Positions 1 through 64,000 of a DNA stretch of 64,000 nucleotides are shown in pieces (position 1 is the first letter of the stretch; every line of letters starts with the position of its first letter). Under the pieces are notes generated by a model. That model was given only the letters and a program-made list of their open reading frames with translations, ran no database searches and was not told the origin of the DNA. This DNA comes from Paludisphaera soli (GTDB lineage: Bacteria > Planctomycetota > Planctomycetia > Isosphaerales > Isosphaeraceae): assembly GCF_011064595.1 (NCBI RefSeq), contig NZ_JAALJI010000007.1:1-64000 (forward strand), given 5' to 3'. The position numbers and the translations under genes were made by a program.

Positions 1-540
1 GTCGAGGCACTGGCGGGAGAGGGCCGACAGCTCGATCTCGGCGACGTTCAGCCACGAGCCGTGCTTCGGCGTGTGGTGGACCTCCAGCTTCCGGACGATC
101 CGTCGGGCCCGCGCGGGCGGGAACGCCTCGTAGAGGCTGGCGACCTTGTGGGTGTTGAGGTTGTCCATCACCAGCACGACTTTCTCGGCCTCCTCGTGGA
201 CGTCCTCCACCAGCCAGCAGACCACCTCGGCGAAGTCCTTCGCCGTCCGACGTCCCATGACCTTGACCGCCCGCCAGCCCAGCAGGGGCTCGGCGACCAT
301 GAACAGGCTGGTCGTCCCGTTGCGGACGTACTCGTGGTCGACCCGCTCGGGCCATCCCGAGGCCGCGGGGATCGGCGTGGCGGTCTCGCCGACGAGCTGC
401 TTGCTCGCCTCGTCGAGGCAGACCAGCGGGCGTCTCTCGTCGCAGGGGCGGTTATAGACGTCCAGGACGTCCTCCATCGCCGCCACGAACTCGGCGTTCG
501 CCTCCGGCGGGATGCAGACCTCGCGTCGTCGACGCTCACG
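1..540 (-). pseudogene. IS630-family transposase fragment
   Basis: The minus strand reads without interruption through the DDE core of an IS630-type transposase. The first Asp lies in VCLDEASKQL, the second in VLVMDNLNTH, and the HHTPKHGSWLN block with the final Glu in AEIELS follows. The 3' end runs off the window at base 1. The 5' end is not recognisable: upstream of the CIPPEANAEF block near base 510 the frame loses similarity, so the helix-turn-helix half is missing or decayed. The gene would cut and join transposon ends if it were complete. I treat it as a remnant at the edge of an accessory block. The family call is firm, but whether a complete copy lies beyond the window edge cannot be seen. 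Confidence 0.8.
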
Positions 541-2369
541 AAGGAGGCACCGGAGGACGTCGGAGGACGTCGAGGAGACCACGTTCCTGGTCCCTGTAGC
601 TCGAACCCGCGACCAGGCCGTCAGCTTCCAGATCTGCGACGAGTCTCCCCCTGCGGCCCCGGGACCGGCGCGAGCTCGCGAGGGCAGTGGAGCCGGAGGG
701 CGTCGCCCGGTCCGAGAGCCCGAACCGCCGACCGTCCAGGCTTCCCCACCAATACGACCCGGGGCCAGGAGGAGCTGGGGCGATCGTGCGGATGGATCGG
801 GCGAGGTCGCGGAGGTCGTGGGAGTCCGGCAGGTCGAGTGGGCCGAGAGCTGCTCCGGGCCGGCGATCGCGGCCGGGGCGGTCGACCCAAGCTTCCATCC
901 CATGCGTCGGCACCCCGGCCGCACCAGGATGTGGCGAGCCTCGACTGTCTCGGGACGCTCGTCGCGGCCGGGAACCCTTGCACGCCGCACGCGTCGACCA
1001 CGTTCCTCGGGCCATGGCCACAGGCGGGCGGGTGCCGGACGCGACGAACCCGACGCTTCGATAGGCGGGCTCTCACCTGAGCCGGTCGGGTGATCGACCG
1101 CCCCGTCGGGCCCGATCCGCCCCCGCGACGAGACCGCTCCCGGCCTCGCTTCGTCGTCCGCGGCGAGATCACGGCCGTAGGAGGAGCCGCAGACGCTCGA
1201 CGAATCCGCCTCTCCTCCGACGACAAACCATCCGCTCGGAGGGCGGCCCCGCCATGGATCCGGCCACGGGTCTCGGCGCGCCCTGAGCTGCCCAGGGGCC
1301 GGCCGCTCATCCGAGCCCGTCGCCGTGCGATCGGACGGACCTCGAAGGACGATTCGTAGTCCACGGGAGTTCTTCCAATCGTCGCGCTCCGCCATGCGGT
1401 TCCACCTCGGCACCCGAAACGCCGCCGGCCGTCTGAGGCCGACTCGCCATGGGGCGATGAATCTTGTGATTCAGGCGCGACCACTTCTTGGCCGCAGCGA
1501 CGCACGATCGTCCGCCCCCGAAGCTGCGGGAAGGGAGGCTTACTCCTCGCCGAGGCGTGGGTCTACGCCGTCGCGTGCGTCGAGGAGCCGCGACGGCTAC
1601 CGACATCCGCCCGAGCCGCGCGGTCCTCGAACGGCAAGAACGAACTCGTCGACCTTCCCCGTCGCGGAACGCCTGCACAAGACCACCGTCGACCTCTGCA
1701 GGGGCGACATCTCCGGCTCGACGAAAACGACGATTCACTTGCGGGCCATCCTCGCGACTCGAGGTCCCGGCCCAAACCTCGTCGACCTGCCGTGACCGAC
1801 CAGCGGCGGACCGCTCGGGGTTGGGCCGTTCCACGGTCTTCGATGGAGGATCCTCCTCCGCCTTCGGCGGGATTTGAAACGCGATCGAGTCGTGCTCGAG
1901 GCCTCGGGTTGCGCGGCCCCGAGGCTTCCGTTCCCCTTGGACGCCTGGCGAGAGCGTCCATGACCCGCCGCCGCCCTCAGGCCACAAGAGGCGGGCGGCG
2001 GGACCGCGGTCGATCGTGCTCCGAATGGCCACGCGGGGAAGGGCCGCGGCGACGTCCTCCGCGCATGCGCACCCAATGGAAGGACGAACACCCTCCGGTC
2101 GCCAGGCCGTCGATCGCGTAGGAATTCCCGGCCGGCGGCCGACCGGGTCGCGAGCGGAGCGGACGCTCCACCGGTTGAGGCCTGCCGGCCCATCGGCAAG
2201 GCCTGCGGCCGGTCCAGCCGGCCGGGCGTCGGCCGACCCGCGGTGAGCTTCGGATGGCCGAGAGGTCGGGAAAAGCTCAGATAGGCGTGAAGGAGCCCAC
2301 CGGGCCGGATCCTACGAGGTGGAACCGGCCCAGAATCACGGGGGTGGATCACAGCGCCCTGAGTCTCCG
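541..2369. other. gene-poor stretch, no supported gene
   Basis: No frame on either strand shows recognisable motifs or the strong GC-rich third-position pattern of the real genes nearby. The open frames here are arginine-rich GC artefacts. The only structure I see is a 16-bp palindrome at 1458-1473, listed separately. Confidence 0.6.
1458..1473. repeat. palindrome TGAATC-N4-GATTCA, copy 1
   Basis: A perfect 6+6 inverted repeat with spacer TTGT. The same palindrome recurs at 6472, 36179, 37955 and 42056, always in non-coding DNA flanking the two replication cassettes. It could be a protein-binding or end-recognition site. The function is inferred, not shown. Confidence 0.7.
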
Positions 2370-2690
2370 CCTATTCGTGAATTCGATTCACATCTCTCGT
2401 TATAGAAGTGACTTACGGCTCATTCACGATGCCGACCCAATTTGGTGAATCCGGGTGCATTCCGTGAATTGATTCGATGGGTCGGCGACGTCCGCCACGC
2501 TCGAACTCTGGGCCGGCCCCGCTCCACGCCGCGGATCGGACGAGGCCCTCGCGCCGGCTCATTCACGGATTCCCGCCTCGTTCACGGAATGCGATCGGGC
2601 CCGTGAAACAGTCGCAAGTCGTTTTCGTGTATGGATCTCCGGGTCGAATTCACCAAATGCCGCTCGATGGGCGTGCCGTGAACTCGGCCC
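2370..2690. repeat. iteron-like array A, candidate replication origin
   Basis: About ten copies of the half-site TTCAC or its complement GTGAA fall in 320 bases, mostly inside ATTCACGG, GGTGAATCC or CGTGAATTG contexts. They flank an AT-richer core around 2395-2425 (CTCGTTATAGAAGTGAC). The layout and several blocks (GTGAAAC, CGCAAGTC, the ATAGA core) match the array at 36961-37297 in the same order. The array ends about 365 bases before a primase-polymerase gene. Repeated short sites before a replication gene are typical of iteron origins, so I infer a Rep-binding region. A degenerate half of the TGAATC-N4-GATTCA palindrome (CGAGATTCACGAC) sits just downstream near 2885. Confidence 0.65.
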
Positions 2691-3054
2691 CCCGCAAGCC
2701 TGGCCAGGGCCCGTGCGGGGCGCGCCCGCACCGCCGTAGGTCCGGCTCGTCGCACCCTTCGCCCTCGCATCGTTCCGCACGCGAACGAACGACTCTTGAG
2801 AAAACCCCCTCCGTGCATTTCGTCTCGGGCTGGTATCACCGTCGCCGGCGGAGGACGTCCTCCGACTCGTCACCCCGACCGCGAGATTCACGACATGCCG
2901 AAGCCCCACCGGCCGACTCCCGGCCCGCATCCCGACGAATGGCCTCGCCTCGACCCGCCCGAACCCCGCTGCGGCCTGCGTAGGCCGGCCTCGGCTTCGA
3001 CCCGGACGTCTCACGTCCCGGGACGCCCGGCCCCCCGCTCGGAGGGCCGCACCG
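2691..3054. other. spacer between iteron array A and primase gene
   Basis: No gene is seen. The stretch holds the degenerate palindrome half-site near 2885. It presumably contains the promoter of the replication cassette, but I see no convincing -35/-10 pair. Confidence 0.45.
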
Positions 3055-4271
3055 ATGGCTGACGCCCCGTCCGCCGGCCTCGAGCCCCCCCCTTGGCTCC
3101 GGCCGACGCGTCGCGGCCGGCTGATCGTCTGGCCGGCCCCTCCCGCCGACGGCGACGGGGCGTCCAGGGAAGCCTGGGCGGCGGCCCGTCGAGAGCGGGC
3201 CCTCCGCCGGGCGCCGCACGTGCTTGAGGAGGCGCTCCGGCTGGTCGGGGCGGGATTCACCCTGGCGGCGGCCTGGGCCGCTCACTACGACGGCCGGACG
3301 CCTTGCCGCCGGTCCTGGCACCTCGAGGCGGCGATGCGTACGGAGGGCGACGTCCGGACGGCCTTCGGAGGGCGGGCCCTGCTCAACCCGATGATCGTGA
3401 CCGGCCCGGGCATGGCCCCCGGCGGCGGCTGGCTCGTCCACCTCGAGGCCGACGCCCTCAAGGACGATCCCTAGGAGCCCTCCCGCGTCGAGGCGATCGA
3501 CGGATTGGACCGGCTCACCGCCGGGATGGGGCCGACCCCGACCTGGGAGTCGCGGCGGGGCCTCCACCTGCTGGCCACGGTCCCCGACGAGTTCGGGAGG
3601 GCCTTCCATCGCCGCCTCGCCCGGCACGCGCTCGAGGGCTACCCCGGCCTCGACCTGAGCTTCGGGGGCTACAAGGACGGCGGGGCGAGGAAGGCCTCGT
3701 CGGCCATGGTGCCTCCCAGCGAGACCGACGGCGTGTCGCGGGTCTGGCTCGACCGGTCCCTCGTCGCCGCCCCGATGCCCGACCACGCCCTCGGCGTCCT
3801 GGGACGGATCGCCCTGGAGCTCGCCGAGGAGGCCGCCGCGCTCCGCCGGGGTCGTGCCGCCACCCCCGCCGATCCCGACGAGCTCGACGACGAGGAGGCG
3901 GAGGCCTGGTTCGACTGCCGGGTCGAAAAGCTCCGGGAGGACTTCGAACGGATCGGCCCGGCCATCTCGGGGAGCGGGGGGCATGGCCGGACCTTCGCCG
4001 CGCGGTGCCAGATCCTCGAGGCCGGCTTCGAGGACGAGGAGGCGAAGGAGCTGCTCCGGGAGTACAGCGAGGACTACGCCGAGCCCCGTGGTCGGAGGCG
4101 GAGCTCGACCACAAGGTCGAGGACGCCGAGGAGGCCGTCGGCTCGAAGCGTACGAAGCGGGAGCGTCTCCGGCGGATGTTCGTCGCCGGCCGGCGACGAG
4201 ATCGGGCCCGCTCGCCGCAGGGCCTCTGGATCCCGTCGCGGCCGCCCGGCCCCGCTGGGGATGAAGCGTGA
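3055..4271 (+). pseudogene. Primase-polymerase-like replication protein, interrupted
   Basis: The translated product resembles the bifunctional primase/polymerase (PrimPol) N-terminal domain of plasmid and phage elements. A hydrophobic strand carrying an acidic pair (WLVHLEAD) is followed by SRRGLHLLATVP, the counterpart of the usual TGSGGRHLYF strand, and by GGYKDG...MVPPSE, the counterpart of GGYVVAPPS. The C-terminal part (FAARCQILEAGF, then SEAELDHKVEDA) resembles primase C-terminal helices. Two lesions break it. A TAG at 3472-3474 lies in the middle of the polymerase domain. A one-base loss in the C run at 4084-4087 moves the frame just before SEAELDHK; adding one C restores EPPWSEAELDHK. 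Its stop overlaps a GTG at 4268, which suggests coupling to the ATPase region downstream. The family call rests on motif layout, so it is moderate. Confidence 0.6.
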
Positions 4272-4566
4272 AGCCGGGCGACGGCGTCGTCGCCGAAGAC
4301 ATCGAGAGCGAGAAGGCCCCGACGGTTGTGGCGACCGTCGGGGCCGATGAGGAGCACGGCTTGAGACAGCCTAACACGAACGACCCCGACGGCCCGCCCC
4401 CATCCCGCGATGATTCACCCTCCGGCGCCGAGGCTCCTCCTCCGGACGCCGCGCCCCCGCCCGACGACGACTGGCGAGCCGCCGCGCGGGCCCTCGCGAG
4501 GCGGAGGCCGAGGGAAGCAGGCCGGCGGCCCGGCGTCGGGGCGGCCCCGGCGCATCTCCCGACGGC

Positions 4567-5874
4567 GTGCGGAGGAGGTCCATGGCCGAGCTCTCGGACG
4601 CCGAGCTCGGCCTTCGATGGGGCGACGCCGAGGACGAGGGCTCAGAAGCCGAGCCGGTGATCGACCGGCTCGCGACGCCCGGCCAGTTGACGATCCTCGC
4701 GGCCGACGGCGGGGCCGGCAAGTCGCAGCTCGCACTCCGGATCGCGGCCGACGCATCGGCGGGCCGGAGCGTGAGCGACGAGATTCAGGTCGAGCGGCCC
4801 CTGCGGATCTTGATCGTCAGCGGCGAGGACCAGGTCAAGACCTCCCTCCGCCCCCGGCTCCGGGCCTACGGCGCGGACATGGCGATGATCGGCTTCGCCG
4901 ACGCCTCGGTGACGACCCTCGACGAGGCCGGCGACGCCGTCGCGGTCCCGGTCACGATCGCCGACCGCGACTACTGGGACTCCCTGCTGACGCGGACCAG
5001 GCCCGACGTCCTGGTGGTCGACCCGCTGCCGAACTACCTCCCCAACGGGGCGTCGTCGAACGACGCCGACCACGTGACCGCCGCGGTCGCGCCCTTCCTG
5101 GCCACGGCGCGGAGGCACGGGACGGCCGTGATCGGCGTCGCCCACCTGGCGAAGGCCAAGGATCGTCGCGGCCTCGCGGGCCTGCTCCGCGGCTCGACGG
5201 CCTGGTCCGCCTTGGCCCGGCGCGTCTTCCTGCTCGCGCTGACCCCCGGGGCCGAGGGCTCCGGGGTCGTGGTCCACGTCAAGTGCAACGAGGGCCCGAA
5301 GATCGCCCCCTTCGGCTACCGCTTCGCGCCGCTGGACCCGGCGACCGCCGTCCGGCCCGGGACGCATTACACGCCGGCGGAGCTCCGGGCGGTCGCGCGG
5401 CTCTCGATCATCCAGCTCGACGGCCCGGTCGATCGGGACGACGCCGAGGCCGCCTTCGACGGCGTGCGGCCGAAGGGCCGCCCCGCCTCCGTGGGCCCCG
5501 GGCACGCCCGCTGGCTGGCGAAGTTCCTGGCGGCGTCGCCCGGCCGCGAGGCCACGCAGACGGCCATCGTGGAGGCCGCCGGCGAGGCCGGGCACCTCGG
5601 CGAACCGATCGGCGTGAGGCTGGACGGGCGGACGGACTACAGGTCCATCAACCCCCTGTATCGAGCGAGGGACGGCGTCCCGATGCTCGGGGGACAGTGG
5701 GCCGGGGCCGAGGTCCGGTGCAGGGGCAGGGCCCCGGCGTACTGGACCTTGGTCCTCCCCGCCGTCCCGCCGGAGTCGACCCCGCACGAGCCGACCGCCG
5801 GGGCCCCGGGGCCGCAGGGTCGCGAGGAGGCGGCCGAAGAGCCTTCGACCTCGCCGTCCGCGACCGGGGGCTGA
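4567..5874 (+). CDS. RecA-like AAA ATPase, RepA-type replicative helicase
   Basis: The protein is about 435 residues. A Walker A motif GGAGKSQ lies near residues 48-54, and a Walker B strand DVLVVDPLPNYL near residue 145 is followed by VIGVAHLAKAK and LLRGSTAW. This is the arrangement of AAA_25/RepA-type ATPases that act as hexameric helicases in small replicons. It follows the primase gene, as in many integrated elements. The GTG at 4567 is the first in-frame start, but the true N-terminus may be further upstream: another frame from the GTG at 4268 carries an acidic Pro-rich stretch ending DDDWRAAARALA, and one added base near 4500 would join it to this frame as ALAEAEAEG. If so, this gene is also frameshifted. 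The C-terminal 60 residues are low-complexity and acidic. No metal-binding primase domain is seen. Confidence 0.7.
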   Translation: MRRRSMAELSDAELGLRWGDAEDEGSEAEPVIDRLATPGQLTILAADGGAGKSQLALRIAADASAGRSVSDEIQVERPLRILIVSGEDQVKTSLRPRLRAYGADMAMIGFADASVTTLDEAGDAVAVPVTIADRDYWDSLLTRTRPDVLVVDPLPNYLPNGASSNDADHVTAAVAPFLATARRHGTAVIGVAHLAKAKDRRGLAGLLRGSTAWSALARRVFLLALTPGAEGSGVVVHVKCNEGPKIAPFGYRFAPLDPATAVRPGTHYTPAELRAVARLSIIQLDGPVDRDDAEAAFDGVRPKGRPASVGPGHARWLAKFLAASPGREATQTAIVEAAGEAGHLGEPIGVRLDGRTDYRSINPLYRARDGVPMLGGQWAGAEVRCRGRAPAYWTLVLPAVPPESTPHEPTAGAPGPQGREEAAEEPSTSPSATGG

Positions 5875-6054
5875 CCGCCTTCGGTGCGACGCCGCGAATC
5901 CGTCTTCGACGTCCCACGCGGCCATCCCTCGCAGGCCGCCGAGATGTGGCCGGCCGGGGCCTCCGGGAGGCCCGGCCGACCCACTTGACCCTGGGCCCAC
6001 GCTCGACGCTCTTGCGGGCCCGCCTTTCCCCCTTCTACGAATCGGAGTCATTCG

Positions 6055-6348
6055 CATGCAGCCCGAATGACCATCTCCCGCCCGCCTCGCGGCCCTCGAC
6101 GTCGCGGCCGACCTTCGGGCGAGCCGGCACCTCGCGGACGTCGTCGTCGAGCCGGCTTCTCGGCCCCTCGCCGAGGCCGGCCTCGACTGCAGGCTGCGGG
6201 CCGACCTGCCGGAAGTCGGCCGCCGCATCGTCGTGCCGGTGTGGGAGGGGTGCGACGTCGGGCTGACCCGGGCCCTCGTTCACTTCGACATCGACCCGCT
6301 CGACCGTCGACTCGCCGGACTCGCCGCGATGGGCGTGGGCCGCAACTG
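6055..6348 (+). pseudogene. small hypothetical reading frame with early stop
   Basis: A frame with the strong GC third-position bias of real genes here runs from an ATG at 6055 to a TGA at 6346-6348, about 97 codons. It contains VPVWEGCDVGLTRALVHFDID and ends MGVGRN. A TGA at codon 5 separates the ATG from the rest, and no good alternative start is visible, so it is either broken or not translated. It lies between the ATPase gene and the palindrome at 6472 and may be the last gene of replication cassette A. I do not recognise the family. Confidence 0.3.
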
Positions 6349-6471
6349 AGCCCTCCCCGGCGTCTCTCTTTCGGGGGCGTCGCGGCCTCCGAGACCGCGA
6401 GGCCGCGGCTCACAACCGGTCGCATCGCCGTCCGCGATCCGTGGCGGGCGCGACCTCAGCGGGCCGCGACT

Positions 6472-6487
6472 TGAATCTCGTGATTCA
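6472..6487. repeat. palindrome TGAATC-N4-GATTCA, copy 2
   Basis: Perfect 6+6 inverted repeat with spacer TCGT, downstream of replication cassette A. The following bases (CGATCGGACCGCC) nearly match those after copy 5 at 42056 (CGATCGGGCCGCC), so similarity extends beyond the palindrome. Confidence 0.7.
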
Positions 6488-6878
6488 GCCCGATCGGACC
6501 GCCTGTCGGAAGGCAACGACGCGAAGTCGGGTCATCGCGTCCTTCCTCGAGCGGACGTCCCGGCCACGCTCGACGGGCCGGCGGACGCTCCGGGTCCGGG
6601 AGGAAGACGACGGCGCCTCATCCACCGGCGCGGTCGCTCGAACGGGAACGTCCCCTGGATCACACGCCCGGCCCGGCGTTCGGCACGCCGGAGGCCGACG
6701 TCCCGAGGTCTCGGGCCGAGGGCGGCCGGGGTCGCGAGACGTGGAAGGCGATCAGGCCCGGGCGCGTCGCCGGGGCTGGCCGATCACGGCGATTGGGAGG
6801 AGCATGCCGCCCTCCGCTCCGGCTCCCGGATGAACGAATCGGCGATGCGCAGCGATCGGCTCGTGGAACGGGGCGGAC
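6488..6878. other. intergenic, no gene seen
   Basis: No supported frame, hairpin or repeat was seen between the palindrome and the end of the convergent ThuA-like gene. Confidence 0.5.
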
Positions 6879-7703
6879 TCAATCCTCGTCCCCAAGCCCC
6901 GGGGGCGGCGCGATCGTGACCTCCCCGGTCGCGGCCCACTCGACCCCGCGCCGGAACGTGGCCACGAACCCGGGGGCGCGGACCGAGCGCAGGTCATGTC
7001 CCAGGGCCGTGGTGAAGACCCTGCCCTTGCGGTACGGGAGCGTCCACATCACCGGCTCGTCCTCGCCCGACCCGCGGACTCCTTGCGGGCCCGGCCCGCG
7101 GTTCTCCGGGTCGTCGTACGCCGTGGCGAGCACCGTGATCCCCGGCTGCATCGCCAGGCCCTGATTCAGCTCGTCGTGCGTGACGAACGAGGCGGGGAGC
7201 CCCTCCAGGATCGGGTGATCCGGCGCCTCCAGGTCGACCCGGAAGCCGTGGTAGGGCGAGTGCTTCGCCCCCCCACGCCACGCCCCCCCGATCATGACCT
7301 CGTACTCGGGCCAGTCGGCGTGGGCGCTGAGCGCCGCGTGGAAGGCGACGACGCCCTTGCCCCGATCGAGCACCGAGAGCAGGGCGCGTCGCGTCTCCTC
7401 GGGCCAAGGAGGGCCGAAGACGCCCGCGTGGTTGGTGAAGTTCAGGACGACCGCGTCGTAGCCGTCGAAGGTCCTCTCGGTGCAGCCGACGGGCTCCTCG
7501 TTCGCCCGGACCTCGAACCGGCCGGTCGCCTCGAGCGTGGCGCGGAGCTCCTCGGTGACGGCGCGCCAGTCGTGCATGTCGTAGCCGGCGAGGATCAACA
7601 CCTGGATCTTCTTCGGGTCCCGGCCGGGCGTCGCGGGGCGCGGGGCCTGGGCGGAAGCGGCCGCGAGGAGCACGATCAGCGACAGCGACGCGAGGACCTT
7701 CAT
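6879..7703 (-). CDS. secreted ThuA-like domain protein
   Basis: The product of 274 residues starts with a clear signal peptide (MKVLASLSLIVLLAAASAQA), so it is exported. The mature part begins KKIQVLILAGYDMHDW and follows the ThuA-like glutamine-amidotransferase fold: DAVVLNFTNH, GKGVVAFHAALSA, WPEYEVMIGGAW, HPILEGLP, DEPVMWTLPYRKGRVF and TALGHD. Planctomycetes carry many such proteins, usually thought to act in carbohydrate handling, and no precise substrate is known. The ATG at 7703 is chosen because it begins the signal peptide; the longer frame upstream is arginine-rich and unlike coding sequence. It stands alone, convergent with replication cassette A. Confidence 0.88.
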   Translation of the reverse strand: MKVLASLSLIVLLAAASAQAPRPATPGRDPKKIQVLILAGYDMHDWRAVTEELRATLEATGRFEVRANEEPVGCTERTFDGYDAVVLNFTNHAGVFGPPWPEETRRALLSVLDRGKGVVAFHAALSAHADWPEYEVMIGGAWRGGAKHSPYHGFRVDLEAPDHPILEGLPASFVTHDELNQGLAMQPGITVLATAYDDPENRGPGPQGVRGSGEDEPVMWTLPYRKGRVFTTALGHDLRSVRAPGFVATFRRGVEWAATGEVTIAPPPGLGDED

Positions 7704-8291
7704 GGACGCCCCCGGGAGGATCGACCGCGACTCAGGACGACGGGACGACGGGCGGCTCCAGGAATCTCGTGCAGCGGTGCTCGTGGTCTCGCGCCGGCCT
7801 TGGAGGGCCCCGGCAGCATCATCTCGCGCCCCCGGCCGAAAGCAATCCCGAGCCCGACCGCCGGAGACGGTGAGGAGCCGAGGCTGGTGGGGAGGGGGGG
7901 CGAGCCGGCCTGCGCGTACAGCCGCGACGGCCGTCTTGAGGCGGCGGCTCGGCCGCGGGCCGAGGGGTTCGTCGTCGACCACGAGCGGGTTGCACGGCCC
8001 TGGGGCGGGGTCACCGTCGCGATCGACGAGGATGAGGGGTCCGTCAGACTTCGGAGCCGAGCCCTTGGACGGGGTCCACGTCTCGGAGTTCCACCGTTCG
8101 TCGACGTCGCGAAGCACCCGCCCAGGACCCATCCCGGCGTCCTGTTTCAGCGGCGACTCGAAGAGGAGCTGCCGCGAGGATCGAGGCCGCCGGGCGTCTC
8201 CGTCAGGCGTTCTACGGCGCGATCGAGGCGGAGGACGTCCTCGTGGTGAATCCACCCGTCGGTCGTACTAACAAGGCGTGCGAGAAGAGGG
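7704..8291. other. intergenic, no gene seen
   Basis: This stretch lies between the start of the ThuA-like gene and the 3' end of an IS5 remnant. I see no supported gene or repeat. The left end of the IS5 element must fall near 8250-8290, but I could not define an inverted repeat pair. Confidence 0.45.
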
Positions 8292-9068
8292 TTAAGCGGG
8301 CCTGGTTCGCTTGCGCATCAGATGGTTCCTCGATATTTTCACCATCGCTTCGCTCGACTCGACCAAGCGTTCGTAGTCGCGGGCCAGCCGGCGGCTGTTC
8401 ATCAGCCAGGCGAAGGTCCGCTAGACGACCCAACGCCTGGGCAGAACGACGGAGCTCTTCTGATCCTCCGGCTTCCGGATAAGCTCCAGGATCCGGCCGG
8501 CGAACAGCTGGGCCCAGCCGACGGCCGCCTCGTAGGCGGCGTCGGCCCAGATCAGCCGCAGCCTGGGGCACCGGCCCTCCAGGCGGACCAGCACCAGCTT
8601 CAGGCCGTCGCGGTGCTGGACGCCCGCTGAGCGGACCACGACCGCCAGGAGGAAGCCCAGCTTGTCGACGACGATGTGCCGCTTGCGTCCGGGCGTCCGC
8701 CTGCTCGCGTCGCAGCCCCACGCGCCCTCCTCGGCCGTGCGGATCGTCTGGACGTCAACAATGGCCGCCTACGGGCTCTTCCTGCGGCCGTCGGCGTGCC
8801 GCAGGCGGGTCCGCAGCACCTCCAGCACCCTGGCCCAGGTGCCGTCGAGACGCCGGCGGCGGTAGTAGTGGACCGTGCCCCAGGGGGGCAGGTTGTTGGG
8901 GAACATCCGCCAGGGGACGCCCCCGCGGACGACCTACAGCACGCCGTCCAGGACCTCGCGCAGGTCGACCGACTGCGGGCGGCCGCCCGGCTTGGCTTTG
9001 GCCAGCAGCGGCCGCACAAGCTCCGACTGCTCGTCGGTCAGGTCGGTGGAGCAGCTCTTGCACCTCAT
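8292..9068 (-). pseudogene. IS5-family transposase with three amber stops
   Basis: The frame from ATG at 9068 to TAA at 8292-8294 spans 258 codons, full length for an IS5 transposase of the DUF4096/DDE type. It reads LTDEQSELVRPLL, GGVPWRMFPNNLPPW, IVDVQTIRTAEEG, GRKRHIVVDKLGFLLA, LIWADAAYE and RTFAWLMNSRRLARDYE. Three in-frame stops interrupt it, all TAG: at 8934-8936 (normally an aromatic residue after DGVL), at 8769-8771 (before AAIVD) and at 8421-8423. The last falls where the catalytic Glu of the DDE triad belongs in VVERTFAWL. No frameshift is seen. It cannot make an active transposase. It sits just upstream of the retron candidate. Confidence 0.88.
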
Positions 9069-9539
9069 GACCAACCTAGCCTGCGAAATCCGGGCCGTGC
9101 AACCTACATCTCACACGGATTCTTAGACAGGGAGGGGCGAGAGCGGCACCGGGCGACCGAATACGCCTCGGCTCCAAAATCCTTGTGAAAAGATCTTGCG
9201 TGCGTGTCTGGCGTGATCCAGGCGCCCGGAATCCGCATGCCTCGATTGCCGACGGCCGTCGCTTCCAAGCCTCACGGATCGAATCGGATCGAGAGGCGTC
9301 GGAGCCGACCGTCGCGCCTCCGGCCCACGCGCGGGGCGGGATTCGGAGGCTCCCGCCGTCGGCCGCGATGACCACCTGCGGGAAGTCCGAGCGGGCCGAA
9401 GCGGCGAGGGCCCCTTCCGGGCCGACGCGGAGCATCGCTCGATGCCTACGTCCCGAACCTCGCGCAAGATGACCGGAATCGACGCCTGGGATCCGTATCG
9501 CGATGTGAAATCGACGGGTCCCTTGCATGGCTATCGCCG
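9069..9539. other. leader region upstream of the retron RNA
   Basis: No gene is supported. The stretch holds the right end of the IS5 remnant and presumably the promoter for the structured RNA and the operon that follow. I could not identify a convincing promoter; planctomycete promoters are poorly defined. Confidence 0.45.
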
Positions 9540-9809
9540 GTCTACTAGAAAAGATCCTGGAGACGCCGAGAAGTCCTGGAAGGTCTCTTCTAGCTCGGTG
9601 CCCTGCACCGGGGCGGCGTTGCGCCGCCCGAGTTTTTCGCCGAACATCCGTCACAACGAAGGCTGTTTCAGACTCGCTTCTCGGTGGGAGTACCCCTCCC
9701 GGCGGGGCGGGTCTGGGACAACCCCGCCGGACGGGGTTCCGCCCCGCCGGGAGGGGTACTCCCACCGGCGAGTCAGAGAGCCTTCGATGTCCCAGGTCTT
9801 GTGGTAGAC
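9540..9809 (+). ncRNA. candidate retron msr-msd RNA
   Basis: The 270-base segment folds on paper into the parts of a retron RNA, in the usual order. An a1/a2 duplex pairs 9540-9545 with 9804-9809, 9551-9554 with 9797-9800, 9556-9560 with 9792-9796, and 9579-9587 with 9776-9785 (one bulged G). Four bases after a1 comes TAGC (9591-9594), whose G at 9593 would be the branch nucleotide. Two msr-like hairpins follow: CGGTGC-CCT-GCACCG (9596-9610) and GGGCGGCG-TTG-CGCCGCCC (9611-9629). A spacer leads to one very long hairpin at 9671-9774, the msd. The a2 arm begins two bases after it. The RNA ends about 100 bases before the first gene of an operon whose last gene is a retron-type RT. All pairing was done by eye; no folding energy was computed. 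Confidence 0.75.
9671..9774 (+). repeat. long msd-type hairpin
   Basis: The outer stem of 7 bp (GACTCGC 9671-9677 with GCGAGTC 9768-9774) has a small asymmetric loop. The main stem is 28 bp without mismatch: 9683-9710 pairs with 9739-9766, beginning GGTGGGAGTACCCC. At the top is a further 7-bp stem, AACCCCG 9720-9726 with CGGGGTT 9732-9738. No T run follows, so it is not a typical intrinsic terminator. In the retron model this is the template copied into msDNA. Confidence 0.85.
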
Positions 9810-9898
9810 GGACCGACCAGGCGGGGGCGGGCGGCCCGGATGATCTCCGGGTCGCCCGCCCTTTCGTACCGAATAAACCGACGATCAACCCCGCGAGC

Positions 9899-9904
9899 GG
9901 AGGC
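9899..9904 (+). promoter_or_regulatory. ribosome binding site deciding the GTG start at 9911
   Basis: The purine block CGGAGG ends a few bases before GTG at 9911. The open frame extends upstream through the structured RNA, so this site is the main reason to place the start at 9911. Confidence 0.6.
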
Positions 9905-9910
9905 CTTTCC

Positions 9911-12900
9911 GTGGACGCGCCGATCCGCCTGGAGGACGTCCGACGCGCCTGGGAAGCGAGGGACCCGGAGACGGTCGCCCTCGTCGTCGACCTCGCCCGC
10001 CAGTCCGACCCGGAGCCCGAGACGCCCCTCCGCGACGGGGCGCCGACCTTCGCCTCGTACCTGGCCGAGGTCCGCTCGCGAGAGTTCCGGCGGAAGCCGC
10101 CGGAGGAGCAGGCGAGCGAACGGCGGTCCAGGCTCCGGGCCCTGGAGTCTCCGGACGCCGAGGTGCCGCCGCCGGACCGCCTGAAGCTGCATGCCGTCCT
10201 GGAGGAACTCTGGGCCGACGGCGGGCCCGTCGCCCGGTCGTGGTTTCTGCGGATCGTCGCCGAGATCCCGGCGCGATACGGGGCGTGGAAGGCGATCAAG
10301 CGGATCTTCAAGGAGGCCGAGGCCCGCGGCGACGCCGAGGTCTTCGCCGCGCTCGCGGCTCGGTTCGACGAACTCCAGGCGGGGGAGGGGGGCGAGGTCG
10401 GCCGGGGCACCCTGGCCTATCTCCGACGCCGCGGCTGGAGGGCCCTCCGCCGGGCGGCCGAGCGCCTCCCCTCCTCGTACGCCGACCTCGCGTGCGACCT
10501 GCTCGCCCGCTACGGCGAGGACGCGCGATGGCCGCAGACCTGGATCGCCAACCACATCTTCTTCCACGAGGCCGGCGGCTACGGCCGCGACGGCTTCCGC
10601 CGCTCGCCGGCCGTGCACTCGGGCGACCTCCTGAAGCATCGCGCCTACCCCGACCTCTGGAGGCGCACCCCGAGGCCCCTGTTCGGGCTCCTGGAACGGG
10701 CCCGCAGCGACCGCGTCAGGAAGTTCGCGGCCGAGGCCCTGAAGGCCGACTTCCGGGCCTCGCTGCGCGAGGTCGAGCCGTCGTGGGTCGCCCGGCTGGT
10801 GGGCGTGCGGAGCGGGCCGGTCGACGCGTTCGTCGTCTGGGTCCTGTCGAACGTCCCCAGGTTCGAGCAGTCGGCGTTCCGCGCGCTCGGCCTCCACGAA
10901 GCCGTCCTGACGTTGTTCGACTCGCCGTCGGACGAGGCCCGCGCCTACGCCGCCGGCTACGCCCGGACGCACGCCCGCGACCTGCCGGTCGACGAGCTGA
11001 TCCGCCTGGCGGACAACGACCATGCGGCCGTGAGGAGGCTCGCCGCCGACCTGCTCGGCGACCGCGACCCGCGGGGCGAGGTCGGGCTGGAGGCCTGGGG
11101 CCGGCTCCTGAACACCGAGCACGGCTCGAAGCTCGCCGCCGACGTCATCCGCAAACACTTCGGCGCGAAGGAGCTGACGCCCGACTGGTTCCGGGCCCAC
11201 CTCTTCACCGAGAATCCCGAGGCCTTCGAGTTCCTCAAGGGCTCGCTGGCGAGGATCCATCCGACCGAGAAGCTGGGGGCCGCGTTCTTCCGCGACCTGA
11301 TCGGCGCGCTCAAGGGGGTGGACGACGACGCCTCGCAAATGGTGGCCCCCTTCGCCCTGGGCGAGCTGGCGAGGTTCGACCTCGACGCCATGCCCCCCGA
11401 CTTCCTCCGCCGACTCCTGGTCGACCCGACGACCCGAGTGCAGGCCGCCCGGTGGGTCGACCAGGGGAAGCTCAAGGCCCCGTCCGTCGGGATCGACTTC
11501 CTCAAGGCGCTGGCCTATGAGCCCGACTTCGCGGCCCATCCCTGGATCGAGGAGTTCCGCCGGACCGGGCCGGACTGGGCTCGCAACCTCGCGTTCGACC
11601 AACGGCTCGCCGACCGCGTGCTGGTCTGGCTGGCCGACGTCCGCAAGGTCCCGCCGGCCGACATCGGGTTCGACTGGCTCATGACGCTGGTGGCCCGATC
11701 CGAGGCGGGCTACCACGAGTTCGCGGTGGGCGTGCTGTCCAAGGGCTACGTCCCGGCGGACTTCGCCACCCGCGAGGCCGCCGGCGGCCCGGCCCCGGCC
11801 GCCGGCCCGGTCGACCTCAAGGGGGCGTCGTTCCTGTTCACCGGCAAGATGGCGACCCTCAAGCGGAAGGACGCCGAGGACCAGGTGAAGGCGTCGGGCG
11901 GGACGGTTTCCGGGGGCGTCACGGCGAAGCTCCATTATCTGGTGATCGGCGACGACGGCTCCCCCCTCTACGGCCACGGCAAGAAGGGGGACAAGCAGAC
12001 CAAGGCCGAGTCGCTCAACGCCTCGGGCGCGAACATCAAGATCATCTCCGAGACGGCCTTCCTGAAGATGCTCGCCGCGGGCGTCCAGGAGGTTTCGGCC
12101 GACGCCACCCTCGCCGGCTGCGAGCGACTCTGGGAGATGGCCACGGCACCCGGGCCGGCCGACGCCCCCAAGGCCCGTTTCGCGATCGAGTACCTGCTCA
12201 GGCATCACCCCGACGTCGCCCTGGCGAAGACGGAGAGGCCCGTCGACCCGGGCGCGGAGATCCCCGCCGAATTCCTCGCGTTCGCGCGGGTCGAGCCGCT
12301 CTTTTACGAGACCCGCAGGCCGCTCCGCGACTTCGCCCTGGAGCTGGCGCGGTGGGAGTTCGCCCGCTGGGCCCCGCCGTCCGAGGCCCTGGTGAGGCTG
12401 GCCGAGAGCCCCCACGCGGACGTCCGCCGGTTCGTCGCCGACGCCCTGCTCGCCGACGGATCGCCCGAGAATCGCCGGTTCCGGATCGACCCCGAGGGCC
12501 TGAGCCCCGAGGCCGCGTACGCCTTCTGCGAGTCGGCCGACGCCTCGACGCGGGAGCTGGGCATGCAGCTCGTCGGCCGCTCCCCGAGGCTGAGGGCCCC
12601 GGAGGAGCTGTTCCGCCTGACTGAGAGCCCCGACCGGCGGATGCGCGCGTTCGCGATCCGGGCCCTGTGGTCGCTCTACCGCGACCGGGGGACCACGGCC
12701 GGATGGAAGCCCGCGCCGCCGCCGGCGCCGACGATCGGCGCGGGGGCGAGGAAGGCCGCGACGGCCGCCGCCGAGGCCCGAGGCACGGGCGCCCCGGCCC
12801 GCCCCGACCGCCTCCCGGCCGAGCCGAAGGGGATGTGGCTCATGCTCCGGCGCTCGCTGTTCGAACTCCCCCCGCCGAGGCCCGAGAAGGGGGATGCGGC

Positions 12901-13138
12901 CGGGGGCGCGGAAAAGCTCAGGCCCTTGCCCGCGGGCCAGGCGAAGCTCGCCCTGATGGAGGTCATGCGCGACCTGGCCGTCGAGGACGTCGCGTTCGCC
13001 AGGGGCGCCCTGCCGCTGATGGAGGAATTCCTGCCGTCGCGGGGGAGGAGCGAGCGGTCCGCCTGCCTGGTGGCCGTCACCCGGATCCGCCACGCCTGGC
13101 CCGAACTCCGCCGGGAGATCGAGGGGGAGTCCCCGTGA
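9911..13138 (+). CDS. BRCT-domain helical-repeat (ARM/HEAT) protein, retron operon gene 1
   Basis: The 1075-residue protein is largely alpha-helical repeats, with segments such as PVDELIRLADNDHAAVRRLAADLLGDR and ALVRLAESPHADVRRFVADALLAD in the style of HEAT/ARM repeats. A BRCT domain at about residues 634-720 begins DLKGASFLFTGKMATLKRKD, continues VKASGGTVSGGVTAKLHYLV and ends IKIISETAFLKML; BRCT domains bind phosphopeptides or DNA ends in repair proteins. A Pro/Ala linker at about 926-968 separates the C-terminal helices. There is no signal peptide. Its TGA overlaps the GTG of the next gene by four bases, so translation is probably coupled. In retrons with ARM and SWIM partners the ARM protein is assumed to be part of the effector or sensor; its exact role is unknown. 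The reading frame is intact over 3.2 kb. Confidence 0.85.
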   Translation: MDAPIRLEDVRRAWEARDPETVALVVDLARQSDPEPETPLRDGAPTFASYLAEVRSREFRRKPPEEQASERRSRLRALESPDAEVPPPDRLKLHAVLEELWADGGPVARSWFLRIVAEIPARYGAWKAIKRIFKEAEARGDAEVFAALAARFDELQAGEGGEVGRGTLAYLRRRGWRALRRAAERLPSSYADLACDLLARYGEDARWPQTWIANHIFFHEAGGYGRDGFRRSPAVHSGDLLKHRAYPDLWRRTPRPLFGLLERARSDRVRKFAAEALKADFRASLREVEPSWVARLVGVRSGPVDAFVVWVLSNVPRFEQSAFRALGLHEAVLTLFDSPSDEARAYAAGYARTHARDLPVDELIRLADNDHAAVRRLAADLLGDRDPRGEVGLEAWGRLLNTEHGSKLAADVIRKHFGAKELTPDWFRAHLFTENPEAFEFLKGSLARIHPTEKLGAAFFRDLIGALKGVDDDASQMVAPFALGELARFDLDAMPPDFLRRLLVDPTTRVQAARWVDQGKLKAPSVGIDFLKALAYEPDFAAHPWIEEFRRTGPDWARNLAFDQRLADRVLVWLADVRKVPPADIGFDWLMTLVARSEAGYHEFAVGVLSKGYVPADFATREAAGGPAPAAGPVDLKGASFLFTGKMATLKRKDAEDQVKASGGTVSGGVTAKLHYLVIGDDGSPLYGHGKKGDKQTKAESLNASGANIKIISETAFLKMLAAGVQEVSADATLAGCERLWEMATAPGPADAPKARFAIEYLLRHHPDVALAKTERPVDPGAEIPAEFLAFARVEPLFYETRRPLRDFALELARWEFARWAPPSEALVRLAESPHADVRRFVADALLADGSPENRRFRIDPEGLSPEAAYAFCESADASTRELGMQLVGRSPRLRAPEELFRLTESPDRRMRAFAIRALWSLYRDRGTTAGWKPAPPPAPTIGAGARKAATAAAEARGTGAPARPDRLPAEPKGMWLMLRRSLFELPPPRPEKGDAAGGAEKLRPLPAGQAKLALMEVMRDLAVEDVAFARGALPLMEEFLPSRGRSERSACLVAVTRIRHAWPELRREIEGESP

Positions 13139-16100
13139 GCGCGACGATCGACTACACCATCCCTTTCCGAGGCCGACTCAAGGCGATCGCCGGCCTCGGG
13201 TCGACGATCGCCCTCGTCGCGGGCCATCCCCAGGGCCGGCCGACGGGGCTGCACTGGGTGCACCTGGGGGACGACCGCCCCCGATCGGCGCGGGAGGACC
13301 TCCCCGGGGGGCTCGCGATCGTCGCCGATGGCGACGCGGTCTGGGTCGCCGGGACCGACGGCCAGGTGTACCGGGCGCCGCTCGAAGGGGCGCCGAAGCC
13401 GGTCGGGCCGAAGTTCGACGGCGAGCCGAAGGCCCTCGTCCTCCTGTCCGACGATCGGCTCGGGGTCCTGGTGGGCCGGGAGGTCAAGGTCCTCGCGCGG
13501 AAGGACGGCAAGCTCCGGCAGTCGATCGATCTGCCCGAGCCGGGCTCGGCCGTGGCGAGCGACCCGGCGGGCCGATGGATGGCGGTCGGAACGAGCGGCG
13601 GCCTCGTCTCGATCTTCGAGTCCGAGACGTCGCCCGAGTTCGTCGCGGGGGACTCCGCACGGCTGCACGAGGGGGAGGTCACGGCGATCCTCTTCGAACG
13701 CGAGGACCTCCGCTTCTTCTCGGCCGGCGCGGATAGGAAGCTCCTCACGACGCACGCCCGGGGGAGGCTGGAGCCTGAAGACAAGGGGCGGAGCAACAAC
13801 CACGCCGACCGCGTGACGGCCCTGATCTGGGGGCCGGAGGACCGGCTCCTCTCCGGCGGCCTCGACGGCGCGGTCAAGTCGTGGCCCCGAACGGGCGGGG
13901 TCAAGCCGACGACGCACAAGGACGGCGTGGTGGGCGTCGTCGCTCTCGCCCTGGTCAAGCGGCATGGGCGCGACCATCTGGTCGTCGGGGGCGTGGACGA
14001 CACGCTCCGCACGCTCGCGATCGACGCGACGGGGAAGCCGGCGGCGCTCCTGCTCCGCGGCCGCGACGCGATGGCGTGGACGACGGCCGATCTCGCGGGG
14101 GACGACCCTCGCGCCCGCGAGGCCGCCATCCGCCGGCTCGCCGAATTCGACGACGCGGAGTCGCTCCCGCTGCTGGCCGAGCAGGCCACGCGCGATCCCG
14201 ATCACGGGCTACGCCTCCTCGCCGCGCGGCTCCTCGGCGAGTCGGACGAGGCACGGGCTTCGACGCTCCTGGAAGGGCTGCTCTCGCACGCGGAGGCCGC
14301 CGTCCGCTCGGCCGCGTTCGAGGGCCTGAGGCGACGCGAGGGCGAGGCCGACCTGCGCATCCTGGACCTGGCCCTCAAGGCCGAGAAGCCCGAGATCGGC
14401 ACGCTCGCCGTCGAGGCGTTGGGGAGGCTCGCAACCGGGGACGAAGAGGCGCTGAGCCGCCTGACGAGCTCCCTCGCGGCCAAGACCCCGGAGGTGCGGC
14501 AGGCCGCGCTCGTCGCCCTCGAATCGGCCTATCCGGCCGACTCGCCCGAGGCGGACCTGGTCGCCCTCGCGGCGCGACACGCCGACGTGAGGGGGGCGGC
14601 GCTCCTCCGGCTGTCCGCCCGCAAGTTGCTGGGCGACCCCGCCGCGCAGTCCGCCCTCCGCCGCCGGACCGAGGACCCCGACGCCGACGTCCGTCGGGTC
14701 GCCTTCCTCCTGTCGCTCGGCACCCGTCCGAACCTGCTCCGGGCCCTGCGATCGCGCGACCCCGAGCTGGAACGTCAGCTCGCCGACCTCGAAGGCCGCG
14801 CCGAGGCGCCGGCGCCCGTCGAGCCCGCGAAGAAGGGCCGTGGGGAGCCGACGGAGAAGGCCGCGGCGCTCTCGGCCGAGGACCTGTCGCCGCTGCTCCA
14901 GGCCGCGGCCGCGCGCCCCCTCGACACGAGCCTGCGGGGCGCCCGCGGGCTGGCCGTCCTGGGCGACCCGAGGGCCTTCGGCCTCCTGCTGCAGCTGAGT
15001 CGCGAGGAGGACAAGGACGCCCGCGTCGAGGTCTGCCGCGCGATGGCCGCCCTGGACGACCCCCGCGCCGCCGAGCGGCTGAGGTCGCTTCTGTACGACC
15101 CGGAGCTGATCGTCCGGGATGCGGCGTTCACGGCCCTGGCGCGTCTCTTCGAAGGCGAGCCGCTGAAGGCGGCCGAGGCGGGGCTGTCCGCCCCGTCGGA
15201 GAACGTCCGCCAGCGGGGCTTGCAGCTGCTTGTCGCCGAGGCGCGCAAGGCCCGGTCCCCCGGGCCGGAGGGTCGCGTCTCGACGATGCTGGCCGACGCC
15301 CTGAACGACTCGATCGCGAAGGTCCGCGCCGAGGCGTTCAAGGCCGCCCTCAACCTCAAGTTCGGCGGGGGAGGCGCGTCGACCCTGAGGTTCGCCATGA
15401 GGAGCCGGCACGCCGACGTCCGCCGCGAGGCGATGACCGAGGCCATGGCGAGCGTCGGCGAACCGGGCGGTTGGGAGGTGGTCTACGAGTTCCTCAACGA
15501 CCCCGACCCCACGCTGCGGGCCGAGGCGTACGCCTTCGCGGCCAAGAAGGCCAAGGGCCTGGAGACGCTCGACGCGGCGCTAGGCTCGCGATACCCCGAC
15601 CTGCGCAAGGCGGCCGTCGAGGGGCTCGTCAAGAAGCACACGGCCGCGGCCCAGAAGCTCCTCGCCCGCGCCCTCGACGACGAGGAGGAGGACGTCCGCC
15701 TCGCCGCGCTTGAGGCCCTCGTCGAGGCCGATTCCCTCCCGATCCTGAAAGCGGCGGTCGGGAACGCCCACGCCGACGTCCGCCTCCGCGCGGCCTGCGC
15801 CCTGGCCCGCCACGGCGACCCAGCCGCCCTGGAGCCGTTGCTCGCGATCGCGACGGAACCCGAGCCCCCCGAAGCGGAGGGGAAGAAGGAGTGGCTGGCC
15901 CAGGCGGAGTCGGCGCTGCTCGGCCTCGGCAGGCTCGAGGACGCCTCCGCCCTCACGGTCCTCATCCCCCTGATCGACGGCCCGCACGAGCCGATCCGCC
16001 GGGCCGCCGCGCGGGCGCTGGCCTCGGTCGCCCCGCCGGACCGGCCCGCCGCGCTCCGCGATGCGATGAGGCACCACGACCCGGCGGTCCGCGACCTCGC

Positions 16101-19100
16101 GGCGTTGGGGCTGGCCTATCTCGGCGACGCCTCGGCCGGGCCCCTCGTCCTCTCCGACTCCGCGAAGTCGCTCGGGCCGGACGAGAAGATCGCGGCCGCC
16201 CTCGCCCTGTCGGGCACGGCGGCCGGCGACGGGCATCTCGTCGCCTCGCTCGACGACAAGGACGACACGGTGCGGGCCCGGGCGCTCCTGCTGCTCCTGC
16301 TGATGGAGTGGAAGGCGCCCCGCGAGGGCCTGGCGCCCGGGCTGGCGGCCCTCGCCAGCCGGGAGGCCCGCACGCGGCTCGTCGCGGCCGAGGCCCTGGA
16401 GTCGATGGCCGACCCGGCGGAGTTCGCCGCCTTCCTCCTGAGGTTGATCAACGACCGCGGCGAGAAGCCCGCCTGGACGATCCCCGGGGCCGTCCTGGAT
16501 GACCTCGCCGAGCTGCTCTTCCACGCCCCCCCCCGGCTCCGCGCCCGCTCCTCGGAGCTGCTCCGCCGCCTCGAGGACGACGAGCAGGACGGATGGGACC
16601 AGGCCTGGTCGATCCACGCGACGCGTTACGCCGCCGAGATCGCCGCCCTGCGCAAGGCCGCGAAGGCGCGACTCGCCCGCAAATCCGAGCACACCCCGGA
16701 GAGCCTCCGCGAGCTGGCCTTCGGCGCCTACGTGGGGCTCGTCCGCGAGCAGGGCGGGTCGCGCCGGAAGGGCCCCGACCCCGCCGTGCTGCGAGTCAGG
16801 CAGGCGGCGCTAGGCCGGCTCGCGGCCCTGGCCAAGGCCGACCCCGCGGCCGCCGAGCCGGTGCGCCCGGTGCTGGTGCAGGCCCTCGGCGACCCGAACG
16901 CGGCGATCCGCCTGGCGGCCTTCGAGGCGTTGCCGCATCTGGGCGTCGAGCCCGCGGCCCTGGCGGCCGAGGCGCTGGGGACCGGCCACCTGGACCTCGG
17001 CGTGAAGGCCCTGGAGATCCTCGCCTCGGGCGGGGCCACGGCCGAGGGGCGCCGCGTCCTCGACGCGGCGATGCTCTCGCGCAGGGACGACCTGGCGATC
17101 GAGGCGGCCCGGCTCCTCATGGGGCGCGAAGGGATCGCGCCGGTCGCGAGCCGGGCGATCGAGGGCGCCTACGAGCCGCTCCGTAAGGCCGCCGTGTCGT
17201 GGCTGCTCGACGAGTACGACAAGGGCGAGGAGGCGCGAAAGGCCCTCCGGGCCGCTCTCTCGTCCCGCCACGAGACCGTCCGCGAAGCAGCCGCGATGGC
17301 CCTGGCCGCCAAGAAGGACCCCTCCGCGTTCGAAGCCCTGGTCGACCTGATGAAGGCGGCGCCCTGTCCGGAAATCGCCCGCCGCTCCATGAACGCCCTC
17401 GTCACGCTGGGCGACCCCCGCGCCGCGGGGGCCTTCCTCGACCGCGTGGAGGACGACCCGTCGGGGACCGCGCCGGCCGACGAGCTGATCCGGGCCGCGG
17501 GCGGATTCGCCCTCCCCGAGATCGCCGACCGCCTCTTCGCGCTCTGGGACAAGGACCGAAAACGCGGCCCGGCGATCCAGCAGGCGCTCCTGGCGGCGAG
17601 CGGCCACGACCAGAGGATCGAGGACCCCGAGGACGAGTCCCCCGATCGCGAGTGGGAGGCGAAGCAGCGCCCGAGGCGTGACGAGATCCTGGCCCGGCTC
17701 CTCGCCCGGGTCGCGGCCCCGGGGGAGAAAGGCGCCCTCGCTCTCCTCCGGGCGGCCCGGTGGTCGAGGTCGAACGAGGTCGACCCCGTCCTCGCCGGCC
17801 TGGTCGCCCACCCCGACGAGACGCTCCGGCGGGGGGCGATCGAGGCGATCGGCTGGCGGCTCCGCAGGCGATCCGGCGACCCGACCGCCCTGGTGAAGGC
17901 GTTGGCGTCCAAGGACCCCGTGGCGCAGCTCCTCGCGGCCGAGGGCCTGGCCCGGGTAGGCCGGCCGGAGGGGCTCTCGGTGCTCCTGGCGAGCGTGGAG
18001 TACGTCGCGGAGCTGCCCCTCCGCCGCCGGGCGGTCCTGGCGCTCGGCGAGCTGGCCGACGAGCGGGCCGCGGAACTCCTCATCAAGCTCGCCTCCGACG
18101 ACGCCCACGCCCTCAACGAGGCCGCGGCGGAGGCGATCGGCCACCTCGGGCGATCCAGGCGGTCCGACGAGGCCTGGCGCCTGCTGGAGCGGCTCGCGCG
18201 GGGGAGCGGCGGCGTGGCCTGCCAGGCGCACAAGGGGCTCCGCTGGCTCGACACTCCTTCGGCTTGGGCGGTCCTCCGCAGCCGCGCCGCCGACCACTCG
18301 GCGCCGTTCCAGGAGGTGGCCGTCGAGCAGCTCGCCTTCAACGACGACCCGGCCACCCGCGACCTGTTGCTGCGGCTCATCCGCGAGGAATCGCCCTCCT
18401 CGGTCGAGGAGGCCGCCTACGCCGCGGCCCGCAAGCTTTGGGGGGCCGACGCCCTGGAGCCCGACGAGGCCCTGCTCCAGAATCCCTACCCCGAGTACGT
18501 CGACGAGTACGAGGAGGCGCTGAGGCGCGTCTGCGAACGTTCCTCGCCGTCGAGGATCTTCGCCATCCTCCCCTTCTGCCGGGATGACGACGTCCGCAAG
18601 GCCCTGAGGCGGGCGGTGCTCACGAGGGACGATCTCCCGGTCGACGAGGCGAGGCGCGTGATCGAAAGCGCCGATCCGGTCGTCGCGGGCCTCGCGGCCC
18701 ACGTCCTGGGAAGGGCCGGGGCGGCGTCCGAGGGGGCTTCGGCATCGGTGGCCTCGGCCCTGTCGCGCTGGTGGACGACCTGGCTCGAACGGCGGCGGAC
18801 CTCCCCGGCCCGGGTCGATCCCGACGAGGATTCGCCAGATCGGCCGGTCGTCGAATGCCTCGGTTACCTCGCCTGGTCGGCCGGCCGGCTGGGCGTCGGG
18901 GGCGAGACCCTCGCGGCCATGACGAAGGTCGCGGGCGCCGATCGAGACGCGGCCGACGTGCGGCGGTCGGCGGTCGAGGCGCTGGCGTCTTCGCCCGCGA
19001 GCCGGTCCGACGTCGCCGCCCTGGCGGGTGCGGCCGAGACGCTGGACCCCGAATTCCGCGCCCTGGCGGCCCAGGCGGTCGCCGCGGACGCCCCCGAGCG

Positions 19101-19497
19101 GGTCGTCGCGCTGGCGGAGCGGCTGCTCGCCGACCGCTCGGCCTTCGGCCGGCTGGCGCGCGACGAGTCTCCTCGACTCTCCGGCCTGCTCCGGGACGCG
19201 GCCCGGCAGAGCCACTATCAGGGCGTGGCGCTGCCGTACCTGATCAGGGCCGGCGACGTGGAGGGCCTCGCCGCCGTGGCGGGGGACCGCTCGCTCTCCG
19301 AGGCCGCGCGGCTCGGGGCGATCGAGGCCATCGCGGCCGTAGCGACCGACCCCGCCGACGAGGCGCTCCGCAAGGTCGGCCTCGACGAACGCGAGGACGA
19401 GGCCCTCCGCAAGGCCGCCTGGCGGGGGCTGCGACGGTCGAAGCGCGCGAGGGAGCCCAGGCGGCCCAGGCCCAGAACCCCCAGGGGGCGCGGATGA
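13135..19497 (+). CDS. giant beta-propeller plus HEAT/ARM repeat protein, retron operon gene 2
   Basis: The 2120-residue protein has two parts. Residues about 1-320 look like a WD40-type propeller with blades such as VTAILFEREDLRFFSAGADRK and VTALIWGPEDRLLSGGLDGA. From about 322 to near the end there is an almost unbroken HEAT/ARM solenoid (for example DPRAREAAIRRLAEFDDAES and LRKAAVEGLVKKHTAAAQKL), with a charged linker at about 555-580. The C-terminus is basic (RRPRPRTPRGRG). No catalytic motif is visible, so a scaffold or sensor role is likely. GTG at 13135 overlaps the previous stop (GTGA), and its own stop overlaps the next start (ATGA at 19494). The frame is intact over 6.4 kb. It may be the main ARM component, gene 1 being a paralogue with an added BRCT domain. 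Confidence 0.88.
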   Translation: MSATIDYTIPFRGRLKAIAGLGSTIALVAGHPQGRPTGLHWVHLGDDRPRSAREDLPGGLAIVADGDAVWVAGTDGQVYRAPLEGAPKPVGPKFDGEPKALVLLSDDRLGVLVGREVKVLARKDGKLRQSIDLPEPGSAVASDPAGRWMAVGTSGGLVSIFESETSPEFVAGDSARLHEGEVTAILFEREDLRFFSAGADRKLLTTHARGRLEPEDKGRSNNHADRVTALIWGPEDRLLSGGLDGAVKSWPRTGGVKPTTHKDGVVGVVALALVKRHGRDHLVVGGVDDTLRTLAIDATGKPAALLLRGRDAMAWTTADLAGDDPRAREAAIRRLAEFDDAESLPLLAEQATRDPDHGLRLLAARLLGESDEARASTLLEGLLSHAEAAVRSAAFEGLRRREGEADLRILDLALKAEKPEIGTLAVEALGRLATGDEEALSRLTSSLAAKTPEVRQAALVALESAYPADSPEADLVALAARHADVRGAALLRLSARKLLGDPAAQSALRRRTEDPDADVRRVAFLLSLGTRPNLLRALRSRDPELERQLADLEGRAEAPAPVEPAKKGRGEPTEKAAALSAEDLSPLLQAAAARPLDTSLRGARGLAVLGDPRAFGLLLQLSREEDKDARVEVCRAMAALDDPRAAERLRSLLYDPELIVRDAAFTALARLFEGEPLKAAEAGLSAPSENVRQRGLQLLVAEARKARSPGPEGRVSTMLADALNDSIAKVRAEAFKAALNLKFGGGGASTLRFAMRSRHADVRREAMTEAMASVGEPGGWEVVYEFLNDPDPTLRAEAYAFAAKKAKGLETLDAALGSRYPDLRKAAVEGLVKKHTAAAQKLLARALDDEEEDVRLAALEALVEADSLPILKAAVGNAHADVRLRAACALARHGDPAALEPLLAIATEPEPPEAEGKKEWLAQAESALLGLGRLEDASALTVLIPLIDGPHEPIRRAAARALASVAPPDRPAALRDAMRHHDPAVRDLAALGLAYLGDASAGPLVLSDSAKSLGPDEKIAAALALSGTAAGDGHLVASLDDKDDTVRARALLLLLLMEWKAPREGLAPGLAALASREARTRLVAAEALESMADPAEFAAFLLRLINDRGEKPAWTIPGAVLDDLAELLFHAPPRLRARSSELLRRLEDDEQDGWDQAWSIHATRYAAEIAALRKAAKARLARKSEHTPESLRELAFGAYVGLVREQGGSRRKGPDPAVLRVRQAALGRLAALAKADPAAAEPVRPVLVQALGDPNAAIRLAAFEALPHLGVEPAALAAEALGTGHLDLGVKALEILASGGATAEGRRVLDAAMLSRRDDLAIEAARLLMGREGIAPVASRAIEGAYEPLRKAAVSWLLDEYDKGEEARKALRAALSSRHETVREAAAMALAAKKDPSAFEALVDLMKAAPCPEIARRSMNALVTLGDPRAAGAFLDRVEDDPSGTAPADELIRAAGGFALPEIADRLFALWDKDRKRGPAIQQALLAASGHDQRIEDPEDESPDREWEAKQRPRRDEILARLLARVAAPGEKGALALLRAARWSRSNEVDPVLAGLVAHPDETLRRGAIEAIGWRLRRRSGDPTALVKALASKDPVAQLLAAEGLARVGRPEGLSVLLASVEYVAELPLRRRAVLALGELADERAAELLIKLASDDAHALNEAAAEAIGHLGRSRRSDEAWRLLERLARGSGGVACQAHKGLRWLDTPSAWAVLRSRAADHSAPFQEVAVEQLAFNDDPATRDLLLRLIREESPSSVEEAAYAAARKLWGADALEPDEALLQNPYPEYVDEYEEALRRVCERSSPSRIFAILPFCRDDDVRKALRRAVLTRDDLPVDEARRVIESADPVVAGLAAHVLGRAGAASEGASASVASALSRWWTTWLERRRTSPARVDPDEDSPDRPVVECLGYLAWSAGRLGVGGETLAAMTKVAGADRDAADVRRSAVEALASSPASRSDVAALAGAAETLDPEFRALAAQAVAADAPERVVALAERLLADRSAFGRLARDESPRLSGLLRDAARQSHYQGVALPYLIRAGDVEGLAAVAGDRSLSEAARLGAIEAIAAVATDPADEALRKVGLDEREDEALRKAAWRGLRRSKRAREPRRPRPRTPRGRG

Positions 19498-21371
19498 GCG
19501 ACGAGACCCCGACTCCCGAAGTCCCGCCCGACGAGACCCCCGCCCCCGAGCGGACGGAGGTCCACCTCGCCTACGAGGGGGCCAGCCGCCTGATCAGCTC
19601 CGAGGGCTCGGCCCGGCTCGCGCTCGCCGCCAACGTCCTCCGCGACCCGGCGCGGTTCGACGGCGTGATCCGGGACCCGATCCGCTTCCGCGAGGCCATG
19701 TCGGCCCTCCACGCGGTCGTCGCGAGCGACATGCGGTATCGGCCCAAGGATCGCACCGCCTACCTAGCCTACACGAGGATGAGGCGCGACTCGTCCGGGC
19801 TCGACGCCTGGCAGGCGCAGCGCGAGTATTTCTCGTGGCTCCTGCGGAACGACCCGCTGGCGTTCGTGATCCTCGACCCGGTGGTGACGGTCCACCCCGA
19901 CCAGGTCCTCTTCGAGGTCTTCAGCAAGGACGAGGGGGCTTACGCCAAGCTCGGCGTCGACCGCGAGTGCTTCGCCTCGGAGGCCGAGCCGACTTACGGC
20001 ACCACGAACGTCGACTTCAGCCCGTCGCTGTACCGGGGCCTCCAGCAGATGCGCTCTTACCGGGAGACCCGCCTGACCATCGGCCGTGAGGGCGTGGGCC
20101 TCGCGACGAAAACTGCCGGCGAGGTCCTTGAGAAGACGATCCGCGTCCCCGACTCCTGGCTCCGCGGGTTCCTCCAGGTCCAGTCGTCCGCCGCCCTGCC
20201 GAGGGACTCGTTCTCCCTGAGGCCGATCGACCTGTACAACGCCCTGAGGCACCTGCGGCTCCACGCCGACGAGAAGGGCCGGCGCCGGGGACTCCGGGTC
20301 GAGCTGATGCCGGGCCGGCCGCCGCTGCTCGTGCTGGAACCGTGGAACGAGGTCGTCCCGACGACGGCCGGGGCCTACAAGGGGAAGTCGGCGAAGGTCG
20401 CCCGCGTGTGGGGCCGTCGCCGCCTGATGCTGCTCCAGAGGTTCCTGCCGTTCGTTGAGGAGGTCGACGTCCATCTCCTGGGGAGCGGCCTGCCCAGCTT
20501 CTGGGTCCTCCGCGGCCGGGGGATGACGCTCACGATCGGGCTCACCGGGTTCACCGCGGCGAACTGGTCGCAGGCCCTGAATTTCGACCTGCTCCTGCCC
20601 CGGAAGGCCGACCCCGGCGGCAAGTCGCTCGACGCCGTGCTGAACCACCTGGAAGGCCGCTGGTCGGCCGGGGCGGGGGAGCTGGCGAAGGCGACGAAGC
20701 TCTCGTGGCCCGCGCTGACGGAGGCGCTCCAGCTCGGCTGCCAGCAGGGGCGGATCATGTACGACATCGCGGCCGACGTGTACCGCCTCCGCCCCCTGAC
20801 CGACGCGCCCCTCGACCTCGTGCGGCTCGAGTACCGCGACCCCCGAGAGCGCCAGGCTCACGACCTCCTCGTGCGCCGGGGCGCGGTGGCGATCGTCGGT
20901 GAGAACCGCGTCCCGGGCGCCGGCCTGGAGCTGACGGGACGGGTGACGGTCGAGGAGGACAAGCGGGAATACCGTCCGCAGATGCTCCTGGCCGACGAGG
21001 GGCAAGTCACGAGAGCGGACTGCACCTGCGCCTTCCACCGCAAGCAGGGGCTGAAGGCGGGGCCGTGCGTCCACCTCGTCGCCCTGAGGCTCGCCTACGC
21101 CGCCCGCGAGTCCGACCGCGCCTCGGGGCGCGCCCCGGCCGAGACGATCACGGCCGAGACCCGCGCCTTCAGCCGGCGCGACGACTCGGGCGAGGACGTC
21201 TATCAGGTCACCCTCGATCGCCGTCGGCTGAAGGTCCGCTGGGGACGCGCCGACGGGCCCTCGCGGCTCCAGACGCTCGCCTTCGACTCCGTCGACGAGG
21301 CGAGGGCCGCCTACCTCGACCGCGTCGCCGACCTCACCGCCCGCGGATTCCTCGACGCCTTCGCAGGATAA
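19494..21371 (+). CDS. SWIM zinc-finger protein with C-terminal WGR domain, retron operon gene 3
   Basis: The 625-residue cytosolic protein ends with a SWIM-type zinc site, Cys510-x-Cys512 and Cys525-x-His527 (in CTCAFHR and GPCVH). After it, at about residues 568-622, comes a WGR-like domain (VYQVTLDRRRLKVRWGRADG, then FDSVDEARAAYLDRVADL). A segment around residues 380-440 (WSAGAGELAKATKLSWPALT, then MYDIAADVYRLRPL) reads like a winged helix, so the middle and C-terminal layout fits the WH-SWIM partner of ARM-type retrons. SWIM and WGR domains usually bind nucleic acid; WGR domains in PARPs sense DNA ends. The ATG overlaps the previous stop, and nine bases separate its TAA from the RT start. 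Confidence 0.87.
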   Translation: MSDETPTPEVPPDETPAPERTEVHLAYEGASRLISSEGSARLALAANVLRDPARFDGVIRDPIRFREAMSALHAVVASDMRYRPKDRTAYLAYTRMRRDSSGLDAWQAQREYFSWLLRNDPLAFVILDPVVTVHPDQVLFEVFSKDEGAYAKLGVDRECFASEAEPTYGTTNVDFSPSLYRGLQQMRSYRETRLTIGREGVGLATKTAGEVLEKTIRVPDSWLRGFLQVQSSAALPRDSFSLRPIDLYNALRHLRLHADEKGRRRGLRVELMPGRPPLLVLEPWNEVVPTTAGAYKGKSAKVARVWGRRRLMLLQRFLPFVEEVDVHLLGSGLPSFWVLRGRGMTLTIGLTGFTAANWSQALNFDLLLPRKADPGGKSLDAVLNHLEGRWSAGAGELAKATKLSWPALTEALQLGCQQGRIMYDIAADVYRLRPLTDAPLDLVRLEYRDPRERQAHDLLVRRGAVAIVGENRVPGAGLELTGRVTVEEDKREYRPQMLLADEGQVTRADCTCAFHRKQGLKAGPCVHLVALRLAYAARESDRASGRAPAETITAETRAFSRRDDSGEDVYQVTLDRRRLKVRWGRADGPSRLQTLAFDSVDEARAAYLDRVADLTARGFLDAFAG

Positions 21372-21380
21372 TCATCGCCC

Positions 21381-22730
21381 ATGGCCATCCAGCGGCAGAC
21401 CGACCCCTCCGATCTTTGGCGCGCGATCATCCAGGCCGGCGGGATCCAGCCCTACATCGACGCCCAGCTCGCCGAACGCGGCTTCCTCGTCGCCCGCCGA
21501 GAGACCGACGGCCTGTCGGAACGCGAGCTGGCCGACTACAAGAAGTCGCTGAAGGCCGAGGCGCAGGAGCGAGCCCGCCTGAGGCGCGAGGCGTGGGCCG
21601 CCTACCGCGCCGAGCACATCGTCCACCTCGGTGACGGCGTCTACTGGAATGACGAGCCCGGCCCCGACAAATGGGACCTCCCGAACGCCGAGGAGCGGGC
21701 CGCCGAGAACGAGCTGCCCCCGCTGGACTCGCCCCGCCAGCTCGCCGACGCCCTGGGCCTGACGATCCCCCAGCTCCGCTGGCTCGCCTTCCACCGCGAG
21801 GCCGCCACGCGGATCCACTACCGGCGCTTCACCATCCCCAAACGCGACGGTTCCGAGCGCGCCATCTGGGCCCCGATGCCGCGCCTGAAGCGGGCCCAGC
21901 ACTGGATCCTCCGGAACGTCGCCGAGAAGCTGCCGGTCCACGGCGCGGTCCACGGCTTCGTCGCCGGCCGGTCGATCCTCTCCAACGCCTCCGCCCACCA
22001 CGACCCCAAGGTCGCCGTGCGGATCGACCTGAAAGACTTCTTCCCGACGGTCACCCTGCGTCGCGTCAAGGGACTCTTCCGCAAGGCCGGCTACCGCGAG
22101 CACGTCGCGACGCTGCTGGCCCTCATCTGCACCGAATCGCCCCGCGAGATCGTCCAAAACGAGGGCGCGACCTACTACGTGGCCCTAGGCCCGAGGTGCC
22201 TCCCCCAGGGGGCGCCGACGAGCCCGGCGCTCACCAACGCGCTCTGCTTGCGGCTCGACCGGCGTCTCTCAGGCCTCGCCCGCCGCCAGGGCTGGCGCTA
22301 CACGCGCTACGCCGACGACCTCACCTTCAGCCGACCTTCGGATTTCGGCGGTCCGCCGGCGATCGGCAAGCTGCTCGGCTCGGTGCGTCGGATCGTGGAG
22401 GCCGAAGGGTTCGCGGTCCACGACGGGAAGACCGCGATCCGGCGGCGGGGCGGGCGGCAGGCGATCACGGGCCTCGTCGTCAACGGCGACCGGCCCCCTC
22501 GCGCCACCCGGGAGTTCAAGCGAAACCTCCGCGCGGCGATCCATAATCTCGAGTCCGGCAGGGCGACGCCGGAGGCCGAGCCGCCCCAGGTGCTCGTCGG
22601 CCGGGCGGCGTTCGTCGCCATGAGCGACCCCGCCCTGGGCCTGTCGCTCCTGGACAGGCTCTCGCGAGCCACCGAGCGGGATGGGTCCGGCGACGACTCC
22701 CGATCGGAGCCGCCTCGGCCCGAATCCTGA
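21381..22730 (+). CDS. retron-type reverse transcriptase, operon gene 4
   Basis: The 449-residue RT has the retron hallmarks: NASAHH at 202-207 (the NAxxH box), DLKDFFPTV at 216-224, LPQGAPTSPALTN at 274-286, the catalytic YADD at 310-313 and ITGLVVN at 362-368 (the VTG box near the thumb). A helical N-terminal extension of about 100 residues precedes the fingers. The closest pattern I know is that of myxobacterial retron RTs. No maturase, HNH or integrase domain is present, so it is not a group II intron RT. It would prime at the 2' OH of the branch G in the msr RNA and copy the msd. It is the last gene of a four-gene operon; the RNA cannot lie directly upstream because only nine bases are free there. 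Confidence 0.93.
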   Translation: MAIQRQTDPSDLWRAIIQAGGIQPYIDAQLAERGFLVARRETDGLSERELADYKKSLKAEAQERARLRREAWAAYRAEHIVHLGDGVYWNDEPGPDKWDLPNAEERAAENELPPLDSPRQLADALGLTIPQLRWLAFHREAATRIHYRRFTIPKRDGSERAIWAPMPRLKRAQHWILRNVAEKLPVHGAVHGFVAGRSILSNASAHHDPKVAVRIDLKDFFPTVTLRRVKGLFRKAGYREHVATLLALICTESPREIVQNEGATYYVALGPRCLPQGAPTSPALTNALCLRLDRRLSGLARRQGWRYTRYADDLTFSRPSDFGGPPAIGKLLGSVRRIVEAEGFAVHDGKTAIRRRGGRQAITGLVVNGDRPPRATREFKRNLRAAIHNLESGRATPEAEPPQVLVGRAAFVAMSDPALGLSLLDRLSRATERDGSGDDSRSEPPRPES

Positions 22731-22779
22731 ACGGCGTAAAACGGCCCCCGGGGCGATGTCGCGAGCTGTGGTCATACCA

Positions 22780-23546
22780 GAAGCGCGACCGGTCGCCGCG
22801 GAGAGTTTCTCGATCGGGTCCAGCCAGGGCGAGCGGGCCGGCGGCCGGATGAACGAGACGTTCTCCGGGCCCTCCAGCGTCCCCGCGGCGTGGACCCCCG
22901 CCTCGTCCCCGATCCAGGCCGCGTGGAAGTGGGGGCGAGTCGGTGGGGGGGGCTCGGCGAGGAAGACGTCGATCGCCTCGGCGTCCAAGCCCTCGCCGGC
23001 GTAGGTGCTCCCGCGGTTCGAGTGGGCCAGCAGGCCCGACTCGGGGAGCCGGCGGGAGGCTGCCATCTCCAGGGCGTCGACGACCAGGCGGCCGTCGTTC
23101 CGCCCGGACATTGACCAGCCCACGATTCGTCGCGGGTGCAGGTCCTCGACCGCGGCCAGGTCCAGCCAGCCCTCGCGGGTCGGCACGTAGGTGACGGCGG
23201 CCGTCCAGGCCCGATCCGCCTCGCCCGGCTCGAACCTGCGGCCCAGGAGGTTCTCGGCGACGGGGCGTCCGTCGCCCGAGTCGGTCATGAGGCGGAACCT
23301 CCGCCCGACCTTCGCGGCGATCCCATGGCGACGCATCAGCTTCGCCACCGTGTCCACGCAGCAGGGCACGCCCCTCGCCGTGAGCTCGGCGTGGACCCGC
23401 GGGCTGCCGTAGCGGCCCTTCCTCGCCCAGTGGGCTTCACGGGCGGCAGCGGCCAGGACCCCGATCCGAAGGGCCCTCCCGCTCGCAGGCCTCCCCCGCA
23501 AGCCGTAGTAACCGCCGGGCGAGACGCACTGGACCCGCCACATCAT
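22780..23546 (-). pseudogene. IS3-family OrfB transposase remnant
   Basis: The minus strand encodes the rve core of an IS3 OrfB: YGSPRVHAELTARG, TYVPTREGWLDLAAVEDLHPR, IVGWSMSGRND and LLAHSNRGSTY. Both visible catalytic Asp positions are lost: WTTDITYV is WTAAVTYV and HSDRGS is HSNRGS. The C-terminal third near 22780-22870 is scrambled. It is inactive and lies directly after the RT gene, on the opposite strand, so it marks the 3' edge of the retron operon. Confidence 0.85.
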
Positions 23547-23556
23547 CCGGACCGGT

Positions 23557-23880
23557 CATCGCCCCCGGTGGCGTTCGACGAAGTCGTACCTCACGACGAC
23601 TCCCTGGCTAAGAAGGCCGTCGCTTTTATTCAGGATGTCGCGCTCCATCTGGAGCCGCTTGACCTCGGCGCGGAGCCGCCGCCGCCGCTCCTCCAGGGCG
23701 GGCTGGCAGCCCTTGCCCGGGTAGGCCCGGCCGCCCTCGGCGGCCAGGGCCTACCGCCAGCCGCGGAGCATGCTCTCGCCCAGGCCCATCTCCCGCGACC
23801 TCGGCCAGACTCTTGCCCTGCTCGTCGATTCGGCGGGCCTCCTCGACCTTAAACTCGCGCGCGAACGTCCTTCGGGTGTT
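23557..23880 (-). pseudogene. IS3-family OrfA remnant
   Basis: Pieces of OrfA are readable on the minus strand in more than one frame: RTFAREFKVEEARRIDEQGK, then EMGLGESMLRGWR, a stop, then LRAEVKRLQMERDILNK and finally ATAFLARESS. At least two frameshifts and one stop break it. It belongs with the OrfB remnant just downstream. Confidence 0.75.
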
Positions 23881-24292
23881 CGCCCTCGGAGGCCTCCTCC
23901 GGTCGAGCTTACGTTCTTACCTGGGCGCTCGCCATTCGTGGGGAAGTCCGGCCGAAGAGCGCGGACACCCGAAGGGCGAAAGAGCGCCGAGCCGCGAGGG
24001 CTCCACATGGAGCGGAGCGACTCGGAAGCCTCGCAGGCGATCCCTTGTCGAGCGTGCCCCAGGACAATCCGGTAAACGGCATCAGCCCGGCGGCCTCGAC
24101 GAATGGCTCGCCGACCATGGTTGGCTCTTCTCCGCCGAACCGGCCGCGTCCGACCCCGCGAAACGAGAGCCGTTTCAAGGTGACGCGATCCTCGGGGCGA
24201 TCCTACAATGGGTCGATCAGGGCCGTGCGAAACCCTCATGTCCAATCGTCCGTCCGTCGATGAACCTCCGGCGTTCCAGGAGTCGTCCCGAC
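23881..24292. other. region between IS3 remnant and inositol operon
   Basis: No gene is supported. An AGGAG ribosome site at about 24278-24282 serves the oxygenase gene. No reliable promoter was identified; a TACAAT at about 24206-24211 is -10-like but lacks a properly spaced -35. Confidence 0.4.
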
Positions 24293-25177
24293 ATGGCCAA
24301 ATCGATCGCAGACGTGCAGAAGCAGAGTCCTCTGGCAGACCTGGACGACTGGGAATCGGCGCACGTCGCCGACGAGGCCGAGGCTCCGATCGCCCGCGAT
24401 GGCAAGAAGGAGTCCGAGTTCCGCGACTACCGCAAGAACGTCCGGGCCGGCGTCCGGGAGTTCTACAAGCTCCAGCACGCCAACCAGACGCTCGACTTCG
24501 TGCTCGGCAAGAAGCGTGAGTATCTGCCCCGCCGGCGGAAGTCGATGGGCGTCTGGGAGGCGATGGAATTCCTCAACACGCTGGTCGACGACAGCGACCC
24601 GGATACGGACCTGTCCCAGATCGAGCACCTGATGCAGACGGCCGAGGCCATCCGCGCCGACGGCCACCCCCGATGGTTCGTCCTCACCGGGCTCGTCCAC
24701 GACCTGGGGAAGATCCTTTGCCTGTTCGGCGAGCCTCAGTGGGCGGTCGTCGGCGACACGTTCCCCGTCGGCTGCGCCTACTCCGAGGAGATCGTCTTCC
24801 CCGAGTTCTTCGCCGACAACCCGGACTCGAACGTCCCCGAATATCAGACCCCCTGCGGGATCTACGAGGAAGGCTGTGGCCTGGACAAGGTCCATCTGTC
24901 GTGGGGCCACGACGAGTACCTGTACAACGTCGTGAAGGACTACCTCCCCGAGGAGGGCCTGGCGATGATCCGGTACCACTCGTTCTACGCCTGGCACCGC
25001 GCCGGGGCGTACACGCACCTGACGAACGAGAAGGACCGGCGGATGCTGGAGTGGGTCCGCAAGTTCAACCCATACGACCTGTACTCCAAGGGCCACGCCA
25101 AGCCCGACGTCGAGGCGCTGACGCCGTTCTATCAGGAGCTGATCGCCGAGTACTTCCCGCCTCAGCTGGCCTGGTGA
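24293..25177 (+). CDS. myo-inositol oxygenase
   Basis: The 294-residue protein matches the MIOX family. This is an HD-fold, mixed-valence di-iron enzyme that cleaves myo-inositol with O2 to D-glucuronate. Visible ligand-bearing blocks are TGLVHDLGKIL, HLSWGHDEYLYNVV and RYHSFYAWH, and the LTNEKDRRMLEWVRKFNPYD and DLYSKGHAKPD blocks near the C-terminus are also typical. Length agrees with animal and bacterial MIOX (about 285-295). It is cytosolic. The ATG at 24293 follows AGGAG by about ten bases. A 42-residue membrane peptide and a sugar transporter follow within 160 bases, so this is an inositol uptake and oxidation operon. Confidence 0.93.
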   Translation: MAKSIADVQKQSPLADLDDWESAHVADEAEAPIARDGKKESEFRDYRKNVRAGVREFYKLQHANQTLDFVLGKKREYLPRRRKSMGVWEAMEFLNTLVDDSDPDTDLSQIEHLMQTAEAIRADGHPRWFVLTGLVHDLGKILCLFGEPQWAVVGDTFPVGCAYSEEIVFPEFFADNPDSNVPEYQTPCGIYEEGCGLDKVHLSWGHDEYLYNVVKDYLPEEGLAMIRYHSFYAWHRAGAYTHLTNEKDRRMLEWVRKFNPYDLYSKGHAKPDVEALTPFYQELIAEYFPPQLAW

Positions 25178-25199
25178 GGCTCGCGGAACTGGAGGTCTT

Positions 25200-25328
25200 A
25201 TGAGCGAGGTCGATCCCAAGCGGCCGTCGACGGGATTCTCGCCGACGGCGATCCTCGGTGACGTGCATTTCTGGATCCCGGTCGTCGTGCTGGCCGGCGG
25301 GCTGGCGCTCCTCTCCATGTTGAAGTGA
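25200..25328 (+). CDS. 42-residue single-pass membrane peptide
   Basis: A short frame begins MSEVDPKRPSTGFSPT and ends with one hydrophobic helix (FWIPVVVLAGGLALLSMLK). GGAGG precedes the ATG by a few bases. It sits 22 bases after the inositol oxygenase stop and five bases before the transporter start, which supports it as a real operon member. The function is unknown; it might be a small partner of the transporter. Confidence 0.65.
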   Translation: MSEVDPKRPSTGFSPTAILGDVHFWIPVVVLAGGLALLSMLK

Positions 25329-25332
25329 GATC

Positions 25333-26637
25333 ATGACAATCCGGTCCTCGGAAGCCGAATCCGCGGCGTGCGCCCCGCGGTCGTTGCACGGCGTGGGCGT
25401 GGTCAGCGGGCTGGCCGCGGGGGCGTGGCTGGGGGCGGCCGAGGCGCCGACGAAGCTCGTCGCCGCGGGCCTCACGCCGTTCATCGTCTCGCTGGGGATG
25501 GTCGCCGGCGTGTTCGTCGCCCGCTGGACGGTCCCCGTCGCGCTGCGGGGGACGCACTCGCTGGCGAGCGACCTGAAGGCCAGGCCGCACCTCATCGTCT
25601 GGGCGATCCTGGCGGGGATGCTCTGGGCTGTGGCCAACACTCTGACAGTCTTCGCGATCCGCGACGTCGGGCTCTCCGTCGCCTTCCCGCTCTGGAACAC
25701 CAACAGCCTGATCGGCCTCTTGTGGGGTTGGCTGCTGTTCAACGAATTGCGAGGGGCGGCGCCGAGGGACTGGGCGAAGGTCCTCGGCGGAGCCGCCGCG
25801 ATCGTCGTCGGCGCGTGCCTGCTAGCGTATGCCACGCAGCACCCCGGCGGACCCGTCGCCGACGGCGGCCGGACGCGTGGGGTCCTCGCCGCGCTGGGCG
25901 CGGGGGTGATGTGGGGGACCATGTACATCCCCTACCGCAAGGCGTACATCAGCGGCATGAACCCGCTCTCGTTCGTCACCGTGTTCACGGTCGGCGAGCT
26001 GGGGACGACCCTGGCGCTCGCCCTGATCTACCAGGGGGGACCGGCCGGTCTCCAGGCCGAGCTGGCCAGGGCGCTGCCGTCGCTCTTCTGGTTGTTCCTG
26101 GGCGGATTCTGCTGGGTGCTGGGGGACCTCTTCCAGCAGTACGCGGCCAAGTACATCGGCATCAGTCGGGGCATCCCGCTTTCCAATACGAACCAACTTT
26201 GGGGGCTGGCGTGGGGGGCCCTCGTCTTCGGCGAGCTGGCCGACCTGAGCGCCGAGGCTCGCCTGCTGGTCGTCGGCGGCTCGCTGGTCATGATCGTCGG
26301 GGCCGTCGCCATCGGCCTGGCCGAAGCGCCGGCCTCCGAACGATCCTCGTGGCGGCTGGCGGTGGAACGCGAGTGCCGGCGCTACGGCCTGGACCCCGTC
26401 GAGGTCGCCGCCGCGGTGGGCGGGGAAGGGATTCCCGAAGCCGCCTCGGGGCGTCGTCCCTGGTGGGAGTTCCTCATCGTGGCCGGGGCGCTGGGGATCT
26501 TCGTCTGGCTCGGCCTGAACGCCTCGACGCCGGCGATCGCCATGGACTTGCGCTGGCTGGCCGTCCTCTCGGCGCTCTCGCTGGTCTTCCTCGCTGTCGG
26601 CGGGACGATCCTCTGGAGGCGCACGCGTTTCTCCTGA
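25333..26637 (+). CDS. GRP-family sugar transporter (DMT superfamily)
   Basis: The 434-residue protein has about ten hydrophobic segments. It shows the pattern of glucose/ribose-porter-type members of the drug/metabolite transporter superfamily: GLAAGAWLGAAEAPTKLVAA, AGMLWAVANTLTVFAIRDVG, FPLWNTNSLIGLLWGWLLF, GVMWGTMYIPYRKAYISGM and ISRGIPLSNTNQLWGLAWG. The family moves sugars or polyols across the inner membrane. Placement after myo-inositol oxygenase suggests inositol or a related polyol as substrate; that is inference. A soluble insert at about 335-375 precedes the last two helices. Confidence 0.85.
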   Translation: MTIRSSEAESAACAPRSLHGVGVVSGLAAGAWLGAAEAPTKLVAAGLTPFIVSLGMVAGVFVARWTVPVALRGTHSLASDLKARPHLIVWAILAGMLWAVANTLTVFAIRDVGLSVAFPLWNTNSLIGLLWGWLLFNELRGAAPRDWAKVLGGAAAIVVGACLLAYATQHPGGPVADGGRTRGVLAALGAGVMWGTMYIPYRKAYISGMNPLSFVTVFTVGELGTTLALALIYQGGPAGLQAELARALPSLFWLFLGGFCWVLGDLFQQYAAKYIGISRGIPLSNTNQLWGLAWGALVFGELADLSAEARLLVVGGSLVMIVGAVAIGLAEAPASERSSWRLAVERECRRYGLDPVEVAAAVGGEGIPEAASGRRPWWEFLIVAGALGIFVWLGLNASTPAIAMDLRWLAVLSALSLVFLAVGGTILWRRTRFS

Positions 26638-26767
26638 ATGCGACGCCGTACCTTGTGGACGGCGGCCATCTGCATCTATCACCCGACGAGTCGGAAAATC
26701 CTCCACTCGCGTCGAATACCCATCGGTGCAGGTCTGAAAGGCGAAGGACTGCGCAAGCGCGGGGCGT

Positions 26768-28036
26768 TCAAACTTCCGCATAGCCCTTGCCCATCTTCTC
26801 TTCGACGAGCCCCTCGACGTGCCGGATCGCCGACGCCTCGTCGGAGAACGACTTGGGCTTCGATTGGCCGGCCGTCCCGATCCGCCCGTAGCGGACGACG
26901 ACCTCGCAGCCGTCGCGCTCGACCTCCCAGAACTTGGCCGAACCGCATTCGATCAGCTCGTACCGGCGGCGGCCTGAGGAATTGGGCGCGGCGACGCTCT
27001 CCAGAGATTCCGAGGGCCCGGCGACGTCATGACGCACTCCCAGGTAGGAAGGGAAGCGCGGGACCCCGCCCTCCGTCAGCTCCTGATAGCGGAAGGAGAT
27101 CAAGGAGCCGATCCCCGGCGGCCGCTCGCGTTGCGCGTCGGAGAAGCCGGTGCCCACCGAGAATTTCGTGCCGTCCGCGAGTTCCACGAGCAGGGCGCCG
27201 AGCCGGCCCTTGTGACGGCCGGCACCGGGCTGGTGTCCGACCACGCGTGCCTCGGCGTCGCGGAAGCTCTTGACCTTCAGCAGGGTGACGGATCGCCCGA
27301 CCTCGTAGGCTGACGCCGGACTCCGCAGCATGAGTCCCTCGCCCCCGAGCCCCTCGACCCGGGCCAGCTCGGCGCGGAGGTGCTCGACCCCCTCGCAGGC
27401 GAAATGCTCATGGGCGCGCAGATAGGGCGGGGGGCGGCGATCGACGTGCTCCCGAACGAAGGCGAGCCTCGCCTCGAACGGCCCGTCGAACGCGGGCGCG
27501 TCGAAGGCGACGTAGGAGACCTCCTTCCAGTGGTCGCTCTCGTCTTGCCGGCGGACGATGCTCACCGTCCGCTGGAACTGCCTCCGCGTGATCCACAGCT
27601 CGCCGTCGAGCGGCGTATCCGGGAACCCTTCGAGGAACCAGCCGGGCGCGCGGAACGCGTTGCCGAGGCGAGAGATCAGCCGGGTCCCGTCCCAGTAGGC
27701 CCGGACTCCGTCGAGCTTCTCGCTCATCCACCAGCCGGCGAGGTCTTGGGCGTTGTCCCACGACTCGGCCAGCAGGAGCGGCGGCCCGAGTCTGGCCTCG
27801 GCCGCCTCGCCCTGCGTCGTCTGGCGGGGCGCGACAAGGGCCCCGACGCGGGCCTGCTCGGCCGCGTCCCCGCGAAGCTTCCTCAGGTGCTTGCAGGTGC
27901 GCGACTCGATCGCGATCGACTGGTTCCTCCAGGCTGGACAAGAGCACGAGTAGACGCCCCCCGTGTTCTTGAGGACGTACGGCTTCGCTCCCGAGCCCTT
28001 CATCTCCAGGGTCTCGCCGTCGAGCAGGTCAGGCAT
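26768..28036 (-). CDS. ATP-dependent DNA ligase with N-terminal SWIM and C-terminal WGR domains
   Basis: The 422-residue enzyme would seal nicked DNA using ATP. A SWIM zinc site lies at Cys31-x-Cys33 and Cys48-x-His50. The adenylation motif EKLDGVRAYW places the catalytic Lys at 107, followed by GELWI, GEGLMLR and LLKVKS. The C-terminal 75 residues form a WGR domain (FWEVERDGCEVVVRYGRIGT, then SFSDEASAIRHVEGLVEEKM). I chose the ATG at 28036 because GAGGA lies about eight bases upstream and the sequence from there (MPDLLDGETLEMKGSGAKPY) is coherent. The pairing of SWIM and WGR in one protein repeats that of the retron gene at 19494-21371. It is convergent with the inositol operon, so there is no operon link to the retron. 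Confidence 0.88.
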   Translation of the reverse strand: MPDLLDGETLEMKGSGAKPYVLKNTGGVYSCSCPAWRNQSIAIESRTCKHLRKLRGDAAEQARVGALVAPRQTTQGEAAEARLGPPLLLAESWDNAQDLAGWWMSEKLDGVRAYWDGTRLISRLGNAFRAPGWFLEGFPDTPLDGELWITRRQFQRTVSIVRRQDESDHWKEVSYVAFDAPAFDGPFEARLAFVREHVDRRPPPYLRAHEHFACEGVEHLRAELARVEGLGGEGLMLRSPASAYEVGRSVTLLKVKSFRDAEARVVGHQPGAGRHKGRLGALLVELADGTKFSVGTGFSDAQRERPPGIGSLISFRYQELTEGGVPRFPSYLGVRHDVAGPSESLESVAAPNSSGRRRYELIECGSAKFWEVERDGCEVVVRYGRIGTAGQSKPKSFSDEASAIRHVEGLVEEKMGKGYAEV

Positions 28037-28466
28037 CGGGCGGTCCTCGTCGGGTGGGATCACGACCATCACGCCGAAAGCATGACTTCGGAACCCCGCC
28101 GTGTCCAGATGTCCACAATAAATCGGCGTAAGGGCGCGCACCGGCTGCAGGTCGCCCGCGGTCGCGGCGGGCCGCAGGACTCCGCCCGCCGAAGGCGCTC
28201 GGGCCCGGCGGTGCAAGGACCCACGCTATCGAAGGCCTCCGACGCCTCTGGGTCTGGGGGTGGTTGAAGGCCGAGCAAGCGGGGCGGAACGCATCGACCG
28301 GATCATCGGGCCGCGATCACACCGGCGGATCCGTTTTTGGTTGCAAAGCAACATTTCGCCGGGCAGACTAGACCCTCATCCGAGCCTTTCTCATCGGCGA
28401 GTCCCTCCGCGTATCGCACGCGGGCGGTCGTGCATCACTCGACGATCCATCGGAAGGAGAGTCTCC
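28037..28466. other. divergent intergenic region
   Basis: This lies between the DNA ligase start and the prepilin start and should hold both promoters. A small perfect inverted repeat GTTGC-AAA-GCAAC occurs at about 28338-28350. No gene is seen. Confidence 0.4.
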
Positions 28467-29615
28467 ATGTCCCGGCCCGAACGCCGTCAAGGCGGCTTCA
28501 CGCTCATCGAGTTGCTGGTCGTGATCGCCATCATCGCGGTCCTGATCGCCCTGCTCCTGCCCGCGGTGCAGTCGGCGCGAGAGGCCGCCCGCCGCGCCCA
28601 GTGCGTCAACAACCTGAAGCAGATCGGCCTCGCCGTCCACAACTACGTCTCCAGGAACGACGTGATGCCGGCGTACCAGGTCGACAACTCGGAGACCTGG
28701 GGCTGGACGGCCCCCTGGACGGCCGCGATCCTGCCGGACCTCGAACAGCAGCCGATGTACAACGCCCTGAACTTCAGCATGCCGATGATGGAGATCTGGT
28801 TCGGGGGCGATCCCCCCGCCGGCTCGCTCAACAACACGACCGTCGGCCTGACGACGATCGCCAGCCTGATCTGCCCCTCGGACAGCATCGTGCCGACGAG
28901 CCCCTCGCTTTCGGGCTTCTGGGGGATGTGCAGCTACGCGGGCAACTGGGGCGGCCCGGCCTCGGTGCGGGCGTGCGACGGCACCATCGTCCCCAACCGG
29001 GGCAATCAGATCTACACCTTCTGGATCCCGTTCGTCGGCGGCACCGCCGCCCCGTCAAACCCCGGCCCCGTCCGGCTGGCGTCGATCACCGACGGGACCT
29101 CGAACACCGCCCTGTTCAGCGAGCATCTGCTCGGGTTCGGCGCCAACATCTTCGACCCGCCCAACCCCAGCGCCGCGGCAGGCGGGCCCAACCAGAAGCG
29201 GGGGATCTTCCAGACCGCCGTCGACATCACGATCGACGCCAACAATGCGGCCCAGGCCCGTCAATTCGTCGACGCCTGCCGGACCATCCCGGGGGGGACG
29301 CTGCCGGTCACGAACGTCGCGTTCGGGTCCCAATGGTTGCTGAACCAGGGGCACACGATGGCGAACACCGGCTACGCGCACGTCATGCCGCCGAACGGCG
29401 TTTCCTGCATCGGGGTCCCGAAGTTCGGCATCTCCGACGCCAGTTGGGGAGGGGTCGCCGCGGCGATCTCGGCGACGAGCAACCATCCCGGGGGGGTGAA
29501 CGTCGGGTTCGCCGACGGGTCCGTGAAATTCGTCAAGAATTCGGTCGACCTCCCGACGTGGTGGGGCCTCGGCACGAGGGCCGGCGGCGAGGTCGTCAGC
29601 TCGGACTCCTATTGA
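28467..29615 (+). CDS. DUF1559 prepilin-like protein
   Basis: The 382-residue protein starts with a prepilin leader, [20 protein letters not shown], which a prepilin peptidase would cleave after the Gly before Phe and methylate. The helix is followed by [17 protein letters not shown] and [13 protein letters not shown], the N-terminal signature of DUF1559. The C-terminal H-X9-DG-type region is [19 protein letters not shown]. These proteins exist in dozens of copies in planctomycetes and are thought to form pseudopilus or surface structures. The ATG at 28467 follows the strong GGAAGGAGAG site. A small lipoprotein gene follows, a common pairing. Confidence 0.95.
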
Positions 29616-29686
29616 GCGGCCGAAGGGGGCTTGGCGTGGCCGGGCCCGAGCGGCGTGGTTTCGAGGTCCACCGAGGGCATTGAACA

Positions 29687-29896
29687 GTGGCCAGACGCAC
29701 CCGCATCGCGATCGTCACGATCGTCCTCGCGTCCCTTGCGCAAGGTTGCGGCTCCGAGGAGCCGGAGAACCTACATGACAACATCGCCCTGTCCAAACCC
29801 CGGCCGGGGATGGAGGCGATGAAGTCGCAAATGCTCGACGCATTCAAGAAAAAGAAGCGGGATCCGGCGAAGGTGGCCCCGAACCTGGTGGAATGA
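29687..29896 (+). CDS. small lipoprotein
   Basis: The 69-residue protein starts at GTG 29687 and has a lipoprotein signal: the basic MARRTR, a hydrophobic stretch IAIVTIVLASLAQG, then Cys (lipobox LAQGC). The mature part is short and charged (DAFKKKKRDPAKVAPNLVE). It lies 71 bases after the DUF1559 gene and is probably co-transcribed. Small lipoproteins of unknown role often accompany DUF1559 genes in this phylum. Confidence 0.7.
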   Translation: MARRTRIAIVTIVLASLAQGCGSEEPENLHDNIALSKPRPGMEAMKSQMLDAFKKKKRDPAKVAPNLVE

Positions 29897-29951
29897 CGCA
29901 CGGCGGGGCGCCCGCTCGGCGGCGGACGGCGCGGAAGGCTCGGGGACGAGC

Positions 29952-30749
29952 TCACGCCCCGCCGCCGACCGGTCGATCCCGCCGGCCGGACGAGACAAGG
30001 GCCGAGGCCCCGGCGGCGGCCCCGAGGGCGACGAGCAGGAAGGCGAGCAGGCGGGCCGCCGGCGTCGTCGCAATCGGCCGTCCGGAGCCGGAGAGCGGGA
30101 AGGCCAGTCCGCCGACGAGGTCGTAGATAACGACCCCGGCCGCCGCCCCCAGGGCGCCCCCGATCGCGGCGTCGACGGCGAGGCGGCGCGATCGTCCGCA
30201 CGCCCCCAGCCCCAAGGCCAGCCCGGCCGTGGCCCCCGACGCGATCCAGAGCGCGCCATGAACGACGATCGAGCGGCCGAGGTCGGAACCCCCGAGGTCC
30301 TCGTTGCGACTCGCGAGCGGGATCACGACCCAGGGAGGCCCCGCGCCCGCGAGCCCGCCGACGAGCAACCCGACGGCCGCGGCCCTCCAGGTCCAGCGGC
30401 CCGGACGACGGGACCGCCCGCCGGCCAACCCCAGGCCCGCCCCCAGCAGGCCCCCGAAGACGCCGAGGGCCGCCGAGTCGCTCTGGAGCACGGCACGCGT
30501 CCGGCTCCGGGGCGTCGACCCGACCATCTCCCCCCCGACGACCTGCACCCGTACTTCGGCGGGCCGAATCCGGAGGGCACCCGACTCGCCCGCGAGCCAG
30601 GCCCCGAGCCCGGCCGACAGGGCGGCCAGGAGCGTCAAGGGCCAGAGCCGGGAGCCGACGACTGGTGCCTCGGCTCGCGCGGCCGCGGAGACATCCTCCG
30701 CGATCACCTCGTCCGATCCGGCTGGGCGATTCGAACCGGCCGTTTCCAT
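29952..30749 (-). CDS. polytopic membrane protein of unknown function
   Basis: The 265-residue protein has an N-terminal cytosolic tail and six or seven hydrophobic segments rich in Ala, Gly and Leu, for example LWPLTLLAALSAGLGAWLAG, ALGVFGGLLGAGLGLAGG, HGALWIASGATAGLALGLG and LLAFLLVALGAAAGASALVS. I see no catalytic motif. It is convergent with the lipoprotein gene and divergent from the TPR gene at 30977. I do not recognise the family, though membrane topology and strand choice are well supported by hydrophobicity. Confidence 0.65.
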   Translation of the reverse strand: METAGSNRPAGSDEVIAEDVSAAARAEAPVVGSRLWPLTLLAALSAGLGAWLAGESGALRIRPAEVRVQVVGGEMVGSTPRSRTRAVLQSDSAALGVFGGLLGAGLGLAGGRSRRPGRWTWRAAAVGLLVGGLAGAGPPWVVIPLASRNEDLGGSDLGRSIVVHGALWIASGATAGLALGLGACGRSRRLAVDAAIGGALGAAAGVVIYDLVGGLAFPLSGSGRPIATTPAARLLAFLLVALGAAAGASALVSSGRRDRPVGGGA

Positions 30750-30976
30750 CGCAAGGTCCTCCGTCTGCGGATCGCTCGCGCGGCCCCAGGCCAGCGCGGT
30801 CCGAGCCCCCAGGGCGATCGGAGGCCGCGATCCGGCCCCGGGCGGAATCCGTGCGGCAAATCATACGGAAGGCCATTGACTCCATCAATCACCGGAATGT
30901 TAATTACACGAATGCGGGGCCGAGGCGCTCGGCCCCGGCCGGAACGGCGACGTCGGATCCGCCACCGGAGGTCATC

Positions 30977-32281
30977 GTGGGAAGCCATCCGAGCCCGGCC
31001 CGCGGGGGCGTCGCTTCGAGGCGGTCGCGTAAAACGGCCGCGGCCGCCGTCCTCGCGGTCGGGATCGTGGCGGCGGGCGTGATGATCCGGGGCGAGTTGC
31101 GGGTCATGAACTCGGCCGACGCCGCGAGACGCGCGACGGCCGACGCCCGGTTCTCCGAGGCGGAGGCGGCCCTGGAACGCTGGATCGCCGCCCGGCCGCG
31201 GGCCGCCGAGCCCCACTTCCTGCTGGCGCGCGTCGCGGTCGCCCTGGGCCGGCCCCAGGAGGCTATTGCTCGCCTCCACCGCGCCCGCGCCCTGGGCCAC
31301 CCCGCCGGCCCGGTGGATCGCCTCGACGCCATCCTACGCGCCCGGGCCGGCCGCCACGCCGAGGCCGAGCCGGTCCTCCGACAGGTCCTCGCCGGCTCCG
31401 ACGCGCCAGACCCCGAGGCGGCCGAGGCCCTGGCCCGCGTCTACCTGGAGACCTTCGACCTCCGGGCCGCCGCCGAGGTCCTCGAGCGATGGATCCGCGA
31501 CGCGCCGCGCGATGCGACGCCCTACCTTTGGCGGACCGAGATCGCCTCGCGGCTCGACGGGGACCAGCTCGCGCGGGTGCGCGACTTCAGCGCCGCCCTG
31601 GAGCGCGACCCCACGCTCGACCGCGCGCGGCTCGGGCTGGCCGACGCCCTTCGCCTGGCCGGGCGACCCGACGAGGCCGAGGAGGACTACGAGGCTTACA
31701 TCGCGCGACGGCCGGACGACCCGGCCGGGCACCGGGGAGCCGGCCTCAACGCCCTGGATCGCGGAGACCAGGCCGAGGCGATCCGCCGCCTCGATCGGGC
31801 CTCGGCGCTCGACCCCGCCGACGCCTCGACCCTGTCCGCGCGGGCGGGCGTCTCCCTGCGCCTGGGCGACTTCGCCGGCGCGCTGGCCATGCTGGACCGG
31901 GCCGTCCTCGCGAATCCGCATGACGTCGAGATCCGCCATCGTCGCGGCCTCTGCCTAGACCGGCTCGGGCACCCCGGGGAGGCCAGGGCCGAGCACGACG
32001 CGGCGGCGCGGCTCCGCGACGACGAGCGACGCCTGTCGGAACTGCGTCGATCCCTGGTCCGCGATCCGAAGAACCGAGAGATCCAGGGACAAATCGCCCG
32101 CTGGATGATCGAGCACGATCACGAGGAGGAGGGGATCCGCTGGGCCCGCAACGTCCTTCGCGATCGGCCTGATCACGCCTCGACCCATCGCGTCCTGGCC
32201 GCCTACTACGACCGGAGCGGCCAGCCCGGCCTCGCGAACTTCCACCGACTCCAGGCCGGGCTGCAATCGCCCCCTCCCTGA
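30977..32281 (+). CDS. membrane-anchored tetratricopeptide repeat protein
   Basis: The 434-residue protein begins at GTG 30977, preceded by GGAGG. A short basic N-terminus leads to one transmembrane helix (AAAAVLAVGIVAAGVMI), after which the chain is a TPR solenoid with about ten repeats, such as ADARFSEAEAALERWIAARP, ADALRLAGRPDEAEEDYEAY and GDFAGALAMLDRAVLANP. TPR proteins act as interaction scaffolds. The layout suggests a periplasmic scaffold tethered to the inner membrane. No partner is evident. Confidence 0.82.
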   Translation: MGSHPSPARGGVASRRSRKTAAAAVLAVGIVAAGVMIRGELRVMNSADAARRATADARFSEAEAALERWIAARPRAAEPHFLLARVAVALGRPQEAIARLHRARALGHPAGPVDRLDAILRARAGRHAEAEPVLRQVLAGSDAPDPEAAEALARVYLETFDLRAAAEVLERWIRDAPRDATPYLWRTEIASRLDGDQLARVRDFSAALERDPTLDRARLGLADALRLAGRPDEAEEDYEAYIARRPDDPAGHRGAGLNALDRGDQAEAIRRLDRASALDPADASTLSARAGVSLRLGDFAGALAMLDRAVLANPHDVEIRHRRGLCLDRLGHPGEARAEHDAAARLRDDERRLSELRRSLVRDPKNREIQGQIARWMIEHDHEEEGIRWARNVLRDRPDHASTHRVLAAYYDRSGQPGLANFHRLQAGLQSPPP

Positions 32282-32580
32282 GTTCGGCGTGAGGAAGTCC
32301 GAAGCCAGAGCGGTGCGACGTGCCCGAGGAAAACCGCATCACTTTCGACGGAGCCGAAGCCGCCCCTAACCGTCCATCCCGGTTTATGGGTCGAGATCGA
32401 CCGCCAAACCCTGTCGAGATCCCTTTCGAGCCCGGACGCCTTCATCAGACCCAGGCCAACGCCGAGGCCGAGCATCAAGATCATGCCGTTGGAGAGCGAG
32501 AAGCGTCGTTCTACGCGATCCTCGAGGGGCGATCGTCGCCGGGGACGCCTCGCGGCCCCATCCGACGAGGTCGGCTCCAC
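32206..32580 (-). CDS. short membrane protein, possibly a truncated gene
   Basis: The 124-residue frame contains RRFSLSNGMILMLGLGVGLGLM, a pattern I have seen at the start of planctomycete membrane proteins, with one hydrophobic helix after a basic stretch. The rest has no recognisable motif and its 3' end overlaps the convergent TPR gene by 76 bases, so it may be the N-terminal stump of a longer gene or a chance frame. Confidence 0.3.
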   Translation of the reverse strand: MEPTSSDGAARRPRRRSPLEDRVERRFSLSNGMILMLGLGVGLGLMKASGLERDLDRVWRSISTHKPGWTVRGGFGSVESDAVFLGHVAPLWLRTSSRRTQGGGDCSPAWSRWKFARPGWPLRS

Positions 32581-32598
32581 ATCGGCCTGGTCCTCCTC

Positions 32599-33078
32599 TC
32601 AGGCGGAGACCCAAGCCCCCAACAGCTTCCGCACGACGACCAACTGGCCGACATGGTAGGCCGTGTGGTCCAGGACGAGCAGCACCTCGCGGATGTACGT
32701 CTGATCGGAACCGTGCGGCACGACGGCGGCGAGCTCGACCTTCGCGTCCTGGACCAGTGCCTGGAGCTTCTCGCGATCCTCGATCAAGGCCGCGATCGAT
32801 CGATCCCAGGCCTCGGCGTCGGGCGGCGCGGGGGAACTCGGCCAGTAGTCCTGCGGCCATCCCCTCTCGCGGTACGTCCCGTCGAGGGAGAAGTCCAGGA
32901 TGTCCCGCTGGACGATCCGGATGTGCTCCAGCAGCTCCCAGGGCGAATGCGGCAGCCTTTCCGGTCGGATGCCGCGCAGCGGCTCCGGCAAGTCGCCGAC
33001 GGCTTCGTCGAGGTTGAGATGCGCCTCCGACCAGGCGAGGGATCGGGCCAGGACGTCGCGGATGACCGGATCGGACAT
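32599..33078 (-). CDS. DinB-family protein
   Basis: The 159-residue protein fits the four-helix DinB/YfiT fold. Metal-ligand His positions are in SPWELLEHIRIVQRDIL and LVLDHTAYHVGQLVVVRKLL. The family includes metal-dependent thiol transferases and many uncharacterised members. I place the start at ATG 33078 (MSDPVIRDVLARSL) because GAGGA lies about ten bases upstream and the earlier residues are arginine-rich. Confidence 0.88.
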   Translation of the reverse strand: MSDPVIRDVLARSLAWSEAHLNLDEAVGDLPEPLRGIRPERLPHSPWELLEHIRIVQRDILDFSLDGTYRERGWPQDYWPSSPAPPDAEAWDRSIAALIEDREKLQALVQDAKVELAAVVPHGSDQTYIREVLLVLDHTAYHVGQLVVVRKLLGAWVSA

Positions 33079-33514
33079 TGGACGATTCCTCGAACGGGCG
33101 CCTGGTTGACCGAGGGACGGACGCTGGACCCGTGATTCTAAGGAAAGCCGCCGCGACTGACGAGCGAGCATCACTTCCCGGTCGCCGTCGGCCGCTCATC
33201 GCGCCGGCCCCGGCCGGCGGCATCGAATCCGGTGCGGCGGTCGGTAAGGTCCCGGGCGGCGGGGTGGACGAGGCGGCCGGTCAGGTAGCCGGCGACCCGA
33301 CCCGATTGGGCGTGCAAGGGCTCGTTCGACGTAGCCGCCGTACCGCGCCAGGGAGGCCACGCGGGGAGCTTTCCGGCGTTGATGGGGCACGGCGTCCCTC
33401 CGCTGTGCAAGGGTTCCCCCGCAGCATGGGCGGACGGCGGCGGATTTGCATGCTCGCCACCCTTCGCGAAGGGGTTTCCTGATCGAATCGTCGCGCAAGC
33501 AGAGAGGGCGTCCA
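33079..33514. other. intergenic, contains a 14-bp palindrome
   Basis: No gene is supported. The perfect palindrome CCCTTCGCGAAGGG lies at about 33462-33475, roughly 40 bases before the next start codon, and could be an operator. A GAGAGGG ribosome site precedes ATG 33515. Confidence 0.4.
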
Positions 33515-34021
33515 ATGGCATCCCAGGACTTGCCGGACGAGGGGCTCGAAGAGCCGTGGTTTTCTCTCAACGCGTTCATGCGCTACCTGTCCGCCAACGC
33601 CTCGGGCCGGCAGGCGATCACGCTGCAGCAGAAGTATCCCAGCCGTTATCAGGAGGTTTATTACGACGCCGCGGCGGACGTCCTGCGGCGTTTCATCGCG
33701 GACGGCATGGGGGATTCTTCGATCCTGGAAAGCGGAATGGCCGCGATCGCGGAAACCGCCTCCGAGAGCGACGTCCCCCACCACATCCGTGTGAACGTCG
33801 AGGTCATCGAGGCCTTCCGCGACCGGCGGCCCAGGCTCCAGTTCGGCGGCCTCGCCCCTTCGTCCGCCGCCGGCCCGCAGTCGAGCCTGTTCGTCGCCGG
33901 GGTCGAGCTGGTGATCCGCCCGGAGATCCTCCTGTCGGGCGTCGTCGACGTCGAAGCCCGCGGGGGGGCCCTGAAGTTCTACTTCTCGAAGGGCCACTCG
34001 CTGACCAGATCGGCCGCGTGA
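33515..34021 (+). CDS. uncharacterised protein, probably truncated by an IS
   Basis: The 168-residue cytosolic protein begins MASQDLPDEGLEEPWFSLNA and has a helical N-terminal half (ITLQQKYPSRYQEVYYDAAA). A beta-rich C-terminal half includes LFVAGVELVIRPEILLSG and GALKFYFSKGHSL. The acidic residue followed by GALKFYF is reminiscent of some nuclease-like folds, but I do not recognise a family and claim no function. The last residues (TRSAA) run straight into an IS5 transposase fragment, so the native C-terminus is probably missing. Confidence 0.6.
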   Translation: MASQDLPDEGLEEPWFSLNAFMRYLSANASGRQAITLQQKYPSRYQEVYYDAAADVLRRFIADGMGDSSILESGMAAIAETASESDVPHHIRVNVEVIEAFRDRRPRLQFGGLAPSSAAGPQSSLFVAGVELVIRPEILLSGVVDVEARGGALKFYFSKGHSLTRSAA

Positions 34022-34361
34022 CGCCGTGCGGATCAAGCGGCCCGGCCGGGGCCGACCGCGTCGCAGGCCTCGACGCCTGGCGGGCGACAAGGGCTACAGC
34101 TATCGGCGGATCCGCCGCTACTTGGGACGGCGGGGGATCAGGGCGGTGATCCCGACCCGCAAGGATCAGCGGAGGAACCCGAAGTTCGACGCCGAGGCCT
34201 ACCGCCGGCGCAACATCGTCGAGCGGTGCATCCTCTGGCTGAAGGAGGACAGGCGGCTGGCGACCCGGTTCGAGAAGCTCGCGGTCAACTTCCTGGCGAT
34301 GGTGAAGCTGGCCATGATCCGCCGTTGCTTCCGCCTCCTCGAGCCGTCGGACAGAACCTAG
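34008..34361 (+). pseudogene. IS5-family transposase C-terminal fragment
   Basis: The frame carries the last third of an IS5 transposase: PGRGRPRRRPRRLAGDKGYS with the second catalytic Asp, then YRRRNIVERCILWLKEDRRL with the final Glu, then MVKLAMIRRCFRLL and a TAG stop. The first two thirds are absent. It is a different IS5 subgroup from the one at 8292-9068. Confidence 0.82.
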
Positions 34362-34802
34362 AGAGGTTTCCCGGAGCGAGCGGGATGCGAGCGCCGTGCC
34401 ACTCGCATTGCCCTCGCCCCCGGCCCGTTGGGCGGTACGGCGCGAGTCCTCGGCCGTCCGCGTCCCGATGAAGGTTCATTCGCTTTCGGACGGGCCACCC
34501 ACCCGCACCGTCGAGAAGGGTGCCGGGACCGACGGCCTGCGAGACGCCTCCGGACTGGGGGCCGACCGCCCGACGCACGGGATGCGGTCGATGACGGTGG
34601 GCGACTCCCCGCCGCGTCAGCTCGACGGCGTGGCGACGGCGACGTCCCGACTCCTGGGCGGCTCCGACGGGTCTCCTGCCCTCGCTGCGACGGCGACCGC
34701 CCGAAGGTCCCTTCGGCGACGCCGGAGTCGGTAGTGCGGCCTGTATGTCGAGAGGCTGTTCGCGCCACCGCCTCGAAGGCGTGCAGCGGGCGTGAAGGTC
34801 GT
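34362..34802. other. intergenic, no gene seen
   Basis: GC-rich sequence between an IS5 fragment and the convergent J-domain gene. No supported frame or repeat. Confidence 0.45.
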
Positions 34803-35627
34803 TCACGGCCGGCCCCGCGGTCTCATCGCGGCCTCGTAGGCCTCCTGGAAACGCCGGAACTCCTCCGGGTCGCCGCCGCGGTCCGGGTGGTGTTCCTTGG
34901 CCAGCTCCCGGTGCCGCCGCTTCACGTCCTCAAGAGATGCGTTGCGGGGCAGGCCCAGGACGTCGAGGCACTCGGGCGAGACGGTCGCGCCCGCCGTCCG
35001 TCCGCCCCGGGCCCGTTCCTCCTCGGCCCGGAGCCGCTCATACTCGGCACGGAGCCGCCAAAACTCGGCGTTGAGCCGCTCCTGCTCGGCCTGGAATCGT
35101 TCTTCCTCACGCCGTATCTCTTCGGCGAGCCGGGTCGCTTCCGCGGCGGCCCAGGCCGCAGCCGCCGCACGCTCGCGTTCCTCGTGCTCCCGTTCCTTGA
35201 GCAGCCGATACGCCGCGAAGTCGCGGACGCCGGCCCTGGTCGCCGCCGGGACGCCCGCCAGGAGCGCCTTTCGCAGCTCGCCCTCGAACCGCCGCACGTG
35301 GTCCCGCGGCCGGCCGTAGCCCCCCTCACGCCAGGAGCCGAAGGTCCGGTCGACCTCGTACCACCAGGCGGCCCGCGCGAAGCGGTCGGCGACGCAGCAG
35401 GATCGGATGGTCGGCAGCCGCGCCGCGACCTCCTGCCGCGGCCCGCCGTCCGTCCGCTTCGAATGCACGACCAGCGGCGTGAGGGCGATCCGATCCGGGC
35501 CGCGATGCTCGCAGGACAGCGGCCTCCAGGGCTCTTCCATATCCATGCCGTGCATCCATTCGGGCTCTTTGAGGAACGCGGCCCGGGCGTCGCTTCGCAC
35601 GGGCCGATTACGCCAGACGATGTACAT
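34803..35627 (-). CDS. J-domain protein with N-terminal MYIVW domain
   Basis: The 274-residue protein ends with a compact J domain that has the HPD motif (LAKEHHPDRGGDPEEF), so it should stimulate a DnaK-type ATPase. The N-terminal 130 residues begin MYIVWRNRPVRSD and contain RIALTPLVVHSKR, LPTIRSCCVADRF and ARAAWWYEVDRTF. I recall this domain from other planctomycete proteins, but it has no assigned role. A long charged coiled coil (AAAAWAAAEATRLAEEIRRE onward) links the two. A C-terminal J domain is unusual among classical DnaJ proteins but common in such fusions. Confidence 0.82.
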   Translation of the reverse strand: MYIVWRNRPVRSDARAAFLKEPEWMHGMDMEEPWRPLSCEHRGPDRIALTPLVVHSKRTDGGPRQEVAARLPTIRSCCVADRFARAAWWYEVDRTFGSWREGGYGRPRDHVRRFEGELRKALLAGVPAATRAGVRDFAAYRLLKEREHEERERAAAAAWAAAEATRLAEEIRREEERFQAEQERLNAEFWRLRAEYERLRAEEERARGGRTAGATVSPECLDVLGLPRNASLEDVKRRHRELAKEHHPDRGGDPEEFRRFQEAYEAAMRPRGRP

Positions 35628-36960
35628 CCTGGTGGACCTTGCCGGTTGGAGTCAGAAAGCGGGAGCAGGGACCTGGTCCTCTCGAGACCCGTGAGGGCGG
35701 TGCGGTAGTGACCCCGCCATGGTCCGATCGTACGGGTGGAAAGAGAATCGCTCGCACCGCGACGACGCGGATGTAGTGACGCCGGCCCTCCCCCTTCGAG
35801 ACGGATGCCGACCCGGGTTCCGCAATCCGACGATACGCCGCCGTTCGGCGAGAAGCCGATCCGGGCGGTGTTCGAGGCCGGCAGTCGCCGCATGCGGGTG
35901 CGACGCGACGTCCCGGGGTCGATCAATCGAAGGCCGGGGATCCGCCGGGGCTCGAGGCCTCCGGGACTCCCGCGACCCATCTGGGCCGCCGCCCGCGTCC
36001 GACCCCCGACTTCCCGGGCGAGGATGCGACGACGGCGGAGGCCCATCGTCTCTGCCCCGCCCGGCGTCCGTGATCCCGAGGGACGGCGGGCGGCCATGGC
36101 CGGGTCCCGGAGGCTTCCGGCCGTCGCACATGCCATCCCGGCGGCGGTTCAGTAATGGGGCCCTCTCGCGGCCCGAGTTGAATCCCGCGATTCACCCCAG
36201 GGCCGAGGACTGCGGCGGGCGAGACCCGCGCGGCGGGCCGGATCCTCCGCGGAGCAGGCATCGACCAACATCGGTGGGCCGAGCCGCTGCCACGGCGGTC
36301 TCCGGGGTCGGGTGTCGGGGGCGAGGGGCGGGCGACGAAGCCGCGACTTGGAGGGCTTGAAGACTCCGCACGGCCCCTCCTTCGACCGGCCCGCGAGACG
36401 GCCGTCCTGCGGGTGACAGTCCCGGGAAGACGGCTCCTCCTCATCGAGCCTGCCCGGCAGCTCGGCCGCCGATGCCCGCGGCCACGTCCATTCGGCTGGT
36501 CGGGCGACCCTCGATGCGATCCGGCGCTCGCAGCTCGATGAAGCCGTCCGCCCCGCGGCGGGCACCGTCGGCCGCTTTGTTCCTCGGGCGCAGAGACTCA
36601 TAACGCGCCGGCCGGCGGGGGGAGAACTCGATGCGGGGCGATCGGGAAGCCGGGTCGCGACCGCTCCCGTCCCATCTCGCGGGATCGGCATGGCGGGGAT
36701 GGGCCCTCGTCTCGGCCTGAGCGGGCGACGACTCTGGGATCGGGTCGGCTCCCCTCCCGGTCCATGCCCGGTCGAGACGTGTTCGCGAAAGGGCGGTGCC
36801 GTCCCGCCCCGACTGCCGCTCCGGCACCCAGCGTCCCAGCCCGGACGTACCGGCCCGGGGAGGGCCCGGCGGATCCGCTCCAACCGGCGTGCGGGCCCGT
36901 GGGAGGGAAGGGGCCCGCCGACGCGGGCGATCAGGACGTGGCCGACCCACTCTCGGAGGG
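35628..36960. other. gene-poor stretch upstream of iteron array B
   Basis: No gene is supported on either strand. It contains palindrome copy 3 at 36179. Composition and scrambled open frames resemble the 541-2369 stretch before array A. Confidence 0.5.
36179..36194. repeat. palindrome TGAATC-N4-GATTCA, copy 3
   Basis: Perfect 6+6 inverted repeat, spacer CCGC, about 770 bases before iteron array B. Copy 1 lies about 900 bases before array A, a similar position. Confidence 0.7.
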
Positions 36961-37297
36961 CCGATTCACCGCAACCTCCGACACGCCTCCATTTCGTGAA
37001 TGTGTTTCGGATCTCCTTGTATAGATGATGGTTAAGTGTCATTCACGGAGGGATTGCGAGTTCCGTGCATACGGGCCATTCGGTGAATCCACCCCTCGGG
37101 GGGGTGGGTCGGCCCCCCGGAGCTTGGCCCTGCCCCCCCCGGCGATGGGCCGGCCTCCGCTGCTGGTCGGTTCACCGAAACCCGCCGATTCACCGAATCG
37201 ATCCGGGCGAGTGAAACGGCGCAAGTCCCTTCATAATAAGGGGATGTCGTCTTGATTCACCGAATGAGGCTCAATGGGCGCTGCGGTGAATCAGACC
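36961..37297. repeat. iteron-like array B, homologous to array A
   Basis: About nine TTCAC/GTGAA half-sites fall in 335 bases, several as GATTCACCG or GGTGAATC. The order of blocks matches array A: TTCGTGAAT, an AT-rich core with ATCTC and ATAGAT, CATTCACGG, GGTGAATCC, a GC-rich gap, two TTCAC sites around CCCGCC, GTGAAACGGCGCAAGTC, then TTCACC..ATG and GTGAA. The two arrays are diverged copies of one element. Array B lies 2.25 kb before the DUF3987 gene. I infer an origin or Rep-binding region. Confidence 0.65.
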
Positions 37298-38863
37298 CAC
37301 CCGTGATCGGGCCGGGCTCGGGCGGGGCCCGCCCCGAGACGGGTCGCCCCGCCCGTCGAGGATTCGAGCCCCTCGCCCTTTGGGCCCGCCGACGCCGCCC
37401 GTTCGGGGCCACTCGGCCCCGGTCGTCCCGCCGCGCGGCGGGCCTCTGAGAGTGCGGCACCGACTGCCGAGGCCCTCCGGCCTGAGGATCCCGAACCAGC
37501 CCTCGTCCACTGGATCAGCCCAGCCAGGCGCGGCCGGCCGATCGTCCCGCCGCCCAGCCCCCACGCATACCACCCCTCGGGGCGTCCGACCGGCTTCCGG
37601 CCTGGACGGGACGGGAGGATCGCAACCTCGCTGATGCAGGAGGCAGGACTCCGATGGGTCGGGGCGGGCTGCGGGTGGGCCCGAAACGTCGCCCTCGAGG
37701 GGGATGGGACGACGCCCTGCTAGATGGGCCGGCGGCTCCCCCCGATGCGGGGCGGGTCCGTCTTCCGTGCGAACGGTGCGGGGCGGATGAGAAAGCCCCG
37801 CCGGGCCGATGCCCGGCGGGGCCGCGGGGGGACGCCGAAGACAAGATCGATGGTACTGCGGACCGCCGGGACGGCCTCGCCGAATCACCGCACTTGCTCC
37901 CGACCGTCGGCCGCGCGGCCGACGGTCCCGGGAGGTCGGGCCGACCGTCTCGATTGAATCCCGAGATTCACGACGCTGGGGTGGCCATCCGGTGCCCGGG
38001 CGGGAGCGGGACGTTGCGGCCGTCCACGTCGGGGCCCCGGGCGACGTCCCGAGGGGCGGCCCCCAGCCGACATGCGGGTCGGCCGCATCTCCGTGGATCA
38101 AACGACGCCACCCTCGGCGGAGGCCGGTCGGACGGGAGAACGGAGTGTTTCCACGACGCCCCGTCGCGCCGGGACGGTGGTTCTCCGTCGCGAGGCGAGG
38201 GCCGATCGCGGCGGCCGGCTCGTCCTCATTCGCGGCGTCCGCCGCCCGGGGCGGTTCCGGCGCACGGTCGGCGAGGGCCCGAGGCGGACGACGCGAGCGG
38301 CGAAGCCTCGACTCGGAAGGCTTCGAGGAATACGCCCGCCCCCGCCATCGACGGGTTCCCGCGGAGGCCGTCCCGCGAGCGCCCGCACTCGATCGACGGC
38401 CCATCCGCGCCGAGCCGGCTCCAACGGTCGGCCGCCGATGGTCCTGCGTCCCCGTGCAACCGGAGATCGGGCGACCCTTCCTCGCAGTCCTGCGCATCGA
38501 GGAAAGCGACGCCGACCGCTCCGGAGGGGGGGTGCCGTCGTCTGTATCGCCCGTCGTGCGCGGGCGCGCCGCCCCCGGGGGCATTCCCGACCCGGGAGCA
38601 CGAACGGGGATCCTGGCCTCCACGGCGCGCCGTACTCCGCCCAGGGTTGAAGCCCCGCTCCTGGCGATTCGGGCCCGCCGCGTCCGAAGACGGCTCCACC
38701 CCTCGGCGCGGACCTCCTCCCGGGCCTGGATCCCGCCTTCCCGGGAGGGGGGGCGGCTTGTTTCGTCGGCCGTGATGAGGTCGGCCCTCGGAGGTCGCCG
38801 GTCGAGGCCGCCCCGCCGGGAACCGTCCGCCCCGCGAAGGGGAAGTGAGTTCCGGTCGGCCGC
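37298..38863. other. gene-poor stretch inside replication block B
   Basis: No supported gene. It contains palindrome copy 4 at 37955. The rest is GC-rich with arginine-rich pseudo-frames on both strands. Confidence 0.5.
37955..37970. repeat. palindrome TGAATC-N4-GATTCA, copy 4
   Basis: Perfect 6+6 inverted repeat, spacer CCGA, followed by CGACGCTGG. The half-site near 2885 in block A has the same flank start (GAGATTCACGAC), so block A probably once had this copy too. Confidence 0.7.
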
Positions 38864-39185
38864 CGGGTTTCGTCAGTTCCGGCAGCGACGTCAGTGGGAA
38901 GGTAAGGATCGACCCGTCGTCGAAGGGATCACGAGGCGGCCGCCCTCTCTCGGGCTACCGTCCCTCGGATGGACGTCTTGGAGTACGAGAATACTATATA
39001 TATGTACAGTATACTCACTTTAAGAGTGATTACCCCGGCTTCCGAACGCCCGGGAGGGGGAGGGGGAGTACGGTTGCACGGCGAACGGATCCCCCCGTCG
39101 ATCTCGATCCTGCAAGCCCCCCTCGGCGCTCTTCGATCCCGCCTTAGCACCTCACTGACGTCGCTGCCGGAACTGACGAAACCCG
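38864..39185. mobile_element. MITE-like element with perfect 33-bp inverted ends
   Basis: The left arm 38864-38896 (starting CGGGTTTCGTCAGTTCCGG) and right arm 39153-39185 are exact reverse complements over 33 bp. The 256 bases between them contain the most AT-rich spot of the neighbourhood, around 38985-39035 (ACTATATATATGTACAG and ACTCACTTTAAGAGTG), and no gene. A possible short target duplication TCGGCC occurs just outside both ends, offset by two bases on the left. The size and structure fit a non-autonomous inverted-repeat transposon. An origin with an AT-rich unwinding core is the alternative. Confidence 0.65.
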
Positions 39186-39547
39186 TCGGCCCCTGCTCGG
39201 GTCCTTCCGACGCGGACTCTCGGGCCGCCCGCGGCCTCGGCCTCCTTCCGGCCGACGGTCCTCGACGACGCATCCCGGACGGCGGGGCGCGGACGTGATC
39301 CTCGTTGGGCCTCCTCCGGTACGCCCCCTCGGAAGCGTGCAGGGCCCCGTCCGGCATCGACCGGCTCGCGTCGCCGTCGCGGTCGCCGAAGAATGCGGCG
39401 CGGTCGGCCTCCGTCCGGATCGGGAGCCCGGGATAGCCTGGGCGTCCCCCGATGGAGACGGCGACGACGCGAATCGCCGTGCGGGGGCCGTGAACAGTTG
39501 GACCCCGATAGGGATGGAGCCCCGATGGGAAGAGGGAGAGAGTCGCC
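39186..39547. other. leader of the DUF3987 gene
   Basis: No gene is seen between the MITE-like element and the GTG at 39548. A GGGAAGAGGGAGAGAG purine block at about 39527-39542 provides the ribosome site. Confidence 0.45.
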
Positions 39548-41842
39548 GTGACCGAGTCTATCGTCGCCGCCCCGAGCGGCCCATCCGTTTCCGCCCCCCA
39601 GGACCCCGCGCCGACGGCGCCGAGCCACGCCGACCCTTCGACGTCCCCGCCCGCCCCGCCCCCCTCCGATCCCGCGTCGGCCCCCCGGTCCGACGCCCGA
39701 GACCCGAGCGACCCCGCGAACTGGCCCGACCCGATCGGGTTCGACGCCGGCCTCGAGGCCGTGCCGTCGTTCGACTACCGCCTGCTCCCCGAGCCCCTGA
39801 GGTCTCGCGTCCGGGACGTGGCCGACCGGGCCTCGGCGCCGGCCGAGTACGTGGCCGTCCCGATGTTGGTCGCGCTCAGCGGGGTGATCGGGCGCGGGCT
39901 GGCCGTCCGGCCGAGGCGCTTCGACGACTTCACGCCGACCGCGAACCTCTAGGGGGGCATCGTCGGGGCCCCCGGCACGATGAAGTCCCCGCTGGCGGAC
40001 GAGGGGACGGCCGCCCTCCGCAGGCTCGAGTCCGAGGCGGGGGAGGCCCACGAGGCGGCCTGCTCCCGGGACGCCGCGGAGGCCCTCGCGGCCGAGGCCG
40101 AGCTGGGCTGGCTCCGCAAGGAGCTGGCCCGGCTCGCGAGGAAGGGGGCGGCCGCCGCCGAGGAGCGGAGGACCATCGCCGAGCGGATCGCTGCCCTCGG
40201 GGCCCGGCCGACGCCCAGGGCCCGCCGTTTCGTCGTGGTGGACGCGACAGTCGAGAAGCTGGGCGAGCTGCTCAGGGACAACCCCCGGGGCCTGACCTGC
40301 CTCCGCGACGAGATCTCGGGGTGGGCGCAGGGCCTCGACCGCAAGGGGCGGGAGGGCGACCGCGGGTTCTTCCTCTCCGCCTGGAACGGCTCCGGGCTCG
40401 CGACGGTCGACCGGATCGGGCGGGGGACCGTGGCCTTCCGCAACCCGACGATCGCCCTCTTCGGGACGACCCAGCCGGACGCGATCGCCCGCCTGGTCGC
40501 CGAGGCCTCGACGGGGGGCCGGGGCGACGGGCTGATCGCCCGCTTCTCCCTCGCGGCCTGGCCCGACCCCGCGCCTTATCGGCCGGTCGACCGTCGTCCC
40601 GACCGGGCCCTCAAGCTCGCCGTCGACGACGTCTTCCGCCGCCTAGCCGAGGCCGACTTCGCCGCCCGCGGCGCCGAGGTCGACCCCTCCAGGCCGGACG
40701 ACCCCCCGTTCCTCCGCCTCTCCGCCGAGGCCCAGCCGATCTTCGACGGCTGGTTTGACGCCCTCTCGGCCCGACTCGCCGACTGGACGGGCGACGCGGC
40801 CATGGCGTCGCACCTCGCGAAATACAAGAAGCTGGCGCCGGCGTTGGGCCTGCTCCATCAGCTCTGCTCATGGGACGCGAAGTCGACGCTCGCCCCGGTC
40901 TCCGCCGAGGCGGTCCGGGCCGCGATCGGCTGGTGCGGGCACCTCGAGGCCCACGCCCGCCGCGTCTACGGCTGCAAGGCCCGCTCCGCCTTCTCCCCCG
41001 GGGCCGTCCTGGCCGGCCGGATCGACGAGCTGCCGTCCCCCTTCAAGGCCCGGGACCTCGCACGCAGGAAGTGGTCCGGCCTGGCGACCCCCGAGTCGGT
41101 CGAGCGGGCCCTCGAGGAGGCGTGCGAGCGGCGGTGGATCATGGCGGCCCCCACGTCCCCGGGACGCAGCGGTCGACCGACCGTGGCCTACCACCGCAAC
41201 CCCCGCCGACCCGGCCGGGCCGTCCCGCCGCCGCGGGCCATGGGCGAGCCCCTGGGCCTGGAGGACCTTTTCGCCCTCGCCCTGGAGTTCGAGGAGTCGG
41301 GCGCGGCCGAGGACGTCGCGATCTCCCCGTCCTGCATGGCGGCGGGCCTCGTCAAGTTCTCCGCGAGGAACCGGAAGCTCGGCGGCTCTCCGGCGGACGT
41401 TTGCTTGTCCGTGGGCTCGGACCGCGTGTCCGCCCTGGAAGCCCTCACTGAGGCGGTCGAGCAGGTCCTCGGGCGGCGCGACTCGGGCTCCCCGATCGGG
41501 CCCGACCCCCGCGTGAACCCGCCGGGAGGCCCGCCGGAGCCGCCGCCCCCACCGCCCGCCCCCGAGCCGGGCTCGCCGGGCGTCGCCTACCCCGCCGACC
41601 TCCCCGCCCGGGTCGTCGCCGCGTCGGGCCTGGGGGCGGCCGGCGAGGCCCGCGCGCCGGCCGCCGGGAAGTCGGCGCGGGTTCGGGCTCGGCGGCGGTC
41701 GGACTCCGGACGCGCGGCGTCCCGGCCGACGGCTCCCGCCGCCCCGCGTCCGAGATGCGGGCGGGCCCCTTCCAGATCCCCGGCCGTCTCCTGCAGACCG
41801 CCGAGCCCACCCCGGCTCGTCTCGTCGCGTCCGCCTCCTTGA
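39548..41842 (+). pseudogene. DUF3987 replication protein broken by an amber codon
   Basis: The frame from GTG 39548 to TGA 41840-41842 encodes about 764 residues of the DUF3987 (YfjI-like) family of ATPases found in integrated elements. After a Pro/Ser/Ala-rich N-terminus come YVAVPMLVALSGVIGRGLAV, the P-loop GAPGTMKSP, LTCLRDEISGWAQGLDRKG, FFLSAWNGSG and IALFGTTQPDAIARLV. A single TAG at 39950-39952 replaces the Trp expected in PTANLWGGIVGAPG; TGG to TAG is one base change. It falls five codons before the P-loop, so only a useless N-terminal stub would form without read-through. The last 200 residues are a Pro-rich extension not usual for the family. The rest of the frame is clean. Confidence 0.82.
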
Positions 41843-42055
41843 GTCCGGTCCCGAGCCGACTCGTGTCCCGGCCCCGGGCCGATCGACCACCACGCCGATG
41901 CGGGTCGGCGACCGCGAGCCGATCCTCGCCCTCGTCCGCTTCGACCTCGGCGGCCTCCCGCGTCGATCCGATGGAGGTTGCGATGGACGGCCGCTCGCCC
42001 CCCCACGGCTCGGACCGCGACTCGTCGCGGGCGTGACGCCCGTGGGCCCCCGATC

Positions 42056-42071
42056 TGAATCTCGGGATTCA
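42056..42071. repeat. palindrome TGAATC-N4-GATTCA, copy 5
   Basis: Perfect 6+6 inverted repeat, spacer TCGG, about 210 bases after the DUF3987 stop. It parallels copy 2, which follows the ATPase of block A; the flanks (CGATCGGGCCGCC) also match. Confidence 0.7.
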
Positions 42072-43590
42072 TCTCGATCGGGCCGCCCTGCGATTACGCG
42101 CGGACGTCCGACGCCGCCTCGCCGCGTCTCCTTGCAGGGCGGGCCCCGGCCGTCGAAGTCCACCGAGGGCGGCCCGGATGATCGATGGTGATCACCCGGT
42201 CCGGTCGCGAGGGCCGCCGGGGGGAGCCCAAGGTGCGGGAGCCCCCCGGCCACACCCGCCCTGGCGATATGGCGGGATCCTTCGAGGACGTCGCGAGGCG
42301 CTCGACGACCTCCGAGCGGCCCGGTCGGGTTCGGCTCGACCTCGACCGCGGCCTCCCTCGCGGAGTCCGGGAAGACGCCCCGGAGTAGGGCGCGCGGCGA
42401 GGCGGCGACGGCGGCCCTGCGACCGGCCCCGGAACGAGGCGAGCCCGGGGCTCGGCCGGGCCGGCGCGGCTCCGCGAGGACGTCGTCCGGCCCGCATGGG
42501 GGCGATGCCGAGAGGAGCTCGGCTTACGCACCTCGCGGGGGCGGGCCGGCTGGAGGCGTGCGACGCGGCGGACGCGGCGACCGGGACTCGTCGCCTCCCC
42601 GGCCCGCCCCCCCACGCACAGTCCCCGCGACGCCGGCGAGCGGCCTTCCCGCCCGAGGCGGCCCCCGGACGAAGACGCCCGGATCGCGTCGAATTCGACG
42701 TCGGCATGGAGTCGCCTGCAGCGGAGGCCGTGCTCGAGGCCGAGCGTCGGCGAGCAGGCCGATCGATCATCGGTCGCCTCCCCTCGTCAGGGGCCCGGAG
42801 GCGAAGACGCGGAGGAGCGTGGGGAGGACCTGACGATCGTCTCGGCCCCTCCGACGCCCCCTTGAGGCGTCGAGGGCGCTCGTCGACGGCGGGCGCCGAA
42901 TCCGTGCCGGGCCGCCGGCCGCGGCCACGCCCCGGCGCGCGGTCGCCGGGTCGCCGTCCCGAGACCGGGGCGCAACCTCGGCATGCGGGACGGTCGGGGA
43001 GCGCCGGCCGGCGATTCACGATCGCGGCGGCGCGACGGCATGACCCATGCGGCCCCTCCCATCGCCCGACTACGAGCACGGCCGCCGAGGTCCACCTCCG
43101 GCGGACCGGGCCGACCGCGCTTTTGCAACAAATCCCAGCGAGGTCGTCATCCGCATTCGCGGGGGGGACGCGATGGATCCGCACCCCGCCCGGCGGCTGC
43201 GGCCCCCCGATCCCCGCCCCCCGGGACTCGTCGGCGACGACGTGCGGGGCCGGCGACGGCGGCTCGACGAACGACGTCCGGCGTCGCCGAGATCGGAGGA
43301 TCGACGGGCGAATCGTTCGAATGCTCCGCCCGGACGGCCCCGGCGTGGGCGAGGCCGGCTCGCGAGATCGATCAGGGCTTCCGACGTGGTCGAGAGGGAT
43401 CCGCCCTTCAGCTCGCGGGAGCTAAAAAGAACCGACCCTAGGGCAGGGCCCTCGAGCCCGCCGTCCCCCCAGCTCGATGGTCGGCGTCGTCGACGTCCGG
43501 CGGTCGAACTCGAGGGGACGGTCGGGCTGGGATGGATCCGGCCGCCGTGGGCCGACGCCCAGCGGGTCGAGGACGGACGGCCCCGCCGGG
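42072..43590. other. gene-poor stretch
   Basis: No supported gene, hairpin or repeat on either strand. The open frames lack recognisable motifs and overlap each other on all six frames. Confidence 0.5.
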
Positions 43591-44312
43591 TCAGGGCCGG
43601 GCCGGCGGGCGCGACGGCCTGTCGAAGCAGATGCGGCCGCGCTCGCAGGTGATCGGCTGGCAGGACCTCGGGACGGCCTGCTCGTACGGGCAGACGAGCA
43701 CGCCGTTGGCCCGCTTGAGCGGCCCCGACCGGCGGACGCGGAAGGCCAGGTCGGCCGACGCCGGCACCGAGCCGGGCGGCTCGCCCGGCCCGATCATCCA
43801 GGCCGTCCGGACGCCCGGGTCGCAGGGCGGAGGCCCGGAGTCGCGGTCGCCGGAATACCACAGCTGCACATTGGGCAGGCCGGCGAAGTCCGCCAACGCC
43901 CTTCAGATCTCGGGCACCCTCCAGGACCGCGTGTAGGCGAAGAAAATGGTCGAGCGGCAGAGCCGGGCGGCCTCGGCCCAGAGGCCGACGTAGCCCGCGG
44001 AGTGGAAGTCGCCCGAGCCGTGCACGCGGACGACTCGGATGAAGTCGCGACGGACCTGGCCGGCCAGGTCGGCGACGAAGCCGGGGCCCTCGGCCCGGGC
44101 CACGTTCCGGGCGTGGCGAGACTTCACGGACGGGAAGGCGAAGCGTCCCGAGCGCGCGTAGCAGGACGCCCGGCACGCCGGGGTGGACCCGGGGCAGGAG
44201 GCGACCGCGGGGGTCGAGAAGGTCCAGATCAGCTCCCGCCCCAGCTTCGCATTCCCCCGGCAGAGCAGCGGGTGGCGGGGGCGGACGCGAGGATTTCGAG
44301 GCGATTCGACAT
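43591..44312 (-). pseudogene. GP88-family protein, frameshift and stop
   Basis: Begins MSNRLEILASAPAT at ATG 44312, preceded by AGGAG. The body matches the Gene product 88 family known from actinophages and many bacterial elements: GNAKLGRELIWTFSTPA, the Cys motif CPGSTPACRASCYA, VVRVHGSGDFHSAGYVGLW, TIFFAYTRSW and VQLWYSGDRDSG. A one-base loss in the run at 44270-44272 shifts the frame; adding one C on the coding strand gives APATPLLCRGNAKLG. A TGA at 43903-43905 follows RSWRVPEI where Arg (CGA) is likely. The function of the family is unknown; the conserved Cys set suggests metal binding. It is cargo of replication block B. Confidence 0.75.
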
Positions 44313-45320
44313 GGGGCGGCTCCTGGAGGGCGGCCCGGGTCGGTCGCGGGCCGGCGGCCCGGCGAGCATCCGGGCTCGTGCGGGTCGGTCGGTGACGCGC
44401 GCAGACTCTCCGAGGCCGAGGGGCCGGCCGGCGATGCCTGGCCCGAGCGGCTCGGGGATGCGGACGTCGCGGGGCCACGCCGGGCGACACTGGCGACAGG
44501 GGGGAGGGGGAGGGGCCGACCGGGCGGCGGCAAGCTCGCCGGCCGGCCCGCGGGCAGGGGGCGTGGCGAAGTCCGACCGGCTCCGACCGCCCGAGACGAC
44601 GGCGGCGTCCGCGCGCCGGGCTTGGGGCCGCACGACGTGCCGTGCGGCCCCCGGACGCACGGTCCCCAGGCGTCGAGGAAGGCCGCGACGAGGGTTCGGC
44701 CCGCTCGTTCCGCGATCCGAGACGCAGCCGCGGCGGCGGGGGACGCCCGGTTTCTCGGCGATTTCGACGGGGTAAGAGGAAGGCGGAGCCTCGATGCACG
44801 GTGCCCGTCCCGGTCTCACGAGATTCACGCGAAGGGCGCATCGAGCGGAGGCGGGGCTGCCTGCGCGTCACGCCCGCCCCGACGTCGCGGCGTTCGGATC
44901 GCGAGGGTCCTCGCGAAGCGAGTCGAGGGGCTAACGCTCCCGATCCTTGATGACGCGGTTCCGCCGCGGATTAAGCGGAGATGGGAAGGGAGGAGCGACT
45001 CGGACGTTCGGGGCGGGAAGGGCTCCCCGGCCTCTCGACCGACCTCCCCGATCTCAGGCGCGGGACGATCTGTCGGATCGTCCGGATACGAGCCCAACGC
45101 ACGCTCGGCGACGTCGGGTGCAGGCTTCGCGGGCCGGATCGAAAGGAGCTCTTGCGGTGCCGTAAGGCCGCAGCCCGGAATCGGTTTCGACGACTTTCAC
45201 CCGCGACGTCGAGCGTAGGCCCTCGACTCCGGGCTCCTGATCGGAGGGTCGGGCGGAACGGACCCGGGCGAGCCCTCTCGCGGTGGCCCTCGGCCCGTCG
45301 AGCGGCCCGGCCGCCAGAGG
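44313..45320. other. gene-poor stretch
   Basis: No supported gene. It ends at the glycosyltransferase stub and probably marks the right edge of accessory block B. Confidence 0.45.
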
Positions 45321-45620
45321 TCAGTCCGGACGCGCGATCGATCCGAAGAAGTACTGGTACCGCCCAGCGACCGCGTCCGGGGCCCACCGACCGGCCTCCA
45401 TCAGGACGAGTTCGCGATGGCGGGCCTCCCACGCGGGGTCGTCCCAGAGCCGTTCGATCGTCGCCACCCAGGGGGCGACCTCGCGGTCGGCCGGCGTCGC
45501 GAGGCCGCCCGTGAAGCCCTCGGGGGGCGTGGGGAGGAACCCGCCGTCGTCGAGCGTCTCCGGCAGGGTGCCGCGGTCGCTGGCGAGGACTGCGATCCCG
45601 TTGGCCATGGCCTCAGACCG
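45321..45620 (-). pseudogene. glycosyltransferase C-terminal fragment
   Basis: About 100 residues match the end of a group 1 glycosyltransferase: the nucleotide-sugar binding stretch SEAMANGIAVLASDRGTLPE followed by TLDDGGFL, then VAPWVATIERLWDD. Upstream of Ser-Glu-Ala the similarity stops abruptly, so about two thirds of the gene is missing. It marks a deletion or insertion breakpoint near 45620. Confidence 0.72.
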
Positions 45621-45952
45621 TCCCGGCGTTCTCAGTTCGAGGGAGCGGTTTTCGGCCCCCCTGAGCTGGCCGGGAGCGGTGATAGACCCCGATGGGGCAT
45701 GACCGAGAAGCGAAATCAGGCCAAGCAGGATGTCGAGTCGCGCCGGTAAGCTGATCACCTCCTAATGATTTTTCAAGAGTTCTTTACATCGACATCAGGC
45801 TTCGTGTCGACGAGATCGGAGCGGAGGATCGCCGGATGGAGCGACGCTGCAGCGATTCACCATCGGACGTATGCTCGACGCCTCGGGCGGTTACGCCTGA
45901 TTCAGCCGAGGCGGCGCGAGCGGGCCGGGCTTCAGTCGTGGCGATCGCACCA
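45621..45952. other. intergenic with AT-rich spot
   Basis: A locally AT-rich stretch (TAATGATTTTTCAAGAG) lies near 45765. No gene is seen. The glycosyltransferase breakpoint is at its left edge. Confidence 0.4.
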
Positions 45953-48900
45953 CTAGGAACGGGTCCGGACCTCGATCACAGTCGAATACCGGGAGGCTCC
46001 TTTCGCATCGAGGGCGGCGACCCGGAACCAGTAGCGGGTACGCGGCTTCAGTTCGGTCCAGCGGAAGCTCGCCTTGTCCGCCTGGCCGGACCGAGATTCG
46101 GCGAAGTGCACCCCGTCCAGGCTGATCTCGACTCGGTAGCCGCTCCCGCCCGTCGAGTCGTGGTCCCACTTCAGGTCGACCTTCGTCGCCCAGATGGTGT
46201 CCGCGCGGAGGCCAGCCGGCGCCGCAATCGGTCCCGCGTGGCGTACCGGCTCCGTCAGAGGGGCCTGCGCCGAGGACGGCTCCGGTCGCGGGGTCGACGC
46301 CTCGGCCGGGCCCGGATGGGGCGTCGGCCCCACGGGCGGTTCGAGGTCGGTCACGACCATGATCTCGTTCGTGTAGTCCGAATAGGCCTCGCCGTTGGCG
46401 GCTCGGACCTTGAACCAGTAGCGGGTGCCGGGCTCCAGGCCCGCGACGCGGAAGTCGGCGTCGCCGGCGACGGTCGTCCCGACGTGGCGCCAGTCCTCGC
46501 CGTCGCGGCGCACCGCGACGCGGAAGCCCGTCACGTCGCCCGACCGGTCGTCCCATATGAGGTCGACCATCGTCGTGCGGACGTCGTCCGCTCGCAGGCG
46601 CGTGGGAGCCGAGGGGGCGGCCAGGAAGGGCGAGGTGGGCGTCGTTCGGGTCCGAGCCGAGTCCGTGGACGAGTCGTCCGGGAGCGGTCCTGAGCCCCCA
46701 CGGGCCGCGTCGACGCGCACCGTCGTGACGCCCTGCTCGCCGGTCACGGCCACCTCCAGGGCCCGAGGCTGGCGATCGGCTAGGGCGACCGATGCCGCCG
46801 ACGGGGCAGGCCCCGAGGTCACGGGGACGAGGGGCGGTGCCTCGCCGGCCCCCGCCGGCACCCCCGGGACGGTCCGAGCGGTCGGCCCCGGATCGGCGGG
46901 ACGGAGGACGTCCAGAGCCTTCTCGAAGTACCCGAGCCGGACGTCGAACGAATCCTTGTCATACGTGTTCACCACCTTGGAGATGCCGTCGCTGACCGAT
47001 CTCGCCGTCCCCGCTCCCGACTTCTGGGATTCGGAGTAGCGGTCGGCGTGCGCGTTCAGGCCGTGATGGTCCCAGAACCAGCCCCCTACGCGAGCCGCGG
47101 CGATCGGGTCCCGGGCGACCTTCCAGGGGTCCCAGACCAGCCGCTCGTCCTCGTAGAGGCCGATCGAGGCCGCTCGGTAGTTGCTCTTGAAGGTGAGGTG
47201 GATGAATCCTCGGCCGATATATCTCCATCCGTCGCCGGCAGCGTCGTTGCCGTATCGACCCCCGTAGACCTCCTCGGCCAGCGCGGGGGGGTTGTGGGCG
47301 AAGCCCTGAGTCGACGCGAGCGTCGGGAAACGCTTCGGCCAGACCTCCGTGAGGCGCTTCGCCTTGTAGTCGAGATCCTCAGTCATCGCCTCCAGGCTCT
47401 TGGTCTCCAGCCGGACCTGGGCCAGGAAGGCGGCCTGCCGCTTGTGGGTGACGATGCCGAACTCGCCGAGGGTGCGATTGAGCGGCTCCAGATATTTGCG
47501 CAGGGTCGCGTCGGAGGCGGACGCCATGACCTGGCGGAGCTGGTCGAGCGTGACTACCCCGAGCCGCGTCGCGTTGTTCGACTCGTCGGTTTCGATCTCC
47601 GACCCGACGGACAAAGAGGTCGCGGGGGTCGGGGGCTCCTCGGACGGGTCGATCACGACGAACAGGTAGGGACGGGCGACCGTCCCGCCGAAGCGCGCCG
47701 GGAAGACGACGTCGACCGCATGCGACCCCACGACGCCCGTCTCCTCGCCGTCGCGGTCGCGGGAGGGCAGGGGGATCGTCGCGATCAGCTCGGCGTCCCC
47801 GTCGAAGGAGGGGCCGGCGCCGCGATAGAGGCCGACGAGTGGGCCGGACCTCAGCCGATCGCCCGACACCTCGTAGTGCAGCACGAGGCTGTCATCGTCG
47901 ATCGCGTCGGCGCGGACGACGCGGATGTCCACCAGCCGCCGCGACGGATCCAGCGACACCACCTTCGTATTGTTCCCCGAGTCCGTCTCCGGCACCGAGC
48001 CGTCCGAGTTGAGGATCATCGCGAGGTGCGTGGCCCCGGCCGGGGGCTCGCCGAGTTCGCGGGGGGTTAAGTGGAGGTTGAATTGACGCGTCGAACTCGG
48101 GATGGCCGATCGGGAGTTGTAGCTCTCCAGGCCGTCGGCCGCGGCGGTGCCGAGGTCCCGGCCGTCGGCGCCCAGCCATCTCAGGGCGACGCCGTGGCGC
48201 CATTCGCCCGGCCAGAGACGAGACGGCACCGCCTCCTGCGTCACGTCGTAGCGGAGGCGGAGCACGTCCCCGTCCCACCACAGCTCGCGGGCGGACAGGT
48301 CGGGGAGGTCGGTCTCGAGGTAGTCCACGTCGAGCTTATAAGGCCCGAACGAGGCGTGGGATCGGGACGGGTTGTCGCCGCCGCCCCCCGCAGGATCGTA
48401 CTTCCGGCTGCTCGAATGCGAGATGCCGAGGTAGTAGGTGCCGGCCTTGAAGAAGGTGTAGTCCAACTGCCAGGTCGCGCGTCCTGCTTTCTGGGAGCCG
48501 GAGAGCGGGGTGGAGACCTGCGCGGGGCCGGTCAGGTTCATGGCCGGCATTTGCACGCCGTCGGCGTCGAAGAGCTTCAAGGCCACGGAGGCCGAGCCCT
48601 TGATCGGCTTCTGCTTGGGGAACGGGGTCGAAGTTGCCCAGGTCTCGACGCGGAAGCGGAGCCTGGCGCCGTCCTCGACCTGGAACCGATACAGGTCGAC
48701 GTCCTGGGCGTTCAGGCGGATGAACTCGCCCCGGGACATGCCGGCTCTCGGGGCGTCGAGGAGCCCCAAGGCGTCGGTCACGGCGGTCGGCGTCCGCCCG
48801 GCGGTGATGAGGCCGAAGTCCGTGACGCGCTCGCGGATGGTGTCGTCCGGGTCGTCGGGGTCGACGTTGGCGGCCTGCCGGCCGGTCGCCACGGCCGCGG

Positions 48901-48997
48901 GGGCCGGCGTGGGCGTTGACGCGACGCCGGTCGTCATGAGCTGCCGACCTTCGAGGGATTCGAAGAAGGGCCGGGTGCGACGAGGAGATCTTGGCAT
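45953..48997 (-). CDS. large surface protein with chitinase-like and two FN3 domains
   Basis: The 1014-residue protein starts MPRSPRRTRPFFESLEGRQL, a planctomycete N-terminal motif of exported giant proteins. Next is a region like a bacterial pre-peptidase domain (VDLYRFQVEDGARLRFRVE) and CARDB-like beta domains. At about residues 485-695 there is a GH19 chitinase-like lysozyme fold (KRQAAFLAQVRLETKSLEAM, GWRYIGRGFIHLTFKSNYR, RVGGWFWDHHGLNAHAD), where the Glu of RLET is the likely catalytic acid. Two fibronectin type III domains (about 800-890 and 930-1012) end it. It probably cleaves chitin or peptidoglycan outside the cell. The start is ATG 48997; an earlier TTG at 49033 is possible. It ends with TAG, which shows that amber is a real stop here. 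Confidence 0.85.
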   Translation of the reverse strand: MPRSPRRTRPFFESLEGRQLMTTGVASTPTPAPAAVATGRQAANVDPDDPDDTIRERVTDFGLITAGRTPTAVTDALGLLDAPRAGMSRGEFIRLNAQDVDLYRFQVEDGARLRFRVETWATSTPFPKQKPIKGSASVALKLFDADGVQMPAMNLTGPAQVSTPLSGSQKAGRATWQLDYTFFKAGTYYLGISHSSSRKYDPAGGGGDNPSRSHASFGPYKLDVDYLETDLPDLSARELWWDGDVLRLRYDVTQEAVPSRLWPGEWRHGVALRWLGADGRDLGTAAADGLESYNSRSAIPSSTRQFNLHLTPRELGEPPAGATHLAMILNSDGSVPETDSGNNTKVVSLDPSRRLVDIRVVRADAIDDDSLVLHYEVSGDRLRSGPLVGLYRGAGPSFDGDAELIATIPLPSRDRDGEETGVVGSHAVDVVFPARFGGTVARPYLFVVIDPSEEPPTPATSLSVGSEIETDESNNATRLGVVTLDQLRQVMASASDATLRKYLEPLNRTLGEFGIVTHKRQAAFLAQVRLETKSLEAMTEDLDYKAKRLTEVWPKRFPTLASTQGFAHNPPALAEEVYGGRYGNDAAGDGWRYIGRGFIHLTFKSNYRAASIGLYEDERLVWDPWKVARDPIAAARVGGWFWDHHGLNAHADRYSESQKSGAGTARSVSDGISKVVNTYDKDSFDVRLGYFEKALDVLRPADPGPTARTVPGVPAGAGEAPPLVPVTSGPAPSAASVALADRQPRALEVAVTGEQGVTTVRVDAARGGSGPLPDDSSTDSARTRTTPTSPFLAAPSAPTRLRADDVRTTMVDLIWDDRSGDVTGFRVAVRRDGEDWRHVGTTVAGDADFRVAGLEPGTRYWFKVRAANGEAYSDYTNEIMVVTDLEPPVGPTPHPGPAEASTPRPEPSSAQAPLTEPVRHAGPIAAPAGLRADTIWATKVDLKWDHDSTGGSGYRVEISLDGVHFAESRSGQADKASFRWTELKPRTRYWFRVAALDAKGASRYSTVIEVRTRS

Positions 48998-49703
48998 TGT
49001 GTCGTTCTCTGCTCGCGTGGTTTCGGGTCTCAAGTGGGCTCCGCAGCGGGCCGGGCCGATCGAGCTTTCTCGCCCAGCCTTGCCGCGACGAGGGACGCCG
49101 GCTCATGCATCGGGCGTGAAGCGTGTGGCAAGGCGGGTGAGCCGGCCACAGGGGAGATCACCGAACGGCGCCGACGACGACACGGGGCCCGGGATTTCCG
49201 CCTGGTCCGAAGTCGCCAAGGGCCCAGGGCTGAGGTCGGTCGGGTGAGCGGCGACTCCGGAGACCGCCCGGCGGGCGTCGGAGCGGGACGACCCGACCGC
49301 GTCGGCTCGCCGAGGCGGACCGAACTCGAACCGCGGCGCTCGGCCGGCCGAGGTTCTGGCTCGCAGCACGGTCCCGCCGTCCTTCGTCTTCGAGCCCGTC
49401 ACGCGCCGGCGGTTGAAGTAGGAAGGAGGGCCGCCCAGTTCGATCAATCATCCTGGATCCAACGTGGGCGTCTTCGAGATCGTCTCGATAATCCGTGTCG
49501 CCCGGACCGGCAGGCGGTGATTGAGCTCAGGGAGGGTTCCCCGTCACCTGGCGAACGGCCGACATCGAACTGGCCCGGGGAAGCGGCCAAGCCCGCAAAA
49601 TGGGATGAAATCAGGAATGACGCTGGGATCCACACATGCAGGCATTCGGCCGTGTTTGCTCGGTTTCCGTTTCATCGGCCCGAAAAGTCTGGAGACGCTC
49701 CTC
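48998..49703. other. divergent intergenic region
   Basis: No gene is supported between the chitinase-like gene and the TPR gene. It should contain both promoters. A GGAG ribosome site lies about ten bases before ATG 49704. Confidence 0.45.
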
Positions 49704-51493
49704 ATGAAAGCTCGAACTCCGACTCGACTCCCCGAGACTTCGAAGTCGTCGCCGGATCATCCCCGGTCGCATCCGGTCCGAGATGCGGGGCCGGACGTGG
49801 AGGCCCGCCGCCGTCGAGCGGCTCCGTTCATCGGGGCGCTCATCCTGCTGCTGGCGGCTCGCGTGGAGGGGCAGACCGCAGAGCAGGCTTATCAGGATGC
49901 GATCGCCTGGTCGAATCAGGGCCGCAACGATCACGCACTGGCTCTTCTGGATCGAGCCATCGGGCTCGCCCCGGCCTGGTGGCCGCCCTACCTGGTCCGG
50001 GGAGACGTCAGGTCGAGCCAGGGCTTGCAAGACCTAGCCGTCGCCGACTTGAGCCGGGTCATCGAGCTCGATCCGTCGAATGGAGAGGCCTTCGTCCGCC
50101 GAGCGAAGTCGAGGCGACGACAGGATCGCTACGACCTGGCGATCGCCGACCTGAACCGCTCGCTTCAGTTAGTGCCGAGCCTGGTGCCCGCACTTATGGA
50201 ACGTGCGGAAATCCTCTCGCTGACGGGGAACCTGACGGCCGCCCTCGACGACGCCGACGAAGCCGTCCGACTCGATCCCTCCCGGTCCTTGGCCTACCAA
50301 CTCCGGGCGATCATCCGAAACCTCCTGGGTCGCCACGAACTGGCCCTGGCCGACCTGGACCGGGCGATCGAACTCGACCCCGATAATGAGCCCGCGTCTT
50401 GGACACGTTCCCGGCTCCGCTCGACCTGCCCCGATCCTCGCGTCCGAAACGGCCCGCTCGCCTATCGAGACGCCCTTCGAGTCCGTCAGCTCGGAAAGCC
50501 GGAGGATCCTGGGAACCTCATGGTCCTGGCGGCTGCTTATGCGGAGTGCGGCGACTTCGCGCACGCCGTGGAATATCAGAAGCGGGCCCTGGCCGGCGCG
50601 CCGGACGCCCTGGCGTACGCCCTCCACCTCCGGGAGTGCCTCGAACACTACGAGGCCAAGCAACCTTGCCGGGAGAAGGGACCGTCCCCGGCCGCGGCCC
50701 CCCGCCTGCGGTCCCTGGAGCCGCTCCGGGCCCCGGCGCGGGCAAGCAGGCGAGCCTCGTCCGGGCGCATGACTTGTTCCTGGCGGGGAAGCCCGTCGAG
50801 GCGTAACGCCTACTCCGCGAGGGGGTCGCCCGGACGCCCAACGACGTCGAGCTGCGGTCCCATCTGGCGGCCAATCTCATGGGCCAGGTGAAGCCCGATC
50901 TTGCCGAGGAACAGTTCCGGGAGATCCTCCGGCTGGATCCCGCCAACGCGACCGCCCACTGCGGGTTGGCCACGGCGATCCTGGCGCAGCCTCCCATCTC
51001 ACGGCCGAGGATCGATGAGATGGTGGCGAGCCTGAAGGAATCGATACGCCTCAAGGTGGACCCGAGGATGTCGTACAGCATCGTCGGCCAAGTCTTCTCG
51101 GCCGCCGGCAGGCCCGATGAGGGGACCAAGCTCCTCGAAGACGCCGTAGCGGCGGAGGGGGCCCCGGGGATCATCCACTATCACCTCGCCGAAGCCCTCC
51201 AGGCCCGAATAGGGCGGGATGCCGAGGCCGTCTCGCACTACCAAACGGCCATCGCGGGGAACCTCCCCCGCCAGCTGGCCCTCACGGCGCACGCGAGGCT
51301 CGGCGCTTTGCACGAGGCCCAGGGCCGGCCCGGCGACGCGCTCGCCGAATACCGCAAGGCCTCGACGCTCGCGGCCCCGGGGGGCCCGGAGGCGCGATCG
51401 GCGATCCAGGCCATCCGCCGGCTCGAGGGCGCCGGCGATTCGCCCCGCCGCGACGGCGCGGCGCAGGACGAGGGGCGGCCCGCGTCCCCCTGA
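49704..51493 (+). pseudogene. secreted TPR protein with frameshift and stop
   Basis: From ATG 49704 the product has a hydrophobic segment (FIGALILLLAARVEG) and then TPR units such as NDHALALLDRAIGLAP, LAVADLSRVIELDPS and LALADLDRAIELDPD. One base is missing in the C run at 50698-50703; after it the frame continues as GAGKQASLVRAHDLFLAGK. A TAA at 50804-50806 replaces the Glu expected in VEAERLLREGV (GAA to TAA). TPR units continue to 51493 (EEQFREILRLDPANATA, DAVSHYQTAIAG-type repeats). Restored, it would be about 597 residues. It may originally have been co-regulated with the sigma factor that follows. Confidence 0.75.
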
Positions 51494-51755
51494 TCCCCGG
51501 GCCGCGATCCCACCCTCCCCGATCGATCCCGACGTCCGTCGCACCCCGGCGGGTGCCGGCCGCCGGGCCATCCCGAGGCCGCCGTCCGGCGGATCAAGCC
51601 GGGCCTGGCTGGACGGATCGGTCGGGCCCGCCGGCCCGATTCGCTCCCCTCCGGCCCACGGCCGGAGCCCTGCGACGATTTCGATTGAACCTGGGACGCC
51701 GACGATGATAACATCCGACCTGACGCCCGACGCACCCCGGACTTATCGCCCTCGC

Positions 51756-52328
51756 ATGTCCGACCCCGACCCCTCCTTTCAGATCGTCCTGGACGCCCTG
51801 GACGCGGGCGACCAGGACGCGGCACGCGCCATCTACGAGCGGTTCGTGGACCGGCTGGTCGCCCTGGCGGCGCGCAAGCTGGATCGACGCCTCGGGGCGA
51901 AGGTGGACCCGGAGAGCGTGGCGCAATCGGCCTTCGAGTCGTTCTTCAAGCGGCGCGGCCGCGGTGAATATCAGCTGCGCGACTGGGGCATGGTCTACGG
52001 CCTGCTGTCCCACATCGCCTTCCGAAAGTGCTTGAACCGCAACCGCGACCAGCGCCGCCTCCGCCGCGACGCCTCGCGCGACGTCGCCTTCGAGGACTGG
52101 CAGGCCGCCGACCGCGGGCCCGGCCCGGAGGACGAGGCGGCGATGGACGAGCTGCTCGAGAAGGCCCTCTCGGGGTGCGACCCGGACCAGAGGGCGATGA
52201 TCGACGCGTTCCTCGGCGGCGCGGACGCCGAGACGGTCGCGCGGCGGGTGGGCCTCTCCACCCGGACCGTGCAGCGCACGCTGGAGCGGTTCCGCGGGCG
52301 GCTGGAGGCGCTGGTCGGGGCCGAGTGA
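51756..52328 (+). CDS. ECF sigma factor
   Basis: The 190-residue protein has region 2 (DAARAIYERFVDRLVALAAR, then VDPESVAQSAFESFFKR and YGLLSHIAFRKCLNR) and region 4 with a helix-turn-helix (ADAETVARRVGLSTRTVQRT). It would direct RNA polymerase to a small regulon. The kinase gene follows 45 bases later, a typical planctomycete ECF-Ser/Thr kinase pair in which the kinase probably controls the sigma factor. ATG 51756 gives the usual family length; ATG 51704 in frame is an alternative. Confidence 0.88.
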   Translation: MSDPDPSFQIVLDALDAGDQDAARAIYERFVDRLVALAARKLDRRLGAKVDPESVAQSAFESFFKRRGRGEYQLRDWGMVYGLLSHIAFRKCLNRNRDQRRLRRDASRDVAFEDWQAADRGPGPEDEAAMDELLEKALSGCDPDQRAMIDAFLGGADAETVARRVGLSTRTVQRTLERFRGRLEALVGAE

Positions 52329-52372
52329 GCCCCGGCCGCGGGCCGGCGGTGCCGGGGAGGAGGTGCCGATTG

Positions 52373-55300
52373 GTGGTCGGCGACGGGGCCGACGCCCCCC
52401 CCTCGGGGGGCGAGGCCGGGCGAGACGACGTCGTGTACGCCTTCGAACTCGCCTTCCGCGGCTCCTCGGCGCCGCGGATCGAGGATTACCTCGTCGGCGA
52501 AGGAGAGCCGCGGACGCGGCTGCTCTTGGAGCTGGTCCACAGCGATCTGGAACTCCGCCTGGCCGCCGGCGAGCCGGCTCGCTTGGCGGAGCATCTCGAC
52601 CGCTTCCCCGTCCTGGCCGCGAGCCCGGCGGCGCTCGAGCCGCTGCTGGAGACCGAGCTGAGGCTTCGGGCCCGTGCCGGAGACTTGATCGACCTGCCCG
52701 CATACGACGCGAGATACGGGCCGCTCGGGCTGCCGGTACGCGCGATCTCGCGGCGTGCTGGGGCCGCCCCGCCGTCGGTGCCCGGCTTCGCGATCCGCGA
52801 CGAGATCGCGCGGGGCGGGATGGGGGTCGTCTACCGCGCGAGGCAGGTGGCCCTCGGCCGCGAGGTCGCCCTGAAGGTCATCCGCGGCGATCGGCTCGCG
52901 GTGGAGAGCGTCGGCGACGACTACCGCGCCCGGTTCCGCCGCGAGGCGGAGGCCGTGGCCGCGTTGAACCACCCGAACGTCGTTCAGGTCTACGAGGCCG
53001 GCGAGGCCGACGGCGACCTCTACATCGCCATGGAGTTGGTCGACGGCCCCAGCCTCCAGAAGGTCCTGATCGAGCGGGGCGTGCTGGAGCCACGCCGGGC
53101 CGCGGCCCTCGTCGAGCTGGCCGCCCGCGCCGTCCACGCGGTCCACGGCCGCGGCATCGTTCACCGTGACCTGAAGCCGGACAACCTCTTGATCGCCCCC
53201 TCGGGGGAGCCGAAGGTGGCCGACTTCGGCCTGGCGCGCCCCGTCGACCTGACCGACGGCCGGACCCACATGGGCACCGTGGTGGGGACGCCCGAGTACA
53301 TGAGCCCCGAGCAGGCGGCGCTGACGGGCGAGAAGCCCACGCCGGCCGTCGACGTCTACGGGCTCGGGGCCGTGCTCTACGCCTGCCTGACCGGCCGGCC
53401 TCCCTTTCCCCGCGGCTCCGTCCTGGCGACCCTCGAACGGGTCCGCAGCCAGCCGGTCGCGCCCCTGCGCGCCCTCCGGGCCGACTGCCCGCGCGACCTG
53501 GAGACGATCTGCCTGAGGTGCCTGGAGAAGGAGCCCCGTCGTCGCTATCCCTCGGCCGCCGACCTGGCCGACGACCTGCTTCGCTGGCTCGACGGCCGGC
53601 CGATCCGGGCCAGGCGGGTAGGCGCGGCCGAGCGGGCCTGGAAGTGGGCCGGGCGCAAACCCGTCGTCGCCGGCCTGGCCGGGGCGACGGTCATGACGCT
53701 CGTCGCCGGCACGACGGTCAGCATCTCTCTCTATCTCCGGACGGCCGCCCAGGCCGCCGACCTGGCGCGAGCGAACCGGAGCCTGGCGACGACGGTGGCC
53801 CAACTCAGCCAGACCGATCGGGCACGCGCCGCCGCCCTGGTCGAGGCGGACGCCCAGAAGGCCGTCGCCGAGACGAAAGAATCCGAGGCCCGGCGGTACT
53901 CCAACTCGCTCGCCACCGCGCGCGGGGCCCGTGAGGCCGACGAGGGGGACGGATTCTCCGCCCTGGTCTGGTTCGCCGAGTCGCTCGGCCGGTCGGACGA
54001 CGAGGACACGGCCCGACGCCGGATGGCGATGGCCCGGTGGGCCACCCACGTCCGGCCCGCCCTCCTGTTCTTCCCCTTCCCTGCGGACGTCGAGGGCGTG
54101 TCGGCCGGGTTCCTTCCGGGAGGGAACCGGCTGTTGACCAGGTCAATTGGGGCGGGCGAGCTGCGGTTCCGGGACGCGACCGCCGGCCTCCCCGTCGGGC
54201 CGACGATCGGCCGTCCCGGCCTCACCAGGGACGCGTGCAGCCCCGACGGACGGCGGATCGCCACCGCCGCCCTCGGCGGCGAGGTTACCGTCTGGGACGC
54301 CGAGACCGGAAAGGTCGTCTGCCGGCCCCCGGCGCACGCCGGCCCGGTCGGGACCCTGGGCTTCTCCCCCGACGGCCGTTGGCTCGTCTCGGCCGGGATC
54401 GACCGCCTCGTCCGCGTGAGCGACGCGGGCACCGGCCGCCTGAGGTACCCGCCGCTGGAGCACGGCTCGCGGGTCGGCGGCGGCTTCACCCCCGACGGGA
54501 AATTCATCGTCAGGGGATCGCCGGGAACAAGCAGGCGCAGGTCTGGGACGCCGAGACCGGCCGGCCCATGACCGACCGGGCCGTCGAGGGGCTGGGCGTC
54601 TGGCCGACCCTGAGGGCCGTCGCCGTCGACGTCGACGGCGAGGACGCCTACACGGCGATCCTGGCTCCGTTCCCCGGCGTCTCCGACGAGTTCAGGGCCT
54701 GGGACCTCGCGGCCGGCAAGCCCGGCGGCCCTCCCCTGGAGGAGGCCCCGAGCCGGGCCGATCCCCAGGCGGTCAGCCCCGACGGGCGATGGCTGCTGCT
54801 GACCTCGGACAGGGAAGCCGGCGTCTGGGACCTCCGAACTGGGCGGAAGCTCGGCGGGAGGACGTTCCCGGGACGGGTCCTCGCCTCGTCGTTCGCCCCC
54901 GACGGGCGGACCGTGGCGACCACCATCGAATCCTTGAGGCTGGTCGTGTGGGACGGCCAGACCGGCGAGAGTCGCATGCCCATCCTGTCCGACGTGTCCG
55001 GGTGGCACTTCAGCCCGGACATGGGGCGGCTGGCGGTCACCCACAACAACGGCCTGGTGCGCGTCTGGGACTTCGTCGCCCCCCCGACCCGGGACCGTCG
55101 CGTGCCCAACAGGCTGTTCTTCGCCGACCAGTTCGTCGTCGACCCCGGCGGGCGATACTGGATGACGACCAACACCAGGCGCGAGGGCCCGGACGGCAAG
55201 TCCGCCAGCATGGCCACCCTCTGGGACGGCGAGGCGGGCGAGCCCGTCTCGCCGCCGATCGAGCTGGGGAGCGGGGCCGGCCCCCCGCTCGCCGCCTTCG

Positions 55301-56349
55301 CCCCGGACGGCCGGCTCGCCGCCGGAGTTCGCGGGACGGGCGTCCGGCTGTGGGAGGTGCCGTCCTGCCGTCCGGTTTCCGAGGCCCCGGCGCTCCCCTC
55401 GGCGGTGGAAGCGCTCGCCGTGCGAGCCGGGGGCGTCGTGGTCGCCGTCTGCGGCGACGGAGCGATCCGCACCTGGGACGGGGCGGCGACGTGGTCGACT
55501 TCCTGCAACCACCCGGGGGGGGTGACGGCGGCCGCCCTGAGCCCCGACGGGGGCCGCGCCCTCACCGCGGGGGACGCCGCGGTTCGCCTCTGGGACGTGG
55601 CGAGCGGGGCCGCGATTTCCGGGGACGACGGGTTCTGGAGCACCCCGCAGCTGGTCGTCTCGGGGGCGTTCAGCCGGGACGGCTCCCGAGCGGTGGTGGC
55701 GACCCTGGATCTCCTCGCGCACGTCCTCGACGCCGGCACGGGGCGTCCGATCGGCCCTCCCCTCGCCATCGGCCGCGCCGCCTATCCGCCCGCCCTTTCT
55801 CCGGACGGCCGGAGGCTCGCCACGGCCGGCCGGGACGGCAAGATCCTCGAGTACGAAGTCGCCGACGGCAACCTGGTGAGTCCCCCGCTCTGGGGGCCCC
55901 GGCCCGCCCGAGACGTCTCCTATCACCCGAACGGCGAGGTGTTGTACGTCACCGGCGGCGAATCCGCCCCGTCGTCCGGGGCCAGCCCCGTCGGGGTGTC
56001 GGTCGTGGACCTCCTGGTGCCCGAGTCGCTCCCCGCTCCGGAGCTGCGACGGCTGGTCGCCGTTCTGGCCGGGTTTCGCGTCGGCGAGGGGGGGGCGAGC
56101 CAGGTGCGGCTCGGCCCCGATGAACTCGTCCGGGAGTGGGACGAACTCAAGGCTCGCTTCCCGGCCGAGTTCCGCGTCGACCCTGATCACGTGGAGTCCT
56201 GGCACTTGCAGGAGCTTGGACGCGCCGCGGGCGGCAAGGACCTGTTCGCGGCGCGGCTCCACGCCGAGGCCCTCCTCCGGTCCAGGCCCGGGGACGCGGA
56301 CCTGCTCGAGATGAAGCGGGTCGCCGACGAGACGTTGGGCCCGCGCTGA
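52373..56349 (+). pseudogene. WD40 Ser/Thr protein kinase with one frameshift
   Basis: The start is GTG 52373 (or TTG 52370) after GGAGGAGG. An N-terminal helical region (RIEDYLVGEGEPRTRLLLEL) precedes the kinase domain: IARGGMGVVYRARQ, VALKVI, HRDLKPDN, DFGLA and GTPEYMSPEQ. A transmembrane helix lies at about residues 432-456 (AGLAGATVMTLVAGTTVSIS), followed by a coiled coil and WD40 blades (VTVWDAETGKVV, LGFSPDGRWLVSAG). One base is missing in the G run at 54513-54516. After it the frame continues GIAGNKQAQVWDAETGRP and runs through further blades to 56349. Without correction the protein ends at 54571 inside the propeller, but kinase and membrane parts would still be made. Confidence 0.85.
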
Positions 56350-56449
56350 TCGATCGCGACGGGTCGAGAACCCGGATTTCTTGTCGCGTCCCGGCCCCTC
56401 TCGGTGATTGCTCCATCGGACGACCTTTCAGTCCCGATTGGAGCGAACC

Positions 56450-57691
56450 ATGCGACGCAGAATCCGAATCATGGCGGCGGTCGTGGCGCTGCTCGACGGG
56501 GGCCTGACGGGGGCAGGCGCCCTCGTGCAGGAGCCCGCCCCGCGGGCCGTCGTCGGGCGAGGAGACGAGGCCGAACGAGCCCGGCTCGCGGCCGACCTGT
56601 CCGAGCTGGACAAGCACACGGAGATGTGGGCCGCCTCGAACGACGAGTTCCTGAGGAAGCTGGCCGCGACGAGGCTGCCCGCCTGGAGGTCGGCGGCCGA
56701 GCGGGACGACCCGACCGCGTCGTTCCTGCTCGGCCGCTGCCTTCATGAGGGGCTCGGGGTCGAGCCCGATCCCCCCGCGGGGGCGGAACGCCTCCGGAAG
56801 GCGGCCGAGGCGGGGCTGCCGGAAGCCATGTTCTACCTGGCCGCGGCGTACGGCCAGGGCAAAGGGATCGAGAAGGATCCCGAGAAGGGCCGTTCGTGGA
56901 TCAAGCGAGCCGCGGAGCTCGGGTGTCCCTCGGGGATGGTGACCTACGGGATCCTACACTTCACCGGCGACGCGACGGGGGGCGCCCCTGACGTGCCGGG
57001 GGGCCTCGCGTGGTACACCAGGGCGATCGAGTCGGGCAGCTCGCTGGCGATGAGCATGCTGGGCGACCTCTACCTTCTCGGCGCGGGGGAGGCGGTGCCC
57101 GCCGAGCCGGCCAAGGCCGTGGAGTGGTACAGGAGGGCGTCCGAGGCGGGGAACGCCGTGGCGATGAAGACCCGCGGGTTGATGTACGAGGAAGGGCGCC
57201 ACGTCCAGGTCGACCACGACGAGGCCGTGTCATGGTACCGCAAGGCGGTCGCGCTCGGATACAGCGGCGCCATGGTCAACCTCGGGAACTGTCACGCGGT
57301 GGGCCGGGGCGTGCCGCGAGACGAGCGGAAGGCATTCGAGCTGTACCTTCAGGCCGTCGAACTCGGCAACCCCACCGGCATGAACAACCTCGGCGGCTGC
57401 TACCTGAACGGCGCGGGGGTGGCCCGGGACGAGCGCCTGGCCTACCGCTGGACGAAGCGGGCGGCCGATGCCGGATCTCCGGACGGGATGAACAGCCTAG
57501 GGGTGTATTACCGGAAGGGCATCGGCACGGCCGATGACCACGGCCTGGCCTTCAAATGGCTGAGCCGGGCGGCCGAGGCCGACGACCGACGGGCCATGCG
57601 GAATCTGAGCGACTGCCATCACCTCGGGATCGGCACCCACGTCGACCTCGACATGGCCGCGACCTGGATTCGTAGGGCGGAATCGGAATGA
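56450..57691 (+). CDS. exported Sel1-repeat protein
   Basis: The 413-residue protein starts MRRRIRIMAAVVALLDGG, a likely signal peptide, at ATG 56450 with GGAG upstream. About nine Sel1-like repeats follow, such as ASFLLGRCLHEGLGVEPDPP, AMFYLAAAYGQGKGIEKDPE and GMNNLGGCYLNGAGVARDER. Sel1 solenoids bind partner proteins. It follows the kinase gene by 100 bases and precedes a second Sel1 gene by 80 bases; the three may be co-transcribed. Confidence 0.85.
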   Translation: MRRRIRIMAAVVALLDGGLTGAGALVQEPAPRAVVGRGDEAERARLAADLSELDKHTEMWAASNDEFLRKLAATRLPAWRSAAERDDPTASFLLGRCLHEGLGVEPDPPAGAERLRKAAEAGLPEAMFYLAAAYGQGKGIEKDPEKGRSWIKRAAELGCPSGMVTYGILHFTGDATGGAPDVPGGLAWYTRAIESGSSLAMSMLGDLYLLGAGEAVPAEPAKAVEWYRRASEAGNAVAMKTRGLMYEEGRHVQVDHDEAVSWYRKAVALGYSGAMVNLGNCHAVGRGVPRDERKAFELYLQAVELGNPTGMNNLGGCYLNGAGVARDERLAYRWTKRAADAGSPDGMNSLGVYYRKGIGTADDHGLAFKWLSRAAEADDRRAMRNLSDCHHLGIGTHVDLDMAATWIRRAESE

Positions 57692-57771
57692 AGAAGGCGG
57701 TGGGCCGGCCGCGTGGGTCGGCCCGCCTTGCAAGGTCGAACGTCCACGAATCGAACTCGAAAGGACCCACC

Positions 57772-59514
57772 ATGAAGACGAGACATGCGAACGCCTTGCA
57801 AGTCCTGAACGTCGCCCTGGGCCTGATCGCCTTTGGGGCGGCCGAGGCGTCCGGGATGGACCAGGTCGCGGACGATCACCGGGGGCTGGTCGCCGCGATC
57901 CAGCGAGGCAACGGCTCGGGCGACTATATCAAGCGGATGGGCCCCGCCCGCGCCGCCGAATGGAAGCGGGCCGCCGAGGCGGGCGATCCGGCCGCCCAGG
58001 GCCTCTACGGGCGCTGCCTGGAACTCGGGGCGGGCGTGACGAAGGATGACGCGTCCGCCGCGGCGTGGTACCGCAAGGCGGCCGAGGCGGGTGACGACGC
58101 GGGTGCGTTCCTGCTCGCGTACTGCTATTACGACGGGGCCGGCGTGGAGGCCGACCCGGTGGAGGCCGTGTCGTGGTGCCGGAAGGCTGCGGGGCGCGAC
58201 TTCGCCCCGGCCGTCGTACTGCTCTGACGATTTTACAACGAGGGAGTCGGCCTCCGGTCCGATCCCGGGCGCGCGGTCGCGCTGTTCCGAAAGGCGGCCG
58301 ACCTCGGCTCGATCGCCGCCCTGGCGGAGTTGGGCTCGTTGCTGGCTCAGGGACGGGGCGTGGAGAAGGACCCGCGAGCTGCGGCGGACGCTTTCCGGCG
58401 GGCCGCCGAGGCCGGGCTCATCAACGGCCTCTTCCTGTACGGCAAGTGCCTGGACGAGGGCTTCGGCGTCGCCGAGGACCCCTCGGCCGCGGCCTCGAAG
58501 TTCCGCGAGGCGGCCGAGGCGGGCCACACCGGGGCGATGCTCAGCTTGTCGGGCGCGTGCCGCCGCGGGCGGGGCATGCCTCGCGATTCCGAGGCCGCGG
58601 CCCGCTGGTTGCGCCGCGGCTGGGAGGCCGGAGACCGCGACTGCGCGCATCAGATGGCCATCGCCTTGCTTTTCGGCGACGGCGTCTTGAAGGAAGAGGC
58701 CGAGGGGGTCGCATGGGCGCGGCGGGCGGCCGAGGCCGGGCACCCTGATGCGATGGCCCTGCTCGGGGCCTGCCTCCGCGACGGCTACGGGGCCGGGAGC
58801 GACCCGGCGGCGGCGTTCCGCTGGCTCAGCCGGGCGGCCGAGGCCGGGAGCCTCCCGGGCATGCGCGAACTGGCCTCGGCATACTCCAAGGGGATCGGGG
58901 TAGGGGCCGATGCGGCCCGGGCCGCGGAGTGGATGGGCAAAGCGGCCGAAGGGGGCGACGTGAGGGCCATGACCTATCTCGGCGACCTGCTCAGGCTGGG
59001 CTCCGGCGTCGACAAGGACGAGCCCGAGGCGGTGCGCTGGTACCGCAAGGCTGCGAAGGCGGGGGACGCCGACGCCATGTACTGGCTCGGGACCGCCTTG
59101 GTATTCGGGCTGGGCACCCCCAAGTCGGCTCCGGAGGGCCTCCTCTGGCTCACCCGTGCGGCCGAGGCGCGGCACGACAAGGCTTGCATGACGATCGGCA
59201 TCTACCATGAGGAGGGGCACGGCGGTACGGTCGACTTCGAGGAGGCCTTCTCGTGGTTCCTCAAGGCGGCCGAACTCGGCTTGAAGGAGGCGATGAACAA
59301 TGTCGGCTCACATTACTTCGACGGTCGCGGCGTCGAGCGGGACCGGGAAGAAGCGGTGCGCTGGTTCCAAAAGGCCGCCGACCTGGGCGAAACGATGGCC
59401 ATGGAGAACCTGGCCGACTGCTACGATGAAGGTGCTGGGGTCCCGCGCGACCCCGGCAGGGCCCGCGAGCTCCGAATGGGGGCCAGCCAGGTTGCTCGGG
59501 AACCTTCCCGATGA
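57772..59514 (+). pseudogene. Sel1-repeat protein with one in-frame TGA
   Basis: The frame from ATG 57772 (AAAGGA upstream) to TGA 59512-59514 would give 580 residues. A possible signal peptide (NVALGLIAFGAAEASG) precedes about fourteen Sel1 repeats, such as AQGLYGRCLELGAGVTKDDA, ALAELGSLLAQGRGVEKDP and AMNNVGSHYFDGRGVERDRE. A single TGA at 58225-58227 sits in AVVLL-stop-RFYNEGVGL, where Gly (GGA) fits the repeat consensus. There is no frameshift. The downstream part could restart at GTG or ATG codons, but it would lack the signal peptide. Confidence 0.82.
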
Positions 59515-59520
59515 TCGCCC

Positions 59521-59544
59521 GCCTCGCCTCGCCTCGCCTCGCCT
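59521..59544. repeat. GCCTC short tandem repeat
   Basis: Nearly five tandem copies of the pentamer GCCTC directly after the Sel1 gene stop. Such tracts can vary in copy number by slippage. Confidence 0.7.
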
Positions 59545-59593
59545 GAGGATGGACTCCCGACCGATTCGAGGGGTCCGCCTCCCGCGTCGCGTC

Positions 59594-59665
59594 CGATGGG
59601 TCGAGGGGGGCCGACCGCGCCAGGGGAGATGGACGGGAACGCGGCCGGCCCCCCTCGACCCATCG
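59594..59665 (+). terminator. strong hairpin between Sel1 and kinase genes
   Basis: The left arm 59594-59619 (starting CGATGGGTCGAGGGGGG) pairs with right arm 59640-59665 over 26 bp with a single wobble position and a 20-base loop. No T run follows, so it is not a textbook intrinsic terminator. It may still end the Sel1 transcript or protect its 3' end. Unlike the 9671 hairpin, no msr-like neighbours were seen. Confidence 0.45.
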
Positions 59666-59838
59666 GGGCCGGTCCTGGCTCCTCTTCCGCCGTTCGGGCC
59701 GGGATCGGCGCGGAGTCTTTCTTCGACTTGGCGTAGATCGAGGGAGGACGGTGATAGGACCTCTGGAGGGATGGGGCGAGCTGCCGGGTCGGGTCCGGGA
59801 GACGCAACCAGCCGAGCGAATTCATTCGAGGACGAGCC

Positions 59839-62800
59839 ATGTCCAGTGGCGAGGCGACGGGGTCGTGGACGACGCGGAACGACGCCATCGGCGCGACCGT
59901 CTACGCGTTCGAGAGGGAGCATCGAGCCGCCCGCGACCCCCGCATCGAAGACTATCTCGGGAGCGTCGAAGGCTCCGACCGGCTGGCCCTGCTGCTGGAG
60001 TTGGTGCACAGCGAGCTGGAACTGCGGCTGGCCGCCGGTCTGGACGCCGGCCTGGACGGCTACCTCGCCCGCTTCCCCGCGCTGGCCGACGCCCCGGATC
60101 GCCTGGCCGCGATCCTGGAGACCGAGGTCCGGCTCCGCCGGGACGCGGGCCGCCCGGTCGATGCCGCGGAATACGAGGCCCGATACGGCCCGCTGGGCTT
60201 GCCGGTCGGCACCATCCTGCGTGGCGCCACCCCTCGTCTCCCGGAGGTGCCCGGATACGAGGTCCTCTCCGAGCTGGGCCGGGGGGCCATGGGGGTCGTC
60301 TACGAGGCGCGACAGGTCGACCTGGACCGCATCGTGGCCCTCAAGATGGTCCTGGCCGGCCCCCACGCCGGCCCCGGCGAGCTCGACCGCTTCCGCGCCG
60401 AGGCCCTGGCCGTGGCCCGGATCGGAAACCCGGGGATCGTCCAGGTCTTCGAGATCGGCGAGGCTGACGGCCTGCCCTACATCGCGCTGGAGTACGTCGG
60501 CGGCGGCGACCTCAAGGAGCACCTCGGGGGGGCTCCCATCCCCGCGGCCGAGGCGGCCGGGCTGGCGTTGGCGATCTCCCGCGCGGTGGCCGCGGCGCAC
60601 CGGGCCGGCGTCGTGCATCGGGACCTCAAGCCGGCCAACGTCCTGATGACGCCCGAGGGGGAGCCCAAGGTCGCCGACTTCGGCCTGGCCAAGCGTCTGG
60701 GCGGAGAGTCGGGCCGGACCGGCGATGGGGCGATGCTGGGCACGCCCTGCTACATGTCCCCCGAGCAGGCCGGCGGCCGCAACGGGCAGGTCGGGCCCGG
60801 GGCGGACGTGTACGCCCTGGGCGCCATCCTCTACGAGATGCTCGCCGGCCGGCCCCCGTTCCAGGCCGCGACGGTCGGCGGGACGCTGCGGATGATCTGC
60901 GACCGCGAGCCCGTCCCCCCCTCGCGGCTCCAGTCCGGCGTGCCGCGCGACCTGGAGACGATCTGCCTGAAGTGCCTGGAGAAGGAGCCGCCGCGACGCT
61001 ACCCATCGGCCGAGGCGCTCGCCGACGACCTGCGTCGATTCCTCGACGGCCGCCCGGTCCTCGCCCGCCGAGCCGGCCCGGCGCGGCGGGCCTGGATGTG
61101 GACCCGACGCAACCCGCTGGCCGCCTCCGCGCTCCTGGCGATCCGTTCCGTCGCCGCCGATGCGGTCGCCCGGGAGCAGGCGCGTCGCTCACGTCGCATG
61201 TTCGAGCTGGGCCGGATCCGGCAGGCGCACGAGAGCTGGGAGGCCGGCGACCTCCGAGCCGCTCGGCGGCGGCTCGGACAGGTCTCGGCCGAATTCAGGG
61301 GGTGGGAATGGCGGCATCTGGACCTGCTCTGCCGTTCGTCTCCCGGGCTCGTGGTGACGACCGATCCAGCCGCCGCGCCGTACTTCGAGTTCATCGGGCG
61401 AGGCGACCGGTACGTGGTCCCGGCCGGCGCGAACTCCATAGCTGTTCGCCGTTCGGCCGACGGGAGCGAGATCCACCGCCTCTCCTTGGGATCGCCGCTC
61501 GCGGCCCTCGCGATCGACGGGCAGGGCCGGCGGATCGCCGCGGCCGACGAGGCGGGCGTGCTGTACGTCTGGGACCTGGTGTCCGGCTCCCTGCTGCCTC
61601 AGGTCAAGGCGCGGGGGAAGCCGGATCGGCTGGTGTTCTCGGCGGACGGCTCGCGAGTCGGCGTCCTGGACGAGATGCATCGATGGGCATGGGTGCTCGA
61701 CCTCGCGTCCGGCCGGATCCTCTTCTCGTCGGAGGAGTGGAGGGGCCGGCCCGTCGGCGTCGGGCCGATCCTGGACCTCGCCCTGTCCCCGGACCTTAGT
61801 CAGCACGCGACGGTGACGCTGGACGAGCACGAGGCGACGAACCTCCGGGTCTGGCGGATCGACCAACCCGAAGCCGTCTGGTCGCTGCCTCTCCGGTGGC
61901 CCAAGAGGCCCGGAAGCACGGGGGAGCCTCCCCGTACAATCCCCCCGGACGCCAACGCCCCCCTACGCTTCTCAAGGGACGGCTCGCTGGTCCTGTGCCG
62001 GCCTCCCTCCGCCCTCGAATTCGGGGATGGCGACGGGCCGATCGAGGACGCCCGGCGGGGCGATGCCCAAGCGAACGGGGCGGGACGGCTGGGCATCTTC
62101 GATGCGACCACCGGCCGGCCCGCCCCGCAGCCCGAGCGGCTGAACCAGGGGCTGCTCAGCCCGGACGATCGGCTTCTCCTCCTCCCCCGGGCCGCGAATG
62201 GCGTAGACGTGACCGAGTTGGCGACGGGGCGCGAGCTCGCGGTGTTGAAAGGCCCCGGGTACTTGTGGCGATTCGGTCCACGGTCCGACCTGCTGGCTCA
62301 ATGGAGCGAAGCGGAGGTCCGATTCTGGGATCTTGATTCTTCCAGTGTCCGTCTGAGCCACGCGCCGGATCGGTCCGCTTTCCGAGGGGACTACAGGGGG
62401 ATCGTGTTCTCACCCGACGGCTCGCGCTACGCCATGCCCGACGGCCCCTGTTCGGTCACGGTGAGGGAACTGCCGAGTGGCCGGGTGATCCAGACCCTTT
62501 GGCGACTATCCGACTCGCCCGTGGGCGAAACGCCCCCTCGGGCCGACACATGGCCCGAAAACCTCGACGGATTCCGGGGGCCGATGAGGTTCAGCCCCGA
62601 CGGGCGGTGGCTCGCGATCTGTGGGGAGACGATGCAGCTCTTCCGCATCGATGGGCGAGGGGAGCCGTCGAGCGTCGAGGTTCAGATGCCGAGCGGTAAT
62701 AACCTGATGGCGAGGAACGCGGACCAATCCGCCTTCAGCCCCGATGGACGCTCCTGGCTGGAAAGGGAGTCCGCCCCCCGCGGATTCCTCCTGCGAAGGT

Positions 62801-63906
62801 ACGGCTTGGACGACGGCGTCGAGCAATCCATCCGCTTCGAAGACGAGGAGGGGGTGTCCGGTTGGCTGGTTCCCCGACCCGGGCTCGTGCTCCTGGGCAA
62901 GATGGACGGGGGCGTCTCCATTCGCAAGGACGGCCGCGAGCCGGTCCCCCGCAGGATTCACGACGGCCCGGTGATGTGGCTCGACGCGCTGCCGGACGGC
63001 TCGCTTTTCGCATCGGCCGCGGTCGTCAATCCCGCCGATCCCGCGGATTTCGCGGCTGGTCCGGAGGACCAGTTCGAGGAGTACAGGCACGTCGACGCGC
63101 CTCCCAAGGCGACGAAGGACGAGCAGGTCGGATTCATTAACGGCGTCGTGCACGGCGGGTATGCGGACATGCCCACGGGGCCCCAGCTTCGGGAGGGTGT
63201 GGCCCCCAAAGACACGCTGCCGGGGCAGACGGACCTCCAGGACGAACAGGACAAGGCGGAGCTCGGGAACCCGGGAAGTGCGGGTGAAGTTGTGCAGTGG
63301 GCAGTGTGGGGGCCGGAATCGGCGGCCCCCCCGCGGCGCGGCCGGTTCGCGGTGGGCAGGAGTCTCAATCCCCGGGTCCGCCTTCTCCGCGGCGGCAGTC
63401 GTCTCCTCCTGTCTTTGGGCAGTCGCTCGATTTACCTCGAGGGCGGCGAGTGGCACTCCCCGTTCGAGTTGAGGTTGTTCGACCTCTCCGCGGAAGGCCG
63501 GCTCATCTATCGCTTTGGCAACCTGGAAGCGGCCGATCGGCGGCTCCACCCGAAGGCGGTGAACAGCTACGCCGTCTCCAATGACGGCGAGTTGATCGCG
63601 TTGGGGCACCGCGACGGGACCTTGATCGTCCGCGAGGTGGGCACGGAACGGCAGATCCTCTCGCTGCCGGCCCATACGGGCGGAGTCGGCGCGGTCGCTT
63701 TCGCGCCCGACGCCCAGCGGGTCGCCACCGCCGGCTCCGGGGGCGATGTCAGACTCTGGGACTTGCAGACGGGCATGGAGGTGCTCGCCCTCCGAAGGAC
63801 CAAGGGGGATCCGATCACCACGCTTGCTTTTTCCCCGCAAGGGACGCGGCTAGTGGGGGCGGCCCTCTCGGGTGTCGCCAAACATGCATGGCATGCGTCG
63901 CCGTGA
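59839..63906 (+). CDS. WD40 Ser/Thr protein kinase lacking a membrane segment
   Basis: The 1355-residue protein is paralogous to the kinase at 52373. It has the same N-terminal helical region (RIEDYLGSVEGSDRLALLLE), then LGRGAMGVVYEARQ, VALKMVL, HRDLKPAN, DFGLAKRL and TPCYMSPEQAGG. After the kinase domain the usual hydrophobic helix is almost gone: NPLAASALLA runs straight into IRSVAADAVAREQARRSRRM, so a deletion there is likely and the protein may be cytosolic. Residues about 500-1355 form WD40 blades, some degenerate (VLYVWDLVSGSLLP, VRLWDLQTGMEVLAL). ATG 59839 follows GAGGA. It ends just inside the window. Confidence 0.87.
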   Translation: MSSGEATGSWTTRNDAIGATVYAFEREHRAARDPRIEDYLGSVEGSDRLALLLELVHSELELRLAAGLDAGLDGYLARFPALADAPDRLAAILETEVRLRRDAGRPVDAAEYEARYGPLGLPVGTILRGATPRLPEVPGYEVLSELGRGAMGVVYEARQVDLDRIVALKMVLAGPHAGPGELDRFRAEALAVARIGNPGIVQVFEIGEADGLPYIALEYVGGGDLKEHLGGAPIPAAEAAGLALAISRAVAAAHRAGVVHRDLKPANVLMTPEGEPKVADFGLAKRLGGESGRTGDGAMLGTPCYMSPEQAGGRNGQVGPGADVYALGAILYEMLAGRPPFQAATVGGTLRMICDREPVPPSRLQSGVPRDLETICLKCLEKEPPRRYPSAEALADDLRRFLDGRPVLARRAGPARRAWMWTRRNPLAASALLAIRSVAADAVAREQARRSRRMFELGRIRQAHESWEAGDLRAARRRLGQVSAEFRGWEWRHLDLLCRSSPGLVVTTDPAAAPYFEFIGRGDRYVVPAGANSIAVRRSADGSEIHRLSLGSPLAALAIDGQGRRIAAADEAGVLYVWDLVSGSLLPQVKARGKPDRLVFSADGSRVGVLDEMHRWAWVLDLASGRILFSSEEWRGRPVGVGPILDLALSPDLSQHATVTLDEHEATNLRVWRIDQPEAVWSLPLRWPKRPGSTGEPPRTIPPDANAPLRFSRDGSLVLCRPPSALEFGDGDGPIEDARRGDAQANGAGRLGIFDATTGRPAPQPERLNQGLLSPDDRLLLLPRAANGVDVTELATGRELAVLKGPGYLWRFGPRSDLLAQWSEAEVRFWDLDSSSVRLSHAPDRSAFRGDYRGIVFSPDGSRYAMPDGPCSVTVRELPSGRVIQTLWRLSDSPVGETPPRADTWPENLDGFRGPMRFSPDGRWLAICGETMQLFRIDGRGEPSSVEVQMPSGNNLMARNADQSAFSPDGRSWLERESAPRGFLLRRYGLDDGVEQSIRFEDEEGVSGWLVPRPGLVLLGKMDGGVSIRKDGREPVPRRIHDGPVMWLDALPDGSLFASAAVVNPADPADFAAGPEDQFEEYRHVDAPPKATKDEQVGFINGVVHGGYADMPTGPQLREGVAPKDTLPGQTDLQDEQDKAELGNPGSAGEVVQWAVWGPESAAPPRRGRFAVGRSLNPRVRLLRGGSRLLLSLGSRSIYLEGGEWHSPFELRLFDLSAEGRLIYRFGNLEAADRRLHPKAVNSYAVSNDGELIALGHRDGTLIVREVGTERQILSLPAHTGGVGAVAFAPDAQRVATAGSGGDVRLWDLQTGMEVLALRRTKGDPITTLAFSPQGTRLVGAALSGVAKHAWHASP

Positions 63907-64000
63907 GCATGGGAGTGCTGGACTCGTGCCTCCCGCGACCGCCCCAAATAGTCGAGGCCGACGACTCGCCGTGTCCCATGTCGACGATGGGAAGCATGGT

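What the first reader, a model, noticed from the sequence alone, without database searches (positions are those of the whole stretch)
9540..22730. Complete candidate retron with ARM, BRCT, SWIM-WGR and RT genes in one 12.8-kb operon
Seen: four genes overlap or abut (GTGA overlap at 13135, ATGA overlap at 19494, nine bases before 21381), and the last is an RT with NAxxH (NASAHH), QGAPTSPALTN, YADD and ITG boxes. Known: retrons are RT plus msr-msd RNA plus effector, mostly anti-phage; as I recall the published typology, a class with ARM-repeat and WH-SWIM partners is listed as type XIII and is largely uncharacterised. Inferred: this is such a retron, with an extra BRCT-bearing ARM protein and a giant propeller-ARM protein. 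No reading frame in the operon is damaged although many nearby genes are.
Basis: partly seen in the sequence, partly recalled or inferred. Interest (0 to 1): 0.93.

Follow-up and report, generated by a model that had tools for sequence, protein, structure and literature searches.

The report
Retron with exchangeable DNA-hairpin stems
The operon is a complete type XIII retron (a reverse-transcriptase system thought to defend bacteria against phages), and comparison with relatives shows that the part of its RNA destined to become a DNA hairpin behaves like an exchangeable cassette, present in some related genomes as many scattered copies that each carry a different hairpin sequence.

Summary
In detail: four intact, tightly packed genes (9911-22730) lie behind a long hairpin at about 9573-9821. 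PADLOC models match all four proteins nearly end to end (HEAT-ARM_XIII 1133 and 2024 bits, SWIM_XIII 646, RT_XIII 523), so this is a type XIII retron, a named kind. The BRCT and giant WD40-HEAT proteins are standard for the four-gene form, not extras.

The RNA is the surprise. In 102 distinct copies, 69 of 81 pairs show compensatory change. G-U pairs fall from 7.5% in RNA-only helices to 0.14% in the region expected to become DNA, as expected if that region is selected as DNA. In Gemmataceae the RNA occurs only where the operon does (29/30 genomes with, 1/65 without), and one genus carries 7 to at least 20 scattered copies. Copies within a genome share their backbone, but their roughly 28-bp stems are unrelated. 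Between related genomes, stems at the same locus are either near-identical or replaced on both arms, and one stem can sit on different backbones elsewhere. In Nannocystis exedens the RNA lies megabases from the operon, which may supply the reverse transcriptase missing for the 1990s retron Ne160. The SWIM protein models as a sliding clamp. Function is untested.

The parts
9573..9821 (+). retron ncRNA (msr-msd) upstream of gene A
   Evidence: Fold z -9.35; covariance model R1 286.7 bits at 9556-9845 (the window is one of the eight sequences the model was built from); 69/81 pairs with double changes in 102 distinct relatives
9575..9593 (+). a1 arm ending at the TAGC (9591-9594) that is expected to hold the branch guanosine (9593)
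   Evidence: CCTGG/GGTC/CTA pair with TAG/GACC/CCAGG of 9805-9821; helix 1 is 91.4% paired and covaries in relatives; TAGC is the commonest branch context per PMC6868368
9594..9636 (+). msr hairpins (RNA-only helices)
   Evidence: Helices 2-4 of A7, 94-100% paired, G-U pairs tolerated
9655..9804 (+). predicted msd (reverse-transcribed region), msDNA of about 150 nt
   Evidence: At least 147 nt from AAGGC to the a2 arm; ends inferred by analogy with known retrons
9682..9711 (+). 5' arm of the hypervariable msd stem (30 bp)
   Evidence: Helix 8 of A7: 99.3% paired, almost no G-U; stem 17% identical to Singulisphaera L027 while the rest is 91%
9739..9767 (+). 3' arm of the msd stem
   Evidence: As above
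9805..9821 (+). a2 arm
   Evidence: Pairs with a1; conserved GTAGAC start
9911..13138 (+). gene A: HEAT solenoid with an internal RFC1/LigA-type BRCT domain (1075 aa)
   Evidence: PADLOC HEAT-ARM_XIII PDLC02921 1132.6 bits; BRCT at residues 636-715, conserved in 40 homologues; AlphaFold pLDDT 84.7, HEAT solenoid
13135..19497 (+). gene B: WD40 propeller followed by a long HEAT array (2120 aa)
   Evidence: PADLOC HEAT-ARM_XIII PDLC02919 2023.7 bits over 5-2109; Pfam WD40/propeller and HEAT_2
19494..21371 (+). gene C: sliding-clamp-like fold, winged-helix-like region, SWIM zinc finger and WGR (625 aa)
   Evidence: PADLOC SWIM_XIII 646 bits; CxC...CxH conserved; Foldseek top hits PCNA/beta clamp in PDB, clamps dominate the named BFVD hits
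21381..22730 (+). retron reverse transcriptase, type XIII (449 aa)
   Evidence: PADLOC RT_XIII 522.8 bits against 315 next; NAxxH, YADD and TG invariant in 42 homologues

Best explanation
This is a type XIII retron. Shown by sequence: the ncRNA upstream of gene A has an msr with a1/a2 arms and a TAGC branch site, and an msd with a near-perfectly paired 25-30 bp stem whose base pairs are selected as DNA pairs; RNA and operon co-occur. Inferred: the RT primes at the TAGC guanosine and makes an msDNA of about 150 nt ending in a long DNA hairpin; the RT-msDNA particle binds the C protein (clamp-like/SWIM/WGR) and the HEAT proteins A and B and holds the complex inactive; a phage protein that binds, modifies or cuts the DNA hairpin releases it and stops the cell. 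The stem is the recognition part. The backbone is constant and the stem is swapped as a cassette, so a lineage can change, or keep several versions of, what its retron watches. The window's genome carries one version; genomes of one Gemmataceae genus carry many, served by one operon. Least certain: what the stems recognise and which protein acts as the effector.
For: Type XIII protein models. Four-gene synteny in further genomes and, as far as the contigs reach, in nearly all of about 45 loci. ncRNA covariation: 95.5% of cells paired against 37-42% when slid. G-U pairs 165/2214 in RNA-only helices against 6/4418 in msd helices, Fisher p 1e-71 (cells from related copies are not independent). 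Co-occurrence 29/30 against 1/65 in one family, and 10 of about 11 against 0/48 in another sample. Within-genome stem identity 28-32% against 91-99% at the stem base. 22 locus pairs with flanks at least 84% identical: stem at least 90% in 9, 50-90% in 1, at most 50% in 12, rest of RNA averaging 92%. Same stem on different backbones at unrelated loci (100% stem, 79-84% rest). Dyads: 42% of multicopy stems against 3% of genomic 24-mers, z 10 against dinucleotide shuffles. Precedent for msDNA sensing: Retron-Asa1 and Squ1 are triggered by a phage GATC methyltransferase and carry GATC in the ncRNA (PMC12548924); retron-Kva2 senses a helix-turn-helix phage protein bound to msDNA (PMC13405049).
Against: No msDNA, phage or toxicity data exist for this type in the library searched. 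No stem tested has a target: three stems have no exact match in viral contigs, and two motifs searched in host genomes occur only in the RNA copies, in a terminator, inside a gene, or in scattered mismatched hits. Dyad enrichment is not significant in Isosphaeraceae (the window's family) or Myxococcota with dinucleotide control. No known toxic enzyme domain was found in A (fold and Pfam) or B (Pfam only).
Confidence: 0.6

Rival explanations
1. The stem has no sequence-specific job. Only a long perfect DNA duplex matters, so its sequence drifts freely, and fold-back copying (one arm templating the other) replaces both arms at once and leaves inverted repeats behind.
For: Both arms change together and pairing is near perfect; stems in one genome are as different as random sequence; a fold-back mechanism could also make small palindromes.
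Against: In 9 of 22 locus pairs the stem is at least 90% identical, and identical stems are carried on backbones only 79-84% alike at unrelated loci, which free drift does not predict; palindromes far exceed genomic background in the multicopy genomes.
Confidence: 0.25
2. The scattered copies are retrotransposed or otherwise mobile debris of one retron RNA, as was proposed for Nannocystis exedens, without a joint function.
For: Copies share no flanking homology in G374; the review reports duplicated msr/msd repeats in N. exedens (PMC6868368); a few copies are decayed (for example L224, L242).
Against: Most copies keep a full-length structure with a1/a2 arms, TAGC site and a perfectly paired stem despite saturated stem divergence, so they are maintained; genomes of the same genus without the operon have none (G038, G056).
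Confidence: 0.12
3. The element is a DNA-level inverted repeat, such as a regulatory cruciform or protein-binding repeat, and not a reverse-transcribed RNA.
For: Near-absence of G-U in the stem is also what a DNA cruciform would show.
Against: The msr helices do tolerate G-U, a1/a2 pair across the element, the TAGC site is conserved, and the element follows a retron RT.
Confidence: 0.04

Closest known systems
Retron type XIII (PADLOC retron_XIII models; typology of Mestre et al. 2020, cited but not readable here)
   Same: RT_XIII, SWIM_XIII and two HEAT-ARM_XIII proteins in one operon, scored near full length
   Different: Held papers describe no experiment on it; multicopy or trans RNA and exchangeable stems are not described in any paper I could search
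Retron-Nex1 (Ne160) of Nannocystis exedens
   Same: Duplicated msr/msd repeats without an RT within a kilobase (PMC6868368); our model finds a tandem pair in N. exedens DSM 71 at 9.28 Mb, at least 148 nt from AAGGC to a2 in one copy
   Different: Its RT was unknown; the type XIII operon lies at 3.65-3.68 Mb of the same contig. Identity of our repeats with Ne160 is inferred, not checked against the published sequence
Retron-Mxa1 (Mx162) and Sa163
   Same: Long msDNA of about 160 nt and an RT with N-terminal extension (PMC6868368)
   Different: Branch context CAGC rather than TAGC; whether it shares type XIII partner genes was not tested
Retron-Asa1, Squ1 and Kva2
   Same: msDNA serves as the sensor for a phage DNA methyltransferase or DNA-binding protein (PMC12548924; PMC13405049)
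   Different: One RNA per system and other partner proteins; sensing by type XIII is only inferred

Membership tests
Retron type XIII | RT of the type XIII clade | tested here: met
   RT_XIII 522.8 bits, next model 315; profile scores, no formal tree
Retron type XIII | HEAT/ARM and SWIM partner genes in the same operon | tested here: met
   HEAT-ARM_XIII x2 and SWIM_XIII; synteny kept in relatives
Retron (general) | NAxxH (region X) and VTG-like motif in the RT | tested here: met
   NASAHH and ITG; N, A, H, T and G invariant in 42 homologues
Retron (general) | msr-msd RNA with a1/a2 arms, branch guanosine and msd hairpin | tested here: met
   TAGC at 9591-9594
Retron (general) | 2'-5' branched msDNA is made | not testable with these tools
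   Needs small-DNA extraction; the G-U deficit is indirect support
Retron (general) | anti-phage activity with an effector | not testable with these tools
   No phage data; effector unknown
Diversity-generating retroelement | DGR-class RT writing adenine-directed changes into a target gene | tested here: not met
   The RT belongs to the retron clade and stems are replaced whole on both arms; adenine bias itself was not measured
CRISPR-like acquired spacers | stems match phage sequences | tested here: inconclusive
   Three stems had no exact match in viral contigs; many stems untested, inexact matches not searched
DNA sliding clamp (gene C) | clamp fold | tested here: met
   All 50 listed top PDB hits are PCNA or beta clamps, E down to 1e-6, TM by target length up to 0.67; clamps also dominate the named BFVD hits
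DNA sliding clamp (gene C) | ring formation or DNA-polymerase processivity function | not testable with these tools
   Only a monomer model with 6-10 angstrom rmsd to clamps

The most novel reading that the evidence does not exclude
Type XIII retrons use a repertoire of sequence-specific DNA hairpins: one RT-effector operon serves many dispersed RNAs whose stems are exchangeable cassettes carrying protein-recognition (operator-like or modification) sites, and lineages diversify by swapping stems, giving a retron-based, changeable recognition system.
Probability: 0.4. Interest if true: 0.95.

Novelty: new variant of a known kind. Interest (0 to 1): 0.8.

Why it matters
Retrons are described as one RNA with one RT and effector. 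A type in which the RNA is multicopy, partly encoded in trans, and carries a stem that is swapped whole would be a new logic for how a defence system changes what it recognises. It also offers a candidate RT for a retron (Ne160) described in the 1990s without a nearby RT, and a bioinformatic test for DNA-level selection in retron RNAs (loss of G-U pairs) that could be applied to other retron families.

Tried and rejected
CTCCTGA-N4-TCAGGAG, shared by stems of three genomes, was searched for as a host operator; outside the RNA copies the exact sites were one conserved transcription terminator and one site inside a gene, and 24 viral contigs held it once each, near the chance number by my own estimate. 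Three stems had no exact viral match. One stem searched across 14 genomes occurs only in RNA copies apart from single one- or two-mismatch hits. Rfam: no match. Hairpin searches near Myxococcota operons found nothing local apart from L084, which led to the trans copies. Protein A by fold is a plain HEAT solenoid. SWIM in phage records: none. Mestre 2020 and the Khan 2024 census are not in the library. The window-specific longer pairing 9540-9560 with 9791-9809 in the minimum-energy fold was set aside because the sequence is not conserved in relatives; the conserved a1 is 9575-9593. A formal RT tree was not built; classification rests on profile scores. A control of dyad content on the a1 arms had only 9 usable sequences and is not relied on. 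The key locus comparisons use finished or near-finished assemblies (G374, G375; G373 in about 20 contigs).
Full report
Four complete frames lie head to tail: A (GTG 9911 to 13138), B (GTG 13135 to 19497), C (ATG 19494 to 21371) and the RT (ATG 21381 to 22730), with the stated overlaps and spacing. A strong hairpin RNA lies in front (z -9.35). Pfam finds HEAT and BRCT in A, WD40 and HEAT in B, weak SWIM and WGR in C, and RVT_1 in the RT.

The kind is known. PADLOC's type XIII retron models match all four proteins over nearly their whole length. Other planctomycete genomes keep the same gene order as far as their contigs reach. A search by the SWIM protein in named genomes found about 45 loci of this four-gene form in Planctomycetota, Myxococcota (Nannocystis, Minicystis), Desulfobacterales, Thiotrichaceae and Acidobacteriota, and a shorter form with one HEAT-ARM protein in Planctomycetota and, by the SWIM search, probably in Cyanobacteria, Bacteroidota and others. 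So BRCT-HEAT and the giant propeller-HEAT protein define a form of the type; they are not unusual additions. The own genome carries a second, shorter type XIII locus on contig C163.

The RNA is real and behaves as an msr-msd. From eight planctomycete upstream regions a covariance model was built. It finds the RNA in front of gene A in further loci and weakly near the SWIM and RT genes of the short form. In 102 distinct copies, 95.5% of pair cells form standard pairs against 37-42% when partners are slid, and 69 of 81 pairs show changes on both sides. The alignment was fitted to the model, so the percentage leans towards it; the slid controls address that only in part. Pairing quality differs by part: helices expected to stay RNA contain 7.5% G-U among standard pairs, helices expected to be copied into DNA 0.14% (165/2214 against 6/4418). 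G-U is a pair in RNA but not in the DNA copy, so this is what selection on msDNA would leave. A DNA cruciform could do the same for the stem alone, but not together with a1/a2, the TAGC site and the RT association.

The RNA follows the operon but not its location. Among 95 genomes of one family (it includes Limnoglobus and Zavarzinella, hence Gemmataceae) the RNA is in 29 of 30 genomes with the four-gene SWIM protein and in 1 of 65 without. The two g23 genomes without the operon have none. In Nannocystis exedens two tandem copies lie at 9.28 Mb and the operon at 3.65-3.68 Mb of the same contig; in Minicystis rosea they lie at 2.75 and 0.87 Mb. A review states that N. exedens retron Ne160 has duplicated msr/msd repeats and no RT within a kilobase (PMC6868368). 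That these are the same repeats is an inference from organism, repeat structure and length (at least 148 nt).

The stems are exchangeable. Within one genome, copies agree 84-86% in the msr and 91-99% at the stem base but only 28-32% in the stem, which is what unrelated sequence gives; the a1/a2 arms also vary. Stem length is nearly constant (about 30 bp in planctomycetes, about 25 in Myxococcota). Among 22 pairs of loci with flanks at least 84% identical, mostly between three related genomes and so not independent, the stem is at least 90% identical in 9, at most 50% in 12, and in between in 1, while the rest of the RNA averages 92%. The operon's own RNA in G373 and G374 is one such replaced case. 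Conversely, identical stems sit on backbones 79-84% alike at unrelated loci. The window's own RNA shows the same: 17% stem and 91% rest against Singulisphaera acidiphila, although 62-67% stem against two same-genus relatives.

The multicopy stems are rich in inverted repeats: mean score 4.69 against 3.61 for dinucleotide shuffles (z 10), and 42% reach a score of 5 against 3.2% of flanking genomic 24-mers. This is not seen, at the sample sizes available, in Isosphaeraceae or Myxococcota. Such dyads are typical of sites for dimeric DNA-binding proteins and of modification sites, but no target was found, and fold-back copying could also leave them.

The partner proteins look like DNA handlers, not enzymes. 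C models with pLDDT 82.5 and its best structural matches are sliding clamps in two libraries, followed by a winged-helix-like region, the conserved CxC...CxH of SWIM, and WGR in the four-gene form. A is a HEAT solenoid around an RFC1/LigA-like BRCT that is among its better conserved parts. RFC1-type BRCT and WGR domains are known, from general knowledge, to bind 5'-phosphorylated DNA ends, so the complex may hold or inspect the ends of msDNA. Which component harms the cell is unknown.

Confidence. That this is a type XIII retron with an msr-msd RNA: about 0.95. That the stem is selected as DNA: about 0.9. That stems are replaced whole between lineages: about 0.9. That they serve sequence-specific recognition: about 0.4. 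That the system is anti-phage: about 0.75, from the retron class as a whole.

Noticed in passing
L032 (G000:C163:1-8513): The own genome has a second, short-form type XIII retron (HEAT-ARM, SWIM, RT 50% identical) on another contig; model R1 finds no RNA there.
   Followed up: partly
L226 3870-4472 (N. exedens G357:C1 about 9.28 Mb): Tandem msr-msd copies 5.6 Mb from the type XIII operon; probably the historical Ne160 repeats.
   Followed up: partly
L261 (G374), L284 (G375): Identical 28-bp stem on RNA backbones only 79% alike at unrelated loci.
   Followed up: yes
L213, L237, L279, L282: Stems of three genomes share the dyad CTCCTGA-N4-TCAGGAG (one with a mismatch) with different spacers.
   Followed up: partly
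L037 14721, L038 14759, L039 13058, L100/L103/L114 about 11640: Weak but significant R1 matches near the SWIM and RT genes in short-form type XIII loci: homologous RNA in a different position.
   Followed up: no
window 22269-23546 (-): IS3-like integrase frame (HTH_21, rve) downstream of and overlapping the RT gene end on the opposite strand.
   Followed up: no
L084 6110-6395: ncRNA about 0.9 kb downstream of the RT instead of upstream of gene A; near a contig end, so it could belong to a second locus.
   Followed up: no
L044 12799-15114: In Tautonia sociabilis only a fragment of the RT aligns after the SWIM gene; possibly disrupted.
   Followed up: no
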